Origin: Pseudomonas sp. B6002
GTDB taxonomy: Bacteria > Pseudomonadota > Gammaproteobacteria > Pseudomonadales > Pseudomonadaceae
Length of the DNA stretch: 64,000 bases
Reading direction: 5' to 3'
NCBI RefSeq assembly: GCF_013385985.1
Contig: NZ_JACAOY010000007.1
Location: 62,001 to 126,000 of the forward strand
Positions 1 through 64,000 of this stretch are shown here, piece after piece. The number at the start of each line of letters is the position of its first letter. Position 1 is the first letter of the stretch. The translations under genes were made by a program, and so were the position numbers. The notes under the pieces are model-generated. The model was not told the origin of the DNA. It made no database searches and worked only from the letters and a program-made list of their open reading frames with translations.

Positions 1-172
1 TGGCCCGGGCCAGCATGCCGAATGCCGAGCTGCTCTTGCCTTTGCCGTTGCCGGTCAATACCAGCAGCAAACCACATTCATTGGGGGAGTTGGCGATGCG
101 CTCGTCGATCACGGCTTTTTTGCGCAGCATGCGCGCCAGGTGGCGTTCGTCGCGGTCGGGGGAATCGGTCAT
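1..172 (-). CDS. cobO: Cob(I)yrinic acid a,c-diamide adenosyltransferase, N-terminal part
   Basis: Reading from the ATG at 172 gives 57 codons before the window ends. They include a P-loop, LTGNGKGKSSSAFGM, at about residues 42-56. The GNGKGKSS form of the Walker A is characteristic of CobO/BtuR, the ATP:corrinoid adenosyltransferase that adds the 5'-deoxyadenosyl group to cobyrinate a,c-diamide in cytoplasmic cobalamin synthesis. The gene is truncated by the window edge and is not broken. A cobalamin riboswitch lies directly upstream, which supports the call independently and suggests that this is the first gene of a B12 operon running off the left edge. Confidence 0.88.
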   Translation of the reverse strand, partial: MTDSPDRDERHLARMLRKKAVIDERIANSPNECGLLLVLTGNGKGKSSSAFGMLARA

Positions 173-254
173 GGCAGCTCTCCGTTGGGGCTGGACAAAA
201 ACGGCGGGCAGGAAAAAGAAAATACAGACAGCCAAGCATCGCCCACCGTGATGC

Positions 255-500
255 TGTTGGATGCTCCGGGCCGGTCTCCGGGCTCATGAGTGGCGCCCTG
301 CCCTGATGAAAAGAGCGAGCAGGCCGACGTTGCGCCTTCCCATATCGCGCGCGATACAGTGGCAAAAGGCAGCGTCTTGACTCATTTACCGTTGCGGGGG
401 CAGCGCCGGAATCGCGGCAGCACTGTGTACAAGTGCGCTCACTCACCGGCTTCCCTGTTTCACCCTGTCGACGCATGCGCCACAGAGCACCTGGAACAAG
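255..500 (-). promoter_or_regulatory. Cobalamin (AdoCbl) riboswitch upstream of cobO
   Basis: On the minus strand the leader carries the conserved blocks of the cobalamin riboswitch in the right order. A GGGAAGCCGGTGA block lies near 443-459. The B12-box-like block GCTGCCCCCGCAACGGT lies near 388-404. The 3' block GCCCGGAGACCGGCC lies near 269-283. The last block is about 100 nt from the cobO start, which leaves room for a ribosome-site sequestering element. In the known family, coenzyme B12 binding lowers expression of the downstream gene. The ends are estimates. Confidence 0.9.
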
Positions 501-608
501 CCGCGAAGGTTAGTGGGTTGGGGGTGGAGCGTCAATTAAAGCTGCCCTCGCACTTGAACCATCGGACCGCCGTACTCCTCTACCCTTACAGGTATTCAGG
601 AGAACACC

Positions 609-1922
609 ATGCATAAAACCAGACTCGCCTTGCTGATCATGCTCGCAGGCACCCTCGCCGCCTGCGGTGAAAGCTCAACGTTGCAGGTGTCCGACGGCAC
701 CGGCCCTTCGCCCAAGTTGCCCGAACCGAACAAGACACTGATCCCGACCGTCAACATCGCCCCGGCGATCGGCTGGCCTGATGGCGCAAAACCAACGGCG
801 GCCGCTGGCACCCAGGTGGCCGCGTTCGCCGAAGGGCTGGACCACCCGCGCTGGCTGTATGTGCTGCCCAACGGCGATGTGCTGGTGGCCGAAACCAATG
901 CACCGCCCAAACCGGATGACGCCAAGGGGATTCGCGGCTGGGTCATGGAGAAGGTCATGGGCCGCGCCGGTGCCGGTGTGCCGAGCCCGAACCGCATCAC
1001 ACTGCTGCGCGATGCCGACCACGACGGCGTTGCCGAGACGCGCACGGTGTTCCTGGAGAACCTGAACTCGCCGTTCGGCATGACCCTGGTCGGCGACGAT
1101 TTGTACGTGGCGGACTCGGACCAACTGCTGCGCTTCCCCTATCAACCGGGCGAAACCGCGATCAAGGCAGCCGGCACCAAGGTGGTCGACTTGCCAGGCG
1201 GCAGCATCAACCATCACTGGACCAAGAACGTGGTGGCGAGCAAAGACGGCAGCAAGCTGTATGTGAGCGTTGGCTCCAATAGCAACGTCGGCGAAAACGG
1301 CCTGGAAGCGGAAGAAGGCCGAGCGGCGATCTGGGAAGTGGATCGCGCCTCGGGCCAGCACCGCATCTTCGCCTCCGGCCTGCGCAATCCGAATGGCATG
1401 GCGTGGGAGCCGCAGACGGGCACGTTGTGGACGGCAGTGAATGAGCGCGACGAGATTGGCAGCGATCTGGTGCCGGATTACATCACGTCGGTCAAGGATG
1501 GCGCTTTCTACGGCTGGCCTTTCAGTTATTACGGGCAGCACGTGGATGTGCGCGTTTCGCCGCAGAACCTGGACCTGGTGGCCAAGGCCATTGCACCGGA
1601 CTATGCCGTGGGCCCACATACGGCATCGTTGGGGCTGACCTTCGCCGAAGGTAATAAACTACCGTCGCAGTTCAGCAACGGGGCGTTTATCGGCCAGCAC
1701 GGGTCGTGGAACCGCAAGCCGCACAGTGGCTACAAGGTGATCTTCGTGCCGTTCGAGGGTGGACATCCCAAAGGGCAACCGCTGGACGTACTGACCGGGT
1801 TTCTCGATAAAGACGAGAAGGCCATGGGTCGACCGGTGGGTGTGGTAATTGATCAGCAGGGGGACTTGCTGGTGGCCGATGATGTGGGGAACAAGGTGTG
1901 GCGGGTGTCGGCCGCGAAGTGA
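609..1922 (+). CDS. PQQ-type sorbosone/sugar dehydrogenase-like lipoprotein
   Basis: The 437-residue protein starts at an ATG preceded by AGGAGA. It opens with a lipoprotein signal peptide whose lipobox, LAAC, ends at about Cys19. The rest reads as a six-bladed beta-propeller of the soluble quinoprotein glucose/L-sorbosone dehydrogenase superfamily. Visible blade elements include [46 protein letters not shown] and [16 protein letters not shown]. The expected role is PQQ-dependent oxidation of a sugar or aldehyde in the periplasm, but the substrate cannot be read from sequence. It is transcribed away from cobO, so the interval 173-608 serves both genes. A REP hairpin follows the stop. Confidence 0.75.
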
Positions 1923-1923
1923 A

Positions 1924-1991
1924 CTGTAGGAGCCGGCTTGCCAGCGATGGCGCCCTCAAGGGCCTCATCGCCGGCAAGCCGGCTCCTACAG
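1924..1991. repeat. REP pair (TGTAGGAGCCGGC type)
   Basis: Two inverted arms, CTGTAGGAGCCGGCTTGCC and GGCAAGCCGGCTCCTACAG, enclose about 30 nt. The element lies between the stop codons of two convergent genes. Confidence 0.9.
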
Positions 1992-1998
1992 TTTTTTG

Positions 1999-2538
1999 TC
2001 AGGGGTTGCGAGCCAGGTTTGCTGGCAACACGCGCTTGGCGCTCAGGTAGGCATTCTGCCAATACGCCTTGGACAAGGTGTCCAGCTTGACCGTACCGCC
2101 GGTTTGCGGCGCATGCACAAAACGCCCTTCCCCCACGTAGATTCCGGCATGGCTGACCTGTGAACCGCCACCGGTGGCGAAGAACAGCAAGTCGCCGGTC
2201 TGCAGGTTCTCTTCGCTGACGTCCTGGGCACGCATCACGATCAGCTCGCGGGTGGTGCGCGGCAACGAGATACCTGCCGCATCGCGGTAGACGAAGCCGA
2301 TCAAGCCACTGCAATCGAAACCGGAGTCCGGTGTGTTGCCGCCCCAGCGGTAGGGCGTGCCAACCAGACCCAGCGCACGGAAGAGCACGTCTTCGGCAGC
2401 AGGCGAGAAGCTCTGGCTGGAATAGTTGAACACTGGCTTGGGCTTGGCCGCCACGAACGCAGGGGGCGGTGGACGGCTTGCGCAGGCGCTGAGGAGCGCG
2501 GCGCAAACGAGAAGAATGAGGCGGGCTGAGGTCGACAT
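1999..2538 (-). CDS. NlpC/P60 family lipoprotein, probable murein endopeptidase
   Basis: The ATG at 2538 is chosen over an upstream in-frame start because it begins a clean lipoprotein signal, MSTSARLILLVCAALLSAC, giving 179 residues. The NlpC/P60 domain fills the C-terminal two thirds. The catalytic Cys lies in FDCSGLIGFVYRDA, the His in SHAGIYVGEGRFVHAP, and PYRWGG and TGDLLFF are also present. The family cuts D-gamma-Glu-diaminopimelate bonds in peptidoglycan peptides. A second paralogue lies just upstream on the same strand, and the spacing (about 145 nt) allows either co-transcription or a separate promoter. Confidence 0.85.
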   Translation of the reverse strand: MSTSARLILLVCAALLSACASRPPPPAFVAAKPKPVFNYSSQSFSPAAEDVLFRALGLVGTPYRWGGNTPDSGFDCSGLIGFVYRDAAGISLPRTTRELIVMRAQDVSEENLQTGDLLFFATGGGSQVSHAGIYVGEGRFVHAPQTGGTVKLDTLSKAYWQNAYLSAKRVLPANLARNP

Positions 2539-2683
2539 GGGCAGAACAATCCTGGTCTGGATGCGGCTTTTCGCTGCCGAACGCTGAAAACCAGAACGCG
2601 CAAGCAAAGCTCGCGCGAACGGATTCCAACAATATCCAAGGATTCTAGCGGTTACACGTCAAACTTCAAGTATCACTTTAAGT

Positions 2684-3313
2684 TTACTTGCTAGCGGTAA
2701 CCGTCGTCGGGGCCATGGCGAGTGCGCGCTTGGCTTCGATGAAGGTTCTGCTCCAGTAGCTGTCACCCAGGTTGTCGACTCGAACACCGCCACTGCGACG
2801 GCTGCTGGAGTGGATAAACTGGTTGTCGCCCAGGTAGATACCGGCATGGCTCACACGGCCACGGCCAGCAGTACTAAAGAAAAGCAGATCACCCGGCTTG
2901 AGGTTGTTGCGCGCGACCAACGGTGCATCCACGTTGATCATTTCGCGGGTGGAGCGTGGCAGGTTCATGCCCGCTTCTTCGCGAAACAGGTAGCCGATGA
3001 AGCCGCTGCAGTCGAAACCGGCTTCAGAGGTACCGCCGAAACGGTAACGGGTACCGATCAGGGACATGCCGCGTTCAAGAATGCTGTCGGCCAGAACTGG
3101 AAGCTGATAAGGCTTGTTGCCGGCGAAGTCGGCCAGTTCCTTCTCGGTTGCAACTTCTTCCTCATAAACAGTGGAAGACTGCGATGCAACGAATTTTGCC
3201 TGGGACTGCTGTTGGGTTTTCTGCTGCTCTGCCACTTGTTGAGGGTGGGAGGCGCAACCAAACAACAGGGTAACGAGTGCGAGGGGCACGAGGGGTGCGA
3301 AGCGATTTAGCAT
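2684..3313 (-). CDS. NlpC/P60 family lipoprotein, second copy
   Basis: The protein has about 209 residues when read from ATG 3313; a GTG six bases further upstream is also possible. The signal peptide ends at a lipobox, LLFGC. A Gln-rich linker follows, and then a complete NlpC/P60 domain with FDCSGFIGYLFREEAG (catalytic Cys), PGDLLFFSTAGRGRVSHAGIYLG (His) and NQFIHSSSRRSGGV. It is clearly paralogous to the gene at 1999-2538 but differs in the linker, so the two are an old duplication. An outer-membrane-anchored peptidoglycan endopeptidase role is inferred from the family. Confidence 0.85.
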   Translation of the reverse strand: MLNRFAPLVPLALVTLLFGCASHPQQVAEQQKTQQQSQAKFVASQSSTVYEEEVATEKELADFAGNKPYQLPVLADSILERGMSLIGTRYRFGGTSEAGFDCSGFIGYLFREEAGMNLPRSTREMINVDAPLVARNNLKPGDLLFFSTAGRGRVSHAGIYLGDNQFIHSSSRRSGGVRVDNLGDSYWSRTFIEAKRALAMAPTTVTASK

Positions 3314-3526
3314 GGGCACGACCGTGGCTGATATGTAAAGAAGTCGAGACTATGCCCGCTATCAGATCGATTTGCAAATTCAATCGTGATCTATGTGACT
3401 TCTTGTTTGGACTATGACATCTAAGCCCTTAACACCCTATACGTGCCTTTTGCGTGGCCAAACCGGCCCAAACGCAGGTTTTCTGGCGCCTGTAATTTGC
3501 CAGGAGCCGCGAAACACAAGGGTTGG

Positions 3527-4231
3527 CTACCAGCCGAGGGTTTCCTTAAGGAAGGGAATGGTGAGCTTGCGCTGGGCCTGCAAAGAGGCCTGGTCGAGTT
3601 GCTCGAGCAAGTCGAACAACGCACTCATGCTTCGGGTGCCACGCGTGAGGATAAAGTGCCCCACTTCATCAGTGAGGTGCAGGCCGCGACGGGAAGCGCG
3701 CAGCTGCAAGGCACGCAATTTGTCCTCGTCGGACAACGGGCGCATCTGGAAGATCAGCGCCAGGGTCATGCGCGACTTGAGGTCGGCCAACTTGATCGGC
3801 AACTCGCGTGGCGAGGTGGATGCCGCGATCAACAGACGCCGCCCACTGTCACGCAGGCGGTTGAACAGGTGAAACAACGCCTCTTCCCATTCGGCCTTGC
3901 CGGCGATCGCTTGCAGATCATCCAGGCACACCAGCTCGTATTGTTCGAGATGGTCGAAGATACCGATACCGCGGTCCATCAACTCCGCCAGGGGCAGGTA
4001 TACCGCCGGCTCGCCCATCTGCTCGAAGCGCAGGCACGCGGCCTGCAACAGGTGGGTACGCCCCACGCCGTGCTTGCCCCACAGGTAGATCAGGCTTTCA
4101 GTCCACCCGGCGTCGGCTTCGCAAAGCCGCTCGACATAGCCGAGTGCAGCGGCATTGGCGCCTGGGTAGTAGTTGATAAAGGTGGCGTCGTCACGCAGAC
4201 GCACACCCAAGGGCAGCTGAATCGGTTTCAT
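3527..4231 (-). CDS. hda: DnaA regulatory inactivator Hda
   Basis: This 234-residue protein is a short AAA+ protein related to DnaA but without the DNA-binding domain IV. The N-terminus MKPIQLPLGVRL is a clamp-binding-type motif (QLPLGV). The Walker A position reads GKHGVGRTHLL, with the usual Lys replaced, as is normal in Hda. A Walker-B-like stretch, YELVCLDDLQAI, and a sensor region, LKSRMTLALIFQM, follow. In the known system Hda with the sliding clamp stimulates ATP hydrolysis by DnaA and so limits re-initiation. No strong ribosome site precedes the start. An AI-2E-type permease gene lies upstream on the same strand, which is the common Pseudomonas order. Confidence 0.92.
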   Translation of the reverse strand: MKPIQLPLGVRLRDDATFINYYPGANAAALGYVERLCEADAGWTESLIYLWGKHGVGRTHLLQAACLRFEQMGEPAVYLPLAELMDRGIGIFDHLEQYELVCLDDLQAIAGKAEWEEALFHLFNRLRDSGRRLLIAASTSPRELPIKLADLKSRMTLALIFQMRPLSDEDKLRALQLRASRRGLHLTDEVGHFILTRGTRSMSALFDLLEQLDQASLQAQRKLTIPFLKETLGW

Positions 4232-4400
4232 GCTGACTGAACGGCTCCAAACGAACCGTTAGTGGCCTCTGTGTAAAGTTTGCAAAGTTTATACCCGTGA
4301 CGCCGGGCGCACAATGCAGCAGACCACAAGCAAAATCAAAGGTTTGCGTTAACTTGGGCGATTTGCGCAAATTGTTTGACGCAGTTCCCCCATAAACAAC

Positions 4401-4422
4401 AAACCCGGCCTGGGCCGGGTTT
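4401..4422 (-). terminator. Terminator after the AI-2E-type permease gene
   Basis: The hairpin AAACCCGGCC-CA-GGCCGGGTTT is followed on the minus strand by the T-rich TGTTGTTTAT. It lies between the permease stop at 4435 and hda. Confidence 0.75.
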
Positions 4423-4434
4423 GTGACGAAGGGG

Positions 4435-5508
4435 TTACAGGTCGGGGTCTTCGACCCCCGTGTATACATCCGAATCCTTGTACAGATCATGCACATGGCG
4501 CACCAGCACCATGATCACCGCCGCCACCGGCAGCGCCAGCAGGATGCCGGTAAAGCCGAACAGCTCACCGCCCGCCAGGATCGCGAAAATCACGGCCACC
4601 GGATGCAGACCGATCCGGTCGCCCACCAGCAACGGCGTCAGCACCATGCCCTCCAACGCCTGCCCCACCATGAACACCGCAACGATGCCCAGCATCGGAT
4701 ACAGGTCGCCACCAAACTGGAACAACCCCGCCACCAGCGCCGCGCCGATACCGATCACAAAGCCCATGTACGGCACGATAGCGGCCAGGCCGGCGATCAG
4801 ACCGATCAACAGGCCCAGCTCCAGGCCGATCGCCATCAGGCCCGCTGCGTAGATAATCCCCAGCGCCAGCATCACCAGTAACTGGCCACGTACAAACGCC
4901 CCCAGCACTTCATGACACTCCTCGGCGAGAGAGACAATGCGCTCTTCACGATTGCGCGGCAGCAGGCTGCGGATCTTGGCCATCATGATGTCCCAGTCAC
5001 GCAGCAGGTAGAACGCCACCACCGGGATCAGCACCAGGTTGGTCAGCCAGCCGATCAGCGCCAGGCTGGACGCCGTGGCCTGGCTGAGCACCACACCGAC
5101 AATATCGGTGGTCTGGCCCATGTGTTCGCTGATGGCCGCCTTGACCTTGTCGAACTTCCAGAACCCATCCGACAGCCCCAGCTTGGCCTGGGCCCACGGC
5201 ATCGCTGTGTGCTGCAGCCAGTCGAGCATCTGCGGCGCCAGTTCATAGAGGCGAAACAACTGCTTGGCCAGCATCGGCACCAGGACCAGCACCAATGCCG
5301 TGATGATCAAGGTGAACAAGGCGAACACCGCCACCACGCCCCAGGTGCGCGACAGGCCGACTTTCTCCAGGCGATCCACCACCGGATCGAACAGATAAGC
5401 CAGCAGCAACGCAACCAGGAACGGCGTCAGGATCGAATGCAGCAAAAACACAAAACCGCACAGCAGGACAATCCCGCCAAGCCACACCCAACGACGCGTA
5501 TCCGCCAT
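4435..5508 (-). CDS. AI-2E family transporter (PerM/YdiK-like permease)
   Basis: The start at 5508 (MADTRRW) is preferred because GGAG lies at a proper distance; an in-frame ATG at 5520 lacks one. The protein of about 357 residues has hydrophobic segments at the N-terminus (residues about 5-45 and 55-80) and a C-terminal block of four to five membrane helices. That block includes VPYMGFVIGIG and VGDRIGLHPVAVIFAILAGG, which are signature stretches of the AI-2 exporter/PerM family. The substrate is unknown; members have been linked to autoinducer-2 export and to sodium/proton exchange. The gene sits between the DUF2066 gene and hda on the same strand. Confidence 0.82.
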   Translation of the reverse strand: MADTRRWVWLGGIVLLCGFVFLLHSILTPFLVALLLAYLFDPVVDRLEKVGLSRTWGVVAVFALFTLIITALVLVLVPMLAKQLFRLYELAPQMLDWLQHTAMPWAQAKLGLSDGFWKFDKVKAAISEHMGQTTDIVGVVLSQATASSLALIGWLTNLVLIPVVAFYLLRDWDIMMAKIRSLLPRNREERIVSLAEECHEVLGAFVRGQLLVMLALGIIYAAGLMAIGLELGLLIGLIAGLAAIVPYMGFVIGIGAALVAGLFQFGGDLYPMLGIVAVFMVGQALEGMVLTPLLVGDRIGLHPVAVIFAILAGGELFGFTGILLALPVAAVIMVLVRHVHDLYKDSDVYTGVEDPDL

Positions 5509-5550
5509 AAACCACTCCATCTCTAGCTGCTTCTATATAAGGAAGAACAT

Positions 5551-6591
5551 TTACCAACGAAAACGCAGTTGCGCCTGAGGCTCGGGAGCAGGGGCCGGTT
5601 GAGTGCCCTCCACTGCCGGCTGCTGTGCAGGTGCCTCACCCGCAGGCACTTCCTGCAACTTGGCCAGGCTCAACTGGGTGCGCAACTGATCGGCACTGCC
5701 ATTGACGCGATACACAATGCGATTGCCATCGACCAACTGCGGCTGCCCACCAAACGGCTCAAGCAGATGACCCAACGCGGCATACCGCTCAAGGGTCATG
5801 CCCTGCACTTCCAGCAGTTGTTCAGTACTCACGCCCGGCTTGACCGCGAAGCGTGGCGCGAGCTTCTGACTGACCGCCAGCATCACCGCATCAGCGACCG
5901 CGCCGGTATCAGCGCCTTGGGCGGTGCCCTGCTCGCTCTTGTCACCCAGCCACAAGCGCCACTTGGCTTGCCATTGGCTGCCTTCCTGGCGCGCATGCAC
6001 CGCCAGCAACGCATCGGCGCCGTAACGCTCGGACGCGGCGCGCAAGGGCGTGGCATCGGCGCTTTCCAGGTTAGGCCCAGTGGCGACCACTTGCTCATCC
6101 AGGTCACCCAACGGCAGGCGCAGCGGCAAGCCACGATGTTGTGCGGCTCGGCGCAAAGCCTGGGCAACCGCCTGGCCGTCACCGACCAGGCTGCTGCCTT
6201 CGGTAGAGTCATTCAGCCACCAACCAAGGATCGACGGCCGATTGCTGCCCCAGATCGACAGGCCCGCCTCACGCAAGGCGCGGTCGGTGCTCACCGGATC
6301 GAAATCCACTTGCAGGCTTTCGGGAGGGCCGGCGTCGTAGCCGTACTGACTGATGATTTGTTGCGGATCTTTACGGACGGCCGCCAGGCCCGAGCCTTCG
6401 GCAGCCTTGGCGTCGCCGGTCAGGCGGATCACCAGGGTTTGCACGGCGCGCTGAGTGGCCTGGTCGCGCTCTTGGGGCGACTGGCTGCTAACCGGTTCAA
6501 GTACTTGGTAAAGACCATTGAGGGTTTCGGCATGACTCGCCAGGCTGACCAACGACAAGCAGCCTACAAAGAAGAATTTGCACAGACGCAT
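5551..6591 (-). CDS. DUF2066 domain protein, exported
   Basis: Translation from ATG 6591 gives 346 residues beginning with a Sec signal peptide, MRLCKFFFVGCLSLVSLASHA, followed by ETLNGLYQV. The body carries SSQSPQERDQATQRAVQTLV and SNRPSILGWWL, which I recognise as the DUF2066 family found next to hda/perM in Pseudomonas. The C-terminal 30 residues are rich in Pro, Ala and Glu. The molecular function is not established. It is separated by only 42 nt from the downstream permease gene, so the two are probably co-transcribed. Confidence 0.8.
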   Translation of the reverse strand: MRLCKFFFVGCLSLVSLASHAETLNGLYQVLEPVSSQSPQERDQATQRAVQTLVIRLTGDAKAAEGSGLAAVRKDPQQIISQYGYDAGPPESLQVDFDPVSTDRALREAGLSIWGSNRPSILGWWLNDSTEGSSLVGDGQAVAQALRRAAQHRGLPLRLPLGDLDEQVVATGPNLESADATPLRAASERYGADALLAVHARQEGSQWQAKWRLWLGDKSEQGTAQGADTGAVADAVMLAVSQKLAPRFAVKPGVSTEQLLEVQGMTLERYAALGHLLEPFGGQPQLVDGNRIVYRVNGSADQLRTQLSLAKLQEVPAGEAPAQQPAVEGTQPAPAPEPQAQLRFRW

Positions 6592-6945
6592 GAAAGATTC
6601 CCGAACGACAAAATTAGCGGCTGGAACAGACCGTATGAATGCGGTTTGCCAAGGCTGTGACCACAGCGACTGGTAAAACATTCACAGGGTCTTGGTAAGT
6701 TTTCGTACTGTCATAACGATAGCGGGTTCAAGGCTATACCTTAATACTCGCCTTCGCAGACCCGGTCAGCATTTTTAACCGGCTTTTTTCACGGATATGG
6801 CCCTGCCCGTCGGCCCGAGGATGGCCGCTGCCCCTCAAGCCTGATAAAATCGCGCGCCTTCGCAGACCGTCAACGGCTGGGCCTTTTACAAAAAGCGCCT
6901 GCCCGCTCGGTCGTTACCCAGAAATCCCCCCTAAAGGCCTGGATC
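6592..6945. other. Divergent intergenic region, DUF2066 gene / purM
   Basis: This gap of about 350 bases holds the promoters of the two divergent genes. A TATA-like stretch, GATAAAATC, at about 6842-6850 is a plausible minus-10 for purM, but I could not pair it with a good minus-35. No ORF, operator palindrome or terminator stood out. Confidence 0.4.
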
Positions 6946-8004
6946 ATGAGCAAGCAACCCTCCCTGAGCTACAAGGACGCCGGTGTAGACATCGACGCCG
7001 GTGAAGCATTGGTCGAACGCATCAAGAGCGTCGCCAAGCGCACTGCGCGCCCCGAAGTCATGGGCGGCCTGGGCGGTTTTGGCGCCCTCTGCGAAATCCC
7101 GGCCGGCTACAAGCAGCCTGTACTGGTCTCCGGCACCGACGGCGTGGGCACCAAGCTGCGCCTGGCACTGAACCTGAACAAACACGAGAGCATCGGCATC
7201 GACCTGGTTGCCATGTGCGTCAACGACCTGGTGGTATGCGGCGCCGAGCCGCTGTTCTTCCTGGACTACTACGCCACCGGCAAGCTGAACGTGGACACCG
7301 CGGCACAAGTGGTCACCGGTATCGGCGCTGGCTGCGAACTGTCGGGTTGCTCCCTGGTGGGCGGCGAAACCGCTGAAATGCCGGGCATGTACGAAGGCGA
7401 AGACTACGACCTGGCCGGCTTCTGCGTTGGCGTTGTAGAAAAAGCCGAAATCATCGACGGTTCCAAAGTAGCTGCGGGCGACGCCCTGCTGGCCCTGCCG
7501 TCCTCCGGCCCGCACTCCAACGGTTACTCGCTGATCCGCAAGATCATCGAAGTGTCCGGCGCCGACATCGAGAACACCCAGCTCGACGGCAAGCCGCTGA
7601 CCGACCTGCTGATGGCCCCGACGCGCATCTACGTCAAGCCACTGCTCAAGCTGATCAAGGACACCGGCGCTGTCAAAGCCATGGCCCACATCACCGGTGG
7701 CGGCCTGCTGGACAACATCCCGCGCGTCCTGCCAAAAGGCGCCCAGGCCATCGTCGACGTGGCCAGCTGGCAGCGTCCTGCAGTCTTCGACTGGCTGCAA
7801 GAGAAAGGCAACGTCAACGAAACCGAGATGCACCGCGTGCTGAACTGCGGCGTGGGCATGGTGATCTGCGTGGCACAAGAACACGTTGAAACCGCGCTGA
7901 ACGTGCTGCGTGAAGCGGGCGAGCAGCCTTGGGTCATCGGTCAGATCGCCACCGCCCCGGAAGGCGCAGCCCAGGTTGAACTGAAGAACCTCAAGGCTCA
8001 TTAA
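6946..8004 (+). CDS. purM: Phosphoribosylformylglycinamidine cyclo-ligase (AIR synthetase)
   Basis: The 352-residue protein matches PurM throughout. It has [20 protein letters not shown] at the N-terminus and the ATP-binding [12 protein letters not shown] near residues 64-75. Further on come [20 protein letters not shown], the [16 protein letters not shown] region and [11 protein letters not shown]. It catalyses ATP-dependent closure of the imidazole ring (FGAM to AIR), the fifth step of purine synthesis, in the cytoplasm. Its TAA shares a base with the ATG of purN, so the two are translationally coupled. Confidence 0.97.
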
Positions 8005-8654
8005 TGTCTCAGACCTGTGATGTCGTGGTGCTGCTTTCCGGCACCGGCAGTAACTTGCAGGCCCTGATCGACAGCACGCGCACCGGCGACAGCCCGGTGC
8101 GCATTGCTGCGGTGATCTCCAACCGCAGCGACGCCTACGGCCTGCAACGCGCCAGGGACGCGGGTATCGAAACCCGTTCGCTGGATCACAAGGCTTTCGA
8201 GGGCCGCGAGGCCTTCGACAGCGCCTTGGTCGAACTGATCGACGCCTTCAACCCCAAACTCGTGGTACTCGCCGGTTTCATGCGCATCCTCAGCGCTGAC
8301 TTCGTGCGCCACTATGAAGGGCGCCTGCTCAACATCCACCCTTCCCTGCTCCCCAAGTACAAAGGCATGCACACGCACCAGCGTGCGCTCGATGCCGGCG
8401 ACAGCGAGCACGGCTGCAGCGTGCACTTTGTCACCGAGGAACTCGATGGCGGGCCTCTGGTCGTACAGGCAGTGGTTCCGGTAGAGTCTGCAGACTCGGC
8501 GCAGACGCTTGCGCAACGGGTTCACACCCAGGAACACAGGATTTATCCGCTGGCTGTTCGCTGGTTTGCCGAGGGGCGGTTGATTCTTGGTGAACAGGGT
8601 GCATTATTGGACGGTCAGTTACTCGCGGCCAGCGGCCACTTGATTCGAACCTAG
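8004..8654 (+). CDS. purN: Phosphoribosylglycinamide formyltransferase
   Basis: The 216-residue protein begins VVVLLSGTGSNLQALID, the phosphate-binding loop of GAR transformylase. It carries the catalytic set in NIHPSLLPKYKGMHTHQRAL (Asn and His) and the later GCSVHFVTEELDGGPLV (Asp). It transfers a formyl group from 10-formyltetrahydrofolate to GAR, the third step of purine synthesis. The start overlaps the purM stop by one base (TAATG), and no separate promoter is visible. Confidence 0.97.
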   Translation: MSQTCDVVVLLSGTGSNLQALIDSTRTGDSPVRIAAVISNRSDAYGLQRARDAGIETRSLDHKAFEGREAFDSALVELIDAFNPKLVVLAGFMRILSADFVRHYEGRLLNIHPSLLPKYKGMHTHQRALDAGDSEHGCSVHFVTEELDGGPLVVQAVVPVESADSAQTLAQRVHTQEHRIYPLAVRWFAEGRLILGEQGALLDGQLLAASGHLIRT

Positions 8655-8662
8655 GAGATTTT

Positions 8663-9376
8663 ATGCGTCGCGCCTTGCTCTTCGCTTTTGCGCTGTTCGC
8701 CTTGCCTGCCGTGCAAGCAGCAGACCTTCACCCTTTCTCCGCCAGCTACACCGCCGACTGGAAACAGTTGCCCATGAGTGGTTCGGCTGAACGCAGCCTG
8801 ACCAAGAATGACAATGGCTCCTGGACCTTGAACTTCAAGGCTTCCATGATGATCGCCAGCCTCACCGAAACCAGCGTGATCCAGTTCGATAAGGACGCCC
8901 TGCAACCGAAGAGCTACACCTTCGAACGCGGCGGCCTGGGCAAGGCGAAGAAGATCAACCTGGACTTCGACCACTCGACCAACAAGGTCACCGGTTTCGA
9001 AAACAAGGACCCGGTCAACGTCACCCTCGAAAGTGGCATGCTCGACAAGTCGACCTACCAGCTCGCCCTGCAACGTGACGTGGCGGCCGGCAAGAAGAGC
9101 ATGAGCTACCGCGTGGTCGAAGGCACCGACGTCGACACCTACGACTTCCGCGTGATCGGCCCGGAAAAGGTCCAGACCAAAGCCGGCTCCATCGATGCGA
9201 TCAAGGTCGAGCGTGTACGCGACCCGTCGCAGAGCAAGCGCATCACCCAGATGTGGTTTGCCAAGGACTGGGGCGGCATCCTGGTCGCCCTGCGCCAGGT
9301 TGAAACCGACGGCAAGGAATACAACATCATGCTGCTCGACGGTACCGTTGACGGCAAAGCTGTCAAAGGCAGCTGA
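8663..9376 (+). CDS. DUF3108 domain protein, periplasmic
   Basis: Translation starts 8 nt after purN at an ATG preceded by AGGAG. The 237-residue product has a Sec signal peptide, MRRALLFAFALFALPAVQAA. A beta-rich domain of the DUF3108 type follows, with FSASYTADWKQLPMSGSAER, SYTFERGGLGKAKKINLDFD and QMWFAKDWGGILVALRQ. The fold is reminiscent of lipocalin-like outer-membrane or periplasmic proteins, but no function is known. Its position directly after purMN is conserved in Pseudomonas from memory. It is the last gene of the transcript, since a strong terminator follows. Confidence 0.8.
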   Translation: MRRALLFAFALFALPAVQAADLHPFSASYTADWKQLPMSGSAERSLTKNDNGSWTLNFKASMMIASLTETSVIQFDKDALQPKSYTFERGGLGKAKKINLDFDHSTNKVTGFENKDPVNVTLESGMLDKSTYQLALQRDVAAGKKSMSYRVVEGTDVDTYDFRVIGPEKVQTKAGSIDAIKVERVRDPSQSKRITQMWFAKDWGGILVALRQVETDGKEYNIMLLDGTVDGKAVKGS

Positions 9377-9398
9377 TGGGCTGCTGAATCAAAGAAGA

Positions 9399-9424
9399 GC
9401 CTCGCGGAATGCGGGGCTTTTTTT
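9399..9424 (+). terminator. Rho-independent terminator of purM-purN-DUF3108
   Basis: The hairpin GCCTCGC-GGAAT-GCGGGGC is followed by seven T. Confidence 0.92.
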
Positions 9425-9452
9425 CGCCTGGAGGTTTTGCGCTAGGGCCGCT

Positions 9453-9527
9453 AACGCTATCGCTGGCAAGCCAGCTCCTACAGGGAATGTGTTCCAAATG
9501 TAGGAGCCGGCTTGCCGGCGATGGCGT
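9453..9527. repeat. REP pair with outward-facing arms
   Basis: CGCTGGCAAGCCAGCTCCTACAG and TGTAGGAGCCGGCTTGCCGGCG are separated by about 15 nt. They are arranged tail-to-tail, the reverse of most REP pairs in this window. Confidence 0.85.
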
Positions 9528-9672
9528 CAGCATGGCCAATACAGCCCCATAAGCCTGACCCGAACATGAAACTTCTGTCATAAAACTCAATGACCTGCGA
9601 CGCAATGTCACGGTTTACGTGGCCTGCAGGATAGTTGCGTTTTATGCAAAGAATTGTTGCGCGGAAAATCGG

Positions 9673-9702
9673 TTTACTTAGCAAGCTAACAAAACATATA
9701 AA
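9673..9702 (+). promoter_or_regulatory. Promoter with operator-like palindrome upstream of the 62-residue gene
   Basis: TTTACT (9673-9678) and TATAAA (9697-9702) are spaced by 18 nt and form a sigma70-like promoter about 50 nt upstream of the gene. The perfect 12-bp palindrome TTAGCAAGCTAA (9678-9689) lies in the spacer, where a bound repressor would block polymerase. The regulator is unknown. Confidence 0.5.
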
Positions 9703-9752
9703 AGAGGCCTGCGACGACTTGCCGCAGATCAACCAGAGATTGGAGCAAGCAG

Positions 9753-9941
9753 ATGACTGTAAAAGTAACTGAACGCGACGACGAACATATGTCCCACGAA
9801 GCAGTAGCCCACGGGATTCATATCTGGGATGTACATCAGCAAGATCAGCTGGTCGGCATGTTTCACAACGAGAACGAAGCCCACAATTATAAAAACGAGC
9901 TCGAAACTCTCGAACTGAAACGCCTGGCGCAAAGCTCCTGA
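9753..9941 (+). CDS. Small conserved-type protein of unknown function, 62 residues
   Basis: The ATG is preceded by GGAG at a good distance, and a strong terminator follows the stop, so this is a complete single-gene unit. The product is soluble, polar and acidic (TVKVTERDDEHMSHEAVAHG, then IWDVHQQDQLVGMFHNENEA). It has no signal peptide or membrane helix, no cysteine, and a helical C-terminus, NYKNELETLELKRLAQ. I do not recognise a characterised family. The promoter region carries a palindrome, suggesting regulated expression. Confidence 0.75.
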   Translation: MTVKVTERDDEHMSHEAVAHGIHIWDVHQQDQLVGMFHNENEAHNYKNELETLELKRLAQSS

Positions 9942-9994
9942 GTATTCGCACGGTTCGGGTCCCTGGCCCACGCAGCCTTGATGCCTGAAAACAC

Positions 9995-10019
9995 AAAACC
10001 CGCCTTTTGAGCGGGTTTT
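9995..10019 (+). terminator. Terminator of the 62-residue gene
   Basis: AAAACCCGC-CTTTTGA-GCGGGTTTT, then GTATTT. Confidence 0.88.
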
Positions 10020-10073
10020 GTATTTAGGGGGGCCGCTATGCAGCCCGGCGCGGGGCAAGCCCGCTCACTACAA

Positions 10074-10104
10074 CAAACCCCGCCATTGACGGGGTTTGTT
10101 GTTT
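10074..10104 (-). terminator. Terminator of the DUF2058 gene
   Basis: CAAACCCCG-CCATTGA-CGGGGTTTG lies just beyond the DUF2058 stop. On the plus strand it is followed by TTGTTTTT, so it may act in both directions. Confidence 0.75.
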
Positions 10105-10112
10105 TTACGGGC

Positions 10113-10658
10113 TTACCACATCAGATCGTCCGGGATCTGGTAGGCGGCGTATGGATCATCCTCATCCGGCACCTGGCTTTCGGTGAGGACATTGAGCTGC
10201 ACGATACGCTCCGGTGCACGCTCCTGGATCTTCAGCGCCGCTTCACGCGGGATCACTTCATAGCCGCCACCGTGATGCACGATCGCCAGGGAGCCGTTGC
10301 TCAGCTTGTTGCGCATCAAGGTGTTGACCGACAGGCGCTTGACCTTCTTGTCGTCCACGAAGTTGTAGTAGTCCTCGGTGGTCAGCTTGGGCAGGCGCGA
10401 GGTCTCGATCAGTTGCTTGACCTGCGCAGTACGAGCCTTGGCCTCGGCCTTTTCCTGCTGTTGGCGGTTCAGCTCCTGGTCGCGCTTGACCTTCTCGGCC
10501 TGCGCTTCCTGGGCCAGGCGCGCCTGGGTGTCATCGGCTTCGATCTGACCTTTGTGGACCAGACGTTGCTGCTTCTGTTTCTCTTTGCCGACCTGCTTGG
10601 CCTGCTTTTGGTTGACCAGACCTGCTTTGAGCAACTGGTCGCGAAGGGAAAGGCTCAT
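10113..10658 (-). CDS. DUF2058 family protein (YaiL-like)
   Basis: The 181-residue protein begins MSLSLRDQLLKAGLVNQKQA. A long, highly charged helical stretch rich in Lys, Gln, Glu and Arg (about residues 20-90) is predicted to be coiled coil. The compact C-terminal part, TTEDYYNFVDDKKVKRLSV and GSLAIVHHGGGYEVIPREAA, is the DUF2058 core. E. coli YaiL is called nucleoprotein/polynucleotide-associated in annotations, but the role is not proven. It is transcribed with mazG (26 nt gap). Confidence 0.82.
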   Translation of the reverse strand: MSLSLRDQLLKAGLVNQKQAKQVGKEKQKQQRLVHKGQIEADDTQARLAQEAQAEKVKRDQELNRQQQEKAEAKARTAQVKQLIETSRLPKLTTEDYYNFVDDKKVKRLSVNTLMRNKLSNGSLAIVHHGGGYEVIPREAALKIQERAPERIVQLNVLTESQVPDEDDPYAAYQIPDDLMW

Positions 10659-10683
10659 GGTGCTTACTCACTTAGGCAACTGC

Positions 10684-11517
10684 TCAACCGCAGCTGGACA
10701 CATTCTTTTCCTGACGTTTGGCTTCACCCCACAGGGCGTCCAACTCTTCGAGGGTGCAATCTTCTATGGGTTTGTGCGTATCGCGCAACGCCTGTTCGAT
10801 AAATCGGAAACGTCGTTCGAACTTGGCATTGGCGCCACGCAGCGCGGTTTCCGGGTCGACCTTGAGGTGGCGGGCCAGGTTGACGGCGGCAAACAGCAGG
10901 TCGCCGACCTCATCAGCGATGGCCGCAGAATCGTTATCAGCCATGGCTTCGAGCACTTCATCCAGCTCTTCGCGCACGTTGTCCACCACCGGCAGCGCGG
11001 ATGGCCAGTCGAAACCGACCTGGCTGGCGCGCTTCTGCAATTTGGCGGCACGGGACAACGACGGCAAGGCAGTGGGCACATCATCAAGCAGGGACAATTG
11101 CTCCGGCGCGTCGGATTTTTCCGCACGCTCCTCGGCCTTGATCTGCTCCCAGCGCTCCTTGACCTGTTCCTCGCTCAATTGCGGGACGTCCAACGGCGCA
11201 TACAGATCGCCCGTCGGGAACACGTGAGGGTGACGTCGGATCAGCTTGCGGGTGATGCTGTCGATCACGCCGGCGAACTCGAAACGTCCCTCCTCCCGCG
11301 CCAGCTGGCTGTAATACACCACCTGGAACAACAGGTCGCCCAACTCACCTTGCAGGTGATCGAAATCACCGCGCTCAATGGCATCGGCAACCTCGTAGGC
11401 TTCTTCCAGGGTATGGGGCACGATGGTGGCGTAGGTTTGCTTGATGTCCCACGGGCACCCGTATTGCGGGTCGCGCAGGCGGTTCATCAGGTGTAGCAGG
11501 TCTTCAAGCGAATACAT
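10684..11517 (-). CDS. mazG: Nucleoside triphosphate pyrophosphohydrolase MazG
   Basis: The start at 11517 is preferred to an adjacent ATG at 11520 for ribosome-site spacing, giving 277 residues. Two MazG domains are visible. The first has CPWDIKQTYATIVPHTLEEA and EVADAIERGDFDHLQGELGD, with the EExxE...ExxD metal-binding pattern. The second has VREELDEVLEAMADNDSAAI and ADEVGDLLFAAVNLARHL. The enzyme hydrolyses NTPs to NMP and pyrophosphate and is linked to removal of aberrant nucleotides and to lowering ppGpp under starvation. Notably, relA lies next upstream on the same strand. Confidence 0.93.
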   Translation of the reverse strand: MYSLEDLLHLMNRLRDPQYGCPWDIKQTYATIVPHTLEEAYEVADAIERGDFDHLQGELGDLLFQVVYYSQLAREEGRFEFAGVIDSITRKLIRRHPHVFPTGDLYAPLDVPQLSEEQVKERWEQIKAEERAEKSDAPEQLSLLDDVPTALPSLSRAAKLQKRASQVGFDWPSALPVVDNVREELDEVLEAMADNDSAAIADEVGDLLFAAVNLARHLKVDPETALRGANAKFERRFRFIEQALRDTHKPIEDCTLEELDALWGEAKRQEKNVSSCG

Positions 11518-11559
11518 CATTCAATCTCTGCGCATATTTCCAGAACACTGAAAATCAAC

Positions 11560-11645
11560 TGTGGGAGCTGGCTTGCCTGCGATGCTGACAACTCGGTCCA
11601 TCAAGCAGATCGAGGCGATGCTATCGCAGGCAAGCCAGCTCCCAC
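11560..11645. repeat. REP pair (TGTGGGAGCTGGC type)
   Basis: TGTGGGAGCTGGCTTGCCTGCGATG and the inverse CATGCTATCGCAGGCAAGCC-type arm flank about 35 nt between relA and mazG. Confidence 0.9.
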
Positions 11646-11675
11646 ACAAGCCCGGTTCCCACGGGTTGTACCGCA

Positions 11676-13919
11676 TCAAGGGGTGCGGTTACGCCGCGTC
11701 TCGATGATGTTCGGCAACTGGGAAATGCGCCCCAGCAACCGCCCCAATGCGTCCAGCCCCGGAATCTCGATGGTCAGGGACATCAACGCGGTGTTGTCCT
11801 CTTTGTTCGAGCGGGTGTTGACCGCCAGCACGTTGATCCGCTCATTGAGCAGCACTTGCGAGACGTCACGCAGCAAACCGGAACGGTCGTAGGCGCGAAT
11901 GACGATGTCCACCGGGTAGGTGAGCACCGGTACCGGCCCCCAACTGACCTGGATGATCCGCTCCGGCTCACGCCCGCCCAGCTGCAGCACCGAGGCGCAG
12001 TCCTGGCGGTGAATGCTCACGCCCCGGCCCTGGGTGATGTAGCCGACGATGGCGTCGCCCGGCAACGGCTGGCAGCAACCGGCCATTTGCGTCATCAGGT
12101 TGCCCACGCCCTGGATCTGGATGTCGCCGCGCTTGCCCGGCTTGTAGCCCGTGGCCTTGCGTGGGATCAGTTCCAACTGTTCGCTGCCGCGCTCCGGCTC
12201 GACCAGTTGCTGGGCCAGGTTGACCAGTTGCGCCAGGCGCAGGTCGCCGGCACCCAGCGCCGCGAACATGTCTTCGGCGATCTTCATGTTGGCCTTTTCG
12301 GCCAGCTTGTCGAAGTCCACCTGCGGCAGGCCCAGGCGCGCCAATTCGCGCTCGAGCAAGGTTTTGCCGGCTGCGACGTTCTGGTCGCGGGCCTGCAACT
12401 TGAACCAGTGGACGATCTTCGCCCGTGCCCGCGACGTGGTGATGTAACCCAGGTTCGGGTTCAGCCAGTCGCGGCTCGGCGTGCCGTGCTTGCTGGTGAT
12501 GATCTCGACCTGCTCACCGGTTTGCAGGCTGTAGTTGAGCGGCACGATGCGCCCGTTGATCTTGGCGCCCCGGCAGTTGTGGCCGATCTCGGTGTGCACG
12601 CGGTAGGCAAAATCCAGCGGCGTGGCGCCCTTCGGCAAGTCGATGGCATGACCGTCGGGGGTAAAGATGTAGACCCGGTCCGGCTCGATATCCACGCGCA
12701 ACTGTTCGGCCAGGCCACCGATGTCGCCCAGCTCTTCGTGCCATTCCAGCACTTGGCGCAGCCAGGAGATTTTCTCTTCGTACTGGTTGGACCCGGCCTT
12801 GACGTCGGTGCCCTTGTAGCGCCAATGCGCGCACACACCCAGCTCGGCCTCTTCGTGCATGGCGTGGGTGCGGATCTGCACTTCCAGTACCTTGCCTTCG
12901 GGGCCGATCACGGCGGTATGCAACGAGCGGTAGCCGTTCTCCTTGGGGTTGGCGATGTAGTCGTCAAACTCCTTGGGAATGTGCCGCCACAGGGTGTGGA
13001 CGATGCCCAGCGCGGTGTAGCAGTCGCGCATTTCCGGCACCAGCACGCGCACCGCACGCACGTCGTAGATCTGGCTGAAGGCCAGGCCCTTGCGCTGCAT
13101 TTTGCGCCAGATGGAATAGATGTGTTTGGCACGGCCGCTGATGTCGGCTTCAACGCCGGTGGCCTGCAATTCGGAGCGCAGCTGGTTCATCACGTCGGTG
13201 ATAAAGCGCTCGCGATCCAGGCGCCGTTCATGCAGCAGCGTAGCGATCTGTTTGTATTGGTCGGGCTCAAGGTAGCGGAAGGACAGGTCCTCCAGCTCCC
13301 ACTTGATGTGGCCGATACCCAGGCGGTGCGCCAGCGGCGCGTAGATATCGAAGACTTCGCGGGCAACGCGATTGCGTTTTTCGTCGTCGGCGGTCTTCAC
13401 CGCACGGATCGCGCAGGTGCGCTCGGCCAGCTTGATCAGTGCAACGCGCACGTCATCGACCATGGCCACGAGCATCTTGCGCAGGTTCTCGACCTGGCCC
13501 TGGGTGCCCAGCACCATGGATTGACGCGGGCTGAGGCTGGCACTGATGGCGGCCATGCGCAGCACGCCGTCGATCAGCTTGGCCACCACGGCGCCGAAAC
13601 GCTGGCTGACCAGCGGCAACGCGATATGCCCTTCACGCACACCGCGATAGAGCACGGCGGCGATCAGCGAATCCTGGTCCAACTTGAGATCGGCGAGGAT
13701 CTCGGCGATTTCCAACCCGGTGCGAAAGCTTGAAGTGCCTTCGGCCCACAGGTTCTTGGCCGCATTGTTTTGCTGCTCCGACTCACGAGCGAACTCGCAA
13801 GCGGCCTTCAAGGCTTCACGGTCCAGTGCCGGGTCGACACTGACGGCATGATCCAGCCATGCCTCGAGATTGATACTGCCGTCGGTGTTGATCGGCTGGT
13901 GTGCTCTCACCTGTACCAT
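11676..13919 (-). CDS. relA: (p)ppGpp synthetase I, RelA
   Basis: ATG 13919 (MVQVRAHQPINTDG) gives 747 residues, the length I recall for Pseudomonas RelA. The order is: degenerate hydrolase domain (the HD pair is absent, reading AAVLYRGVREGHI, so it should not degrade ppGpp), then the synthetase domain with GRAKHIYSIWRKM and NPKENGYRSLHTAVIGPEG. A TGS domain (VYIFTPDGHAIDLPKGATPL), a Cys-containing zinc-finger-type region (MAGCCQPLPGD) and a C-terminal ACT domain (VLAVNTRSNKEDNTALMSLT) follow. It makes (p)ppGpp on ribosomes stalled with uncharged tRNA. mazG downstream fits the same stress physiology. Confidence 0.96.
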   Translation of the reverse strand: MVQVRAHQPINTDGSINLEAWLDHAVSVDPALDREALKAACEFARESEQQNNAAKNLWAEGTSSFRTGLEIAEILADLKLDQDSLIAAVLYRGVREGHIALPLVSQRFGAVVAKLIDGVLRMAAISASLSPRQSMVLGTQGQVENLRKMLVAMVDDVRVALIKLAERTCAIRAVKTADDEKRNRVAREVFDIYAPLAHRLGIGHIKWELEDLSFRYLEPDQYKQIATLLHERRLDRERFITDVMNQLRSELQATGVEADISGRAKHIYSIWRKMQRKGLAFSQIYDVRAVRVLVPEMRDCYTALGIVHTLWRHIPKEFDDYIANPKENGYRSLHTAVIGPEGKVLEVQIRTHAMHEEAELGVCAHWRYKGTDVKAGSNQYEEKISWLRQVLEWHEELGDIGGLAEQLRVDIEPDRVYIFTPDGHAIDLPKGATPLDFAYRVHTEIGHNCRGAKINGRIVPLNYSLQTGEQVEIITSKHGTPSRDWLNPNLGYITTSRARAKIVHWFKLQARDQNVAAGKTLLERELARLGLPQVDFDKLAEKANMKIAEDMFAALGAGDLRLAQLVNLAQQLVEPERGSEQLELIPRKATGYKPGKRGDIQIQGVGNLMTQMAGCCQPLPGDAIVGYITQGRGVSIHRQDCASVLQLGGREPERIIQVSWGPVPVLTYPVDIVIRAYDRSGLLRDVSQVLLNERINVLAVNTRSNKEDNTALMSLTIEIPGLDALGRLLGRISQLPNIIETRRNRTP

Positions 13920-14056
13920 CTTGCTTACCTTCCCTACGACGCACCTTCGATGCGCCAAAAATCATCGCTGACCTGCTTTAACTATTAAAGCTTACACACG
14001 CTCCCTGGCAGGTCACGGCCCTGGAGAATGCAGGCCAGTCGGATTAAACGGGCATC

Positions 14057-15409
14057 CTAGCCCGCTTCAAATAACGCCATGGCCTCGACATGCGCTGTCT
14101 GCGGAAACATGTCGAGGATCCCGGCACGCTTTAGCCGGTAGCCTTGCTTGACCAACTCAACCGTGTCCCGCGCCAGCGTGGCCGGGTTGCAGGACACATA
14201 CACCAGGCGCTTGGCCTTGAGGGTCGCCAGCTTGCGCACGACCTCCAGGGCACCATCGCGAGGTGGGTCCAAGAGTACCGCAGAAAAGCCCTGTTTGGCC
14301 CATTCTGCGTCGGTCAAAGGCTGGGACAAATCGGCCTGAAAAAACTGCGCATTATGCAAATTGTTGCTGACGGCATTGAGCGCCGCCCGGTCGACCATGG
14401 TCTGTACGCCCTCCACCGCCACCACTTCACGCACCTTTTGGGCCAGTGGCAGGGCAAAGTTGCCCAGGCCGCAGAACAGGTCCAGCACGCGCTCATCGGG
14501 TAGTGGCGCCAGCCATTCCAGGGCCTGGGCGACCATCGCCTCGTTGACGCCAGCGTTGACTTGCACGAAGTCGCCCGGGCGGTAAGCCAACTCCAGATTC
14601 CACTGCTCCAACCGGAAGCCCAGCACCGCGTCGGCTTCGACCGGCTCTGGTTGCCCCTCGCCATGCAGCCACAGCTGGGCTTCATGGAAGGCACAGAATT
14701 CTTTCAACACCGCCAGGTCTGCGTCGGACAACGGCGCCATATGCCGCAGCAACACGGCGATGGACGTGCCACTGAACAACTCCACGTGCCCCAGGGCCTG
14801 TGGTTTGCTCAGGCGCCACAACATGTTTGGCAAGCGCTGCATGATCGGTTGCAAGGCCTGTACCAGCACCGGGCAATCGTCGATGGCCACAATGTCCTGG
14901 CTGGCCACGGCGCGGAAACCCACCTCCAGATGTTTGGCCTTGGCGTCCCAACGCACCGCCACACGGGCGCGGCGACGGTAGCCAAATTCCGGCCCACTGA
15001 GTGGGGCCGCCCATTCTTGCGGCTCGACACCCGCCACACGGGACAATTGTTCGGCGAGCATGCGCTGTTTCAGGGCAAGTTGTTCGGCATGGGGCAAATG
15101 CTGCACGCTGCAGCCGCCACAACGGCCGACATGGGCACACGGCGCCGGCCGGCGCAATTCACTGGCCTTGAACACCCGCTCGGTACGCGCCTCGACGATT
15201 TTGCCGTGAGCGCCCAACACCCGCGCCTCGACTTCTTCGCCGGCGAGCGCACCGTTCACAAACCAGGTACGGCCTTCGAAGAACACGATGCCCCGGCCAT
15301 CATTGGCCAGGCGCTCGATGGTCAGTTTTTGCTTCTTGCCTACAGGGATCTGCGGGGCCCGGCTGCCGCCCGTCGGTTGGAAGCGCAGGCCTCTCTCGTG
15401 CTTGGCCAT
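14057..15409 (-). CDS. rlmD: 23S rRNA (uracil-1939-C5)-methyltransferase RlmD
   Basis: This 450-residue protein has an N-terminal TRAM-like domain ([20 protein letters not shown]). Iron-sulfur cysteines follow in [16 protein letters not shown], and the SAM-dependent methyltransferase core includes [28 protein letters not shown] and the nucleophile loop [12 protein letters not shown] are near the C-terminus. It methylates U1939 of 23S rRNA through a covalent Cys adduct. The start overlaps the cysM stop by one base. Confidence 0.95.
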
Positions 15410-16311
15410 CAGTTGGGTTCGTCGAAGATGCCGGTCGACAGGTAGCGGTCGCCTCGGTCACAGATGATCGCGACGATCACCGCGTTTTCCACTTCTTTGG
15501 ACAAACGCAACATGCCGGCCACGGCGCCGCCCGAGGACACGCCGCAGAAGATGCCTTCTTCACGCGCCAGGCGGCGGGTGGTGTCTTCGGCTTCACGCTG
15601 GGCCATGTCGATGATGCGGTCCACGCGGGTCGCGTTGTAGATCTTCGGCAGATACTCCTCGGGCCAGCGGCGGATACCGGGGATGGCCGCGCCTTCCATC
15701 GGTTGCAGACCAACGATCTGGACCGCCGGGTTCTGCTCCTTGAGGTAGCGCGAGTTACCCATGATGGTGCCGGTGGTGCCCATGGAGCTGACAAAATGGG
15801 TGATGGTGCCCCCGGTCTGGCGCCAGATTTCCGGGCCAGTGGTGGTGTAGTGCGCCTCGGGGTTATCACCGTTGGCGAACTGGTCCAGCACCAGGCCACG
15901 GCCTTCGGCGGCCAGGCGCTCGGCCAGATCACGCGCGCCTTCCATGCCTTCTTCCTGGGTGACCAGAATCAACTGGGCGCCATAGGCGGTCATCGCCGCC
16001 TTGCGTTCGGCGCTGCCGTTGTCGGGCATGATCAAAATCATCTTGTAACCCTTGATCGCGGCGGCCATGGCCAGGGCGATCCCGGTATTGCCCGAGGTGG
16101 CTTCGATCAAGGTGTCGCCGGGCTTGATCTGCCCGCGCAATTCGGCGCGGGTGATCATCGACAGCGCCGGGCGGTCCTTCACGGAACCGGCCGGGTTGTT
16201 CCCTTCGAGCTTGAGCAACAGGGTGTTGCTGGTTTCACCCGCCATGCGTTGCAAGCGGACCAGGGGCGTGTTGCCGACGCAATCGGCGATTGTAGGGTAC
16301 TGCAAGGTCAT
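15409..16311 (-). CDS. cysM: Cysteine synthase B
   Basis: The 300-residue protein is a PLP-dependent beta-replacement enzyme. The PLP lysine lies in [18 protein letters not shown]. The substrate loop is [15 protein letters not shown], and the phosphate-binding Gly loop lies in [11 protein letters not shown]. The [12 protein letters not shown] form and the Arg-rich C-terminus ([13 protein letters not shown]) are typical of CysM. CysM uses O-acetylserine with sulfide or thiosulfate to form cysteine or S-sulfocysteine. It is the first gene of a coupled cysM-rlmD pair. Confidence 0.95.
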
Positions 16312-16414
16312 GGCGTATTCGCAATCCAGACTGCGGGGCGCACATCATACCGGGAAAGGCCGGCGGGCCATATCACGCAAAGTGCGGTGCTTATGGCTTA
16401 AAGGAATAAGCCGG

Positions 16415-17023
16415 TCATGGGCCGGCAGGGCCATCGCCATGGTTTCTTTGAAACACCTCATCCCCCATCGCCACAATCTGGCCCTCGATCAACGCCTCGA
16501 ACGGTTTGAGCAACGCTTCAAACGATCGTGGCACTTCCAATACCTGTAATGCCTGCGCAATCGCTTCAATGGTGGACAAGGCCCCCGGTGCCGGCGCCTT
16601 GCGCAGCCGATAGCGGGAAACACCGCCCTCGGCCAGGGTGACCCGAGGCAATGCGGCCAGCAGCGGGTTGAGGTGCAACATTTTGCGCGCCTTGCGCCAG
16701 GTGCCGTCGGGGACCACCAGCAGCAGCGGCTGATCGGAAGATGCGTAGGCCTGCAATGGCTGGGCATCATCGGCCGGAAACAACAGTCGCGCCTGATAGC
16801 CCGGTGGGTTGAGCAAGCTGGGCAAGTCCTCAAACACCTCGCCCACCACCAACAGCGCATTGTTCAACCCCAGCGCCGCCAACCGCGCAGTGTTGAGCGC
16901 ATGGTTGACCTCGCTCGGGTGCTGCAACAGCAACACGCGGGTGCGGCTGTCGAGGCTGGGGATCAGCGGGCACAGGCAGTGGGTAACGGGCCGCAGGCAG
17001 CGGGAGCATTGGGGTCTGGACAT
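16415..17023 (-). CDS. tapT: DTW-domain tRNA-uridine aminocarboxypropyltransferase
   Basis: The 202-residue protein starts with a zinc-binding cysteine set, CSRCLRPVTHCLCP. It contains LLLQHPSEVNHALNTARL and the DTW signature VPDGTWRKARKML, which here reads DGTW. The SRYRLRKAPAPGALSTIEAI stretch is also family-typical. The family (TapT/DTWD) transfers the 3-amino-3-carboxypropyl group from SAM to a tRNA uridine, giving acp3U. The gene lies between cysM (upstream on the plus coordinate) and gbuR, separated by only 6 nt from gbuR, and both are on the minus strand. Confidence 0.82.
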   Translation of the reverse strand: MSRPQCSRCLRPVTHCLCPLIPSLDSRTRVLLLQHPSEVNHALNTARLAALGLNNALLVVGEVFEDLPSLLNPPGYQARLLFPADDAQPLQAYASSDQPLLLVVPDGTWRKARKMLHLNPLLAALPRVTLAEGGVSRYRLRKAPAPGALSTIEAIAQALQVLEVPRSFEALLKPFEALIEGQIVAMGDEVFQRNHGDGPAGP

Positions 17024-17029
17024 GGTTTA

Positions 17030-17923
17030 TCAGGCCTGGTTGAGCTGAGCTTTGAGCAAGTCGCGGAAGGTCTGGATCAGCGGCTCGCGGCTGCGGCCAC
17101 GGCGCATGATCATCGAGAACGGCGCCTGGTAGCCAAAGGTCGCCGGCAGCAACACGCGCAGGTCGCCCTTGTCGGCCCACGCCTGGGCGTAGTGCTCCGG
17201 CAGGTAGCCGATATAGGCGCCGGACAGCACCAGGATCAGCTGCGCCTCCATACTTTCCACCGTGGCGGCGCTGTGCTTGAAGCCGTGGCGCGCGAGTTCT
17301 GCCTGGCTCCAGTAACCGCGCCCGACCATGCGTTGCTGGGTGATCACTTGCTCGGGGATACGCCGCTCGTTGAATAACGGATGGCGCGTGCTGCAATACA
17401 ACCAGTGCTGTTCGCGGTACAGCGGCATATAGATCAGGCCGCTCATGCGGTTGGAAAAGGCGCCGATGGCCAGGTCCAGGCGATTGTCCTGCACGCCCAG
17501 CTGCAGCTCGTAAGGGCTCATTACCGACAGGTGCAGGTGAACGGCCGGGTGCTCCAGGCTGTAGGCACCGATCACTTCAGCAAAGGGCAAAGCCTTGTCG
17601 CTGACGGTGGAGTCGAGCACGCCCAGCTTGAGGGTGCCGCGCAGTTCGCCCTTGAGCGCGGCGGCGTACTGCTCGAAACCCTCAAGCTCACCCAGCAATC
17701 GCAGGGTTTCCTGATGAAACAACTCGCCCTTGCTGGTGAGGCTGAACCCACCCCGGCCGCGATGGCACAGCACCAGGCCCAACGCCGATTCCAGTTGGCT
17801 CATGTAGGTACTGATGGCCGACGTGGACAGGTTGAGTTCGTGCTGGGCGTTGGCGAACCCCTGGTGCCGCACGACGCTGACGAAGATGCGCAGGAGTTTC
17901 AGGTCGGGCAAGGCGTTGGCCAT
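17030..17923 (-). CDS. gbuR: LysR-family regulator, GbuR-like
   Basis: ATG 17923 has GGAG upstream, so the longer frame starting at 17944 is not used; 297 residues result. The N-terminal helix-turn-helix is LRIFVSVVRHQGFANAQHEL and NLSTSAISTYMSQLESALG. A periplasmic-binding-like effector domain follows (GTLKLGVLDS, VMSPYELQLGVQDNRLDLAI). It is divergent from the guanidinobutyrase gene with 248 nt between them. From memory this is the arrangement of P. aeruginosa gbuR-gbuA (PA1422-PA1421), where GbuR activates gbuA in response to 4-guanidinobutyrate. The symbol rests on that synteny. Confidence 0.75.
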   Translation of the reverse strand: MANALPDLKLLRIFVSVVRHQGFANAQHELNLSTSAISTYMSQLESALGLVLCHRGRGGFSLTSKGELFHQETLRLLGELEGFEQYAAALKGELRGTLKLGVLDSTVSDKALPFAEVIGAYSLEHPAVHLHLSVMSPYELQLGVQDNRLDLAIGAFSNRMSGLIYMPLYREQHWLYCSTRHPLFNERRIPEQVITQQRMVGRGYWSQAELARHGFKHSAATVESMEAQLILVLSGAYIGYLPEHYAQAWADKGDLRVLLPATFGYQAPFSMIMRRGRSREPLIQTFRDLLKAQLNQA

Positions 17924-17950
17924 GGGGTCTCCGAAGGCACACACATAATC

Positions 17951-18040
17951 CTGTGGGAGCGGGCTTGCCCGCGATGGCGGTGTATCAGCAATACAGGTGC
18001 AAGCCGGCCTATCGCTATCGCAGGCAAGCCAGCTCCCACA
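17951..18040. repeat. REP pair with two arm types
   Basis: The left arm is TGTGGGAGCGGGCTTGCCCG and the right arm ends GGCAAGCCAGCTCCCACA. The arms belong to two subtypes (GCGGGC versus GCTGGC) and are imperfectly complementary. It lies inside the divergent gbuR-gbuA interval. Confidence 0.8.
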
Positions 18041-18171
18041 TTTGAACGGAGTTTACCTCAGGCATTAGTTTAGAAAAATCTGAACTAAGTATTTGCCCCT
18101 GCCGATTCTTTCGTATCGGCGTATTTCGCATTATCGGCCCCTAATAAACAAAACAACGATGAGGCACTCCC

Positions 18172-19122
18172 GTGGACAAGATTTTCCACCAACCACTGGG
18201 CGGCAACGAAATGCCGCGCTTCGCCGGCATCGCCACCATGATGCGCCTGCCCCACCTGCAAACGGCCAAGGGCCTGGACGCCGCCTTTATCGGCGTGCCC
18301 CTGGACATCGGCACCTCCCTGCGCGCCGGCACCCGCTTCGGGCCCCGTGAAATCCGCGCCGAATCCGTGATGATCCGCCCGTACAACATGGCCACCGGCG
18401 CTGCACCGTTCGACTCGCTGTCGGTGGCCGACATCGGTGACGTGGCGATCAACACCTTCAACCTGCTCGACGCCGTGCGCATCATCGAAGAAGCCTACGA
18501 CGAGATCCTCGAGCACGATGTGATCCCCCTGACCCTGGGTGGCGACCACACCATCACCCTGCCGATCCTGCGGGCGATCCACAAGAAACACGGCAAGGTC
18601 GGGCTGGTGCACATCGATGCCCACGCCGACGTCAACGACCACATGTTCGGCGAGAAAATCGCCCACGGCACCACCTTCCGCCGCGCGGTGGAAGAAGGCT
18701 TGCTGGACTGCGACCGCGTCGTGCAGATCGGCCTGCGTGCCCAGGGCTACACCGCCGAAGACTTCAACTGGAGCCGCAAACAGGGCTTCCGAGTGGTCCA
18801 GGCCGAAGAATGCTGGCACCACTCGCTCGCGCCGCTGATGGCAGAAGTGCGTGAAAAAGTCGGCGGCGGCCCGGTGTACCTGAGCTTTGATATCGACGGT
18901 ATCGACCCCGCGTGGGCCCCCGGCACCGGCACCCCGGAAATCGGTGGGCTGACCACCATCCAGGCCATCGAGATCATTCGTGGCTGCCAGGGCCTCGACC
19001 TGATTGGTTGTGATCTGGTAGAAGTTTCGCCGCCGTACGACACCACCGGCAACACCTCGCTGCTCGGCGCCAACCTGCTGTACGAGATGCTCTGCGTACT
19101 GCCCGGCGTGGCCCACCGCTGA
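18172..19122 (+). CDS. gbuA: Guanidinobutyrase (agmatinase/ureohydrolase family)
   Basis: The start is GTG, preceded by GAGG. The 316-residue ureohydrolase has all manganese-binding motifs: GGDHT at 123-127, DAHAD at 149-153 and SFDIDGIDPAWAPGTGTPE from 238. It hydrolyses a guanidino compound to an amine plus urea in the cytoplasm. Sequence alone would allow agmatinase (SpeB). I prefer guanidinobutyrase because the order LysR / ureohydrolase / NTF2-like / NCS1 permease / sodium symporter matches P. aeruginosa PA1422-PA1418. The product would be GABA. Guanidinopropionase is a further alternative. Confidence 0.85.
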   Translation: MDKIFHQPLGGNEMPRFAGIATMMRLPHLQTAKGLDAAFIGVPLDIGTSLRAGTRFGPREIRAESVMIRPYNMATGAAPFDSLSVADIGDVAINTFNLLDAVRIIEEAYDEILEHDVIPLTLGGDHTITLPILRAIHKKHGKVGLVHIDAHADVNDHMFGEKIAHGTTFRRAVEEGLLDCDRVVQIGLRAQGYTAEDFNWSRKQGFRVVQAEECWHHSLAPLMAEVREKVGGGPVYLSFDIDGIDPAWAPGTGTPEIGGLTTIQAIEIIRGCQGLDLIGCDLVEVSPPYDTTGNTSLLGANLLYEMLCVLPGVAHR

Positions 19123-19544
19123 TGAGCGCCCACGACGTACTGAAAGCCGCGGCCGACCTGGTGTCGGCCTTCGCCCGCAATGACCGCGCCGCCTACTTCG
19201 GCGCGTTCACGGCCGATGCCAGCTTTGTGTTCTACACCCTCCCCCAGCCGCTGCTCAGCCGCGACGCCTACCAGGCGTTGTGGGACAGCTGGCGCCAGGA
19301 CGAGGGGTTCGAGGTGCTGTCCTGCACCTCGAGCAATGCCGTGGTCAGCCTGCAGGGCGACGTGGCGATTTTTATTCATGACGTGGCCACCGAGCTGCGC
19401 ATGAACGGGGAGCAATTTTTTAGCCAGGAACGCGAGACCATTGTCTTCAAGCGACAAGGGACGAGCGAACAACAAGAACAAGGCCTGTGGCTGGCCTGTC
19501 ACGAACATTTGTCCGCAATGCCGGAAGGGCTGCCGCCCCCTTAG
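19122..19544 (+). CDS. NTF2/SnoaL-like small protein of the gbu cluster
   Basis: The 140-residue protein overlaps the gbuA stop by one base, so it is translationally coupled. It looks like a cone-shaped NTF2-like fold. An N-terminal helix, VLKAAADLVSAFARNDRAAY, precedes FTADASFVFYTLPQPLLSR. YQALWDSWRQDEGF and VVSLQGDVAIFIHDVATEL follow, and WLACHEHLSAMP ends the sheet with a buried His. The matching P. aeruginosa gene (PA1420 position) is uncharacterised as far as I know. Tight coupling to gbuA suggests a role with the guanidino substrate or its product, but this is inference. Confidence 0.7.
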   Translation: MSAHDVLKAAADLVSAFARNDRAAYFGAFTADASFVFYTLPQPLLSRDAYQALWDSWRQDEGFEVLSCTSSNAVVSLQGDVAIFIHDVATELRMNGEQFFSQERETIVFKRQGTSEQQEQGLWLACHEHLSAMPEGLPPP

Positions 19545-19565
19545 CCAATGTGATCGGAGCTGATC

Positions 19566-21077
19566 ATGAATAATAAAAACAACGAAAACAGTATTCGCAA
19601 AATAGAAACCAACGGGGTCGAACAGATCCCGGACCACGAACGCACTGCCGGGCCCAAGGATCTGTTCCGACTGATCTTCGGCGGTGCCAATACCTTTGCC
19701 ACCGCCGTGCTGGGTTCCTTCCCGGTGTTGTTCGGCTTGTCGTTCCAGGCCGGTGTCTGGGCGATTGTGCTGGGCGTGCTGGTGGGTGCGCTGATCCTGG
19801 CACCCATGGGCCTGTTCGGGCCGATCAACGGCACCAACAACGCCGTGTCTTCCGGTGCGCACTTTGGCGTGCACGGGCGGATTGTCGGCTCTTTCCTGTC
19901 ATTGCTGACGGCGATTGCCTTCTTCTCACTGTCGGTGTGGAGTTCAGGTGACGCGCTGGTAGGCGGTGCGAAACGTCTGGTAGGCCTGCCGGAAACCGAC
20001 CTGACCCTGGGCCTGGCCTATGGCCTGTTCGCCCTGCTCGTGCTCACGGTGTGCATCTACGGCTTTCGCTTCATGCTATGGGTCAACCGCATTGCGGTGT
20101 GGGCCGCGAGCCTGTTGTTCCTGCTGGGCATCTTTGCCTTCGCACCGGCGTTCGACAGCCACTTCGCCGGCACCGTCGCACTGGGCCAGACCGGCTTCTG
20201 GGCGGCGTTTATCGGTGCCGCGCTGGTGGCCATGAGCAACCCGATTTCCTTCGGGGCGTTCCTCGGTGACTGGTCGCGCTACATCCCACGTGAAACGCCG
20301 AAAATGCGCATCATGCTGGCGGTGGTGCTGGCGCAGATCGCCACCTTGATCCCGTTCCTGTTCGGCCTGGCCACCGCGACCATCGTGGCGATCAAGGCGC
20401 CGGACTACATCGCGGCCAACAACTACGTCGGCGGTTTGCTCGCCGTGGCACCGAGCTGGTTCTTCCTGCCGGTGTGCCTGATCGCGGTGATCGGCGGCAT
20501 GTCCACCGGCACCACCTCGCTGTATGGCACGGGCTTGGACATGTCCAGCGTGTTCCCGCGCCTGCTGTCGCGGGTCAAGGCCACGTTGCTGATCGGGGTG
20601 ATGTCGATTGCCTTCATCTTCATCGGACGTTTCGCCGCCAACCTGGTGCAGAGCGTGTCGACCTTCGCCGTACTGATCATCACCTGCACTACACCGTGGA
20701 TGGTGATGATGATCATCGGCCTGATCGTGCGCCGTGGTTACTACTGCCCGGATGACCTGCAGGTGTTCACCCGTGGCGAAACCGGTGGTCGCTACTGGTT
20801 CAGCCATGGCTGGAACTGGCGCGGGCTGGGGGCCTGGATCCCGAGTGCGCTGGTGGGCCTGTGCTTCGTCAACCTGCCGGGGCAGTTTGTCGGGCCGCTG
20901 GGCAACCTCGCCGACGGCATCGACATCAGCCTGCCGGTGACGCTGGGACTGGCGTCGGTGGTGTACCTGACCTTGCTTCGCGTGTTTCCGGAACCGGCCG
21001 CTGTCTACGGCCCGGCGGACCCTCGCAGCAAGCGCACGGATGCGCGCGTTAAACCGGCGCTGCAACACGCCGCCTGA
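19566..21077 (+). CDS. NCS1-family permease (cytosine/purine permease type)
   Basis: The 503-residue integral membrane protein has GGAG before its ATG and about twelve hydrophobic segments. Typical NCS1/CodB stretches are FGGANTFATAVLGSFPVLFG, GPINGTNNAVSSGAHFGVHG and MSNPISFGAFLGDWSRYIPR. The N-terminal 40 residues are polar and Asn/Lys rich. The location after gbuA makes uptake of a guanidino compound or related nitrogen source more likely than a nucleobase, but the substrate is not shown by sequence. Confidence 0.82.
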   Translation: MNNKNNENSIRKIETNGVEQIPDHERTAGPKDLFRLIFGGANTFATAVLGSFPVLFGLSFQAGVWAIVLGVLVGALILAPMGLFGPINGTNNAVSSGAHFGVHGRIVGSFLSLLTAIAFFSLSVWSSGDALVGGAKRLVGLPETDLTLGLAYGLFALLVLTVCIYGFRFMLWVNRIAVWAASLLFLLGIFAFAPAFDSHFAGTVALGQTGFWAAFIGAALVAMSNPISFGAFLGDWSRYIPRETPKMRIMLAVVLAQIATLIPFLFGLATATIVAIKAPDYIAANNYVGGLLAVAPSWFFLPVCLIAVIGGMSTGTTSLYGTGLDMSSVFPRLLSRVKATLLIGVMSIAFIFIGRFAANLVQSVSTFAVLIITCTTPWMVMMIIGLIVRRGYYCPDDLQVFTRGETGGRYWFSHGWNWRGLGAWIPSALVGLCFVNLPGQFVGPLGNLADGIDISLPVTLGLASVVYLTLLRVFPEPAAVYGPADPRSKRTDARVKPALQHAA

Positions 21078-21112
21078 TCGCTCATAAAAAAGATAATCGG
21101 AGACCCGCCGTC

Positions 21113-22495
21113 ATGGCTTTGGATTTATTCGTCGTACTCATCTACGCCGCCGGCATGCTCGTGCTCGGCTATTACGGCATGCGCCGCGCCAAGACCCACG
21201 AAGACTACCTGGTAGCCGGTCGCAACCTGGGCCCTTCGCTGTACATGGGCACCATGGCCGCCACGGTACTGGGCGGTGCGTCCACCGTCGGCACCGTGCG
21301 CCTGGGTTATGTGCACGGCATCTCCGGCTTCTGGCTGTGCGCCGCGCTGGGCATGGGGATCATTGCGCTGAACCTGTTCCTGGCCAAGCCGCTGCTGAAG
21401 CTGAAAATCTTCACCGTGACCCAGGTGCTGGAAAAGCGTTACAACCCCATGGCCCGCCAAGCGAGTGCGGTGATCATGCTGGCCTACGCCTTGATGATCG
21501 GCGTGACCTCGATCCTGGCAATCGGCACCGTGCTGCAAGTGTTGTTCGGCCTGCCGTTCTGGATCTCGGTGCTGCTGGGCGGTGGCGTGGTGGTGGTGTA
21601 TTCGACCATCGGCGGCATGTGGTCGCTGACCCTCACCGACATCGTGCAGTTCGTGATCAAGACCGTTGGCCTGATGTTTATCCTGCTGCCGATCTGCCTG
21701 TACCGCGTCGGCGGCTGGGATGAGCTGGTGGCCAAGCTGCCGGCGTCGAATTTCAGCTTCACCGAAATCGGCTGGGACACGATCATCACCTACTTCATGA
21801 TCTACTTCTTCGGCATCCTGATCGGCCAGGACATCTGGCAGCGCGTGTTCACTGCCCGTGATGAAAAGGTCGCCAAGTACGCGGGCACCTTCGCCGGCTT
21901 CTACTGCATTCTCTACGGCCTGGCCTGCGCATTGATCGGCATGGCAGCGCATGTGTTGATCCCCAACCTGGACAACGTCAACAACGCCTTCGCCGCCATC
22001 GTCAAACTGTCGCTGCCGGACGGCATCCGTGGCCTGGTGATTGCGGCGGCCCTGGCCGCGATGATGTCCACCGCCAGCGCTGGCCTGTTGGCCGCCTCCA
22101 CTGTCCTGACCGAAGACCTGCTGCCACGCCTGCGCGGCGGCAAGCAGTCGAGCCTGGCGATCAACCGCCTGTTCACGATGTTGACCGGTATCGCCGTACT
22201 GGGTATCGCGCTGGTGGTGAACGACGTGATCAGCGCCCTGACCCTGGCCTACAACCTGTTGGTGGGCGGCATGCTGATCCCGCTGATCGGCGCGATCTTC
22301 TGGAAGCGGGCAACCACCTCCGGCGCAATCACCTCCATGACCCTGGGCTTTGTGACCGCACTGGTGTTCATGTTCAAGGATGGCCTGGATGCGAACACGC
22401 CGATCTATTACAGCCTGGCAGTCGGGCTGGTGAGCTTCGTGCTGGTGAGCCTGTTGTCGCGCAAGCCGGAGGCAATGGCGGCGCGGGCGGTTTGA
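21113..22495 (+). CDS. Sodium:solute symporter of the gbu cluster
   Basis: The 460-residue protein starts at an ATG with GGAG upstream. It has the SSS-family 13-helix pattern with GMRRAKTHEDYLVAGRNLGP, the sodium-site region LGGASTVGTVRLGYVHG and GQDIWQRVFTARDEK in the cytoplasmic loop. It is the last gene of the cluster and is followed by a strong terminator. Position and family suggest sodium-coupled uptake of 4-guanidinobutyrate or a related compound. The nearby NCS1 permease gives the cluster two unrelated transporters. Confidence 0.85.
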   Translation: MALDLFVVLIYAAGMLVLGYYGMRRAKTHEDYLVAGRNLGPSLYMGTMAATVLGGASTVGTVRLGYVHGISGFWLCAALGMGIIALNLFLAKPLLKLKIFTVTQVLEKRYNPMARQASAVIMLAYALMIGVTSILAIGTVLQVLFGLPFWISVLLGGGVVVVYSTIGGMWSLTLTDIVQFVIKTVGLMFILLPICLYRVGGWDELVAKLPASNFSFTEIGWDTIITYFMIYFFGILIGQDIWQRVFTARDEKVAKYAGTFAGFYCILYGLACALIGMAAHVLIPNLDNVNNAFAAIVKLSLPDGIRGLVIAAALAAMMSTASAGLLAASTVLTEDLLPRLRGGKQSSLAINRLFTMLTGIAVLGIALVVNDVISALTLAYNLLVGGMLIPLIGAIFWKRATTSGAITSMTLGFVTALVFMFKDGLDANTPIYYSLAVGLVSFVLVSLLSRKPEAMAARAV

Positions 22496-22527
22496 TATGT
22501 AACAGGATTTAGAGCGGTTTCTTCAGC

Positions 22528-22561
22528 GGGCACGACGTCGGATGTCGTGCCCGTTTTTTTT
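22528..22561 (+). terminator. Terminator of the gbu cluster
   Basis: GGGCACGAC-GTCGGAT-GTCGTGCCC is followed by G and eight T. Confidence 0.93.
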
Positions 22562-22577
22562 GTTCTGTTGAAACGCC

Positions 22578-24632
22578 TCAATTCGCCTGGATGATTTCCT
22601 GGACCAGCGAGGCCCACACCAAGCCCTGGGTTGTGCCTGCGGCGTAGGTTCCACCGGCTACGATGCGATGGTGGGCAGAGCAATAGACTATCGATAGCCC
22701 ATCCTGAGTGCCGGGCCTGGCACATTCGATAATATCCAAGTCGCCAATTTCGATAGCCCTGCGATAGGAGTTCGGAAAGTGCCGAGCAACCGCCATCAGA
22801 CATGCAGTCAATATTTCTTCCTTGTGCTCTGACGTTGAGCCGGGCACTACTTGCCCGCCAGAGACAAGAATATAGTCCCCGTCCAAACGGCAATTCATGA
22901 CGCCTATTGGCAGATCGTACTGCAACTTGAACCCACGCATTTCGGCACCTTCATTACCAACCGCGCGCAGCTTGAAAAACCAGCCAATAATCGCGACGAC
23001 CTCTGGCTCCTCCACTCCCATGGCAGTGACGACGAAGACGTCCTGGCTTAATTCGGCGATTTGAGAAGTGTTCAAATGCTGGGGTACAAACTGAACTCCG
23101 GAGCCCTGCAAAAGCGCCTCGACCTCTCCCATTAAATGGACAAACTCCAAGTCGTAGCCCGACACCTCGATCGCTCGGCCAACTCCGCAGACTCCATAGC
23201 GTCCTTGGAATTGCAGTGGCGCAATATCTGTTAGTTCACCTCCTGGCTTACCACTCGGCCAAGTCCTGTTTTCAATATCGCATTGCTCACGAATCGCTCT
23301 CTCTGCGCCTGTGTCCTCGTCCCTATAGGCTCGTACAACCCGTGCCTTTGCGAATCGCGCCAGCGACGGATTGTCCGCCAGAAGCTTTTCAAACAACTCG
23401 ATGCCTGCACGATTGCACTCAATGGCCAAACGCTGATTGCCAGGCAATAAATAGTCGTTTTCCAGGGGCTTTGCGGTGGTCTCCGTTGCTGACATATGGC
23501 GCATGTTTATACGCTTGTGACTGGCTCCATCGCCCTGCTGATGTCCGCCATACACCGTGACCTGATAATTCGCGAGGCGCAGCATGACCGCTTGGAGCAA
23601 GCCGTTGATGCCCCTACCGATGATTGCCACGTGCGGCGCACCGGCATCGGCAGGCCGTGGGGGGATCGTCAGTGATTGTGCGAGCTTGCGCCTGACCAAG
23701 CCGCGCAAGGCCATCAGACTCAGTTGCACCGAAACCGCATAGTCGAGGTCGCAATGGCAGCCTTCGGTCGTTGCCGCCTGAATCGTAAGTGTCGCGGGCT
23801 TGCACCACGTGCAGAGACTGCAGCCCAGTGTTTGTGTACGTATCCGAAATGCCTCCAGTGTCGTCGGCCCATAGTCCAGCACCAGTTGAACACCTTGAGC
23901 TGCCGCCAGAGTCAGTAAAGCGTCATCGCTGAAGACGTCCGGTTTAGCCACACAAACCAGGCGAGCGCTTTTGTGCAGGCATTGAATGAGGGCTCGATCA
24001 ATGCGATGAATGGACTCATCGTTCAACGACAAACAGATGGCGACGGCATAAGCACCCTCCAGTGCTTCCTGCCAGTCCGTGACAAATATCACTCGGCTGT
24101 CAGAACTCGGCGCCTGATCGTGCCGAACCAACACCTTGATCCGAATATTCGGGGTTCGATCCAGTAACAACTTTACAAGCGCTTTCCCCACATTGCCGTA
24201 TCCCAGCACGCTGATATCACGGGGGATGGAGCCGTCTCCTACTGTCAGCCAATGCGCAATATAGGCCGCAACGTGTGGTGCATTAACGCCGGGTAAGTTG
24301 ATGACTCGAATGCTGTTGGACTCGCATAGCGCCAATGCCACCTTGTCCAAGCTCGTGCCTCTGCGAACCAAATAGAGATCGCCAAACGGGTGTGAAATAC
24401 GCCATTGGGCAATGACGTCTGCATCGATCACTTGATCCCCGACGATGATCGCTGATGGATGCAAGAGTGCGATCTGTATGAGCAAGGATTGCTTGGTTAA
24501 TGTCGGCGGAAAAAAGACTACGTTTTGGGGTGCGTCGGTCTTCCAGGATTTGGACACTGGCGCGATATGTAGAACAGTTTCATAAGTGGCAATCAGTGAC
24601 GCGGCGACCGGCGGAACGCGAGAGGGGCGCAT
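22578..24632 (-). CDS. Fusion of a D-2-hydroxyacid-dehydrogenase-like half and a DAO-type FAD oxidoreductase half
   Basis: ATG 24632 has GGAG at 8-9 nt and is preferred to a longer in-frame start at 24677; 684 residues result. Residues about 40-315 look like a D-2-hydroxyacid dehydrogenase. A substrate-side stretch with INLPGVNAPHVAAYIAHWL is followed by the NAD loop VLGYGNVGKAL (about 143-153). The usual catalytic Arg position reads VCVAKPDVFSDD, and the TPHxG histidine is missing. A cysteine cluster, CSLCTWC...CHC, falls at about 271-294. From about 334 a second Rossmann fold, VAIIGRGINGLLQAVML, starts a DAO-type FAD oxidoreductase ending AGGTYAAGTTQGLVWA. Base composition looks lower in GC than its neighbours. 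No characterised fusion of this kind is known to me. Confidence 0.75.
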   Translation of the reverse strand: MRPSRVPPVAASLIATYETVLHIAPVSKSWKTDAPQNVVFFPPTLTKQSLLIQIALLHPSAIIVGDQVIDADVIAQWRISHPFGDLYLVRRGTSLDKVALALCESNSIRVINLPGVNAPHVAAYIAHWLTVGDGSIPRDISVLGYGNVGKALVKLLLDRTPNIRIKVLVRHDQAPSSDSRVIFVTDWQEALEGAYAVAICLSLNDESIHRIDRALIQCLHKSARLVCVAKPDVFSDDALLTLAAAQGVQLVLDYGPTTLEAFRIRTQTLGCSLCTWCKPATLTIQAATTEGCHCDLDYAVSVQLSLMALRGLVRRKLAQSLTIPPRPADAGAPHVAIIGRGINGLLQAVMLRLANYQVTVYGGHQQGDGASHKRINMRHMSATETTAKPLENDYLLPGNQRLAIECNRAGIELFEKLLADNPSLARFAKARVVRAYRDEDTGAERAIREQCDIENRTWPSGKPGGELTDIAPLQFQGRYGVCGVGRAIEVSGYDLEFVHLMGEVEALLQGSGVQFVPQHLNTSQIAELSQDVFVVTAMGVEEPEVVAIIGWFFKLRAVGNEGAEMRGFKLQYDLPIGVMNCRLDGDYILVSGGQVVPGSTSEHKEEILTACLMAVARHFPNSYRRAIEIGDLDIIECARPGTQDGLSIVYCSAHHRIVAGGTYAAGTTQGLVWASLVQEIIQAN

Positions 24633-24863
24633 GGCTTTGTCTCCAACAATTCTGGCTGACCAACGCCCCAAAAACACACTCGATAAAGTTGGGCCACTAA
24701 AGAAATGCGCTTAGGTTCTACTCGGTCTTTAAAGGGCGTCAGGGCGGACCTTTCCTGGCAGAGTTCAACCTAGGCGCATCGATGGGATTAAATAAGTGCC
24801 CTGCTTCTGACAATGAGGTAGTCCGTTTCTGACGCTAAAACGTCAAGTCCGGGCGGGCCCGCG

Positions 24864-25220
24864 CTAAGGCATGCCCCCTCCAAACAGGTCGTCGCACGTC
24901 GTGCAGCCAAAATACTGCTGTACCCCCGGGCAGACGATTTCGCCCGTGTGTCCTGCGCGTACGTGCCAGGTACAGGCCTTTCCCTGATACGTCAGGGTGC
25001 CCTCAAGGTGACAAGGCGCCCAATTGTATTCGTCATGCAGCGTGCGCCCATCAATGCGCTCGGCACGCTTGAAGAAAGAGGCGATTTGCCGCTCATCGAG
25101 TGCAACGTCCGATGCTCGGCACGACTCAGGCTCCGTGGATTCAAAACGCGTAATCGACACGTCGCTGACAGGCGAACAGCCCACGAGTAACACCGCAAAC
25201 GTCCCTGGCCAAAACCTCAT
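24864..25220 (-). CDS. Small cysteine-rich lipoprotein, possible immunity partner of the amidase
   Basis: The ATG at 25220 overlaps the amidase stop as ATGA. The 118-residue product has a lipoprotein signal, MRFWPGTFAVLLVGC. The mature part has seven more cysteines, including CTTCDD near the C-terminus and GKACTWHVRAGHTGEIVCPG, which suggests disulfide bonding in the periplasm. I do not recognise the family. An exported lipoprotein translated immediately after a peptidoglycan amidase is the usual layout of effector/immunity pairs, for example type VI secretion amidases. That role is inference only. Confidence 0.7.
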   Translation of the reverse strand: MRFWPGTFAVLLVGCSPVSDVSITRFESTEPESCRASDVALDERQIASFFKRAERIDGRTLHDEYNWAPCHLEGTLTYQGKACTWHVRAGHTGEIVCPGVQQYFGCTTCDDLFGGGMP

Positions 25221-25819
25221 TGCCACACCGCACTGCCGGCTTCACCCAGATGTTTATACGAAATTTGCGGGTGGGTGTAGACGTCCTTCGACGTCAGGTT
25301 GAAATGACCGTATAGCTCAGCGACCAACCATTGCAGCGATTGATTTTGCAACGCCGTCACCTTCTCGTAATGTGTTTTGTCCAAGTGTTTTCCGACCAGC
25401 TCGATGCCTAATGAATCGGCATTCATGGGGTAACGCTCAGGGTAGTTCTTGGTGCGTTCATACCGATCCAACGCGCGGAACTGCAACTCCCAGGTGAGTG
25501 ATTTAATAGCCTTCATCTGAACAGCGTCACACGTTGACTCATCCACCGCCTCGCACTTGGAGCGCAGTAGTCTCCCGACGTGATAACAGCGTTTTTTCAG
25601 GCTGGCCGTCTGGTAGATCACACCGTCCTTTTCGATCAGAAAATGCGCGCCGTTGCCCTTATTTCGGTAAGTATTGAACGTGTGCTGCGCCGTCGGGGCG
25701 TCAGTCTGGTGGACCACCAGAGCGTGCACACTACGCAGATCCCCCTGCTCGATCGCTGGAAAACGGCGGAGTTCGACCTTGCTGGAAATCAACATGCCTT
25801 CGTTATCAATGCTCGACAT
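25217..25819 (-). CDS. N-acetylmuramoyl-L-alanine amidase (Amidase_2)
   Basis: The 200-residue protein has no signal peptide. The Amidase_2 fold is visible: HALVVHQTDAPTAQHTFNTY carries the first zinc His, and GNGAHFLIEKDGVIYQTASL and CYHVGRLL follow. DSLGIELVGKHLDKTHYEKV is the active-site Glu region, and DVYTHPQISYKHLGEAG has the second zinc His. The usual DPG of AmpD-type enzymes reads GEAG. The family cuts the MurNAc-L-Ala bond of peptidoglycan. Lack of an export signal plus a coupled lipoprotein gene suggests a specialised secretion effector. A phage-derived lysin is another possibility, although no phage genes are adjacent. Confidence 0.83.
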   Translation of the reverse strand: MSSIDNEGMLISSKVELRRFPAIEQGDLRSVHALVVHQTDAPTAQHTFNTYRNKGNGAHFLIEKDGVIYQTASLKKRCYHVGRLLRSKCEAVDESTCDAVQMKAIKSLTWELQFRALDRYERTKNYPERYPMNADSLGIELVGKHLDKTHYEKVTALQNQSLQWLVAELYGHFNLTSKDVYTHPQISYKHLGEAGSAVWQ

Positions 25820-25902
25820 TCCGATGCCTTTTCATCCTTGTGAAGACGAAAATATAGAGGCTGAAATGGGGAAAAGGCGTGGATGACGGGATAAGCAGAA
25901 GG

Positions 25903-25931
25903 GTCTGACGATGGCACGTGCATCGTCAGAC
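25903..25931 (-). terminator. Perfect inverted repeat, possible 3' end of the PA1414-like transcript
   Basis: GTCTGACGATG-GCACGTG-CATCGTCAGAC has an 11-bp perfect stem. On the minus strand it is followed by CCCTTCTGCTT, a weak T run. It could be a terminator for the small-gene transcript or a regulatory hairpin. Confidence 0.45.
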
Positions 25932-26240
25932 GATAAACGGGGGGAGGTGTTGCGAAAAAAGGAGGTGCGCTCAGATCACAGGGAACCGGAACTGCCCTGA
26001 AACACTACCTGTAGCATCAGCGCCCGCACGTTCAATGTCTGATCGTTTGAGCGCTTTACGCTTACCTGCGGCGTGGTCGGCGCTGCTCGTCATCCGTACG
26101 GATTGGCACCGGTTGCAGCGGAGGCTCGATCAAGCCCAGCGCAACGCCAAGGTCATGGAGCCAGTTTTGAATTTTCTCTTTCATGGTTGCCCCCTTTGAG
26201 GGTGATGCGAGCCGGCGAGATACCTGTCGACTTTTCCTAC
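25932..26240 (-). ncRNA. Candidate SicX-like small RNA region (transcript of the PA1414-like gene)
   Basis: After the 40-codon gene the minus strand continues for about 130 nt without another good ORF and then reaches the perfect hairpin at 25903-25931. It contains two unpaired-looking CACCTCC motifs (complement of 25961-25967 and 25943-25949). GCGCTCA/TGAGCGC arms (26048-26054 with 25967-25973) could close a domain of about 90 nt just before CACCTCCTTTTTT. In P. aeruginosa, as I recall, the PA1414 locus produces the oxygen-responsive small RNA SicX. The equivalent position here makes a similar RNA plausible. A TACTAT minus-10-like element lies at 26245-26250. The boundaries are guesses. Confidence 0.4.
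26062..26184 (-). CDS. PA1414-like small protein, 40 residues
   Basis: The frame ATG 26184 to TAA is preceded by a strong AAGGGGG site at a good distance. The product starts MKEKIQNWLHDLGVALGLIE, continues PPLQPVPIRTDDEQ and ends in an Arg-rich tail. It thus has an amphipathic N-terminal helix, a Pro hinge and a basic end. From memory it resembles the family named after P. aeruginosa PA1414, a very short gene strongly induced at low oxygen. Synteny agrees: a LysR gene like PA1413 precedes it and the gbu genes (PA1418-PA1422) lie beyond. No function of the peptide is known to me. Confidence 0.75.
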   Translation of the reverse strand: MKEKIQNWLHDLGVALGLIEPPLQPVPIRTDDEQRRPRRR

Positions 26241-26302
26241 ACTGATAGTAGCCCTAAGTCCTACGCAATGCTTGAACGAAACCACAACGAACTGTTACCA
26301 GA

Positions 26303-26316
26303 TTGATGTGAATCCT
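26303..26316. promoter_or_regulatory. Candidate Anr/Dnr (FNR-type) box upstream of the PA1414-like gene
   Basis: TTGAT-GTGA-ATCCT matches the FNR-type consensus TTGAT-N4-ATCAA at eight of ten positions. It lies about 119 nt upstream of the small gene. That is further than expected from the TACTAT-like minus-10, so its use is uncertain. Confidence 0.3.
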
Positions 26317-26326
26317 GACGGATCGC

Positions 26327-27220
26327 TCAAGCAATCGCACGGGTGTCTTGCAGGAATTCGGCCTTGCCTTCTTGCTGCAGGTCGATCCATGCGTTGAGGT
26401 TAGCGCCGAGCATACCCTTTCGCCACATCAACCAAGTGGTCGCCATGGCATATGGCCCTGTCAGGGGATGAACGGACACGCTGTCCTTGCCCGGCAGGCT
26501 GTCGAGCATCGACTCGGACATCAACGCCACCCCGGAACCGGCAATTACACAGGCGAGCATGCCCTGGTAGGACTCGATCTCGATCGCCCGCCCCATCGCC
26601 ACGTGCTCATGGGAAAACCAGGTCTCCAGCCGCGTGCGGTAAGCGCAACTGCGGCGGAACGTGAACACCGAACGCCCGGCGACATCCTGCGGGCCGCGCA
26701 CCGGTGGGTGATCAGCCTCGCAAATCAGCACCAGCCGCTCTTCGCATAACGGCACGCCGTCCAGGGAAGCAATGGTGATCGGGCCATCCACAAAGGCCGC
26801 GTCGAGACGACCGGTGATCAGGCCTTCGAGCAATTCGCCGCTGGGGGCCGATTGCACCTGCAAGTTCACCATCGGGTAAGCCTTGTGATAACGCGCCAGC
26901 AACTTCGGCAAATGGACGGCCGCCGTGCTGTACATGCTGCCCAGCACAAATTCACCGGCCGGCTGCCCGCCTTGAACCGCGCCATGGGCTTCGTCGTGCA
27001 GGGCCAACAGGCGCGTGCTGTAGTCCAGCAGCACTTTACCGGCAGGAGAAAGCTGTAGCCGCTGGCGTTCACGTACGAACAGTTCAACGCCGAGCTGCTC
27101 TTCCATTTGCTTGAGGCGTGTCGACAGGTTCGAAGGCACGCGATGCAGGCGATCGGCCGCGCGGGTAATGGAGCCCTCTTCCGCCACGGCCTGGAAAATG
27201 CGCAATTGACTGAACTCCAT
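26327..27220 (-). CDS. LysR-family regulator (PtrR/PA1413-like)
   Basis: ATG 27220 has GGAG-AAAGG upstream; an earlier TTG at 27232 is not needed. The 297-residue protein has the winged-helix N-terminus MEFSQLRIFQAVAEEGSITR and AADRLHRVPSNLSTRLKQME. An effector domain follows with GEFVLGSMYSTAAVHLPKLL and DAAFVDGPITIASLDGVPL. It is divergent from an MFS exporter gene with about 100 nt between starts, the classic LysR regulator/target layout, so the MFS gene is its likely target. From memory it corresponds in position to PA1413. Confidence 0.8.
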   Translation of the reverse strand: MEFSQLRIFQAVAEEGSITRAADRLHRVPSNLSTRLKQMEEQLGVELFVRERQRLQLSPAGKVLLDYSTRLLALHDEAHGAVQGGQPAGEFVLGSMYSTAAVHLPKLLARYHKAYPMVNLQVQSAPSGELLEGLITGRLDAAFVDGPITIASLDGVPLCEERLVLICEADHPPVRGPQDVAGRSVFTFRRSCAYRTRLETWFSHEHVAMGRAIEIESYQGMLACVIAGSGVALMSESMLDSLPGKDSVSVHPLTGPYAMATTWLMWRKGMLGANLNAWIDLQQEGKAEFLQDTRAIA

Positions 27221-27323
27221 ACCTTTCTCCAAAACTGAACAAGTTACTCACTATTATTCATTTTTACAGAAAGTCAATCGGCTTTAGCCTGAAGGTCATT
27301 CGCTTACCAGCAGGAACTTGACC

Positions 27324-28523
27324 ATGTCACCCCGGATTCGCTTACTCGCCAGCTTTATCGCCCTGATGATGGCCATGGGCATTGGCCGCTTCGCCCTCAC
27401 CCCGCAAATGCCCCATCTGCTCAGCGAGGGGCAGATTGACCTGACCGGCGCGGGTCTGATTGCTGCCGCCAATTACTTGGGCTACTTCGTCGGCGCGGTG
27501 GATTCGATCTTCGCCCGCAGCCATCACCACGTGCGCGGCCGTATGTACGGTGGGCTGTGGCTGTGCGTGCTGCTGACCCTGGCTTCGTACTGGGCCCACG
27601 GATTCTGGCCACATTTATTGCTGCGCTTTGGTACCGGCGTCGCCAGTGCCTGGGCGTTGGTGATGATCACCAGTTTGAGTCAGCCGCTGGCGATGAGCAT
27701 CGGCCGCCCGCGCCTCGGCGCCCTGATATTTGCAGGGCCGGGGCTGGGGATTTTGTTGACCGGGCTGTTGGCCTTGGGCTCCAACCTGATGGGGCAAAGC
27801 TCAGCGACACTGTGGTTGGTGTATAGCGTGGTAGCACTGGTGATGCTGCTGGCGGTCCTGCCGTTCCTGCCGCAGCCAAGCGCGGCGGCCACTCACGCGA
27901 CCCACGTGGGCAACAATGAAAGCATCGCGCACCTGTGCTGGATCTACTTCCTGTACGGCCTGGGTTACATCATCCCGGCCACCTTCCTGTCGCAGATGGC
28001 CAGTGCGCAATTTAAGGGCGCCTGGCAAGCCGACCTGTTCTGGCCGTGCTTTGGCCTGGGGGCAGCGCTGGGCGTGGTGGTGGCGAGCCTGCGCCGCAAG
28101 GACCCGCAGACCACGCGCCGTTGGCTGATGACCACACTGTGGCTGCAAGCGGCCGGAGTATTCGCCTGCCTGTTGGGCAACGGCTGGGGCTTGGCGCTGG
28201 GCGTATTGCTGTGCGGCGCGCCGTTCCTGGCGTGCATGCAACTGGTGATGGCGCGCTTGCGTGATGTGGCGCCTCACGGCTACCAGCGCAGCACCGGCCT
28301 GCTCACCGCCAGCTTTGCCATCGGCCAATTGAGCGGGCCGCTGCTGGCCTCGGTGAGCAGCCACTTGAGCGGTGGGCTGCAGCCAGCGTTGATAGTGGCC
28401 GGCTGCGGGTTGGTGTTGGCGGGTGCGGTGCTGGTCAACCGGCAACCAGCGGCGCGGGCAGACGCACTTGCTCTCGCCGAGCAAGCACCAGGAAAAACAG
28501 CCCTCCCAGGAAACACCCGGTAA
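27324..28523 (+). CDS. MFS transporter, YbfB/YjiJ family
   Basis: The ATG at 27324 with AGGA upstream is preferred to a TTG at 27318, giving 399 residues. About twelve membrane segments are visible. The N-terminus SFIALMMAMGIGRFALTPQM and GLIAAANYLGYFVGA is characteristic of the YbfB/YjiJ subfamily. The substrate is unknown. Expression is probably controlled by the divergent LysR gene. The 3' end runs 89 nt into the converging NCS1 gene, so the C-terminal tail (RADALALAEQAPGKTA...) is encoded opposite the end of that gene. Confidence 0.83.
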   Translation: MSPRIRLLASFIALMMAMGIGRFALTPQMPHLLSEGQIDLTGAGLIAAANYLGYFVGAVDSIFARSHHHVRGRMYGGLWLCVLLTLASYWAHGFWPHLLLRFGTGVASAWALVMITSLSQPLAMSIGRPRLGALIFAGPGLGILLTGLLALGSNLMGQSSATLWLVYSVVALVMLLAVLPFLPQPSAAATHATHVGNNESIAHLCWIYFLYGLGYIIPATFLSQMASAQFKGAWQADLFWPCFGLGAALGVVVASLRRKDPQTTRRWLMTTLWLQAAGVFACLLGNGWGLALGVLLCGAPFLACMQLVMARLRDVAPHGYQRSTGLLTASFAIGQLSGPLLASVSSHLSGGLQPALIVAGCGLVLAGAVLVNRQPAARADALALAEQAPGKTALPGNTR

Positions 28524-29877
28524 ACCAGGCAAAGTTGGCCATGCCCTGCAACGCCGGTGTGAAGGTAATGGCGACGCCCACCAGCGTCGCCGGCACCAGC
28601 GCCTTGACCGCCGTCCAGTTCACGCCGCCGTCGAAGTAGTAACGCCCACTTGGGCTGTCATCGAACAAGGCGTCCACGTCGATCTTCTGCTTTTTGATCA
28701 GGTAGAAGTCCACCAGCAGGATCCCGAACAGCGGCCCGATGAAGGCGGCGAGGATATCCAGGGTGTAGTGGATCATCAGCGGGTTGTTGAACAGGTTCCA
28801 TGGGGTGATGAAGATGGAGGCCACGGCAGCGATCATCCCGCCGGCGCGCCAGCTGATCTTGCTCGGCGCGACATTGGCGAAGTCAAAGGCGGGCGAGACG
28901 AAGTTGGCCACGATATTGATGCCGATGGTGGCGGTGACGAAGGCAAAGGCGCCAAGCAATACGGCCATGCTGTTGTCGATGCGCGACACCGTGGCGATCG
29001 GGTCGTGGAGCATTTCGCCGAACACCGGCAAGGTGCCCGAGACGATCACCACGGTGACCAGCGAGAACGCCAGGAAATTCACCGGCAGCCCCCAGAAGTT
29101 GCCGCGTCGCACGTCCTGCATACTGCGGCAGTACCGGCTGAAATCACCGAAATTCAGCGTCGGGCCAGAGAAGTACGACACCACCAACGCAGTCGCCACG
29201 ATCACTTGGCCGAACGCTTGCCAACCCGACAAGGATTTTTCCGCCAGGGTGAAGCTGATGTTGGCCCAACCCGCCTTCCACACGATCCAGCCCGCCAAGG
29301 CAAACATGACCGCGTAGACCACCGGACCCGCCCAATCGATAAAACGGCGGATGGACTCCATGCCCGCCCAGAACACCGCAGCCTGCAATACCCACAGGCT
29401 GAGGAAACCAAACCAGCCCAGGTAGGAAAGGCCAGCGAAATGCGGCTCGGCATACACCGCCATCTGTGGGAAAAACCGCAGCACCACAATGATCAAGGCA
29501 CTCGACGCCAGATACGTCTGAATCCCATACCAGGCCACGGCGATCAAGCCGCGAATCACCGCAGGAATATTCGCCCCGAACACCCCAAAGGCCAGTCGGC
29601 AAATCACCGGGTAGGGCACCGCGGCCTGCTGGCTCGGCTTGGCCACGAGGTTGGCGATCAATTGCACGATGCAGATGCCGGCGAGCAACGCGATCAGTAC
29701 CTGCCAACTGGCCAGCCCAAGGGCAAACAGGCTGGCGGCGAATACATAGCCCCCGACGCTGTGCACGTCGCTCATCCAGAAGGCGAAGATGTTGTACCAG
29801 GTCCATTTCTGCGGCAGTGGCCCCAGGTCCTTGTTGTACAGGCGCGGGCTGTAGCCTTTGGGCAATTGTTCGGTCAT
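28435..29877 (-). CDS. NCS1-family nucleobase/hydantoin-type permease
   Basis: ATG 29877 (MTEQLPKGYSPRLYNKDLGP) is the conserved start; the frame is open for another 44 codons without support. The 480-residue protein has the NCS1 hallmarks WTWYNIFAFWMSDVHSVGGY, PYPVICRLAFGVFGANIPAV and RGLIAVAWYGIQTYLAS. SYFSGPTLNFGDFSRYC also fits. It has about twelve membrane helices and imports a nucleobase or related ring compound (uracil, allantoin or hydantoin types are known). No catabolic genes sit beside it, so the substrate cannot be narrowed. Confidence 0.85.
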   Translation of the reverse strand: MTEQLPKGYSPRLYNKDLGPLPQKWTWYNIFAFWMSDVHSVGGYVFAASLFALGLASWQVLIALLAGICIVQLIANLVAKPSQQAAVPYPVICRLAFGVFGANIPAVIRGLIAVAWYGIQTYLASSALIIVVLRFFPQMAVYAEPHFAGLSYLGWFGFLSLWVLQAAVFWAGMESIRRFIDWAGPVVYAVMFALAGWIVWKAGWANISFTLAEKSLSGWQAFGQVIVATALVVSYFSGPTLNFGDFSRYCRSMQDVRRGNFWGLPVNFLAFSLVTVVIVSGTLPVFGEMLHDPIATVSRIDNSMAVLLGAFAFVTATIGINIVANFVSPAFDFANVAPSKISWRAGGMIAAVASIFITPWNLFNNPLMIHYTLDILAAFIGPLFGILLVDFYLIKKQKIDVDALFDDSPSGRYYFDGGVNWTAVKALVPATLVGVAITFTPALQGMANFAWFTGCFLGGLFFLVLARREQVRLPAPLVAG

Positions 29878-30076
29878 CGCTGGGCTCCTCGAAATACCGG
29901 CCTGCCCCGCCGTAGCAGTGTGCATACGGGAGGCGGCAGAGTTTGTATACGAGGCATTCAGCAGATTGCGTGCCAATAGCACACAATCCCCAATGGCACG
30001 GCGTTTCAAAGCAGGCTATAGCGCTTTAAATATGGGAGATATGCTCAGCAACGGTGCATACAAATCCTGTACACAA

Positions 30077-30475
30077 TCAACCTTGCACTCGTTGTGCACA
30101 CAGATAGCCAACCGTGCAACAGACCGCGGTGAGGAACGTGCCCCATGCCATGTCCATGACGGCCAGCCCGCTGGACCAACCGTGCAGGGTGGCCCAGTTG
30201 CTCAGGTCGTAAGTGCCATAGGCGACCAAGCCCAGCAAGGCACCCAGGCGAGCCGCGCGTTGCCAGCTGGCGCTGGGCAACACCACGAACACCACGCAAC
30301 CGAGGGCATATAGGAGATAAAACAGAATGGCGGGCAAAAGCCGTGGCTGATCAAGCATCAGCGGCCCGAGCAGGGCTTTGTAGGTAGGCCCCATGAGGAC
30401 GCCCAGCCAGAGCCCGTCGAGCACCAGGAAGGCGAGCAGTGTGCCTAGGTAGGTGTAAATAACTTTCCTGGACAT
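30077..30475 (-). CDS. DUF2177 family membrane protein
   Basis: The 132-residue protein has four membrane helices and the family pattern LAFLVLDGLWLGVLMGPTYK near the start. YGTYDLSNWATLHGWSSGLA and VMDMAWGTFLTAVCCTVGYL follow. The D-x-x-W-L and TYDLSN..T motifs inside the membrane are typical. The function is unknown. It stands alone between the NCS1 permease and a REP element, with its own GAGGGTG-like ribosome site. Confidence 0.82.
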   Translation of the reverse strand: MSRKVIYTYLGTLLAFLVLDGLWLGVLMGPTYKALLGPLMLDQPRLLPAILFYLLYALGCVVFVVLPSASWQRAARLGALLGLVAYGTYDLSNWATLHGWSSGLAVMDMAWGTFLTAVCCTVGYLCAQRVQG

Positions 30476-30485
30476 GGCACACCCT

Positions 30486-30571
30486 CTGTAGGAGCCGGCT
30501 TGCCGGCGATGAGGCCTACGGCTTTGGCGGTGCTCTCGAGAACACCATCACCGGCAAGTCGGCTCCTACAG
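30486..30571. repeat. REP pair (TGTAGGAGCCGGC type)
   Basis: CTGTAGGAGCCGGCTTGCCGGCGATG and the inverse arm ending CGGCTCCTACAG enclose about 35 nt. Confidence 0.9.
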
Positions 30572-30586
30572 AAGAGCAAAGCGTGG

Positions 30587-31423
30587 TCAGCTTAGTTCAA
30601 TGCGATCGGCATGAATCACAATCTGGCCCTGCTTGTAGAGCGCACCAATGGCCTTCTTGAAGTTGCCCTTGCTCACGCCGAACAAGTTGCTGATCACGGC
30701 GGGGTCGCTCTTGTCGCTGACCGGCAGAGTGCCGTTGTTTTCGCGCAACTTGGCAAGGATCTTCGAGTTGAGGCTGGAGGCCGCTTCCTGGCCGACCGGT
30801 TGCAGGCTCAGGCTGATGTTGCCATCGGCGCGGATCTCTTTGATAAAGCCCTTCTCTTCCTTGCCTGGGCGCAGGAACTTGAACACTTCGTTCTTGTGGA
30901 TCAGGCCCCAGTGCTTGTTGTTGATGATCGCCTTGAAGCCCATGTCCGTGGCCTCGGCCACCAACAGGTCGACTTCCTGGCCCACCTGGTAGTTGGCCGG
31001 GGTCTTGTCCAGGTAGCGGTCCAGGCGCGCGGTGGCGGTGATGCGCTTGGTGTGCTTGTCGAGGTAGACGTGCACCACGCAGTATTCACCGGCGCTCAAC
31101 TGGCGCTTCTCTTCCGAGTACGGCAGCAACAGGTCCTTGGGCAGGCCCCAGTCGAGGAATACACCAATACTGTTGACTTCCACTACTTTCAAACTGGCAA
31201 ATTCGCCCACTTGAACTTTGGGCTTTTCAGTCGTCGCGATAAGTTTGTCATCGCTGTCCAAATAAATGAAAACGTTAAGCCAGTCTTCATCTTCACTGGG
31301 AATATCTTTGGGGATATACCGATTAGGCAAGAGGATTTCACCGTCTTGCGCACCGTCCAGGTACAAACCAAAGTTAGTATGTTTAACCACTTGCAAGCTG
31401 TTGTAGCGACCGACTAAAGCCAT
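30587..31423 (-). CDS. cvfB: CvfB-like S1-domain RNA-binding protein
   Basis: The 278-residue protein matches the CvfB/YitL family. It has repeated S1-like barrels: VGRYNSLQVVKHTNFGLYLD, then FASLKVVEVNSIGVFLDWGL, then VDLLVAEATDMGFKAIINNK. A C-terminal winged helix follows (PAVISNLFGVSKGNFKKAIG and ALYKQGQIVIHADRIEL). In Staphylococcus the homologue binds RNA and affects virulence gene expression. The role in Pseudomonas is not defined as far as I know. The protein is cytoplasmic and its gene is monocistronic here. Confidence 0.85.
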   Translation of the reverse strand: MALVGRYNSLQVVKHTNFGLYLDGAQDGEILLPNRYIPKDIPSEDEDWLNVFIYLDSDDKLIATTEKPKVQVGEFASLKVVEVNSIGVFLDWGLPKDLLLPYSEEKRQLSAGEYCVVHVYLDKHTKRITATARLDRYLDKTPANYQVGQEVDLLVAEATDMGFKAIINNKHWGLIHKNEVFKFLRPGKEEKGFIKEIRADGNISLSLQPVGQEAASSLNSKILAKLRENNGTLPVSDKSDPAVISNLFGVSKGNFKKAIGALYKQGQIVIHADRIELS

Positions 31424-31746
31424 TTCCAGATACCCTCGTTACGTGGGCGGCATTCTACCCGAGTTGCGCCCGGTACGCGCGTGCGCCTGAAAAATCGCGG
31501 GCCGGCGTGGCGTTTTACTAGCACCGCCCCGCTCGTCCGATCATCTGGCCCAATTGCACGACGACAAAACCGCCGAATGCCCCCATGGTTTCGAGTTAAA
31601 ACAGTAAGTTAGGGGCTTATTTCAAAGATGAACTTGGGTTATTTCCAACGCCGCGCGTTATTCCCCGGGGATATTTACCAAGCAATTGTCAAGTCATTCC
31701 TGTACGATGCCTGGCCAAGTTAATTTTCTACAGGTTAGTGGCCGCC
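31424..31746. other. Divergent intergenic region, cvfB / 59-residue gene
   Basis: This stretch of about 320 bases becomes AT-richer from 31580 onward and must carry both promoters. I saw TTGTCA near 31687 and TACGAT near 31703, but their spacing is too short to be a pair. No further ORF with a ribosome site and no palindrome were found. Confidence 0.35.
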
Positions 31747-31926
31747 ATGCGCGTAAAAGCATCCAACAGCAAAGCAAAGCCAGCTCCCGCCGTTGAAACC
31801 AGCGAATCGATCAACAGCCAGATCGCTGCTTTCCTCAAGTCCGGCGGCGAAATCCAGCAAATTGCCAAGGGCGTGAGCGGCCAGACTTTCGGCCCGTCCA
31901 AGCAGATCAGCCTGGGCAAAAAGTAA
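31747..31926 (+). CDS. 59-residue protein with a SutA-like core motif
   Basis: The ATG at 31747 is preferred to an in-frame GTG at 31738. The product has a basic, disordered N-terminus (MRVKASNSKAKPAPAVE). A helix, SINSQIAAFLKSGGEIQQIA, follows, and then a Gly/Ser/Lys tail. The FLxxGGxxQxI pattern resembles the central part of SutA, the RNA-polymerase-binding protein of P. aeruginosa (I recall FLARGGKVQEI there). It lacks the long acidic N-terminus of SutA. It may be a distant relative or simply share a short motif. No operon partners. Confidence 0.6.
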   Translation: MRVKASNSKAKPAPAVETSESINSQIAAFLKSGGEIQQIAKGVSGQTFGPSKQISLGKK

Positions 31927-31952
31927 TACCTGCGCATTGCACCTGGTCCCTA

Positions 31953-31974
31953 AGCGCCTTGCCTTCAAGGCGCT
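31953..31974 (+). terminator. Hairpin after the 59-residue gene
   Basis: AGCGCCTTG-CCTT-CAAGGCGCT is a perfect 9-bp stem located 27 nt after the stop. It lacks a T run, so termination by this hairpin alone is doubtful. Confidence 0.45.
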
Positions 31975-32135
31975 AGGACTAGAGCCCGAAACACCCTCCT
32001 GCTTAATCCCCTGGATGCACTAATCGACGAACGGGCCTCAACGCTACGCATTCGCCGGTATGCTTGCACACGTCTAGCACGGGCATCTGCTCGATTTCCT
32101 CCGTTACTGCTCCTCGCTTTTTCATGGAGTGAAGC

Positions 32136-32858
32136 ATGTTCAAACCCTGCATTTTCCTGGTCACTGCCCTGGCAGCCAGCCCCCTCGCCGAAGCGCAGAT
32201 TTTCCAGCGTGAACTGGGTGACTTCGACCTGAAATTGGGTACCACCCCAAGCCGTAGCATGGCCCAAGGCCTGGTCAAACCCACTTCGCCGGGCAGCGAT
32301 TCATTCCATGGCGGGCTGGACCTGAGCCACGACAGCGGCCTGTACATCGGCCAGTTTTCGCCGAACATGGGGTTGTCTTCCACCAGCAACCTGGAAGTCG
32401 ACTCGTACATGGGCTTCAAACATCCCTTCGACCAGACCCTGGGCTATGAAGTCGGGTTGATTCACTACAGCTACCCCAAGCTCAGCCCCCTCGACAGCCA
32501 GGAGTTCTACGGCGGCCTCAACCTGCTGGGCAATCGTTTCGGCGCCTCATTCAGCAACGACCCGGATCGCCAGGACAGCACCCTGTTTGCCGACTTAGGC
32601 GGCACTCAGCCATTCGGCATCGGCGTCAGCATGAAGTACACCACCCATCAGTTGGGCACCCCGGTTTCGGTAGACGGCGGCTCCATTCGCAGCTTCAGCG
32701 ACTGGTCGGTGCAGTTCTCCCGGGAGTGGATGGGCGTAGACCTGAACCTGATCTACAGCGACTCCAGCCTCAGCGGCGGCGACTGCTCGGCCTACTCCGG
32801 ACACAATTCGCAATGCGATGGGCTGTTGACCCTGAAGGCCGCACGGTCGTTTTATTGA
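32136..32858 (+). CDS. TorF-family putative porin
   Basis: The 240-residue protein has a Sec signal peptide (MFKPCIFLVTALAASPLAEA). The body is a repeating amphipathic beta-strand pattern: GGLDLSHDSGLYIGQFSPNM, VDSYMGFKHPFDQTLGYEVG, YGGLNLLGNRFGASFSND. It ends LLTLKAARSFY with a terminal aromatic residue, as in outer-membrane barrels. The pattern matches the TorF/Gcw_chp family found in Proteobacteria. Cysteines in GGDCSAYSGHNSQCDG near the end may form a loop disulfide. The substrate is unknown. Confidence 0.75.
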   Translation: MFKPCIFLVTALAASPLAEAQIFQRELGDFDLKLGTTPSRSMAQGLVKPTSPGSDSFHGGLDLSHDSGLYIGQFSPNMGLSSTSNLEVDSYMGFKHPFDQTLGYEVGLIHYSYPKLSPLDSQEFYGGLNLLGNRFGASFSNDPDRQDSTLFADLGGTQPFGIGVSMKYTTHQLGTPVSVDGGSIRSFSDWSVQFSREWMGVDLNLIYSDSSLSGGDCSAYSGHNSQCDGLLTLKAARSFY

Positions 32859-32924
32859 GGATCTGAACTGTCGCGCCCGACGCGGGTTCACATGCATTAA
32901 CTTCCTCTGCGCAAGGACCCGCTC

Positions 32925-33818
32925 ATGCTGCGTCGGCTCAAACTACTGGTGATCTTGCTGACCCTGAGCCTGGCGCTCACCGCCTGCAGCCGCGTGGGCC
33001 TGGCTTACCGCAACCTCGATGTGATCATCCCCTGGACCCTCAGCGACTACCTGGACATGCATGCCGGGCAGAAGAGCTGGTTCAACGACAAACTCAAGGA
33101 ACACCTCGCCTGGCATTGCACCACGCAATTGCCGGGCTACCTGGACTGGCTCGACCGCCTGCAACAGATGGTCGATGACAACCAGGTCACTGATGCAGCC
33201 TTGCAGACCCGCACCGCCGAAGCCAAGCAAGCCATTGCCGACGTCGCCCGTGAAATTACCCCGTCGGCCATTGAGTTGTTGCAGGGGCTGGACGATCAGC
33301 AGGTCAAGGAAATGAACGAAGCGCTGGCCAAGGACCTACGCAAGCGCCAGGACGAATACCTCAAGCCTCCGCTGGCCAAACAGGTCCAGGAACGCGCCGA
33401 GCGCATGAATAAACGCCTGGACGCGTGGATGGGGCCGTTGAGCGACAGCCAGAAAAACCGTGTCACAGCCTGGTCCATCAGCCTGGGAGAACAAAACCAG
33501 CAATGGATCGGCAACCGCGCCCGCTGGCAGGCGCAATTCATCGACGCAGTGAAACAGCGTAAGAGCGCGGACTTCCCGCAGAAAATGCAGCAATTGCTGG
33601 TGGATCGTGAAAGCCTCTGGACGCCGGAATACAAAATCGCCTATGCACAAACCGAGGCGGCGGCGCGCAGCTTGATCGTGGACCTGATGGCCGAAAGCAC
33701 CGCACAACAGCGCGTGAAACTGACGCAGAAAATCGACGGTGTGCGCAGCGACTTCAAGGCACTCAAGTGTATGAGGCCCACGACTGATGGCGCAATTATC
33801 AACGCCGGGCCCAAATAA
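32925..33818 (+). CDS. DUF6279 family lipoprotein
   Basis: The 297-residue product begins with a lipoprotein signal whose lipobox, LALTAC, ends at about Cys21. The mature part is almost entirely alpha-helical. It carries the family stretches VIIPWTLSDYLDMHAGQKSW and WHCTTQLPGYLDWLDRLQQM, with later amphipathic helices. The family has no known function. It lies 66 nt after the TorF-type porin gene on the same strand, so the two may share a transcript. Confidence 0.78.
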   Translation: MLRRLKLLVILLTLSLALTACSRVGLAYRNLDVIIPWTLSDYLDMHAGQKSWFNDKLKEHLAWHCTTQLPGYLDWLDRLQQMVDDNQVTDAALQTRTAEAKQAIADVAREITPSAIELLQGLDDQQVKEMNEALAKDLRKRQDEYLKPPLAKQVQERAERMNKRLDAWMGPLSDSQKNRVTAWSISLGEQNQQWIGNRARWQAQFIDAVKQRKSADFPQKMQQLLVDRESLWTPEYKIAYAQTEAAARSLIVDLMAESTAQQRVKLTQKIDGVRSDFKALKCMRPTTDGAIINAGPK

Positions 33819-33918
33819 ACATTCTGTATAAAAATAAAGCAAACTGAATCACGTTTAATCATGTTTATGCGAAAGGTGCGAAGTACATTTCCTCGAAAAA
33901 CAACAAGAGGAATGCTTC

Positions 33919-34950
33919 ATGCCCCCCCGCCCCCTGCTGATCATCACCACCGCGCTCCTAAGCCTTCAGGCAGCGGCCACGCCCGTCCTCCTCAAGGACA
34001 TCAGTTCCTTTCACATCGGAGGTCAAACCGTCTCGCTCGAAGGGCTCCCGGTGTCACAAATATCAGCCATTGCAGGCACACAACGTACTTCGAACCCCAA
34101 CGGTGACTACCAGGTAGGCCAGATGTATGTTCAGTCTTATCAACTTGAAGAGCCGCGGGCGCGCTATCCCTTACTGATGTGGCACGGTGGGGGGCTGACA
34201 GGCGTTACTTGGGAAACCCGCCCGGATGGCCAACCCGGGTGGCAGAATTTCTTTATGCGCCGCGGCCATTCGACCTATGTGTCCGATGCCTATGAACGAG
34301 GTCGCGCCTCCTGGCCGCGCACCCCAGAGCTGATCGACACTGAACCTGAACATCGCACACTGAACCAGGCCTGGTCGATGTTTCGCTTTGGCCCTGACAA
34401 CGCCTATCCACAGCGGCGAACCTTCCCCGGCGCCCAATTCCCTGTCGATCATGCTGACCAGTTTGCCAAGCAATTTGTCGCTCGCTGGGCATCGCCCCAA
34501 GCCACTCAACGTGCCCAGGCCGCCTACGACCAATTGGTGGAGAAAGTCTGCCCGTGCGTAATCCTTGCCCATAGCCAGGGTAACGTCTTTGCTTTCAACG
34601 CGGCGTTGAAGTATCCCGATAAGATCAAGGCCATCGTTGCCTTGGAGCCCGCCGCCGGGCCGGACCCGTTGCGGGTTGATATCACCCCCGCAACAAAGGT
34701 TCCTCACTTGGTAATCTGGGGCGACTTCATCGATCAGTCCCCCTTATGGCAACGGTATCGAGCCCAATCCAACACCTTCCTCAACGCAGTACGGGACGCA
34801 GGCGGACAAGTGGACCTGATTGATCTGCCACAGCAGGGTATCCGGGGCAATTCCCATATGGCGATGATGGAAAAAAACGCGGACCAGGTTGCAGCCATGA
34901 TTCAACAATGGTTCGATTCGAACGGCCTCATGCTGCCAATAGCCCGCTGA
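33919..34950 (+). CDS. Secreted alpha/beta-hydrolase, esterase 713-like
   Basis: The 343-residue protein has a signal peptide (LLIITTALLSLQAAA). The oxyanion region MWHGGGLTGVTWETRPDG and the nucleophile elbow AHSQGN (Ser219) are visible. An acidic residue in LEPAAG (about Glu243) and a His in GNSHMAMMEKN (about 314) complete the triad. This Ser-Glu-His set and the GHSTYVSDAYERGRASWP stretch recall the Alcaligenes esterase 713 family. The substrate is unknown. The gene stands alone. Confidence 0.78.
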   Translation: MPPRPLLIITTALLSLQAAATPVLLKDISSFHIGGQTVSLEGLPVSQISAIAGTQRTSNPNGDYQVGQMYVQSYQLEEPRARYPLLMWHGGGLTGVTWETRPDGQPGWQNFFMRRGHSTYVSDAYERGRASWPRTPELIDTEPEHRTLNQAWSMFRFGPDNAYPQRRTFPGAQFPVDHADQFAKQFVARWASPQATQRAQAAYDQLVEKVCPCVILAHSQGNVFAFNAALKYPDKIKAIVALEPAAGPDPLRVDITPATKVPHLVIWGDFIDQSPLWQRYRAQSNTFLNAVRDAGGQVDLIDLPQQGIRGNSHMAMMEKNADQVAAMIQQWFDSNGLMLPIAR

Positions 34951-35010
34951 TGAACAACCCGCATTGGCGCTGTTTCCGGCGAGCGGCCATCGCCAATGCG
35001 GGCAGATACC

Positions 35011-35400
35011 TCAGGCAATTTGCGCCTTCTTGGCCAACGCCTTGAATGTTTCCGGGTCCAGCGCATCCGCCTGTTCATCCAGCACCTGACGCGGGTGATC
35101 ATTGCCGGGAATCGAGCTGTCGATCAGCGCCAACAATTGCGCACCGAGTGCCGTCAGGATGAAATTCTCGCCATTGCCGCCCTCTTCCTCGGGCCGCGAC
35201 TCGATGAAGCCGCGCTTGAACAGCAGCGCTTCATAATCCGCAGCGGTCTTCTTGAGCGCGTCCAGGTTACCGGTGGACTCTCCCGCCGTGGCCTTCTCGG
35301 CCGCTTCCTGCTCGGCGTATTTGCGCGGCGCAAAGCTGCCTTCGCCGTTCTGCACTTCATGCAACAGTCGTTCGATCAGATCCCAGTTGTAAGTCGTCAT
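35011..35400 (-). CDS. Small protein, possible winged-helix (DUF2513-like)
   Basis: The 129-residue protein has no signal peptide. It begins MTTYNWDLIERLLHEVQNGE and later reads HLL/DYEALLFKRGFIESRP followed by FILTALGAQLLALIDSS. That helix, strand-like turn and LTALGxQLL order resembles DUF2513-type or winged-helix DNA-binding proteins, where a residue pair such as GFIE marks the wing. A Glu/Ala-rich linker lies in between. Assignment is tentative. It is flanked by the esterase gene and a small exported protein on the opposite strand. Confidence 0.6.
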   Translation of the reverse strand: MTTYNWDLIERLLHEVQNGEGSFAPRKYAEQEAAEKATAGESTGNLDALKKTAADYEALLFKRGFIESRPEEEGGNGENFILTALGAQLLALIDSSIPGNDHPRQVLDEQADALDPETFKALAKKAQIA

Positions 35401-35554
35401 CCTGATTCCTCCTGCAGGCCGATGGAAAAGTGGCCCGTCAAAGGGTGGACAGGCTACGTCGCTGGCCGTTCAGCCGAATAGACGGACGTCATTTCTCTGA
35501 ACTTTCCAGACGTTCGCGGCCTCAACAGCACATAACCGCCAAGGAGGTCTGCCA

Positions 35555-35830
35555 ATGAAAACCCTGATGAACCTGGCCATCATCGCCACGCTAACCGCCG
35601 CCCTGCCCGCTTGGGCCTGCACGCCCGATGAGGCGACGGCCAAGCGCGAGGAGCTGGCCCAGGAAGTGGCGAAGCTGACCGAACAGAACCCGACCAAGGC
35701 CAAGGAGATGAACGACGAACTGCAGAAGATGGACCTGGACACCGAAAGCGCGGAGTTCCCCGACAAGTGCCAGCTGATCGACGCACGCCTGAAAGAACTC
35801 AAGGAAGCAGCGGCCAAGGCCAAAAGCTGA
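35555..35830 (+). CDS. Small exported helical protein, unknown function
   Basis: The 91-residue product has a Sec signal peptide (MKTLMNLAIIATLTAALPAWA). A highly charged helical mature part, TPDEATAKREELAQEVAKLT and KLTEQNPTKAKEMNDELQKM, ends in Lys/Ala-rich sequence. Two cysteines (at the start of the mature part and in DKCQLI) could pair. The ribosome site AAGGAGG is strong and a terminator follows directly. Periplasmic location is likely. I do not recognise a family beyond hypothetical proteins of Pseudomonas. Confidence 0.72.
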   Translation: MKTLMNLAIIATLTAALPAWACTPDEATAKREELAQEVAKLTEQNPTKAKEMNDELQKMDLDTESAEFPDKCQLIDARLKELKEAAAKAKS

Positions 35831-35836
35831 GGCCAT

Positions 35837-35867
35837 AAAAAAACCGGACAATCGTCCGGTTTTTTTA
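35837..35867. terminator. Bidirectional terminator
   Basis: AAAAAAACCGGAC-AATC-GTCCGGTTTTTTT serves the small exported protein gene (+) and the DEAD-box gene (-), which converge here. Confidence 0.93.
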
Positions 35868-35880
35868 TTTCACCCCTGCC

Positions 35881-37227
35881 TTACTCGGCAGCGGGTGCCT
35901 CTGGCTTGCGGCGCTTGAGCGGGGCCATGCCGTCCTTGCTGACGAGCGACAGGTTGTCGGTCTTCGGACGGTTGGCGATCTTGCGCTTGGTCGGCGACTT
36001 GGCGCCGGTTTTCTTCTTGTCACCCTTGGCGTCGGTCTTTTTCTTCTTCACGCCAACGGCCTTGCCCGATGCCTTGACCTTCTTCGGCCCGGTGTAGGTG
36101 CCTTTGACTTCCTTGATGGTGCGGCGCTCGAACGACTGCTTGAGGTAGCGCTCGATGCTCGACATCAGGTTCCAGTCGCCGTGGCAGATCAGCGAGATGG
36201 CCAGGCCATCGTTGCCGGCACGCCCGGTACGGCCGATACGGTGCACGTATTCGTCACCGCTGCGGGGCATGTCGAAGTTGATCACCAGGTCCAGGCCATC
36301 AACGTCCAGGCCACGCGCAGCCACGTCGGTGGCCACCAGGATCTTCACGCCACCGGCCTTCAGGCGGTCGATGGCCAGCTTGCGATCCTTTTGGTCTTTC
36401 TCGCCGTGCAGCACGAACGCCTTGTATTCCTGGGCCACGAGGCGGCCGTAGATGCGGTCGGCGGCAGCGCGGGTGTTGGTGAACACGATGGCCTTCTGAT
36501 AGGTCTCGTTGGCCAACAGCCAGTTGAGGATCTGCTCTTTGTGCACGTTGTGGTCGGCGGTCACGATCTGCTGACGCGTGGTCTCGTTCAGGTCGCTGAC
36601 GTTGTTGACCTGCAAGTGCTCAGGGTTGTTCAGGACCTTGGCGACCATGTCGCGCAGGGTCGAGCCACCGGTGGTGGCGGAGAACAGCATGGTCTGCTGG
36701 CGGTTGACGCATTCGCCCACCAGGCGCTGCACGTCGTCGGCAAAGCCCATGTCGAGCATCCGGTCGGCTTCGTCGAGCACCAGCACTTCGACTTCCTTGA
36801 GGTCCAGGTTGCCGGCGTTGAGCTGCTCGATCATGCGGCCCGGGGTGCCGATCAGGATGTCCGGCACTTTGCGCAGCATGGCCGCCTGCACCTTGAAGTC
36901 TTCACCGCCGGTGATGATGCCGGACTTGATGAAGGTGAACTGAGAGAAACGCTCGACTTCCTTCAGGGTCTGCTGGGCCAGCTCGCGGGTCGGCAGCAGG
37001 ATCAGGGTCTTGATGCTGACACGAACCTTGGCCGGGCCGATCAGGCGGTTCAGCACAGGCAGGACGAAAGCCGCCGTCTTGCCGCTACCGGTTTGAGCTG
37101 TCACCCGCAGGTCACGCCCTTGGAGCGCGAGCGGGATGGCCGCTGCTTGCACAGGCGTAGGCTCGACAAATTTAAGCTCGGCCACGGCTTTGAGCAGGCG
37201 TTCGTGCAGGGCGAATTGGGAAAACAC
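35881..37227 (-). CDS. DEAD-box ATP-dependent RNA helicase
   Basis: GTG 37227 is chosen because GAGG lies 9 nt upstream and FSQFALHERLLKAVAELKFV is the expected N-terminus; 448 residues result. All helicase motifs are present: Q motif (EPTPVQAAAIP), Walker A AQTGSGKT, PTRELAQQ, TPGRMIEQ, DEAD (VLDEADRMLDMGF), SAT (FSATT), VATDVAARGLDVDG and HRIGRTGRAG. A Lys-rich tail from about 380 (KKKKTDAKGDKKKTGAKSPT) should bind RNA non-specifically. It resembles the RhlE/SrmB group involved in ribosome assembly or RNA decay. The exact paralogue is not resolved. Confidence 0.92.
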   Translation of the reverse strand: MFSQFALHERLLKAVAELKFVEPTPVQAAAIPLALQGRDLRVTAQTGSGKTAAFVLPVLNRLIGPAKVRVSIKTLILLPTRELAQQTLKEVERFSQFTFIKSGIITGGEDFKVQAAMLRKVPDILIGTPGRMIEQLNAGNLDLKEVEVLVLDEADRMLDMGFADDVQRLVGECVNRQQTMLFSATTGGSTLRDMVAKVLNNPEHLQVNNVSDLNETTRQQIVTADHNVHKEQILNWLLANETYQKAIVFTNTRAAADRIYGRLVAQEYKAFVLHGEKDQKDRKLAIDRLKAGGVKILVATDVAARGLDVDGLDLVINFDMPRSGDEYVHRIGRTGRAGNDGLAISLICHGDWNLMSSIERYLKQSFERRTIKEVKGTYTGPKKVKASGKAVGVKKKKTDAKGDKKKTGAKSPTKRKIANRPKTDNLSLVSKDGMAPLKRRKPEAPAAE

Positions 37228-37420
37228 GGGTGCTACCTCGAAGAAATACAAAATATCAGCGGCATAGGTTACCGGTTTCGGGCGTTCAAACCGAGTTTCT
37301 TTACGCGAACGGTGCTAATCAGCTGCTTTTTTGTCAGTGCATTTGTCCTCAGCATCAACTTTGTTGCACTTAAATGCTCTAATCGCCCCGTCTTGTCCTA
37401 CAGAAGAATCGGTTTCACCC

Positions 37421-38719
37421 ATGGATATCAAACAGCTCTGGCTCAACGTCCAAGACCTCTGGGGCGCCCTCGATGAACACCCCCTGCTGCATTCCAGCCT
37501 GGGCTTGCTGGTGTTGCTGGTGGTGGCGCTGCTGCTCGGACGGGTAGCGCGCTACCTCATTCTCCACGCCGTCAAACTGCTCGGCCGGCAACCGCCCCTG
37601 CACTGGCTCAACGACCTGCGGCACAACAAGGTGTTTCACCGCCTGGCGCAGATGACGCCATCCCTGGTGATTCAATTCGGCCTGTACCTTGTGCCGGACC
37701 TGAGCAAGACCGCCACCCTGTTCATCGGCAACGTGGCCCTGGCGTTCACCATCCTGTTCATGACCCTGGCCGTGAGCGCCCTGCTCAATGCCCTGCTGGA
37801 CATCTACGCGCGTACCGAACACGCACGCACGCGCTCGATCAAGGGCTACGTGCAACTGGCCAAAATGGTGCTGTTCGTGTTTGCCGCGATCATCATCGTT
37901 GCCACCCTGATCGACCGCTCACCGCTGTTGCTGCTGTCGGGCCTGGGTGCGATGTCGGCGGTGATTTTGTTGGTGTACAAGGACACCCTGTTGTCGTTCG
38001 TCGCCAGCGTGCAGCTGACCAGCAACGACATGCTGCGGGTGGGCGACTGGATCGAAATGCACCAGGTCGGCGCCGATGGCGATGTGGTGGACATCACCCT
38101 GCACACGGTCAAGGTGCAGAACTTCGACAAGACCATCGTCTCCATCCCCACCTGGCGCCTGATGTCTGAGTCGTTCAAGAACTGGCGCGGCATGCAGGCC
38201 TCGGGCGGGCGACGGATCAAGCGCAGCCTGTTCATCGACGCCAGTGGCGTGCGCTTTCTGCGCGACGATGAAGAACTGCGCATGACCCAGGTGCACCTGC
38301 TCACCGACTACATCGGGCGCAAGCAGGCCGAACTCAAGGCCTGGAACGAAGCCCAGGGCCACAGTGCGCAACTGTCGGCCAACCGCCGCCGCATGACCAA
38401 CCTCGGCACCTTCCGCGCCTACGCCCTGGCCTACCTGAAGAGCCATCCGGACATCCAGCCGAACATGACCTGCATGGTGCGCCAGATGCAAACCACCGCC
38501 CAGGGCGTGCCGCTGGAGATCTACTGCTTCACGCGCACCACCGCCTGGGCCGATTACGAGCGCATTCAGGGGGATATTTTTGACTATCTGCTGGCGGTGT
38601 TGCCGGAGTTTGGCTTGAGCTTGTATCAGCAGCCGAGTGGCAATGATTGGCGTGCGGGGGTGTTGCCCGCGGTATTGGGCGCCAGCCATTTGCCGTCCCT
38701 GGAAAACAAATCAGCCTGA
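37421..38719 (+). CDS. MscS-type mechanosensitive channel, YbdG-like
   Basis: ATG 37421 (MDIKQLWLNVQDLW) gives 432 residues. Hydrophobic helices occupy about residues 20-180. The MscS pore and beta domain follow: SGLGAMSAVILLVYKDTLLS, FVASVQLTSNDMLRVGDWIE and MHQVGADGDVVDITLHTVKV, then NFDKTIVSIPTWRLMSESFK. The long C-terminal domain with RRIKRSLFIDASGVRFL is typical of the miniconductance YbdG group rather than MscS proper. The protein protects cells in hypo-osmotic shock by opening under membrane tension. Confidence 0.87.
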   Translation: MDIKQLWLNVQDLWGALDEHPLLHSSLGLLVLLVVALLLGRVARYLILHAVKLLGRQPPLHWLNDLRHNKVFHRLAQMTPSLVIQFGLYLVPDLSKTATLFIGNVALAFTILFMTLAVSALLNALLDIYARTEHARTRSIKGYVQLAKMVLFVFAAIIIVATLIDRSPLLLLSGLGAMSAVILLVYKDTLLSFVASVQLTSNDMLRVGDWIEMHQVGADGDVVDITLHTVKVQNFDKTIVSIPTWRLMSESFKNWRGMQASGGRRIKRSLFIDASGVRFLRDDEELRMTQVHLLTDYIGRKQAELKAWNEAQGHSAQLSANRRRMTNLGTFRAYALAYLKSHPDIQPNMTCMVRQMQTTAQGVPLEIYCFTRTTAWADYERIQGDIFDYLLAVLPEFGLSLYQQPSGNDWRAGVLPAVLGASHLPSLENKSA

Positions 38720-38750
38720 CGCCACCAAGCCCACTGTCGGCGCGGGCTTG

Positions 38751-38854
38751 TGTGGGAGCGGCGGTGCGACGGTTCGACTTGCCCGCGAAGGCGGTGTATC
38801 AGTCAGCACATCCTTCTCTGACATACCGCATTCGCGAGCAAGCCCGCTCCCACA
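38751..38854. repeat. REP pair (TGTGGGAGCGG type), disrupted left arm
   Basis: The left arm is TGTGGGAGCGGCGGTGCGACGG...CTTGCCCGCGAAGGCGG and the right arm is GCGAGCAAGCCCGCTCCCACA. About 18 nt (GGTGCGACGGTTCGA) interrupts the left arm. Confidence 0.8.
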
Positions 38855-38859
38855 GGGGG

Positions 38860-39726
38860 TCAGTGTGGCGCTGGCTGCTTGCGTGCACCCAACCGACTGA
38901 TCCACACCGCCCCCACAATCACCAACCCGCCCAATGCCAATCTCCCCAACGGCTCATGCTGGTTCCAGATCAGCAGGTTCAGCAGCAACCCCACCGGCAC
39001 ATGCAGGTTGTTCATCACCGCCAGGGTGCCGCCTTGCACCAGGCACGCGCCTTTGTTCCACCAGTACATGCCCAGCGCAGTGCTGACCAAGCCGAGGAAC
39101 ACCAGCACGCCCCATTGCAACGGGGCTTCGGGCAGGAAGTTGGCTTTGCCGAACATCAGGAATGCCGGCAGCACCACGATCAAGGCGCCCAGGTAGAAAT
39201 AGCCGAAGCGCCGATAATGCGGCAGGTCGCTCGGGTAACGCGCCACCAGGTGCTTGTACATCACCTGGCCTGCGGCATAGGTGAAGTTGGCCAGTTGCAG
39301 CAGCAGGAAGCCGCCGAGGAAGTTCGGGGTGATCTGGTCGAAGCGAATCACTGCCGCCCCCGTGACGGCCACCAGTGCTGCCACCAGCGCCCAGGGGTTG
39401 AAGCGCCGGTTGAGGGCGTCTTCGATCAGCGTCACGTGCAACGGCGTGAGGATGGTGAACAGCAACACCTCCGGCACCGTCAACACGCGAAAGCTCAGGT
39501 ACAGGCACACATAGGTCACGCCAAATTGCAGCGCGCCGATCATCAGCATGCCGCGCATGAAGGCCGGTTCCACCGAACGCCAACGGGTCAGGGGGATAAA
39601 TACCAGGCCGGCCAGCACCACGCGCACCAGCACGGCGAAGTAACTGTCGACGTGACCGGCGAGGTATTCGCCGATCAAGCTGAAGGAAAATGCCTGAATC
39701 AGGGTGACAACCAGTAGATAGCCCAT
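38860..39726 (-). CDS. EamA/DMT-family transporter
   Basis: The 288-residue protein has ten membrane helices in two EamA repeats. The N-terminal repeat has FSFSLIGEYLAGHVDSYFAV and the second has FTYAAGQVMYKHLVARY. GMYWWNKGACLVQGGTLAVM precedes the last helices, and the C-terminus is short and basic. The pattern matches the group annotated as carboxylate/amino acid/amine transporters. Export of a metabolite is likely, but the substrate is unknown. An SD GAGG precedes the ATG. The neighbouring terminator lies on the far side toward azoR. Confidence 0.82.
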   Translation of the reverse strand: MGYLLVVTLIQAFSFSLIGEYLAGHVDSYFAVLVRVVLAGLVFIPLTRWRSVEPAFMRGMLMIGALQFGVTYVCLYLSFRVLTVPEVLLFTILTPLHVTLIEDALNRRFNPWALVAALVAVTGAAVIRFDQITPNFLGGFLLLQLANFTYAAGQVMYKHLVARYPSDLPHYRRFGYFYLGALIVVLPAFLMFGKANFLPEAPLQWGVLVFLGLVSTALGMYWWNKGACLVQGGTLAVMNNLHVPVGLLLNLLIWNQHEPLGRLALGGLVIVGAVWISRLGARKQPAPH

Positions 39727-39788
39727 GCGCGCCTCGTTTCGAATGGGCGGGACATTAAAGGTTTTCGGCGTTGCACGAAACTCGGGGC

Positions 39789-39823
39789 AAAAAAAACCCG
39801 ACCTCGCTATAGCGTCAGTCGGG
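39789..39823 (-). terminator. Strong terminator downstream of azoR
   Basis: On the minus strand CCCGAC-TGACGCTATAGCGAG-GTCGGG is followed by eight T. It lies about 105 nt beyond the azoR stop, leaving a long 3' untranslated region. Confidence 0.9.
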
Positions 39824-39928
39824 CAGGAGCACTCAGGAGCAACAAGTGCAAAGGGAGGTTCTTACGCGTACTTGAAGGGTTTGCGTGGGCTTAGATAAAC
39901 ACCGCGCGATTATCTGACGATTAAAGGA

Positions 39929-40528
39929 TCACGCGACCTGCGCCAACAGTGCCTTGGCGTGGTTGATGCCCTTCTCCTGGAAGTCGCCGCTCAGGTTCAC
40001 CCCTTCGGCGTGAATGAAGGTGACGTCGTGAATACCGATAAAGGCCATGACCTGGCGCAGGTACGGTTCCTGGTGATCGGAGCTGGCGCCGGTGTGGATG
40101 CCGCCGCGAGCTGTCAGCACGATGGCACGCTTGCCGGTGAGCAAGCCCTGGGGCCCGGTGGCGGTGTATTTGAAGGTGACGCCGGCGCGCAAAACGTGGT
40201 CCAGCCAGGCCTTGAGGGTGCTGGGAATGGCGAAGTTGTACATCGGCGCCGCCATCACCAGCACGTCGGCAGCCAGCAGCTCGTCGGTCAATTCGTTGGA
40301 GCGGTCCAGGGAAGCCTGTTCCACAGCGCTGCGCTGTTCAGTCGGTTTCATCCAGCCGCCGAGCAGGTTGGCGTCCAGGTGTGGAACCGGGTTGAGGGCC
40401 ACGTCACGCACGGTGATCTGATCCGCCGGGTGGGCGACCTGCCATTGGCTGATGAACTGCTGGGTCAGTTGGCGGGAGATCGAATCCTGCTGGCGGGCGC
40501 TGCTTTCGATGATCAGAACGTTGGACAT
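39929..40528 (-). CDS. azoR: FMN-dependent NADH-azoreductase
   Basis: The 199-residue flavodoxin-like protein begins MSNVLIIESSARQQDSISRQ. It contains DVLVMAAPMYNFAIPSTLKA and WLDHVLRAGVTFKYTATGPQ, then GLLTGKRAIVLTARGGIH, all AzoR signatures. It reduces azo and quinone compounds using NADH through FMN, acting as a dimer in the cytoplasm, and contributes to quinone or thiol stress protection. It is transcribed alone. Confidence 0.93.
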   Translation of the reverse strand: MSNVLIIESSARQQDSISRQLTQQFISQWQVAHPADQITVRDVALNPVPHLDANLLGGWMKPTEQRSAVEQASLDRSNELTDELLAADVLVMAAPMYNFAIPSTLKAWLDHVLRAGVTFKYTATGPQGLLTGKRAIVLTARGGIHTGASSDHQEPYLRQVMAFIGIHDVTFIHAEGVNLSGDFQEKGINHAKALLAQVA

Positions 40529-40679
40529 GGCTACGTAGGCTCCATCTGTAATTGCTGTAAGTCGATGGAGAAAAGATTAACCAGGGCCTATTCGATAAAA
40601 AAGCGCAAAGAACTGCTATAACCCATCTATAAATTTGTTTATAAGCGGAGTATTGCTGTAGGCATGCTCCGCCATTGCT

Positions 40680-40994
40680 TTATTTCGGTGCGCAGGCCAG
40701 GGCGATCCGCATCTTGATAATGGCGCGGCTGAACTTGACCGTGGTGTTGGTGCTTTTACCGGCGGGCACCGTGACCTTGCGGTTACGTGGCGACTCCGGG
40801 CCATTGGTGAAGGTTACCGAGCACACCGCATCGTTGGTGCCGTAGTTATTGAGCTGGATCGAGCTGATGTCGCCGTCCACGTCGGAAGCGGTGTAGTCCA
40901 CTTTCACGCCGTCGATCTTTTTCGTCACGTCGATGGGGTAGGCAAAGGCGCTCAGCGGCAGCATCGCCAGCAACACACAACAGAATTTTCTCAT
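40680..40994 (-). CDS. Small exported protein of unknown function
   Basis: ATG 40994 has GGAG upstream; 104 residues result. A Sec signal peptide (MRKFCCVLLAMLPLSAFA) is followed by a beta-sandwich-like pattern: YPIDVTKKIDGVKVDYTASD, ISSIQLNNYGTNDAVCSVTF and VTVPAGKSTNTTVKFSRAII. The two mature cysteines (in AVCSV and ALACAPK) could form a disulfide. The pattern resembles pilus-chaperone-like or Ig-like small periplasmic proteins. I do not recognise a characterised family. It is divergent from the LysR gene with only 49 nt between starts. Confidence 0.7.
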   Translation of the reverse strand: MRKFCCVLLAMLPLSAFAYPIDVTKKIDGVKVDYTASDVDGDISSIQLNNYGTNDAVCSVTFTNGPESPRNRKVTVPAGKSTNTTVKFSRAIIKMRIALACAPK

Positions 40995-41043
40995 TCGGCA
41001 GTCTCCAATAAGGACCGCCAGCTTAGGACAAGAGGAGCTCATC

Positions 41044-41967
41044 TTGAAAGCGCCCCGCGTTACCCTTGATCAATGGCGCACGCTGCAAGCCGTGGTCGAC
41101 CACGGTGGCTTCGCCCAGGCGGCCGAAGCGCTGCACCGTTCGCAGTCCTCGGTGAGCTACACCGTGGCCCGCATGCAAGACCAGCTCGGCGTGCCGCTAC
41201 TGCGCATCGACGGGCGCAAGGCCGTGCTGACCGATGCCGGTGAGGTGCTGTTGCGCCGCTCCCGGCAACTGGTGAAGAACGCCAGCCAGCTGGAAGACCT
41301 TGCCCACCATATGGAACAAGGCTGGGAGGCCGAAGTACGCCTGGTGGTGGACGCCGCCTATCCCAACGCACGCCTGGTGCGCGCGCTCACCGCCTTCATG
41401 CCGCAAAGCCGGGGCTGCCGTGTGCGCTTGCGTGAAGAGGTGCTGTCGGGTGTCGAGGAGTTGTTGCTCGATGGCATGGCCGACCTGGCCATTAGCGGGT
41501 TCATCATCCCGGGTTACCTGGGCACGGAAATGAGCGATGTGGAATTTATCGCCGTGGCCCATCCCGACCATTCGTTGCACCGCCTGAACCGCGAGCTGAG
41601 CTTCCAGGACCTGGAAAGCCAGATGCAGGTGGTGATCCGTGACTCCGGCCGCCAGCAGCCGCGCGATGTAGGCTGGCTCGGCGCCGAGCAACGCTGGACC
41701 GTCGGCAGCCTGCCCACCGCCGCCACGTTCGTCAGCAGCGGCCTGGGCTTTGCCTGGTTGCCCCGGCACATGATCGAGCGCGAACTCCGCGAGGGCCTGC
41801 TCAAGCAGCTACCCTTGGAAAAGGGCGGCAGCCGCAACCCGACCTTCTACCTGTATTCGAACAAGGACAAACCCCTGGGCCCGGCCACGCAGATCCTGAT
41901 CGATCTGCTGCGCACCTTTGACACCGCGCCCCTGGATGCACCTTTCGCCGCGCCACAACAAGCCTGA
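41044..41967 (+). CDS. LysR-family transcriptional regulator
   Basis: The start is TTG 41044, with GAGGAG 8 nt upstream; no better start exists nearby. The 307-residue protein has the helix-turn-helix LDQWRTLQAVVDHGGFAQAA and EALHRSQSSVSYTVARMQDQ. An effector domain follows with EVRLVVDAAYPNARLVRALT and DLAISGFIIPGYLGTEMSDV. The close gap to the divergent small exported protein gene suggests that gene as a target. The effector is not predictable. Confidence 0.82.
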   Translation: MKAPRVTLDQWRTLQAVVDHGGFAQAAEALHRSQSSVSYTVARMQDQLGVPLLRIDGRKAVLTDAGEVLLRRSRQLVKNASQLEDLAHHMEQGWEAEVRLVVDAAYPNARLVRALTAFMPQSRGCRVRLREEVLSGVEELLLDGMADLAISGFIIPGYLGTEMSDVEFIAVAHPDHSLHRLNRELSFQDLESQMQVVIRDSGRQQPRDVGWLGAEQRWTVGSLPTAATFVSSGLGFAWLPRHMIERELREGLLKQLPLEKGGSRNPTFYLYSNKDKPLGPATQILIDLLRTFDTAPLDAPFAAPQQA

Positions 41968-41981
41968 AACGGAGTTCACCC

Positions 41982-42785
41982 ATGGCCTGGTTCGACCATG
42001 AAGGCTGCAGCCTGCACTACGAGGAATACGGCCACGGCACACCGCTGATCCTGATCCACGGCCTGGGCTCCAGCAGCCAGGACTGGGAACTGCAGATCCC
42101 CGTACTGGCCAGGCACTACCGCCTGATCGTGGTGGACGTGCGTGGCCATGGGCGCTCCGACAAACCCCGCGAACGCTACAGCATCCAGGGTTTTACCTTT
42201 GACCTGCTCGCGCTGATCGAACACCTGAACCTGCCGCCCGCCCATGTGGTGGGCTTGTCCATGGGCGGCATGATCGCCTTCCAGTTGGCGGTGGACGAAC
42301 CGAGCCAGGTCAAGAGCCTGTGCATCGTCAACAGCGCCCCCGAGGTCAAGGTGCGCAGCGCCGATGATTATTGGCAATGGGCCAAGCGTTGGAGCCTGGC
42401 ACGGCTGCTCAGCCTGGCCACCATTGGCAAGGCTCTGGGCGATCGGCTATTTCCCAAACCCGAGCAGGCCGACCTGCGCCGCAAGATGGCCGAACGCTGG
42501 GCAAAAAACGACAAACGTGCTTATCTCGCCAGCTTCGATGCGATTGTGGGCTGGGGCGTGCAGGAACAACTTTCCCGAATTGCCTGTCCTACGCTGGTCA
42601 TCAGCGCCGACCACGACTACACCCCCGTGGCGCAGAAAGAAAACTATGTAAAACTGCTGCCCGATGCGCGGCTGGTGGTCATCGAGGATTCCCGCCATGC
42701 CACACCCTTGGATCAACCCGAAGTCTTTAACGCTACCCTGCTCGATTTTCTAAAGACAGTCGAAACCACTACCCAGGATCACTGA
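41982..42785 (+). CDS. Alpha/beta-hydrolase
   Basis: The 267-residue protein carries the oxyanion-loop motif LILIHGLGSSSQDWE. The nucleophile elbow VVGLSMGGM (Ser93) is next, and an acid in SADHDYTP and a His in EDSRHATPLDQPE complete a standard triad. RGHGRSDKP is the usual second loop. No signal peptide is present, so it is cytoplasmic. The substrate is unknown. The gene starts 14 nt after the LysR stop and is followed after 3 nt by ppiA, so the three are probably one transcription unit. Confidence 0.85.
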   Translation: MAWFDHEGCSLHYEEYGHGTPLILIHGLGSSSQDWELQIPVLARHYRLIVVDVRGHGRSDKPRERYSIQGFTFDLLALIEHLNLPPAHVVGLSMGGMIAFQLAVDEPSQVKSLCIVNSAPEVKVRSADDYWQWAKRWSLARLLSLATIGKALGDRLFPKPEQADLRRKMAERWAKNDKRAYLASFDAIVGWGVQEQLSRIACPTLVISADHDYTPVAQKENYVKLLPDARLVVIEDSRHATPLDQPEVFNATLLDFLKTVETTTQDH

Positions 42786-42788
42786 CCC

Positions 42789-43352
42789 ATGTTGAAAAAA
42801 ATCGCCTTCTTTGCCGGTTCCGTTCTGTTCGCTGCCAACCTGATGGCGGCCGAGCCAGCCAAGGCTCAGCACGTGCTGATCAGCACCACCAACGGTGACA
42901 TCGAAATCGAACTGGACCCGGTCAAGGCGCCGATCAGCACCAAGAACTTCCTGGCCTACGTCGACAAGGGCTTTTACACCAACACGATTTTCCACCGTGT
43001 GATCCCGGGCTTCATGGTCCAGGGCGGCGGTTTCACCGCGCAGATGTCGCAAAAGCCGACCGATGCGCCGATCAAGAACGAGGCCAGCAACGGCCTGCAT
43101 AACGTGCGTGGCACCCTGTCCATGGCGCGCACCAATGACCCGAACTCGGCCACCAGCCAGTTCTTCATCAACGTGGCTGACAATGCCTTCCTCGACCCGG
43201 GCCGCGACGCCGGCTATGCCGTGTTCGCCAAGGTTGTCAAAGGCATGGACGTGGTCGACATCATCGTCAACTCCCAGACCACCACCAAGCAGGGCATGCA
43301 GAACGTGCCAATCGATCCTGTCGTGATCAAGTCGGCCAAGCGCATCGACTGA
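42789..43352 (+). CDS. ppiA: Periplasmic peptidyl-prolyl cis-trans isomerase A (cyclophilin)
   Basis: The 187-residue protein has a Sec signal peptide ([20 protein letters not shown]). The cyclophilin core has [20 protein letters not shown] (catalytic Arg in FHR), [20 protein letters not shown] and [14 protein letters not shown]. It catalyses proline isomerisation in periplasmic protein folding. It lies directly after a hydrolase gene, with which it likely shares a promoter. Confidence 0.93.
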
Positions 43353-43435
43353 GGTCTGCAGGTAGCTTCGCGTGGTGCCCACAAGGCACCGCGCGCATTT
43401 GAACAGGAGAGCCCGCCAGGCGGGCGTCAACCCTA

Positions 43436-45268
43436 ATGCTCTATCGTCGTTTTGAACAACTGATCGATATCTTCCGCGACGCTCCCAGCGCGGCCCCTCC
43501 CGATAAAGTCCTGCCCTTCTACCTCTACTACCTGCGCCAGGTGTGGCCACATTTTGCCGCCTTGCTGGTGGTGGGCCTGATCGGCGCGCTGATCGAAGTG
43601 GCGCTGTTCAGCTACCTGAGCCGCATCATCGACCTGGCCCAGGGCACGCCGCCCGCAGACTTTTTCCAGATCCACAGCGGCGAGCTGATCTGGATGGCCG
43701 TGGTCGCCCTGTTGTTGCGCCCGATCTTCGGCGCCCTGCACGACCTGCTGGTGCACCAGACCATCAGCCCGGGCATGACCAGCCTGATTCGTTGGCAAAA
43801 CCACAGTTACGTGCTCAAGCAGAGCCTGAATTTCTTCCAGAATGACTTCGCCGGGCGTATCGCCCAGCGAATCATGCAAACCGGCAACTCCCTGCGCGAT
43901 TCTGCCGTGGCGGCCGTGGACGCGATCTGGCACGTGGCGATCTACGCCATCAGCGCCCTTGTGCTGTTTGCCGAAGCCGATTGGCGCCTGATGATCCCGC
44001 TGGTGACCTGGATCATCTGCTACAGCCTGGCGCTGCGTTACTTCGTGCCACGGGTGAAGGAACGCTCGGTGATTTCCTCCGAGGCGCGTTCCAAGCTGAT
44101 GGGCCGCATCGTCGACGGCTACACCAACATCACCACCCTGAAGCTGTTTGCTCATACGAGCTACGAGCAGGAGTACGCCAAGGAAGCGATCGTCGAACAG
44201 ACCGAGAAAACCCAGTTGGCCAGCCGCGTGGTGACCAGCATGGACATTGTGATCACCAGCATGAACGGCCTGCTGATCGTGACTACTACCGGCCTGGCCC
44301 TGTGGTTGTGGACGCAGTCGCTGATCTCCGTGGGCGCCATCGCCCTGGCCACCGGCTTGGTGATTCGTATCGTCAACATGTCCGGCTGGATCATGTGGGT
44401 GGTCAACGGCATTTTCGAAAACATCGGCCAGGTGCAGGACGGCCTGAAAACCATCGCCCAGCCGTTGGCCGTGATCGACCGCGAGAACGCCCCGCGCCTG
44501 AGTGTGCCCCACGGCGAAGTGCGTTTTGAGCAGGTGGATTTCCACTACGGCAAGAAGAGCGGGATCATTGGCGGCCTGAACCTTGAGATCAAGGCCGGCG
44601 AAAAGATCGGCTTGATCGGCCCGTCGGGCGCCGGTAAATCAACCCTGGTCAACCTGCTGCTGCGCCTTTACGACCTGCAAGGCGGGCGTATCCTGATCGA
44701 CGGCCAGAACATTGTCGAAGTCGCCCAGGAGTCGTTGCGCGAACAGATCGGCATGATCACCCAGGACACCTCGCTGCTGCACCGTTCAATCCGCGACAAC
44801 CTGTTGTACGGCAAGCCGGACGCCACCGACGAAGAGCTTTGGGCTGCCGTGCACAAGGCGCGGGCCGATGAGTTCATCCCCTTGCTGTCGGACGCCGAAG
44901 GCCGCACCGGGCTGGACGCGCATGTGGGAGAGCGCGGGGTGAAACTCTCCGGCGGGCAACGCCAACGCATCGCCATCGCCCGCGTGCTGCTCAAGGACGC
45001 GCCGATCCTGATCATGGACGAAGCCACCTCGGCCCTGGACTCGGAAGTGGAAGCGGCGATCCAGGAGAGCCTGGAAACCCTGATGCAAGGCAAGACGGTG
45101 ATTGCGATTGCGCACCGGTTGTCGACCATTGCGCGCATGGACCGCCTGGTGGTGCTGGAGAAAGGCCAGATCGCCGAGAGTGGCAGCCATGCCGAGCTGC
45201 TGGCCCATGGCGGGCTGTATGCGCGGTTGTGGCATCACCAGACCGGGGGGTTCGTCGGTATCGACTGA
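43436..45268 (+). CDS. ABC transporter, fused permease and ATPase
   Basis: The 610-residue protein has six membrane helices (about residues 35-320). The nucleotide-binding domain follows: Walker A IGPSGAGKST near 395-402, signature VKLSGGQRQRIAIARVLL near 504, Walker B ILIMDEATSALDSE and H-loop IAHRLSTIARMD. The layout is that of an MsbA-type half-transporter exporter working as a homodimer; the substrate is unknown. The nearest ribosome-site-like sequence, GGAG at 43406, is unusually far from the ATG, with a small hairpin between. A REP element and a terminator follow the stop. Confidence 0.87.
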   Translation: MLYRRFEQLIDIFRDAPSAAPPDKVLPFYLYYLRQVWPHFAALLVVGLIGALIEVALFSYLSRIIDLAQGTPPADFFQIHSGELIWMAVVALLLRPIFGALHDLLVHQTISPGMTSLIRWQNHSYVLKQSLNFFQNDFAGRIAQRIMQTGNSLRDSAVAAVDAIWHVAIYAISALVLFAEADWRLMIPLVTWIICYSLALRYFVPRVKERSVISSEARSKLMGRIVDGYTNITTLKLFAHTSYEQEYAKEAIVEQTEKTQLASRVVTSMDIVITSMNGLLIVTTTGLALWLWTQSLISVGAIALATGLVIRIVNMSGWIMWVVNGIFENIGQVQDGLKTIAQPLAVIDRENAPRLSVPHGEVRFEQVDFHYGKKSGIIGGLNLEIKAGEKIGLIGPSGAGKSTLVNLLLRLYDLQGGRILIDGQNIVEVAQESLREQIGMITQDTSLLHRSIRDNLLYGKPDATDEELWAAVHKARADEFIPLLSDAEGRTGLDAHVGERGVKLSGGQRQRIAIARVLLKDAPILIMDEATSALDSEVEAAIQESLETLMQGKTVIAIAHRLSTIARMDRLVVLEKGQIAESGSHAELLAHGGLYARLWHHQTGGFVGID

Positions 45269-45284
45269 CCCAACACCGCCCCCA

Positions 45285-45370
45285 CTGTGGGAGCCGGCTT
45301 GCCGGCGATGAGGCCCGGAAGATCACCGCATTGTTCCAGGCCGCCATCGCCGGCAAGCCGGCTCCTACAG
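45285..45370. repeat. REP pair with mixed ends (TGTGGGAG / TGTAGGAG)
   Basis: The left arm is CTGTGGGAGCCGGCTTGCC and the right arm is GGCAAGCCGGCTCCTACAG, so the outer base pairs belong to different variants. Confidence 0.87.
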
Positions 45371-45377
45371 TTTGAAT

Positions 45378-45417
45378 AGCGCCAGGTCCCGATTTTAAAG
45401 GGGCCTGGCGCTTTTTT
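45378..45417 (+). terminator. Terminator downstream of the ABC exporter gene
   Basis: AGCGCCAGGTCCC-GATTTTAAAG-GGGCCTGGCGCT, followed by TTTTTAT. Confidence 0.88.
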
Positions 45418-45543
45418 ATGGCCTGGAATTGTGGCGCAACCGTGCTGTACTCACAGCAGTGCCCAGACGGGCGCTGTAGTAAATCTGCAGGGAGCATCAC
45501 TGATTTACTGATTCGGTAGAGCGATCTATCAAGGACGGGCTTC

Positions 45544-46245
45544 ATGTCTTTGTTCAAACGTTCAGTGACGGAGGGGTTAGGTACGTTTTGGCTGGTGTTG
45601 GGCGGTTGCGGGAGCGCGGTGTTGGCCGCAGCATTCCCCGCAGTCGGGATCGGGTTGCTGGGTGTGGCCCTGGCGTTCGGGCTCACGGTGCTGACCATGG
45701 CGTTTGCCATCGGCCATATCAGCGGTTGTCACCTCAACCCGGCGGTCTCGGTGGGGCTGGTCGTGGGCGGAAGGTTTCCGGCCAGGGAGTTACCGGCGTA
45801 CATCATCGCGCAGGTCATCGGCGGCACCGTCGCTGCTGCGCTGCTGTACTTCATCGCCAGCGGCAAACCAGGCTTCGAACTGGCGAGCGGCCTGGCGTCC
45901 AACGGCTACGGCGAGCATTCGCCGGGAGGTTATTCCCTGGCAGCGGGGTTTGTCTGTGAGCTGGTGATGACGGCGATGTTCGTGCTGATCATCCTCGGCG
46001 CCACCGACCGTCGTGCCCCACCGGGCCTAGCGCCCATCGCCATCGGCCTGGCCCTCACGTTGATCCACCTGATCTCCATTCCCGTGACCAACACCTCAGT
46101 CAACCCGGCCCGCAGTACGGGCCCGGCGCTGATCGTCGGCGGGTGGGCGATCCAGCAGTTGTGGATGTTCTGGCTCGCGCCGATCCTGGGCGCGGTGATT
46201 GGCGGCGTGACCTATCGATGGCTCGGCAAGGAGGAGCCGGCCTGA
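45544..46245 (+). CDS. aqpZ: Aquaporin Z
   Basis: The 233-residue membrane protein has both NPA motifs ([10 protein letters not shown] and [11 protein letters not shown]) and six helices. The AqpZ start [20 protein letters not shown] is present. His-Ile-Ser near the first NPA ([11 protein letters not shown]) and Arg after the second (NPARS) form the water-selective filter. It mediates rapid water flow across the inner membrane. It is monocistronic. Confidence 0.94.
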
Positions 46246-46300
46246 GCGAGACGGGTTCAGCCCTGCCGCTACGGCAGGGCTGCCTTCAATGGGGCCTGGT

Positions 46301-46549
46301 TCAGCCTTGATGAGCCTGCATGTACTGACGCAATAGCTGATTGATTCGCGTCTGGTAGCCAGTCCCTTGACCTTTGAACCACTCCAGAACATCCGCATCA
46401 AGCCGAATAGTCACCGCCTGCTTCACTGGAACACGCAGTTCGGCACGCCGGAAGAACTCGGCATCCAACTCAGGAATATCGCTGGTATCAATCTCTTCAT
46501 CATTCATCTTGGCCAAGCGCTCCCAATCAGTTTTCGATGTTTGCGTCAT
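46301..46549 (-). CDS. brnA: BrnA-family antitoxin
   Basis: The 82-residue protein overlaps the end of brnT by 23 nt. The C-terminal half is a ribbon-helix-helix DNA-binding domain: VKQAVTIRLDADVLEWFKGQ and GTGYQTRINQLLRQYMQAHQ. The N-terminal half (ERLAKMNDEEIDTSDIPELD) should wrap the toxin. BrnA neutralises BrnT and represses its own operon. The perfect inverted repeat upstream of brnT is the likely operator. Confidence 0.9.
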   Translation of the reverse strand: MTQTSKTDWERLAKMNDEEIDTSDIPELDAEFFRRAELRVPVKQAVTIRLDADVLEWFKGQGTGYQTRINQLLRQYMQAHQG

Positions 46550-46805
46550 AGTATTTGGCCTCCTTCTTGGTTGCTTTGCGGGCGGAGATGATACGGATCA
46601 CATCACCACTCCGTTCGGTGTATACGACCACACCCATTAACAATTTGATCCAGCCAATACTGACCCATCGTTCTTCGTCATAATCCGCTCGATCATCGCG
46701 CATGGCCAGCATTGGGTGCCGAAAGATATCTGGAACGTCATTAAAATCGATGCCGTGCTTAACAATATTGGCCTTATTTTTGGATTCATCCCACTCAAAT
46801 AGCAT
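46527..46805 (-). CDS. brnT: BrnT-family ribonuclease toxin
   Basis: ATG 46805 (MLFEWDESKNKANIVKHGID) gives 92 residues, the normal BrnT length. The signature W-D-x-x-K-x-x-x-N-x-x-K-H-G-I/V is followed by FNDVPDIFRHPMLAMRDDRA, ERWVSIGWIKLLMGVVVYTE and a C-terminal RIISARKATKKEAKYY. BrnT is a type II toxin that cleaves RNA on ribosomes, as in Brucella. Toxin-first order with a downstream overlapping antitoxin is typical. Only a very short leader precedes the ATG. Confidence 0.92.
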   Translation of the reverse strand: MLFEWDESKNKANIVKHGIDFNDVPDIFRHPMLAMRDDRADYDEERWVSIGWIKLLMGVVVYTERSGDVIRIISARKATKKEAKYYDANIEN

Positions 46806-46810
46806 GGCAC

Positions 46811-46840
46811 ATCCTGTATGTACTTTTGTACATACAGGAT
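46811..46840. promoter_or_regulatory. brnTA operator: perfect inverted repeat
   Basis: ATCCTGTATGTAC-TTTT-GTACATACAGGAT: 13-bp arms with a 4-nt spacer, located 5 nt before the brnT start. The arm contains TATGTAC/GTACATA, which could include a minus-10. BrnA binding here would block transcription and the start region. Confidence 0.85.
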
Positions 46841-46882
46841 AGCGATTCAAGTGTGTCTTGCCCGGGTTGCCAGACCGGCGGT

Positions 46883-48007
46883 TCAGCCCTGTCGGTAGGG
46901 CAGCGCTGCCCGCGCCTCTTCGGCATAGGCCTGAATGCCCACGCGTTCACGCTCGAGAAAATCCTCCACGGCATTCTTCAACCCGGGATGGCGCAGGTAA
47001 TGCCACGAACGAGTGATCACCGGTTCGAACCCGCGAATCAACTTGTGCTCGCCCTGGGCCCCGGCGTCGAAGCGCTGCAAGCCTTCGGCGATGGCGTAGT
47101 CCATGCCCTGGTAGAAACAGGTTTCGAAATGCAGGCGGTCAAACTCCGCCAGGCAACCCCAATAGCGGCCGTAGAAGCTGTCGCCACCGATCAGGCTGAA
47201 CGCCATCGCCACCGGGCGTGAGCCTTGTTTGGCCAGCACCACGCGGATCGCTTCGGGCATGCGCTCGGCCAGCAGGCTGAAAAACGCGCGGGTCAGGTAG
47301 GGAGACTGGCGACGTACCGCGTAGGTATTGGCGTAGCAGGCGTAGACAAAGTCCCATTGCGCCTCGCTCAGTTCATGGCCTTGCAGCCATTCGAACGCGA
47401 TGCCCTGCCCCGCCACTTGCTCGCGCTCTTTGCGCATCTGTTTGCGCTTGCGTGAACTCAAGGCGTCGAGAAAATCCTGAAAGTCGCGATACCCACGGTT
47501 CTGCCAGTGAAACTGACAACCCAGGCGCTGCAACCAGCCCGGCTGTTGTGCCAGCGCTTCGTCGGCCAATGGATCGGTGAAGTTGATATGAGCGCTGGAA
47601 AGCCCTTCGATTTCCAGGTAGCCCGGCAACGCCTTGAGCAACTCGAAACCGTCCTGAGCATTCGCCGCCAGCAGACGCGGCCCGCTGACCGGGCTGAACG
47701 GCACCGCCGTGAGCAGCTTGGGGTAGTAGTCGATACCGGCGCGCTCACAGGCGTCCGCCCAGCCATGGTCGAACACGTACTCGCCATAGGAATGCCACTT
47801 GCGGTAACTGGGCAACGCCGCCACCAGGCGTTCGCCCTCCCAATGCAGCAAATGCTCCGGCTGCCAGCCCGATTGCGGGCCCAGGCTGGCGCTGTCTTCC
47901 AGCGCGCTCAGGAACGCATGCCGCACAAACGGCTGGGCCTGCGGCACCAGGGCATCCCAGGCCTGCGGGGCGATTTCGGACAGGCTGTCCAGGCGTTGCA
48001 ACGGCAT
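46883..48007 (-). CDS. FemAB-like acyltransferase (DUF482/PF04339 type)
   Basis: The start at 48007 is preferred (GAGG at suitable spacing), although ATG 48013 and GTG 48019 are in frame. The protein has about 374 residues with two GNAT-like lobes. Family stretches are QPFVRHAFLSALEDSASLGP, HSYGEYVFDHGWADACERAG and GDSFYGRYWGCLAEFDRLHF, then FETCFYQGMDYAIAEGLQRF. The last is strongly typical of PF04339 proteins often labelled peptidoglycan biosynthesis/FemAB-like. The substrate is unproven. It faces the porin gene across a 280-nt divergent interval. Confidence 0.82.
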   Translation of the reverse strand: MPLQRLDSLSEIAPQAWDALVPQAQPFVRHAFLSALEDSASLGPQSGWQPEHLLHWEGERLVAALPSYRKWHSYGEYVFDHGWADACERAGIDYYPKLLTAVPFSPVSGPRLLAANAQDGFELLKALPGYLEIEGLSSAHINFTDPLADEALAQQPGWLQRLGCQFHWQNRGYRDFQDFLDALSSRKRKQMRKEREQVAGQGIAFEWLQGHELSEAQWDFVYACYANTYAVRRQSPYLTRAFFSLLAERMPEAIRVVLAKQGSRPVAMAFSLIGGDSFYGRYWGCLAEFDRLHFETCFYQGMDYAIAEGLQRFDAGAQGEHKLIRGFEPVITRSWHYLRHPGLKNAVEDFLERERVGIQAYAEEARAALPYRQG

Positions 48008-48289
48008 CGGCATCCTCACTACGTCGGGGCGTGAAAGCCTGGCGAGTATCGCTTATCGCCGAACTTCGCACACCTTCAAATGCCGCGACAAAACCCATGC
48101 CAGTTAGTTCCTTCTTAAATTATTTGTCATCTACATGACATCACTTAGCCACTGCTCCGTCATAAACGATCGTGATACTGACGCCTGTTTTTAGAGCGCC
48201 CGGTTATACCGAGCGGCTACTTGTCCGTCCGAAATCGGTCGGTTGTGTCCTGGATGGTTTGCCATCCCTCCTCACTTTCGGAGATTGAT

Positions 48290-49624
48290 ATGCGTCTTGC
48301 TTCCACTAAAACTGCGGCGCTCCTGTGTGGCGGCCTGCTACTGGCCCTGAGCATTCCGGCCAACGCCGCAGTCGACGCTAAATTGCTCGACATGCTCAAG
48401 GCCAACGGCCAGATCACCGCTTCGCAGTACACCGAGCTGCAAGCGGAATTGGCCAAAGACCAGAAAGAAAAGCAGATCGCACAGCAAGCTCAACAAGAGA
48501 CCAACGAGCAGATCGCGGCCACCGCGAAGAAAACCACCGAGCTGAGCAGCTTCGACCAGAAGCTTGCCTGGGCTGCCAAGACTCAGTTCAAGGGCGACGT
48601 TCGCGTACGTCACGAAACCGTGAAGATCGACGGCGAACAAGGCGTCAATGGCGGGCGTGACAAGGACCGTGACCGTATCCGTGCGCGTCTGGGGGCTTAC
48701 ACCGAGATCAACTCACAAGTGGACACCGGCATCCGCATCGCCACCGGCGGCAGCGACGACGCGCGTTCCACCAACCAGGACCAGGATAACTACTTCGACA
48801 AGAAGCAAATCTGGCTGGACCTCGGTTACATCGACTACCACCCCGACCAAATCAAGAACCTGCACGTGATCGGCGGCAAGATGCTGCAACCCTGGGTGAG
48901 CATGGGCGACGTGATCTGGGATAGCGACATCAACCCGGAAGGTCTGGCAGTAACTTACAAATACCCATTGGGTGGCAGCGCCGAGCTGTTTGGTAGCCTC
49001 GGTAACTACAACCTCAAGGACAACGTCGACGGCGACGGCGTGCAATTTCGTCACGACCTGCGCCTGACTTCTGGCCAGTTGGGTACTCGCTTCTCCGTCA
49101 CCGACAACCTGAAACTGACCCTGGGCGGTAGCGTCTACGCCTACCAGAACGACAAGGACAGCCGTTGCCCAACCAGCGGTACCGTGACTACGCCGTGTGC
49201 ACTGGCGGTCAACGGCAACTCGGCTGACAACCAGTTCCGCCTGTATGAAGGCTTTGCCCAGGCTGACATCGGTGGCCTGGCCGTACCGCTGGCGTTCTAC
49301 GGCCAGTACGTGAAGAACAACGACGCCGTGACCGACCAGGACACCGCCTGGTTGGTGGGCGCCAAGTCCAAAGTGTTCGGTTTCAACCTGGACTACAACT
49401 ACCGCGATATTCAACGTAACGCGGTCGTGGGTGCCTTCACCGACTCGGACTTCGCCAACGGCACCACCGGTTCCCGTGGCCACAAGTTCAAAGTGGGTTA
49501 CGACATCGACAAGAACTTCGCCCTGGGCGCCACGTACTTCCTGACCAAGGCTGACTTCTCCAGCCGTACTCAACGCGACGCCAACACCAACACCCTGCAG
49601 TTGGATGCTGAAGCCAAGTTCTGA
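48290..49624 (+). CDS. Outer-membrane porin (Porin_5/PF16930-like)
   Basis: ATG 48290 follows GGAG; 444 residues. A signal peptide (MRLASTKTAALLCGGLLLAL through ANAA) is followed by a coiled-coil region of about 55 residues (LLDMLKANGQITASQYTELQ and AELAKDQKEKQIAQQAQQET). A long beta-barrel follows, with alternating motifs such as VRHETVKIDGEQGVNGGRDK, DRDRIRARLGAYTEIN and LTLGGSVYAYQND. It ends in a terminal Phe (ELDAEAKF). The coil-plus-barrel layout matches the putative porin family; the substrate is unknown. Confidence 0.83.
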   Translation: MRLASTKTAALLCGGLLLALSIPANAAVDAKLLDMLKANGQITASQYTELQAELAKDQKEKQIAQQAQQETNEQIAATAKKTTELSSFDQKLAWAAKTQFKGDVRVRHETVKIDGEQGVNGGRDKDRDRIRARLGAYTEINSQVDTGIRIATGGSDDARSTNQDQDNYFDKKQIWLDLGYIDYHPDQIKNLHVIGGKMLQPWVSMGDVIWDSDINPEGLAVTYKYPLGGSAELFGSLGNYNLKDNVDGDGVQFRHDLRLTSGQLGTRFSVTDNLKLTLGGSVYAYQNDKDSRCPTSGTVTTPCALAVNGNSADNQFRLYEGFAQADIGGLAVPLAFYGQYVKNNDAVTDQDTAWLVGAKSKVFGFNLDYNYRDIQRNAVVGAFTDSDFANGTTGSRGHKFKVGYDIDKNFALGATYFLTKADFSSRTQRDANTNTLQLDAEAKF

Positions 49625-49744
49625 TTCAGCACGTAATACGCCTTGGGCCAGGACGGCCCGAGGCGCCTTTCACAGCCTCGCGTGGGTGAGTCGGTCCCCA
49701 TCATCCGTTCGACTCAATCACGCGAGTCTGCCTTTACCCCGCCT

Positions 49745-49978
49745 TTACTGATCCTTCAGTCGTTCCGCCGCCAGGCGTTCAGCCAGCGCATCCACATCCT
49801 TGAGCGGTTCCTCCGGCATGATCTTCAGCGTCGCCTGCATCAGGCGCATCTGGCGGATAAAACGCCGGCAGTTGGGGCAGAACATCAAATGATGACGCAC
49901 CAGCAAACGCTCGCGAAAGGTCAATTGCCCGTCGAGATAATCACTGGACCGCGCCACTTGTTCTTTACAGGTCAACAT
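49745..49978 (-). CDS. Anti-sigma factor with zinc-finger (zf-HC2)
   Basis: The 77-residue protein overlaps the sigma factor gene by 7 nt. It has Cys4 (MLTCKEQV), YLDGQLTFRERLLVRHHLMF and then CPNCRRFIRQM, which together give the H-x3-C-x2-C zinc anti-sigma pattern. It lacks a membrane helix, so the control is cytoplasmic, perhaps redox- or zinc-sensitive. The partner is the adjacent ECF sigma factor. Confidence 0.85.
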   Translation of the reverse strand: MLTCKEQVARSSDYLDGQLTFRERLLVRHHLMFCPNCRRFIRQMRLMQATLKIMPEEPLKDVDALAERLAAERLKDQ

Positions 49979-50586
49979 TCGCCCGTTTCCTCAAAATGCT
50001 CCACCGTGGCGAAGACTTTAAGCCGTGCTCGATGCAACAGCACACGGACATTGGAGAGCGAGAGCGTCAGAAGATTACAGATTTCTTCCAATTCCAGCCC
50101 CTGGCGTTCACGCAACACCAGCACGCTACTTTGCAATTCGGACAAACTCAGAATCGTATGTTCCAGGCATTTGCGCAGTTCATCTTCGGTCAACAGGGCT
50201 TCGGGCGTGTCCTGGTGCCAGGCATACGGGGCGACCGCCCAATGGCCATCGTCCGGCACGAAGCGGTCATCGCCGATGGTGCCGTGGGGCGACGGCAAGT
50301 CATCAAGCAGCACTTCGCGCCGGTTCTGCTTGTAGCGGCCCTTGGCGGAGTTGGCGGTGATGGTCAGCAGCCAGGTCTTGAGGCTGGAACGCCCTTCGAA
50401 CTTGGCCAGGTTGCGCACCACCGACAGCCAGGCGTCCTGCACCACTTCATCGGCATGGCGCTGGCCGACGATGGCGTAGGCCACTGCACGCATGGCGCTT
50501 TGGTAGGTGGTGACCAGCTCCTTGTAGGCGCGTTGCTCACCCTTGAGCAGCCGTTCAAGCAGGTGCGTGTCGTCCGCTGCTGCCAT
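49972..50586 (-). CDS. ECF-family RNA polymerase sigma factor
   Basis: The 204-residue protein has sigma region 2 (EQRAYKELVTTYQSAMRAVA and YAIVGQRHADEVVQDAWLSV, then VVRNLAKFEGRSSLKTWLLT). Region 4 follows (LSLSELQSSVLVLRERQGLE and LEEICNLLTLSLSNVRVLLH). A spacer of about 50 residues rich in Asp/Pro/His (DLPSPHGTIGDDRFVPDDGH) lies between them. From memory the neighbour pair sigma factor / PA3286-like synthase matches P. aeruginosa PA3285-PA3286. The target promoters are unknown. Confidence 0.88.
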   Translation of the reverse strand: MAAADDTHLLERLLKGEQRAYKELVTTYQSAMRAVAYAIVGQRHADEVVQDAWLSVVRNLAKFEGRSSLKTWLLTITANSAKGRYKQNRREVLLDDLPSPHGTIGDDRFVPDDGHWAVAPYAWHQDTPEALLTEDELRKCLEHTILSLSELQSSVLVLRERQGLELEEICNLLTLSLSNVRVLLHRARLKVFATVEHFEETGEC

Positions 50587-50624
50587 TGTCTACCTCAATC
50601 CCACAGTGGAAATCCGATACCTGT

Positions 50625-50697
50625 CTGTGGGAGCTGGCTTGCCTGCGATAGCGGCGGTGAATTCACCCTCGTCATCGCAGGCAAGCCAGCTCCCACA
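50625..50697. repeat. REP pair (TGTGGGAGCTGGC type)
   Basis: CTGTGGGAGCTGGCTTGCCTGCGATAGC is paired with the inverse GCAGGCAAGCCAGCTCCCACA, between the sigma factor start and the synthase stop. Confidence 0.9.
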
Positions 50698-50709
50698 TTG
50701 GCCAGCAGA

Positions 50710-51831
50710 TCAGCGTTTGCGCAGGATCACGCTACCGATCGAATAACCCGCACCGAAGGAGCTCAGTACCGCGACGGAGCCCTTGGGCAGGTCGTCCTGG
50801 TAGGTGTGGAAGGCAATCACCGAACCGGCCGAGCTGGTATTGGCGTAAGTATCGAGAATCACCGGCGCTTCTTCCACTGTGGCTTCGCGACCCAGCAGTT
50901 TCTTCACAATCAGGTGGTTCATGCTCAGGTTGGCCTGGTGCAGCCAGAAGCGCTTCACGTCGGCCACGTTCAGCTGGTTTTCCGCCAGGTGCACGCCGAT
51001 CAGTTCGGCCACCATCGGGCACACGTCGCGGAAAACTTTGCGGCCTTCCTGCACGAACAGCTTGTCGGGCGCGCCGATGCCCTCTTCCGCGGTGCGGTTG
51101 AGGAAGCCGAAGTTGTTGCGGATGTTATTGGAGAACTTGGTCAGCAGCTTGGTGCTTACCACGTCGAACTGGTGCTCGGAGGTCGCCAGGTCGGCACGCT
51201 CCAGGACCACGGCGGTGGCCGCGTCGCCAAAGATGAAATGGCTGTCGCGGTCGCGGAAGTTCAAGTGGCCGGTGCAGACTTCCGGGTTGACCATCAGGAT
51301 CGCCCGGGCCTGGCCCAGCTGGATGCTGTTGGCGGCGTTCTGGATGCCGAAGGTGGCCGACGAGCACGCCACGTTCATGTCGAAGCCGAAGCCTTCGATG
51401 CCCAGGGCTTCCTGGACTTCAATGGCGATGGCCGGGTAGGCACGCTGCAGGTTGGAGCAGGCGACGATCACGCCGTCGATGTCGGCCGCGGTCTTGCCGG
51501 CACGTTGCAGGGCCTGTTCGGCAGCGCCGACGGCCATCTGGCAGAGCACCGACCACTCGTCGTTGCTGCGCTCGGGCAGGCGCGGGGCCATGCGCTGCGG
51601 GTCGAGAATGCCGTCCTTGTCCATCACGAAGCGGCTCTTGATACCCGATGCTTTTTCAATGAACGCCGCGCTGGATTCGGTCAGCGCCTGCACATCACCG
51701 CGCTCGATGGCGGCGGCGTTGTCGCTGTTGAACTGTTGCACGTAAGCATTGAAAGACTGCACCAGCTCTTCGTTGGAGATGCTGTTGGCCGGGGTGTACA
51801 GGCCGGTGCCGCTGATGACGACGTTATGCAC
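50710..51831 (-). CDS. Beta-ketoacyl-ACP synthase III-like enzyme (PA3286 type)
   Basis: GTG 51831, with AGAGGA upstream, gives 373 residues (a longer frame to 51882 lacks support). The thiolase fold has the catalytic Cys at about 156 (DMNVACSSATFG), His in FWLHQANLSMNH and Asn in DTYANTSSAGSV. In P. aeruginosa the PA3286 enzyme feeds a beta-oxidation intermediate, octanoyl-CoA, into fatty acid synthesis. I infer the same role from similarity and gene context (ECF sigma factor next door). FabH for normal initiation is an alternative. Confidence 0.83.
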   Translation of the reverse strand: MHNVVISGTGLYTPANSISNEELVQSFNAYVQQFNSDNAAAIERGDVQALTESSAAFIEKASGIKSRFVMDKDGILDPQRMAPRLPERSNDEWSVLCQMAVGAAEQALQRAGKTAADIDGVIVACSNLQRAYPAIAIEVQEALGIEGFGFDMNVACSSATFGIQNAANSIQLGQARAILMVNPEVCTGHLNFRDRDSHFIFGDAATAVVLERADLATSEHQFDVVSTKLLTKFSNNIRNNFGFLNRTAEEGIGAPDKLFVQEGRKVFRDVCPMVAELIGVHLAENQLNVADVKRFWLHQANLSMNHLIVKKLLGREATVEEAPVILDTYANTSSAGSVIAFHTYQDDLPKGSVAVLSSFGAGYSIGSVILRKR

Positions 51832-52066
51832 GGTCGTTCCTCTAAATCTGTCAGGCAGAAGATATTGGTACCGTCGTACCAAACTTTAAGTCGTTCGATG
51901 CCGTCCAGCGGGCATCAAACTGGCAACGCTTTATTCCATCGCGCCGTGGCTGCGCACCAGCCTGTCACGACGATCCCGGCATTTATAGGCGCGAAGTTTG
52001 CCACAAACCTCGATATTTGGCGCTATCTGCGGACAAACACCGGTTTGCCTTGGAATGCATTCAAAA

Positions 52067-52186
52067 TGTGGGAGCTGGCTTGTGTGGGAGCTGGCTTGCC
52101 TGCGATAGCATCACCGCGGTGTGACCAACACACCGAGGTGTCTGCATCGCGGGCAAGCCCGGCTCCCACACAAGCCGGCGCCTACA
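52067..52186. repeat. REP element with a duplicated left arm
   Basis: TGTGGGAGCTGGCTTG is repeated twice in tandem (52067-52082 and 52083-52098) before the loop. The right arm reads GGCAAGCCCGGCTCCCACA, and a further CAAGCCGGCGCCTACAG fragment follows. It looks like a composite of several REPs. Confidence 0.8.
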
Positions 52187-52195
52187 GGGGATGTA

Positions 52196-55100
52196 TCAGG
52201 CTTCGACCAAAGACCATTGCTTGCTCAGGCGCTTGTCGGAAATCGGCACTTTGGTGCCCAACTGCTGGGCAAACAACGACACCCGGTATTCCTCCAGCCA
52301 CCAGCGGTACAGCTCCAGCTGGGGGTCGCGCTTACCTTCCTGGGCATGCTTTTTCAGGCGGTTTTCGTACTGGGTCCACAGGCCCGCCAGCTCTGCGCTC
52401 CACACCCGGTCCTTTTGCACCTGGCTCGGCAGCTTCTCCAGGCGCAGTTCGATGGCCTTGAGAAAGCGCGGCAATTCCTTGAACCATTGTGCCGGGGTTT
52501 CCCGCACAAAACCGGGATAGACCAGGTGGCTGAGCTGCTGCTTGATATCGTTCAAGGCCACGGCCTGGGCCAGGTCGATCTTGCCCTTGAAGCGTTTTTG
52601 CAGGCCATGCCAGAGTTTCAGCACCTCCAGGGTCAGGCGCGCCAGGCGCTCGGCGTGTTCGGTCCAGCTGCCGCGCTTGCGCTCGGCCAACGCCGCCAAA
52701 CCGGCGCCATCACGTGGCAGGCTGGCTTCGCCCTCGAGCACGCAGGTGTCGAGGCTGGCCAGCAGGATGTCCTCCACCAGCGCATCAATGCGCCCCAGTT
52801 CGCGGTACATCAGGCCAAGTTCGGTCAAGCCCGGCAACTTGCCGCGCAGGAATTTGGCCGGTTCCGCCAGTTGCTGCATCAACAAACGTTGCAACGCACG
52901 ACGGTGCTGGAACTCGGCCTCGGCGGCCGTAGAGAAACGCCCTTCCTTGACCGTGCCGTTTTCTTCAACCAATGCCGGGTACACCGTCATCGACAGGCCG
53001 GCGATCTTTTGCTGGGTCTTCTCGGCCACTGCCGCGAACACCTTGGCCTCCACCGGTTGCTGGCTCTTTGCGGTTTGCGGCACGGCCAACGCAGCCTGGC
53101 TGGCCTCGGCGAACCGCGCGGTCAGCTCGGCCAGGTCGCGGCCTTCGCCGAGGAACTTGCCCTGGCCGTCGACCACTTCCAGGTTCATCTTCAGGTGGTT
53201 TTCCACCTGTTGCGCCGCCTCGGCCCAGGCTTCATCGCTGACCCGAGCGCCAGTCATGCGCAATAACTCGCGACCCAGTGCCTGGGGCAGCGAGCCCTGG
53301 CCGAATTCGATGCGTTGCAGCGCAGCCTTGACGAAGTCCGGCACCGGCACGAAGTTCTTGCGTAGGGCCTTGGGCAAGTTGCGCACCAGGGCGATGCACT
53401 TGGCTTCGATCACCCCGGGCACCAACCATTCGAGGCGCTCTGGCGGCAAGGCTGGCAGGAGGGGCGCCGGCACGCGCAAGGTCACACCATCGCGGGGGTG
53501 GTTGGGTTCGAAGTGGTAACTCAACGCCAGTTCCAGGTCACCCAAGTGCAGGGTGTCCGGGTAATGCAGGGCAGTGACTTCACTGGCCTCGCGGGCCAAC
53601 ACGTCTTCTTCGCGCATGATCAACAGCTGCGGGTTCTTCTGGCTGTTGACCTTGTACCAGCTGTCGAACGTGGCGGTCTGGTGGATCTCGGCCGGCAGCC
53701 GCGCGTCGTAGAAGGCGTAGAGGGTTTCTTCGTCGGCCAGGATGTCGCGGCGGCGCGCCTTGGCTTCCAGCTCATCCAGCTGTTCCAGCAGTTGCTGGTT
53801 GGCCGTCAGGCACTTGGCGCGGGACTGAATCTCACCCCGCACCAGGCCTTCACGGATAAACAACTCGCGGGACACCACCGGGTCGACCGGCCCGTAATGC
53901 ACCGGCCGGCGCCCGACCACAATCAACCCGAACAAGGTGATCTGTTCAAACGCCACGACCTGGCCGCGCTTCTTCTCCCAGTGGGGCTCGAAGTGGTTTT
54001 TCTTGATCAGGTGCCCGGCCAGCGGTTCGATCCAGTCGGCATCGATCTTGGCCACCATGCGCGCATAGAGCTTGGTGGTTTCCACCAGTTCGGCGGTCAT
54101 CAGCCATTGCGGACGCTTCTTGCCGATGCCCGACGACGGGTGAATCCAGAAGCGCCGCTGACGCGCGCCCAGGTAGTCACCGTCTTCGGCTTTCTGGCCG
54201 ATCTGGCTGAGCAGGCCGGAGAGCACCGCCTTGTGCAGTTTCGGGTAGTCGGCCGGGTCTTTGTTGATCGCAAGCTGCATGTCACGGCAGATCAGGCTCA
54301 ACTGACGATGGGAGTCACGCCATTCGCGCAGGCGCAAATAGTTGAGGAAGTTCTTGCGGCACCAATTGCGCAGCGGGCTGGCGGTCAACGCCTGGCGTTG
54401 TTCTTCAAAACCGCGCCACAAATTGACCAGCCCGGCGAAGTCCGAGTCTGCGTCTTTCCACTGCGCGTGGGCCTGGTCGGCGGCCTGTTGACGCTCCGGT
54501 GGGCGCTCGCGCGGATCCTGAATCGACATGGCACTGGCCACGATCAGCACTTCCTGCAAGCTGCCGAGCTTGGCCGCTTCGAGCAGCATGCGGCCCATGC
54601 GCGGGTCCACCGGCAGGCGCGCCAGTTGGCGGCCCAACGGCGTGAGCTGGCTGTTGCGGTCAACGGCTGACAGCTCTTGCAGCAGGTTGAAACCGTCGCT
54701 GATGGCCTTGCCATCCGGTGGTTCGATAAACGGGAAGTCGGTGATCTCGCCGAGGCGCAAATGGAGCATCTGCAGGATTACGGCGGCGAGGTTGGTGCGC
54801 AGGATCTCGGGGTCGGTGAATTCAGGGCGCCCGATAAAATCCTCTTCGCTGTACAGGCGCACGCAGATGCCCGGCTCAACCCGGCCACAACGGCCTTTAC
54901 GCTGGTTGGCACTGGCCTGGGAAATCGCCTCGATCGGCAGGCGCTGCACCTTGGCGCGGTAGCTGTAGCGGCTGATGCGCGCGGTACCGCTGTCGATCAC
55001 ATAACGAATGCCCGGCACCGTCAGCGAGGTTTCCGCAACGTTGGTGGCCAGCACCACACGGCGGCCCGGGTGGGATTGGAAAATGCGCTGCTGTTCGGCC

Positions 55101-56107
55101 GGCGACAGGCGTGCGTACAGCGGCAAAATTTCGGTGTGCTTGAGCTGGGCCTTGCGCAGCATGTCGGCGGCGTCGCGGATCTCGCGCTCGCCGGGCAGGA
55201 ACACCAACACGTCACCGGGGCTGCGCCGTTCGCTGCGCTCATAGGCGGCGATTTCATCAAGGGTGGCGAGGATCGCCTGGTCGACGGTGAGGTCGTCCTC
55301 GACACGGTTGCCCTCCTCATCCTGTTCCAGGGTCAGCGGGCGGTACCAGGTGTCGACCGGGAAGGTACGGCCCGACACTTCGACAATCGGCGCATCGTCA
55401 AAATGCTTGGAGAAGCGCTCCAGGTCGATGGTCGCCGAGGTGATGATGACTTTGAGGTCCGGGCGACGCGGCAGCAGGGTCTTCAGGTAGCCCAGCAGGA
55501 AGTCGATGTTCAGGCTGCGTTCGTGGGCTTCGTCAACGATGATCGTGTCGTAGCGTTCCAGGTAGCGGTCGTTCTGGGTTTCCGCCAGCAGGATGCCGTC
55601 GGTCATCAGCTTGATCAGCGTGTTGGAATCGCTCTGGTCTTCGAAGCGCACCTGGTAGCCGACCAGCGCGCCCAGCGGCGTGCCCAGTTCTTCGGCGACC
55701 CGGCTGGCCACGCTGCGCGCCGCGATCCGGCGTGGCTGGGTGTGGCCGATCAGGCCGAACTGGCCGCGACCGATTTCCAGGCAGATCTTCGGCAACTGGG
55801 TGGTTTTGCCCGAGCCGGTTTCGCCGGCAATGATCAGCACCTGGTGCTTGTTCAAGGCTTCTTTGATTTCATCGCGCTTGGCGGCAATCGGCAGGCTGTC
55901 GTCATAACGGATCACCGGCAGGCTGGCACGCCGCGCCGTAACCTGGGCGCAGGAGGCCTGCATGCGCGCCACCCATTGCGCCAACTTGTCCTCGTCGGGC
56001 TTTTTGCGCAGCTCAAGCAATTGCCGCCGCAAGCGGTGGCGGTCGGCGAGCATGGCGTGATCGAGGGTTTTGAGCAGTTGGTCGATAGTGGGCGCTTGGT
56101 CAGTCAT
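52196..56107 (-). CDS. hrpA: ATP-dependent RNA helicase HrpA
   Basis: At 1303 residues this is the full length of bacterial HrpA. It has Walker A GETGSGKT at about 95-102 and DEAH (IVDEAHERSLN) at about 192-195. The SAT motif IITSATIDLERFSKHF, QRKGRCGRVEPG and PFIEPPDGKAISDGFNLL also fit. The OB-like and long C-terminal DUF3418-type domain follow. HrpA has been linked to resolving stalled ribosomes on damaged or structured mRNA. It is monocistronic, bounded by REP elements on both sides. Confidence 0.95.
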   Translation of the reverse strand: MTDQAPTIDQLLKTLDHAMLADRHRLRRQLLELRKKPDEDKLAQWVARMQASCAQVTARRASLPVIRYDDSLPIAAKRDEIKEALNKHQVLIIAGETGSGKTTQLPKICLEIGRGQFGLIGHTQPRRIAARSVASRVAEELGTPLGALVGYQVRFEDQSDSNTLIKLMTDGILLAETQNDRYLERYDTIIVDEAHERSLNIDFLLGYLKTLLPRRPDLKVIITSATIDLERFSKHFDDAPIVEVSGRTFPVDTWYRPLTLEQDEEGNRVEDDLTVDQAILATLDEIAAYERSERRSPGDVLVFLPGEREIRDAADMLRKAQLKHTEILPLYARLSPAEQQRIFQSHPGRRVVLATNVAETSLTVPGIRYVIDSGTARISRYSYRAKVQRLPIEAISQASANQRKGRCGRVEPGICVRLYSEEDFIGRPEFTDPEILRTNLAAVILQMLHLRLGEITDFPFIEPPDGKAISDGFNLLQELSAVDRNSQLTPLGRQLARLPVDPRMGRMLLEAAKLGSLQEVLIVASAMSIQDPRERPPERQQAADQAHAQWKDADSDFAGLVNLWRGFEEQRQALTASPLRNWCRKNFLNYLRLREWRDSHRQLSLICRDMQLAINKDPADYPKLHKAVLSGLLSQIGQKAEDGDYLGARQRRFWIHPSSGIGKKRPQWLMTAELVETTKLYARMVAKIDADWIEPLAGHLIKKNHFEPHWEKKRGQVVAFEQITLFGLIVVGRRPVHYGPVDPVVSRELFIREGLVRGEIQSRAKCLTANQQLLEQLDELEAKARRRDILADEETLYAFYDARLPAEIHQTATFDSWYKVNSQKNPQLLIMREEDVLAREASEVTALHYPDTLHLGDLELALSYHFEPNHPRDGVTLRVPAPLLPALPPERLEWLVPGVIEAKCIALVRNLPKALRKNFVPVPDFVKAALQRIEFGQGSLPQALGRELLRMTGARVSDEAWAEAAQQVENHLKMNLEVVDGQGKFLGEGRDLAELTARFAEASQAALAVPQTAKSQQPVEAKVFAAVAEKTQQKIAGLSMTVYPALVEENGTVKEGRFSTAAEAEFQHRRALQRLLMQQLAEPAKFLRGKLPGLTELGLMYRELGRIDALVEDILLASLDTCVLEGEASLPRDGAGLAALAERKRGSWTEHAERLARLTLEVLKLWHGLQKRFKGKIDLAQAVALNDIKQQLSHLVYPGFVRETPAQWFKELPRFLKAIELRLEKLPSQVQKDRVWSAELAGLWTQYENRLKKHAQEGKRDPQLELYRWWLEEYRVSLFAQQLGTKVPISDKRLSKQWSLVEA

Positions 56108-56210
56108 CAGCTACTTGACGGTCATCTGTATAGGCACGGCCGGCAAGTGTGGCAGAAAAGCGTCTCGTCTGGCAGGCGGCTGAGTGGCATCAAGGATAAA
56201 CCCAATCAAA

Positions 56211-56300
56211 TGTGGGAGCGGGCTTGCCCGCGATTACGATCTGTCAGCAACACCTCTACCGCCTGATACACCGCTATCGCGGGCAAGCCCGCTCCCACAC
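56211..56300. repeat. REP pair (TGTGGGAGCGGGC type)
   Basis: TGTGGGAGCGGGCTTGCCCGCGAT is paired with ATCGCGGGCAAGCCCGCTCCCACA. Confidence 0.93.
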
Positions 56301-56324
56301 AAGCCCTCCCACAAGGAGCAGGCG

Positions 56325-58034
56325 TTAGAGCGGGTCTTTGCGCCGGTATGGGAACACATCGATGACCTTGCCGGCGCGAATCGCCTCCTGCAGGCCCTTC
56401 CAGTAGTCCGCGTTGTACAACTCGCCGTGCAGCTCATCGAACAGCTGGCGCTGGCTGGCGTCGGCGAACAGGAACGGCGGGAATTCCTCGGGGAACACGT
56501 CCAGCGGGCCAATGGAGTACCAGGGCTCGGAGGCCATTTCGTCCTCGGGGGTGCGCGGCGCGGGGATATGGCGGAAGTTGGCCTCGGTCAGAAAGCAGAT
56601 TTCGTCGTAGTCGTAGAACACCACGCGACCGTGGCGGGTGACGCCGAAGTTTTTCAGCAGCATGTCACCGGGAAAGATATTCGCCGCCGCCAGCTGCTTG
56701 ATGGCCTGGCCATAGTCTTCCAGGGCTTCGCGCACCTGGGCGGGGTTGGCGTTATCGAGGTAGAGGTTGAGCGGGGTCATGCGCCGCTCGGTCCAGCAGT
56801 GGCGGATAAGCACCGTATCGCCTTCCACTTCGACGGTGCCGGCCGCGACTTCCAACAGTTCTGCCAGGCAGTCGGGTTCGAACTTGCTCAGGGGGAAACG
56901 AAAATCGGCGAACTCCTGGGTATCGGCCATGCGCCCGACCCTGTCGACGCTTTTGACCAGCCGGTACTTCTCGATCACCGTGGCGCGGTTGACGTTTTTT
57001 GACGGCGAAAAGCGGTCCTTGATGATCTTGAACACGGTGTTGAAGCCCGGCAGGGTAAACACGCTCATGACCATGCCACGCACGCCCGGGGCCATGATGA
57101 AGCGATCATCGGTGGTGGCCAGGTGGTTAATCAGCGCGCGATAGAACTCCGACTTGCCGTGCTTGTAGAAGCCGATGGAGGTGTACAGCTCGGCGATGTG
57201 CTTGCCCGGCAGGATGCGCCTGAGAAAGCCGATGAATTCCGCCGGCACCGGCACGTCGACCATGAAGTAGGAACGGGTGAACGAGAAGATGATCGACACG
57301 TCGGCTTCGTCGGTGATCAGCGCATCGATCTGGATGCCGCGCCCCTCGCGGTGCAGCAACGGGATCGCCAGCGGCCACTGTTCGTCGCGGGTGTAGAGGC
57401 GGCCCACGAGGTAGGCGCCTTTGTTGCGATAGAGCACCGAGGAAAACAACTCGACATTGAGGTCCGGGTCTTTGCACACCCAGTCCGGCAGGTTTTCCCG
57501 TAGCTGGGCTTCAAGGCGACGCAGATCAGCTGGCAGGTCGGCGTAGGGTTCGCTGAAGCGGTAGTCGGCAAACACCTGCGCCAGCATCTGGGCAATCTTG
57601 CCATTTGGCGTGTAGGTGCGGGTTTGCGCTGCCCGCGCCCGGCGCAGGCTGGGCCGGGTGGTGTGGATGAACATGCAGCCGTCGCTGATCAGGTCGTGGC
57701 TGAACAGGCCGCAGAAGATCGAGTTGTACCAGGTCTCGGACAGCTCATCGTCAAAGCGCAGGTCGATCAAGCCGATGTAGGCGCTTTTGACCAGGGGCCA
57801 GGCATCCACCTCCAACAGCACCGCGTCATCGAAGCTGGCTCGCAAGCGCGCCGTGACTTCGCCGACCTTTTCTTCATACAGGTTGATCCGCGCCGCCGAC
57901 GCCGCCTGCCCAAGTTGCCACTGCGCCTTCTCGAACCGCTCGCGGGCACCGTCGGTGATCTGGCGGAAATGCTCACGGTAGTCGTCGAAGCCATCGAGGA
58001 TCATCCGGGCGATGGCGGGGGCGGATTGCGACAT
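56325..58034 (-). CDS. aceK: Isocitrate dehydrogenase kinase/phosphatase
   Basis: ATG 58034 ([20 protein letters not shown]) gives 569 residues, normal for AceK. Typical stretches are [40 protein letters not shown] and [20 protein letters not shown] (the ATP/GXXG-like region). The catalytic-site stretch [20 protein letters not shown] follows. It phosphorylates and dephosphorylates isocitrate dehydrogenase, switching carbon between the TCA cycle and the glyoxylate shunt. In Pseudomonas it is separate from aceA and aceB, as here. Confidence 0.95.
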
Positions 58035-58434
58035 GCGGGAAACCTCTGGCGGGCATCTGGATGCCCTGAGCTTAGCCAGTGAATAGAAGCAGGAGAAGGA
58101 GGATTTTTCGCGGCAGGTTGTACAGCTTTGCGCACTTCGTACATTTATTTTCAATTTTCACAATTCGACCAATCGGTCAGTAAACGCACCAAAAAGTCGC
58201 ACGAATCGCTACCCGCCCTCACCTGCACGCCTGAATCGGCGGGGCTTGGCGCTTTTGCACGGTAAAACCCGCTATGTCACTGAAGTTCACCGTTTGTAAC
58301 CATCTTGATACAGCGTAAGGGAAACCCTGATTACCACCTTAGTGGCACTTTGATATATAGCGCGCCCTCTCCCACCCTAACAAGGTCTGAAGACCGATCC
58401 GGGAACAGGTTCTAATCGCCCAAGGAGCATTGAG
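58035..58434. other. Divergent intergenic region, aceK / chemoreceptor
   Basis: This 400-nt region is AT-richer in the middle. It holds GACCAATCGGTC (58167-58178), an inverted repeat of the TetR-operator type, and TATATA near 58354, a possible minus-10 for the chemoreceptor gene. No ORF with a ribosome site was found. Confidence 0.35.
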
Positions 58435-60060
58435 ATGTCATTGAGGAACATGAGGATCGGATTGCGTGCCAGTCTGAGTTTTGGGGTTTTGGCCAGCATG
58501 TTGGTGATTGTCGGCCTGTTTGGCTTGGGGCAGATGGCCAAGCTGCGCGAAAGTGCACTGGTCATCGAAGATTCGTGGATGCCGAGCATCGAGAGTATCC
58601 ACGACGCCGCCGCCTGTATCGCCAGCATCCGCCTGGAGGCCTTGCGCCTGGCGACCACCGACGAGTCGCGGGTGCGGGATAACAGCAAAAGCCTGATCAC
58701 TCGCCAGCGCAGCGAACTGCAAACGTTGCTCGATCACCACCAAGACCTGCTCAGCGGCGATGAAGAACGCGAGATGCTCATGCAACTCAAGGCCAACGTG
58801 AACACCTACGTGACCATCGTCGGGCAGATGGTCGCGCTGGTCGACAAGGACCAGCAGCAAGACGCCATCGACTTGCTCACCAGCCGCCTGGCGCCCCAGG
58901 GCACCGTCCTCAATAAAAGCCTGGAGGACATGATCACCTTCAACCAGAAAGGCGTGGAAGACGCCGCCGGCCTGGCCGCACAGATGTACACCAACGCCCA
59001 GTGGGTGGTCGGCCTGATCATCCTGTGTGCCCTGATCGCCACGCTGCTGTTGGCCTGGCTGTTGACCCGCAGCATCACGGCGCCCATCGGCCAGGCCTTG
59101 GCCGTGGCCCGCACCATCGCCGGTGGCGACTTGAGCCAGCCGATCGTGGTGCACGGGCGGGACGAACCGGCGCAATTGCTGGCTGCCCTCTCCACCATGC
59201 AGGTGCAACTGCAAACCACCATCCGTGGCATCAGCGAGTCGGCGCAGCAACTGGCCTCTGCCGCCGAAGAGATGAGTTCGGTGATGGAACAGAGCACCCG
59301 TGGCCTGCAGGCGCAGAACGATGAAATCGAACAAGCCGCCACGGCCGTGAACGAGATGAGCGCAGCGGTGGACGAGGTGGCAGGCAATGCGGTGTCCAGT
59401 GCCGAGGCGTCCAAGGCCTCTGATGAGGACAGCAAGCACGGCCACTACCAGATCAGCGAAACCATCAGCTCGATCCAGAACCTGGTGGACGAAGTGCTCG
59501 GTGCCTCGACCAAGGCCGAAGGCCTGGCCGTGCAAGCCCAGGACATCAGCAAGGTGCTGGAAGTGATCCGCGGCATCGCCGGGCAAACCAACCTGCTGGC
59601 ACTGAACGCTGCCATCGAAGCCGCCCGCGCCGGTGAAGCCGGGCGCGGTTTTGCGGTGGTCGCCGATGAGGTGCGTTCCCTGGCACAACGTACCCAGGAC
59701 TCCACCGAAGAAATCGAGCAGATGATCACCGGTATCCAGCAAGGCACCCAAGGCACCGTCGAGGCGCTCAACAGCAGCGCCGAACACGCCGGCCAGACCC
59801 TGCAACGGGCCAACAGCGCCGGCAGCGCGCTGGAAAAAATCACCGCCGCCATCTCGCAGATCAGCCAGCGCAACCTGGTGATCGCCAGCGCCGCCGAGCA
59901 GCAGGCGCTGGTCGCCCGCGAAGTGGACCGCAGCCTGGTGAACATCCGTGACCTGTCCACCCAAACAGCGGCGGGGGCCACTCAGACCTCAGCCGCCAGC
60001 CAGGAATTGTCGCGCCTGGCGGTGGACCTGAATGGGCTGGTCACACGGTTTGTCCTGTAA
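58435..60060 (+). CDS. Methyl-accepting chemotaxis protein
   Basis: The 541-residue receptor has an N-terminal membrane helix (about residues 10-32) and a periplasmic four-helix-bundle ligand domain (about 33-187). A second membrane helix (about 190-212) and a HAMP domain ([20 protein letters not shown]) follow. A long coiled-coil signalling domain carries the hairpin tip [20 protein letters not shown] and [20 protein letters not shown]. Such receptors pass signal to CheA/CheW. The ligand cannot be predicted from sequence. Confidence 0.93.
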
Positions 60061-60112
60061 TCCCTCAAGGCGTCGTGCAACACTCGCCGCCTGATGGATG
60101 TAGGAGTATTTC

Positions 60113-61009
60113 GTGAGACCTGTCGACACCTTGTACCTGCTGGGGCTGGCTGCTATCTGGGGCGCCAGCTTCCTGTTCATGCGCATCATTGCGCCGGAGA
60201 TCGGCACGGTGCCGACGGCGTTTTTTCGCGTGTCGATTGCCGCCGCCGGTTTGCTGGTGATTTTGGCGGTGATGCGGGTGAACTGGGATTTCCAGGGCAA
60301 ATTCAAGACGGTGTTGCTGCTGGGGGTGATCAACTCCGGGATCCCCGCGACCATGTACTCGGTGGCGGCCCAGGTGCTGCCAGCGGGTTACTCGGCGATC
60401 TTCAACGCCACCACGCCGTTGATGGGTGTGTTGATCGGCGGGCTGTTCTTCAGCGAGCGCCTCACCCCGTCGAAAATCGCCGGCGTGACCCTGGGACTGT
60501 TTGGCGTGGGCGTACTGACCCGCGCCGGACCGGTGGCGTTTGACCTGCAATTGTTGATGGGGGCGCTGGCCTGCCTGTTGGCGACCACCTGCTACGGCTT
60601 CGCCGGGTTCCTGGCGCGGCGTTGGCTGGATCAACGCGGGGGCCTGGACAGTCGCCTGTCAGCGTTGGGCAGTATGCTCGGCGCAACGTTGTTCCTGCTG
60701 CCGTTCTTTGCCTACAGCGCCATCAGCCATCCGCCCGCCAGTTGGGGTGGGTGGCAAGTGTGGTTGTCGTTGCTGGGGCTTGGGCTGGTGTGCACGGCGT
60801 TTGCCTACATTCTTTACTTCCGGTTGCTGTCGTCCATCGGGCCGGTCAAGTCGATGACCGTGACCTTCATGATTCCGCCGTTTGGCGTGTTGTGGGGGGC
60901 GTTGCTGCTGGATGAGCCGTTGTCGATGGCGCATCTGTATGGCGGGGTGTTGATTGCAGGAGCGTTGTGGTTGGTGCTGCGGCCTCGAAAACTGACACGC
61001 CCCCTGTAG
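60113..61009 (+). CDS. EamA/DMT-family transporter
   Basis: The start is GTG 60113 with AGGAG at a suitable distance. The 298-residue protein has ten membrane helices with EamA signatures LGLAAIWGASFLFMRIIAPE and TPLMGVLIGGLFFSERLTPS, then FAYILYFRLLSSIGPVKSMT. The substrate is unknown. The last codon is followed by TAG, which belongs to the REP element beginning at 61005, so the reading frame ends inside the repeat. Confidence 0.85.
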   Translation: MRPVDTLYLLGLAAIWGASFLFMRIIAPEIGTVPTAFFRVSIAAAGLLVILAVMRVNWDFQGKFKTVLLLGVINSGIPATMYSVAAQVLPAGYSAIFNATTPLMGVLIGGLFFSERLTPSKIAGVTLGLFGVGVLTRAGPVAFDLQLLMGALACLLATTCYGFAGFLARRWLDQRGGLDSRLSALGSMLGATLFLLPFFAYSAISHPPASWGGWQVWLSLLGLGLVCTAFAYILYFRLLSSIGPVKSMTVTFMIPPFGVLWGALLLDEPLSMAHLYGGVLIAGALWLVLRPRKLTRPL

Positions 61010-61071
61010 GAGCCCGGCTTGCCGGCGATGGCGTCATTGAGATCGCCATCGCCGGCAAGCCGGGCTCCTAC
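61005..61071. repeat. REP pair overlapping the DMT gene stop
   Basis: CTGTAGGAGCCCGGCTTGCCGGCGATGGCG is paired with CGCCATCGCCGGCAAGCCGGGCTCCTAC. Its TAG serves as the stop codon of the upstream gene. Confidence 0.9.
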
Positions 61072-61085
61072 CGAGGTGTGTTGCA

Positions 61086-61946
61086 TCAGGTTTTACGGAA
61101 GACGAACACCAGGCCGATGATGATCAACCCCATCCCCAGCAGGCTCAGCATTGCCAGCCTGTTGCCGAAGATCAGGTAGTCCATCACCGCCGTCACGGCC
61201 GGCACCAGGTAGAACAGGCTGGTGACATTCACCAGGTTGCCCCGGGCGATCAGGCGGTACAGCAACAGCGTTGCCAGCAAAGACACCACCAACCCCATCC
61301 ACAGCACCGGCACGAAAAAACCCGTGCTGTGTTCAAAGTGGAACGGTTGGAACGGCACGAATACCGCGCACAACAGCAACCCGGCCAGGTATTGCACCGG
61401 CAGTGTGCCCAGGGGGTTATCGGTGATGCGCTTTTGCATGATCGAACCAAAGGTCATGCTGGCCAATGCCAGCAGCCCGAACAGCATCCCCGCCAGGGAC
61501 ATGCCCGACAGGCCGATGCCTTGGTAGACCACCATGATCAACCCCGCCAGGCCCAGCCCCAAACCGAACATCCGGCGCCACGAACGCTGGCGCTCCATCA
61601 GCACCACGGTGAGGATCGGCTGCACGCCCATGATGGTTGCCATCACGCCGGGCGTGACTTTGAGGTCGAGGGCCAGCAGATAAAAAATCTGATAAGCCCC
61701 CAGCAACACCAGCCCGGTCGCCGCCGCATACAGCAGGGGTTTGCCGGGGCGCGGCAACTTCAACTTGAGGACCGGCACCAGGATCACCAGGCCCGCGAGG
61801 GCGATGGCAAAGCGGATCAGCAGGAAGGCAAAGAGTGACGCATGGGCCAGGCCCCATTTGGAGAAGATCGCCCCGCTGCTCCACAGCAGGACAAACAGGC
61901 TCGTCGAGGCCGCCGCGGCCACGGATTGTTTCGAAAGAACAGACAT
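61086..61946 (-). CDS. EamA/DMT-family transporter, convergent to the previous one
   Basis: ATG 61946 (MSVLSKQSVAAAAST) gives 286 residues. The protein has ten membrane helices with SLFVLLWSSGAIFSKWGLAH and GVMATIMGVQPILTVVLMER, plus SLFYLVPAVTAVMDYLIFGN. It is not a recent duplicate of the gene at 60113, since the sequences differ throughout. The two point at each other across a REP element. The substrate is unknown. Confidence 0.84.
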   Translation of the reverse strand: MSVLSKQSVAAAASTSLFVLLWSSGAIFSKWGLAHASLFAFLLIRFAIALAGLVILVPVLKLKLPRPGKPLLYAAATGLVLLGAYQIFYLLALDLKVTPGVMATIMGVQPILTVVLMERQRSWRRMFGLGLGLAGLIMVVYQGIGLSGMSLAGMLFGLLALASMTFGSIMQKRITDNPLGTLPVQYLAGLLLCAVFVPFQPFHFEHSTGFFVPVLWMGLVVSLLATLLLYRLIARGNLVNVTSLFYLVPAVTAVMDYLIFGNRLAMLSLLGMGLIIIGLVFVFRKT

Positions 61947-62042
61947 GGTTACCACCTGTCATCAGGCAAAAAAAGCCGATTCAGCAGACGCTGAAATGCA
62001 TTAGGTTTTTTTCAGGCGGGCAGACGGGAGCAGCGAAGCTGA

Positions 62043-62207
62043 TCAGCCCGAAATGCCAACACCCGGCGGTGATACGACTGCGTACACCGGCGTGCTGCTG
62101 ACAGGAGGGGGGTAGTGACTGATCTGCGCAGGCTGCTTTTCCCCGCACGGCACGACCACAGCGTTGACCGCTGAATCGACTACCGCTATGCGCTGGGAAG
62201 CTGGCAT
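62043..62207 (-). CDS. Possible 54-residue protein
   Basis: ATG 62207 (MPASQRIAVVDSAVNAVVVP) reads to a TGA at 62043 with the tail YPPPVSSTPVYAVVSPPGVG. Codon third positions are G/C-rich as in real genes, and the Pro/Val repeats are unusual. Only a weak AAGA-like ribosome site precedes the ATG. It lies upstream of the DMT gene on the same strand (96 nt gap) and could be co-transcribed with it. I do not recognise a characterised family, and it may be a non-coding shadow. Confidence 0.4.
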   Translation of the reverse strand: MPASQRIAVVDSAVNAVVVPCGEKQPAQISHYPPPVSSTPVYAVVSPPGVGISG

Positions 62208-62272
62208 GTGCTGATCTTTTTGAAGGAAGGAATACCGGCCGACTATAACCAGCCGCAAACATATTTTGCAAT

Positions 62273-62304
62273 AACTCCTCCGGGTCTTTTTGCGTGGAGG
62301 AGTT
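62273..62304. other. Hairpin that would pair the GGAGGAG sequence before the CPBP gene
   Basis: AACTCCTCC (62273-62281), a 14-nt loop and GGAGGAGTT (62296-62304) pair fully. The right arm is a perfect ribosome-binding sequence placed 5 nt before an in-frame ATG at 62308. It may sequester that site or act as a weak terminator (TTTTC follows). Confidence 0.55.
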
Positions 62305-62331
62305 TTCATGCGGCGGCAAAAGACCGGTCGC

Positions 62332-62337
62332 TATAAT
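62332..62337 (+). promoter_or_regulatory. Possible minus-10 (TATAAT) for the CPBP gene
   Basis: A perfect TATAAT lies 28 nt before the ATG at 62365 with no convincing minus-35. If used, the transcript would bypass the hairpin at 62273-62304. Confidence 0.35.
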
Positions 62338-62364
62338 GCCGCCGGGTTTTTCCAAGGATTTCAC

Positions 62365-63156
62365 ATGATCGCTCTGCCCTGGCTGTACCTGGTGCTTCTC
62401 TCCATTGGCTACTCAGTGGCCTTGATCTACGGGCAACTGGGCCTGCTCGCGGCCGTCTCGGTCGGCCTGTTGCTGATCGCCGGTTACGCGGTGCGCCAGC
62501 AACGCACGCCTTGGGCGCGCTACCTCGGCCACGGCTTGTTCATCGTCCTGGCGCTGGGCCTGGCGATGCACTGGTTGCCGGGTTTCTACAACGGGCGCGG
62601 CATCGACCCGCAACGGTTGACCCCGGACGCCGTGCCGTTCTCGATGTACCTGAACCAGGACAAACCCCTGATCGGTTTCTGGCTGCTGCTGGCCTGCCCG
62701 TGGATCGTTGCGCGACGGACGTTGCGGCTGTCGATTTGCGTGGCGGCACTGGCGTTGGCCCTGACGGCTGTTGCAGCGTTAGGCGGGGCGACATTGCTGG
62801 GAATTATCAGTTGGGCACCAAAGTGGCCGGAACAGGCGTGGTTATGGGTGTTGAACAACCTGTTGCTAGTGACTTTGGTGGAAGAGGCACTGTTTCGCGG
62901 TTACATCCAGGGCGGCTTGAGCCAACGTTTCAAACACCTGCCGTATGGGGAGAACCTCGCACTCTTGCTCGCCTCACTGCTGTTCGGCCTGGTGCACCTC
63001 GGCGCGGGCTGGCATTGGGTGCTGCTGGCGAGCATCGCCGGGGTCGGTTATGGCCTGGCGTACCGGTTTGGCGGGCTGGGTGCAGCGATTGCCACGCATT
63101 TTGGCTTGAATCTGCTTCACTTCGGGTTGTTTACCTACCCAATGCTGGCCGGCTGA
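62365..63156 (+). CDS. CPBP-family intramembrane protease
   Basis: ATG 62365, with AAGGA upstream, gives 263 residues (MIALPWLYLVLLSIGYSVAL). It has about seven membrane helices and the CPBP/Rce1 motifs: EEALFRGYIQGGLSQRF (EExxxR), FGLVHLGAGWHWVLLA (FxxxH) and IATHFGLNLLHFGLF (HxxxN/H). The family cleaves substrates within the membrane and includes prenyl-protein proteases and bacteriocin immunity proteins. The substrate here is unknown. An in-frame ATG at 62308 would add 19 residues. Confidence 0.85.
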   Translation: MIALPWLYLVLLSIGYSVALIYGQLGLLAAVSVGLLLIAGYAVRQQRTPWARYLGHGLFIVLALGLAMHWLPGFYNGRGIDPQRLTPDAVPFSMYLNQDKPLIGFWLLLACPWIVARRTLRLSICVAALALALTAVAALGGATLLGIISWAPKWPEQAWLWVLNNLLLVTLVEEALFRGYIQGGLSQRFKHLPYGENLALLLASLLFGLVHLGAGWHWVLLASIAGVGYGLAYRFGGLGAAIATHFGLNLLHFGLFTYPMLAG

Positions 63157-63162
63157 TTGCCC

Positions 63163-63265
63163 TCTGTAGGAGCGAGCTTGCTCGCGAAAAGCCCGTGAAC
63201 GCCGCGTTTAACCATAAACCCTGCGTTATCGTTGGCGACCTTCGCGGGCAAGCCCGCTCCTACAG
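63163..63265. repeat. REP pair (TGTAGGAGCGAGC / GCGGGC mix) flanked by direct repeats
   Basis: The left arm is CTGTAGGAGCGAGCTTGCTCGCGA and the right arm is TCGCGGGCAAGCCCGCTCCTACAG. The element is bordered by a 24-bp imperfect direct repeat: 63136-63159 and 63274-63297. Confidence 0.9.
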
Positions 63266-63367
63266 GGGTTATGTACCCAATGCTGGCCAGTCGATTGTTG
63301 CAAAAATAAGTTAAATAAACGCCTGACCCTGCCGATACCCCTTGAAAGCCTTGCGGATTGAACAATC

Positions 63368-64000
63368 ATGCGTAATAACCAACCCGTTACCCAGCGCGAA
63401 CGTACCTTCCCCGCTCAGCAACGGTTGATCTCCACCACAGATGCCAAGGGTGTCATCACTTACTGCAACGACGCGTTTGTCGAAATCAGTGGGTTCACCC
63501 GTGACGAGCTGATTCGTGCGCCGCACAATCTGGTGCGTCACCCGGACGTTCCGGCGGCTGTGTTCGCGCACATGTGGTCGACGCTCAAACAAGGCTTGCC
63601 ATGGATGGGCATTGTCAAGAATCGCTGCAAGAGCGGTGATCACTATTGGGTTAACGCCTATGTGACCCCCGTTTTCGACGGCAACCAGGTGATCGGCTAC
63701 GAATCGGTGCGCATCAAGCCCACCGCCGAGCAGATCCGCCGGGCCGAAGCGCTCTACCAACGCATCAACCAGGGCAAGTCTGCCGTTCCCCAGCGGGACA
63801 AGTGGCTGCCGGTGCTGCAGGACTGGCTGCCGTTTATCCTGGTCAGCCAACTGAGCTTCATGATCGGCGCGTCGTTGAACTCCCATTGGGGCTTTGCCCT
63901 GGCGGCAGGGTTGTCGGTGCCCTTGGGCCTGCTGGGCCTGAGCTGGCAGCAGCGCGGCCTCAAGCGCTTGTTGCGCTTGGCCGAGCAGACCACCTCCGAC
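63368..64000 (+). CDS. aer: Aerotaxis receptor Aer-like, N-terminal part
   Basis: The 211 codons to the window edge begin MRNNQPVTQRERTFPAQQRL and are open beyond. A PAS domain covers about residues 17-120: TDAKGVITYCNDAFVEISGF, APHNLVRHPDVPAAVFAHMW and GIVKNRCKSGDHYWVNAYVT. This is the FAD-binding type of E. coli Aer and P. aeruginosa Aer. A membrane anchor follows (WLPFILVSQLSFMIGAS, then LAAGLSVPLGLLGLSW), after which a chemoreceptor signalling domain would be expected. Aer senses the redox state of the respiratory chain and directs movement toward oxygen. Confidence 0.88.
   Translation, partial: MRNNQPVTQRERTFPAQQRLISTTDAKGVITYCNDAFVEISGFTRDELIRAPHNLVRHPDVPAAVFAHMWSTLKQGLPWMGIVKNRCKSGDHYWVNAYVTPVFDGNQVIGYESVRIKPTAEQIRRAEALYQRINQGKSAVPQRDKWLPVLQDWLPFILVSQLSFMIGASLNSHWGFALAAGLSVPLGLLGLSWQQRGLKRLLRLAEQTTSD

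Follow-up and report, generated by a model that had tools for sequence, protein, structure and literature searches.

The stretch of DNA analysed here (the window, 64,000 nucleotides of Pseudomonas sp. B6002) carries a gene for a small protein of the PA1414 family that is under purifying selection. The window holds no SicX-like leader, and its genome holds no UbiU above cutoff; in relatives of P. aeruginosa, a SicX-like leader is followed by the peptide gene. We make these statements, taken together, with high confidence.

The published account, in its available part, describes the PA1414 locus of P. aeruginosa as a 234-bp gene with an Anr motif upstream, and ranks its expression above that of every other P. 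aeruginosa gene in chronic infection of humans (Cao et al., 2023; PMC10247376). There, SicX transcripts are confined to the 5' end of the gene, a terminator lies inside the annotated gene, and SicX base-pairs with the 5' UTR of ubiUVT (PMC10247376). The same part of the account confines the locus to P. aeruginosa, no homologue in other species passing a BLASTN threshold of >90% identity and >90% coverage, and ascribes its action to RNA only (PMC10247376). A truncated PA1414 allele holding the 5' region only rescued the mutant, and the peptide is therefore not needed for that phenotype (PMC10247376).

A Conserved Small Protein Gene

The locus comprises the following features:
26062-26184, minus strand: PA1414-family small protein gene, 40 aa (NF041729 match; omega 0.048)
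26185-26238, minus strand: short 5' leader without similarity to SicX; the -10-like element gives its inferred start
26190-26202, minus strand: Shine-Dalgarno GGGGG, which a fold of the upstream 60 nt pairs with CCCUC to form a small hairpin
26244-26264, minus strand: conserved promoter block GTAGGACTTAGGGCTACTATC, with a -10-like TACTAT at 26245-26250 (comparison with 31 relatives)
26303-26316, minus strand: Anr/FNR-type box AGGATTCACATCAA, degenerate, agreeing with the consensus in 8 of 10 letters, at about -71.5 from the inferred start
25903-25931, minus strand: perfect hairpin that probably serves the small gene as a weak intrinsic terminator (fold and terminator-like scan)

The open reading frame (ORF) runs from an ATG through 40 codons to give MKEKIQNWLHDLGVALGLIEPPLQPVPIRTDDEQRRPRRR; AAAGGGGGCAACC stands directly 5' of it, and AAAGGGGGC lies just upstream, in agreement with the preliminary description of a 40-codon gene with a strong ribosome site. 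That description had also called the gene PA1414-like, which a curated profile confirms: NCBIfam NF041729 ("PA1414 family protein") matches the peptide at 83 bits against a cutoff of 28, over profile positions 1-43 of 43. The gene is thus a member of a known but uncharacterised protein family, and its peptide shares with the family profile a match over the whole length, although its Arg-rich tail (RRPRRR) is shorter than in most relatives. An AlphaFold model places a helix at residues 2-15 (mean pLDDT 71, pTM 0.33); after this N-terminal helix of modest model confidence come a Pro-rich hinge (EPPLQPVPI) and the tail. The hydrophobic moment lacked significance in all four peptides to which it was applied, the helix of the window peptide giving a shuffle P of 0.14.

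Purifying selection on this family member is evident from the substitutions themselves. Compared with the two relatives in the sample that match it best as DNA, the ORF differs at 12 and 13 synonymous sites and at no non-synonymous site; the nearest relative, with 12 synonymous changes, has no amino-acid change at all. Omega is 0.048 over the window and 11 relatives, which were picked by kinship and DNA match and not by peptide score; these 12 sequences were drawn from 18 loci, L131-L136 being left out as carrying other peptide types or no recognised ORF. A value of 0.019 over the window and 27 top-scoring loci is biased low, because its source was the best-scoring 30 of 288 loci, and the 24 loci from the genus of P. 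aeruginosa relatives (hereafter the relatives' genus) give 0.25.

The family is also broader than the preliminary description, which placed the locus outside P. aeruginosa, had led us to expect. Of 299 genomes in the window's genus, NF041729 finds it in 288 (284 above cutoff), and it is in all 25 of the relatives' genus, where a SicX-like leader accompanies it in 24; the gene is therefore not specific to P. aeruginosa. An order-wide draw yielded matches in 8 of 194 genomes, 7 of them within the same taxonomic family (6 above cutoff). One genome, G003, is alone in the table for the window's genus in having two family matches. A BLASTN search of plasmids with the region as query matched nothing.

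Gene Neighbourhood

The surroundings of the gene are as follows:
17030-17944: LysR regulator
18172-19122: agmatinase/guanidinobutyrase-type enzyme
19566-21077: NCS1-type permease
21113-22495: sodium:solute symporter
22578-24677, minus strand: 699-residue ORF joining a 2-hydroxyacid-dehydrogenase NAD-binding part to a C-terminal FAD-dependent oxidoreductase (DAO) domain
25217-25819, minus strand: AmpD-like amidase (Amidase_2), right after the small gene
26327-27232, minus strand: PtrR-type LysR regulator (NF047711, 467.6 bits against a cutoff of 400), upstream of the small gene

The P. aeruginosa gene order proposed in the preliminary description stands in part: the LysR gene, the small gene and the symporter, permease, agmatinase-type and LysR genes are all there, but the metallo-hydrolase gene that comes next after the peptide gene in many relatives, at what we take to be the PA1415 position, has no match in the window. 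In its place, the AmpD-like gene and the dehydrogenase/DAO fusion lie between the peptide gene and the symporter cluster. Among 87 loci, a LysR gene neighbours the peptide gene in 30 and a metallo-hydrolase gene in 56; absence of a neighbour is not proof here, because these loci cover only about 1.5 kb on each side. The window's locus is alone among the 87 in carrying an AmpD-like gene, and G017, outside that set, carries one too (79% identity). The fusion itself is an unusual domain pairing, relatives of which also follow the peptide gene in G017 and G004. Across the whole window Rfam finds two RNAs, neither of them at the small gene: a cobalamin riboswitch (252-509, minus strand, 97.5 bits) and the Pseudomonas sRNA P17 (49740-49968, minus strand), the latter at 45.1 bits, just above its gathering score of 45.

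Promoter, Leader, and a Possible Link to Oxygen

The promoter block is nearly constant. Written in degenerate form as GTAGGACTTNGGNCTANTATC, it is matched without mismatch in 23 of 32 sequences (the window and 31 relatives) and with at most 3 mismatches in the remainder, and within the window's own 6.68-Mb genome it is matched once only, allowing up to 3 mismatches. No sigma-70 consensus promoter was found. Downstream of the block, the leader is less stable than shuffled sequence (z +1.3; 185 of 200 shuffles as stable). The four counted pairs of the Shine-Dalgarno hairpin are kept in 26 or 27 of 27 aligned sequences (window included), and because these pairs never vary, covariation lends the hairpin no support.

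A possible link to oxygen comes from the Anr/FNR-type box. The window's score of 8 of 10 is reached by 6% of shuffled upstream regions, and the best score is at least 8 in 50 of 95 loci against that 6% of shuffles, with the reservation that these loci are not independent, since they include 8 named near-duplicates (L069-L076) and related species. L013, L041, and L098 have perfect boxes in a similar position; in L014, L016, L054, and L055 the best Anr-type site is elsewhere. Control of the window gene by the oxygen sensor Anr is plausible on this showing. The most serious alternative, to which we would give somewhat less than an even chance, is that a genuine gene is here uncoupled from oxygen, its Anr box having decayed in the window's lineage while another activator drives the promoter block. 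Boxes are indeed degenerate in the window and in many relatives while the block has stayed near-constant; against this, the position of the box is kept in many relatives, and the three loci named above retain perfect boxes.

The Downstream Stretch

The preliminary description also reported a long untranslated stretch and a perfect hairpin behind the gene, and both are there, the hairpin falling just outside the interval that it gave (25932-26250). The structure lies about 130 nt 3' of the gene, with a perfect stem of 11 bp and a loop of 7 nt, and its energy of -18 kcal/mol (z -5.4) was equalled by 0 of 200 shuffles. It is also among the 3 terminator-like sites found in 25800-26400, where 0.5 were expected. 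Being far more stable than shuffled sequence and passing the terminator-like scan, it is read as a weak terminator, at which the mRNA of the small gene probably ends.

Alternatively, the stretch 25903-26061 with its hairpin might constitute a separate small RNA derived from the 3' UTR. We consider this unlikely: the hairpin is stable and its stem is largely kept in the closest relative, G017, but conservation against G017 is lower in the stretch as a whole (73% identity) than in the gene (90%), the hairpin arms are absent at the G004 locus, and Rfam finds no RNA family at its cutoff in the downstream stretch. A permissive Rfam scan of 25850-26350 returned a single match, which fell short of its family cutoff, lay on the opposite strand and concerned an unrelated viral family, and Rfam matched nothing in the loci of four relatives. 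A second 40-codon frame within the stretch (25971-26093, minus strand) matched no protein family, and the nearest relative has gaps in that part of the sequence.

Search for SicX in the Window

The preliminary description had proposed a SicX-type RNA region at this locus, a claim that fails for the window when its sequence is compared with the SicX-like leader of the relatives. A covariance model of that leader (R1) was built from 20 sequences, taken from relatives and not from P. aeruginosa itself, and was searched over 40 sources, a part of the loci, where it recovered its own kind and one match at E = 0.31 (L053). It has no match in the window and none in the window's own genome, the latter searched under stricter filters that can lose weak matches; under such filters its only match among the 299 genomes of the window's genus was G027, at 28 bits. 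The leader of that locus (L152) keeps an Anr-type box and hairpin with the SicX core missing, and is possibly an intermediate form. Within 300 nt 5' of the window gene, nothing comes closer than 8 mismatches to the invariant 17-nt core; over all 64 kb, the only site within 3 mismatches (10734) is at chance level. Nor does any terminator-like site precede the ORF on its own strand within 25800-26400; the single minus-strand site lies downstream of the gene.

The window shares with the SicX locus of P. aeruginosa a small gene of the same kind beside a PA1413-type LysR gene, and has a degenerate candidate Anr-like box upstream, but lacks the SicX-like leader, the pre-ORF terminator, and the ubiUVT target; moreover, SicX is the 5' end of its transcript, whereas the RNA region flagged in the window is a 3' stretch. 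That the locus might even so be a SicX-type regulatory RNA with a merely nominal small gene, as the homologous gene, the partly matching neighbourhood, and the Anr-like box would allow, is highly improbable given that neither the sequence nor the structure of SicX is present, that UbiU does not rise above cutoff, that no terminator-like site precedes the ORF on the minus strand, and that exclusively synonymous change against the two nearest relatives points to a protein.

Leader and Peptide in Relatives of P. aeruginosa

Within the relatives' genus, 24 of 25 genomes have a layout that matches the published SicX locus from the box to the family ORF: a TTGA(T/C)NNNN(A/G)TCAG box, a -10-like element, the leader, a GC-rich hairpin, a Shine-Dalgarno sequence, and a family ORF of 37-44 residues. 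The leader contains an invariant 17-nt core, CGGAGAGTGGGACGCCG, in the same 24 of 25 genomes, and the core is present in 8 of 8 named loci from P. nitroreducens and relatives. The SicX-like RNA of these species accordingly lies 5' of a real ORF and not 3' of it. The hairpin is not followed by a clean T run. Covariation, a test that the preliminary description had advocated, supports the leader of the relatives: in an alignment of 20 of the 24 SicX-type loci (A3), 99.4% of cells are paired and 5 pairs have changed on both sides, a result equalled by 0 of 500 shuffles, with GAGAGUGGGA in the loop of a stem in the consensus structure. For the window-type leader the signal is weak, both sides having changed in 2 of 14 pairs. 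One genome labelled as belonging to the relatives' genus, G504 (L098), has a peptide and leader of the type found in the window's genus together with its perfect Anr box, and its label or assembly may be mixed.

The genome of L091, which we take to be probably P. paraeruginosa PA7, serves as our stand-in for P. aeruginosa sensu stricto; its guanidinobutyrase differs at few positions from PDB 3NIO, presumably the P. aeruginosa enzyme. At L091, reading from a GTG that lies in frame 33 codons before the family ATG yields 77 residues and a stop, or 234 bp, which is the published length of PA1414. The 77-residue length recurs in L078 and L082, and other genomes give other lengths. The L091 hairpin falls between that GTG and the ATG of the family ORF, which agrees with the published terminator and short 5' transcripts. 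From the 234-bp frame and the layout in the relatives, the annotated start of PA1414 most likely lies inside the leader, and SicX would be that leader; we infer that the published P. aeruginosa locus has the leader-then-peptide layout too.

Regulatory RNAs derived from attenuated 5' leaders are a generally known class. The relatives of P. aeruginosa resemble it in placing a terminator-like hairpin between a structured leader and a downstream ORF; the short leader of the window does not fit the class. The open-access literature on SicX/PA1414, Pseudomonas sRNAs, small-protein Ribo-seq, and UbiUVT holds, as far as its abstracts go, no description of the internal 44-codon frame or of SicX outside P. 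aeruginosa, and the same is true of passages from PMC10926688, PMC11705926, PMC12300143, which treats other genes only, and PMC10433244, where PA1414 does not occur.

UbiU and the Age of the SicX RNA

No UbiU above cutoff is found in the window genome, and the known target of SicX is therefore missing from it. Of its two U32 proteins, one is TrhP (805.8 bits) and the other, presumably RlhA, falls below every listed cutoff. Across the window's genus, UbiU is above cutoff in 69 of 299 genomes as against 288 with the peptide, and peptide and target are therefore not tied to each other. In the relatives' genus, 19 of 25 genomes have UbiU above cutoff, and the SicX core is kept in five of the six that do not (G391, G493, G497, G507, and G508, but not G504).

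When the regions upstream of ubiU were compared in all 19, only that of the L091 genome combined an Anr-type box with CCCACT, a candidate pairing site complementary to AGUGGG of the SicX loop. In that genome ubiU starts 114 nt past the stop of the longest upstream frame, as against 18-79 nt in the other 18, and a stem predicted between GGGGUUGC and GCAACCCC just before the ubiU start is consistent with the published model. When whole leaders were paired with ubiU leaders, the duplex energies did not stand out, 90, 153, and 195 of 200 shuffles being as strong. In the probable-PA7 pair, complementarity runs longest, over 10 nt, between GCGGAGAGTG and CGTTTTTCGC; AGTGGG/CCCACT, a match of 6 nt, falls outside the ten listed for this pair. 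Because a longer G-U-rich stretch outscores CCCACT, the true pairing site is uncertain, and CCCACT as the site of SicX on ubiU is a guess.

With the core kept in genomes that have no UbiU above cutoff, and with a lone Anr-boxed ubiU leader, the RNA looks older than its known target, which is the simplest reading of these patterns. Against it stand the unremarkable duplex energies of the whole leaders, the uncertainty over the pairing site, and the chance that species have lost their targets.

A Proposed Re-reading of the PA1414 Locus

In the window, then, the locus would give rise to a translated 40-residue protein of the PA1414 family, its own promoter driving the gene, perhaps with a contribution from Anr, and the hairpin at 25903-25931 probably ending the mRNA. 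In the relatives' genus, the same gene bears a longer leader with a GC-rich terminator-like hairpin; SicX would be that leader set free, and the peptide would come from transcripts that read through the hairpin. As for the protein, our guess is that it acts in low-oxygen adaptation, with a partner bound through the helix and the basic tail.

On balance, and with some reserve, we favour the wider proposal that PA1414 is a mis-annotated two-part locus, SicX being the leader, attenuated and under Anr control, of a conserved Pseudomonas gene for a small protein. The leader would have become fixed in the relatives' genus, the GAGAGUGGGA loop serving an older target or a role in cis; ubiU would have gained its longer, Anr-boxed leader only in the P. 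aeruginosa lineage; and the 44-residue protein would represent the older function of the locus.

With this comparison, the claim that this Pseudomonas has a SicX RNA falls, and in its place comes a testable re-reading of the SicX locus as one that encodes a nearly genus-wide protein under selection, and whose RNA part is common to environmental relatives, including species without its known target. Two questions thereby become testable in species that are harmless: what the small protein does, and what role SicX played before ubiUVT.
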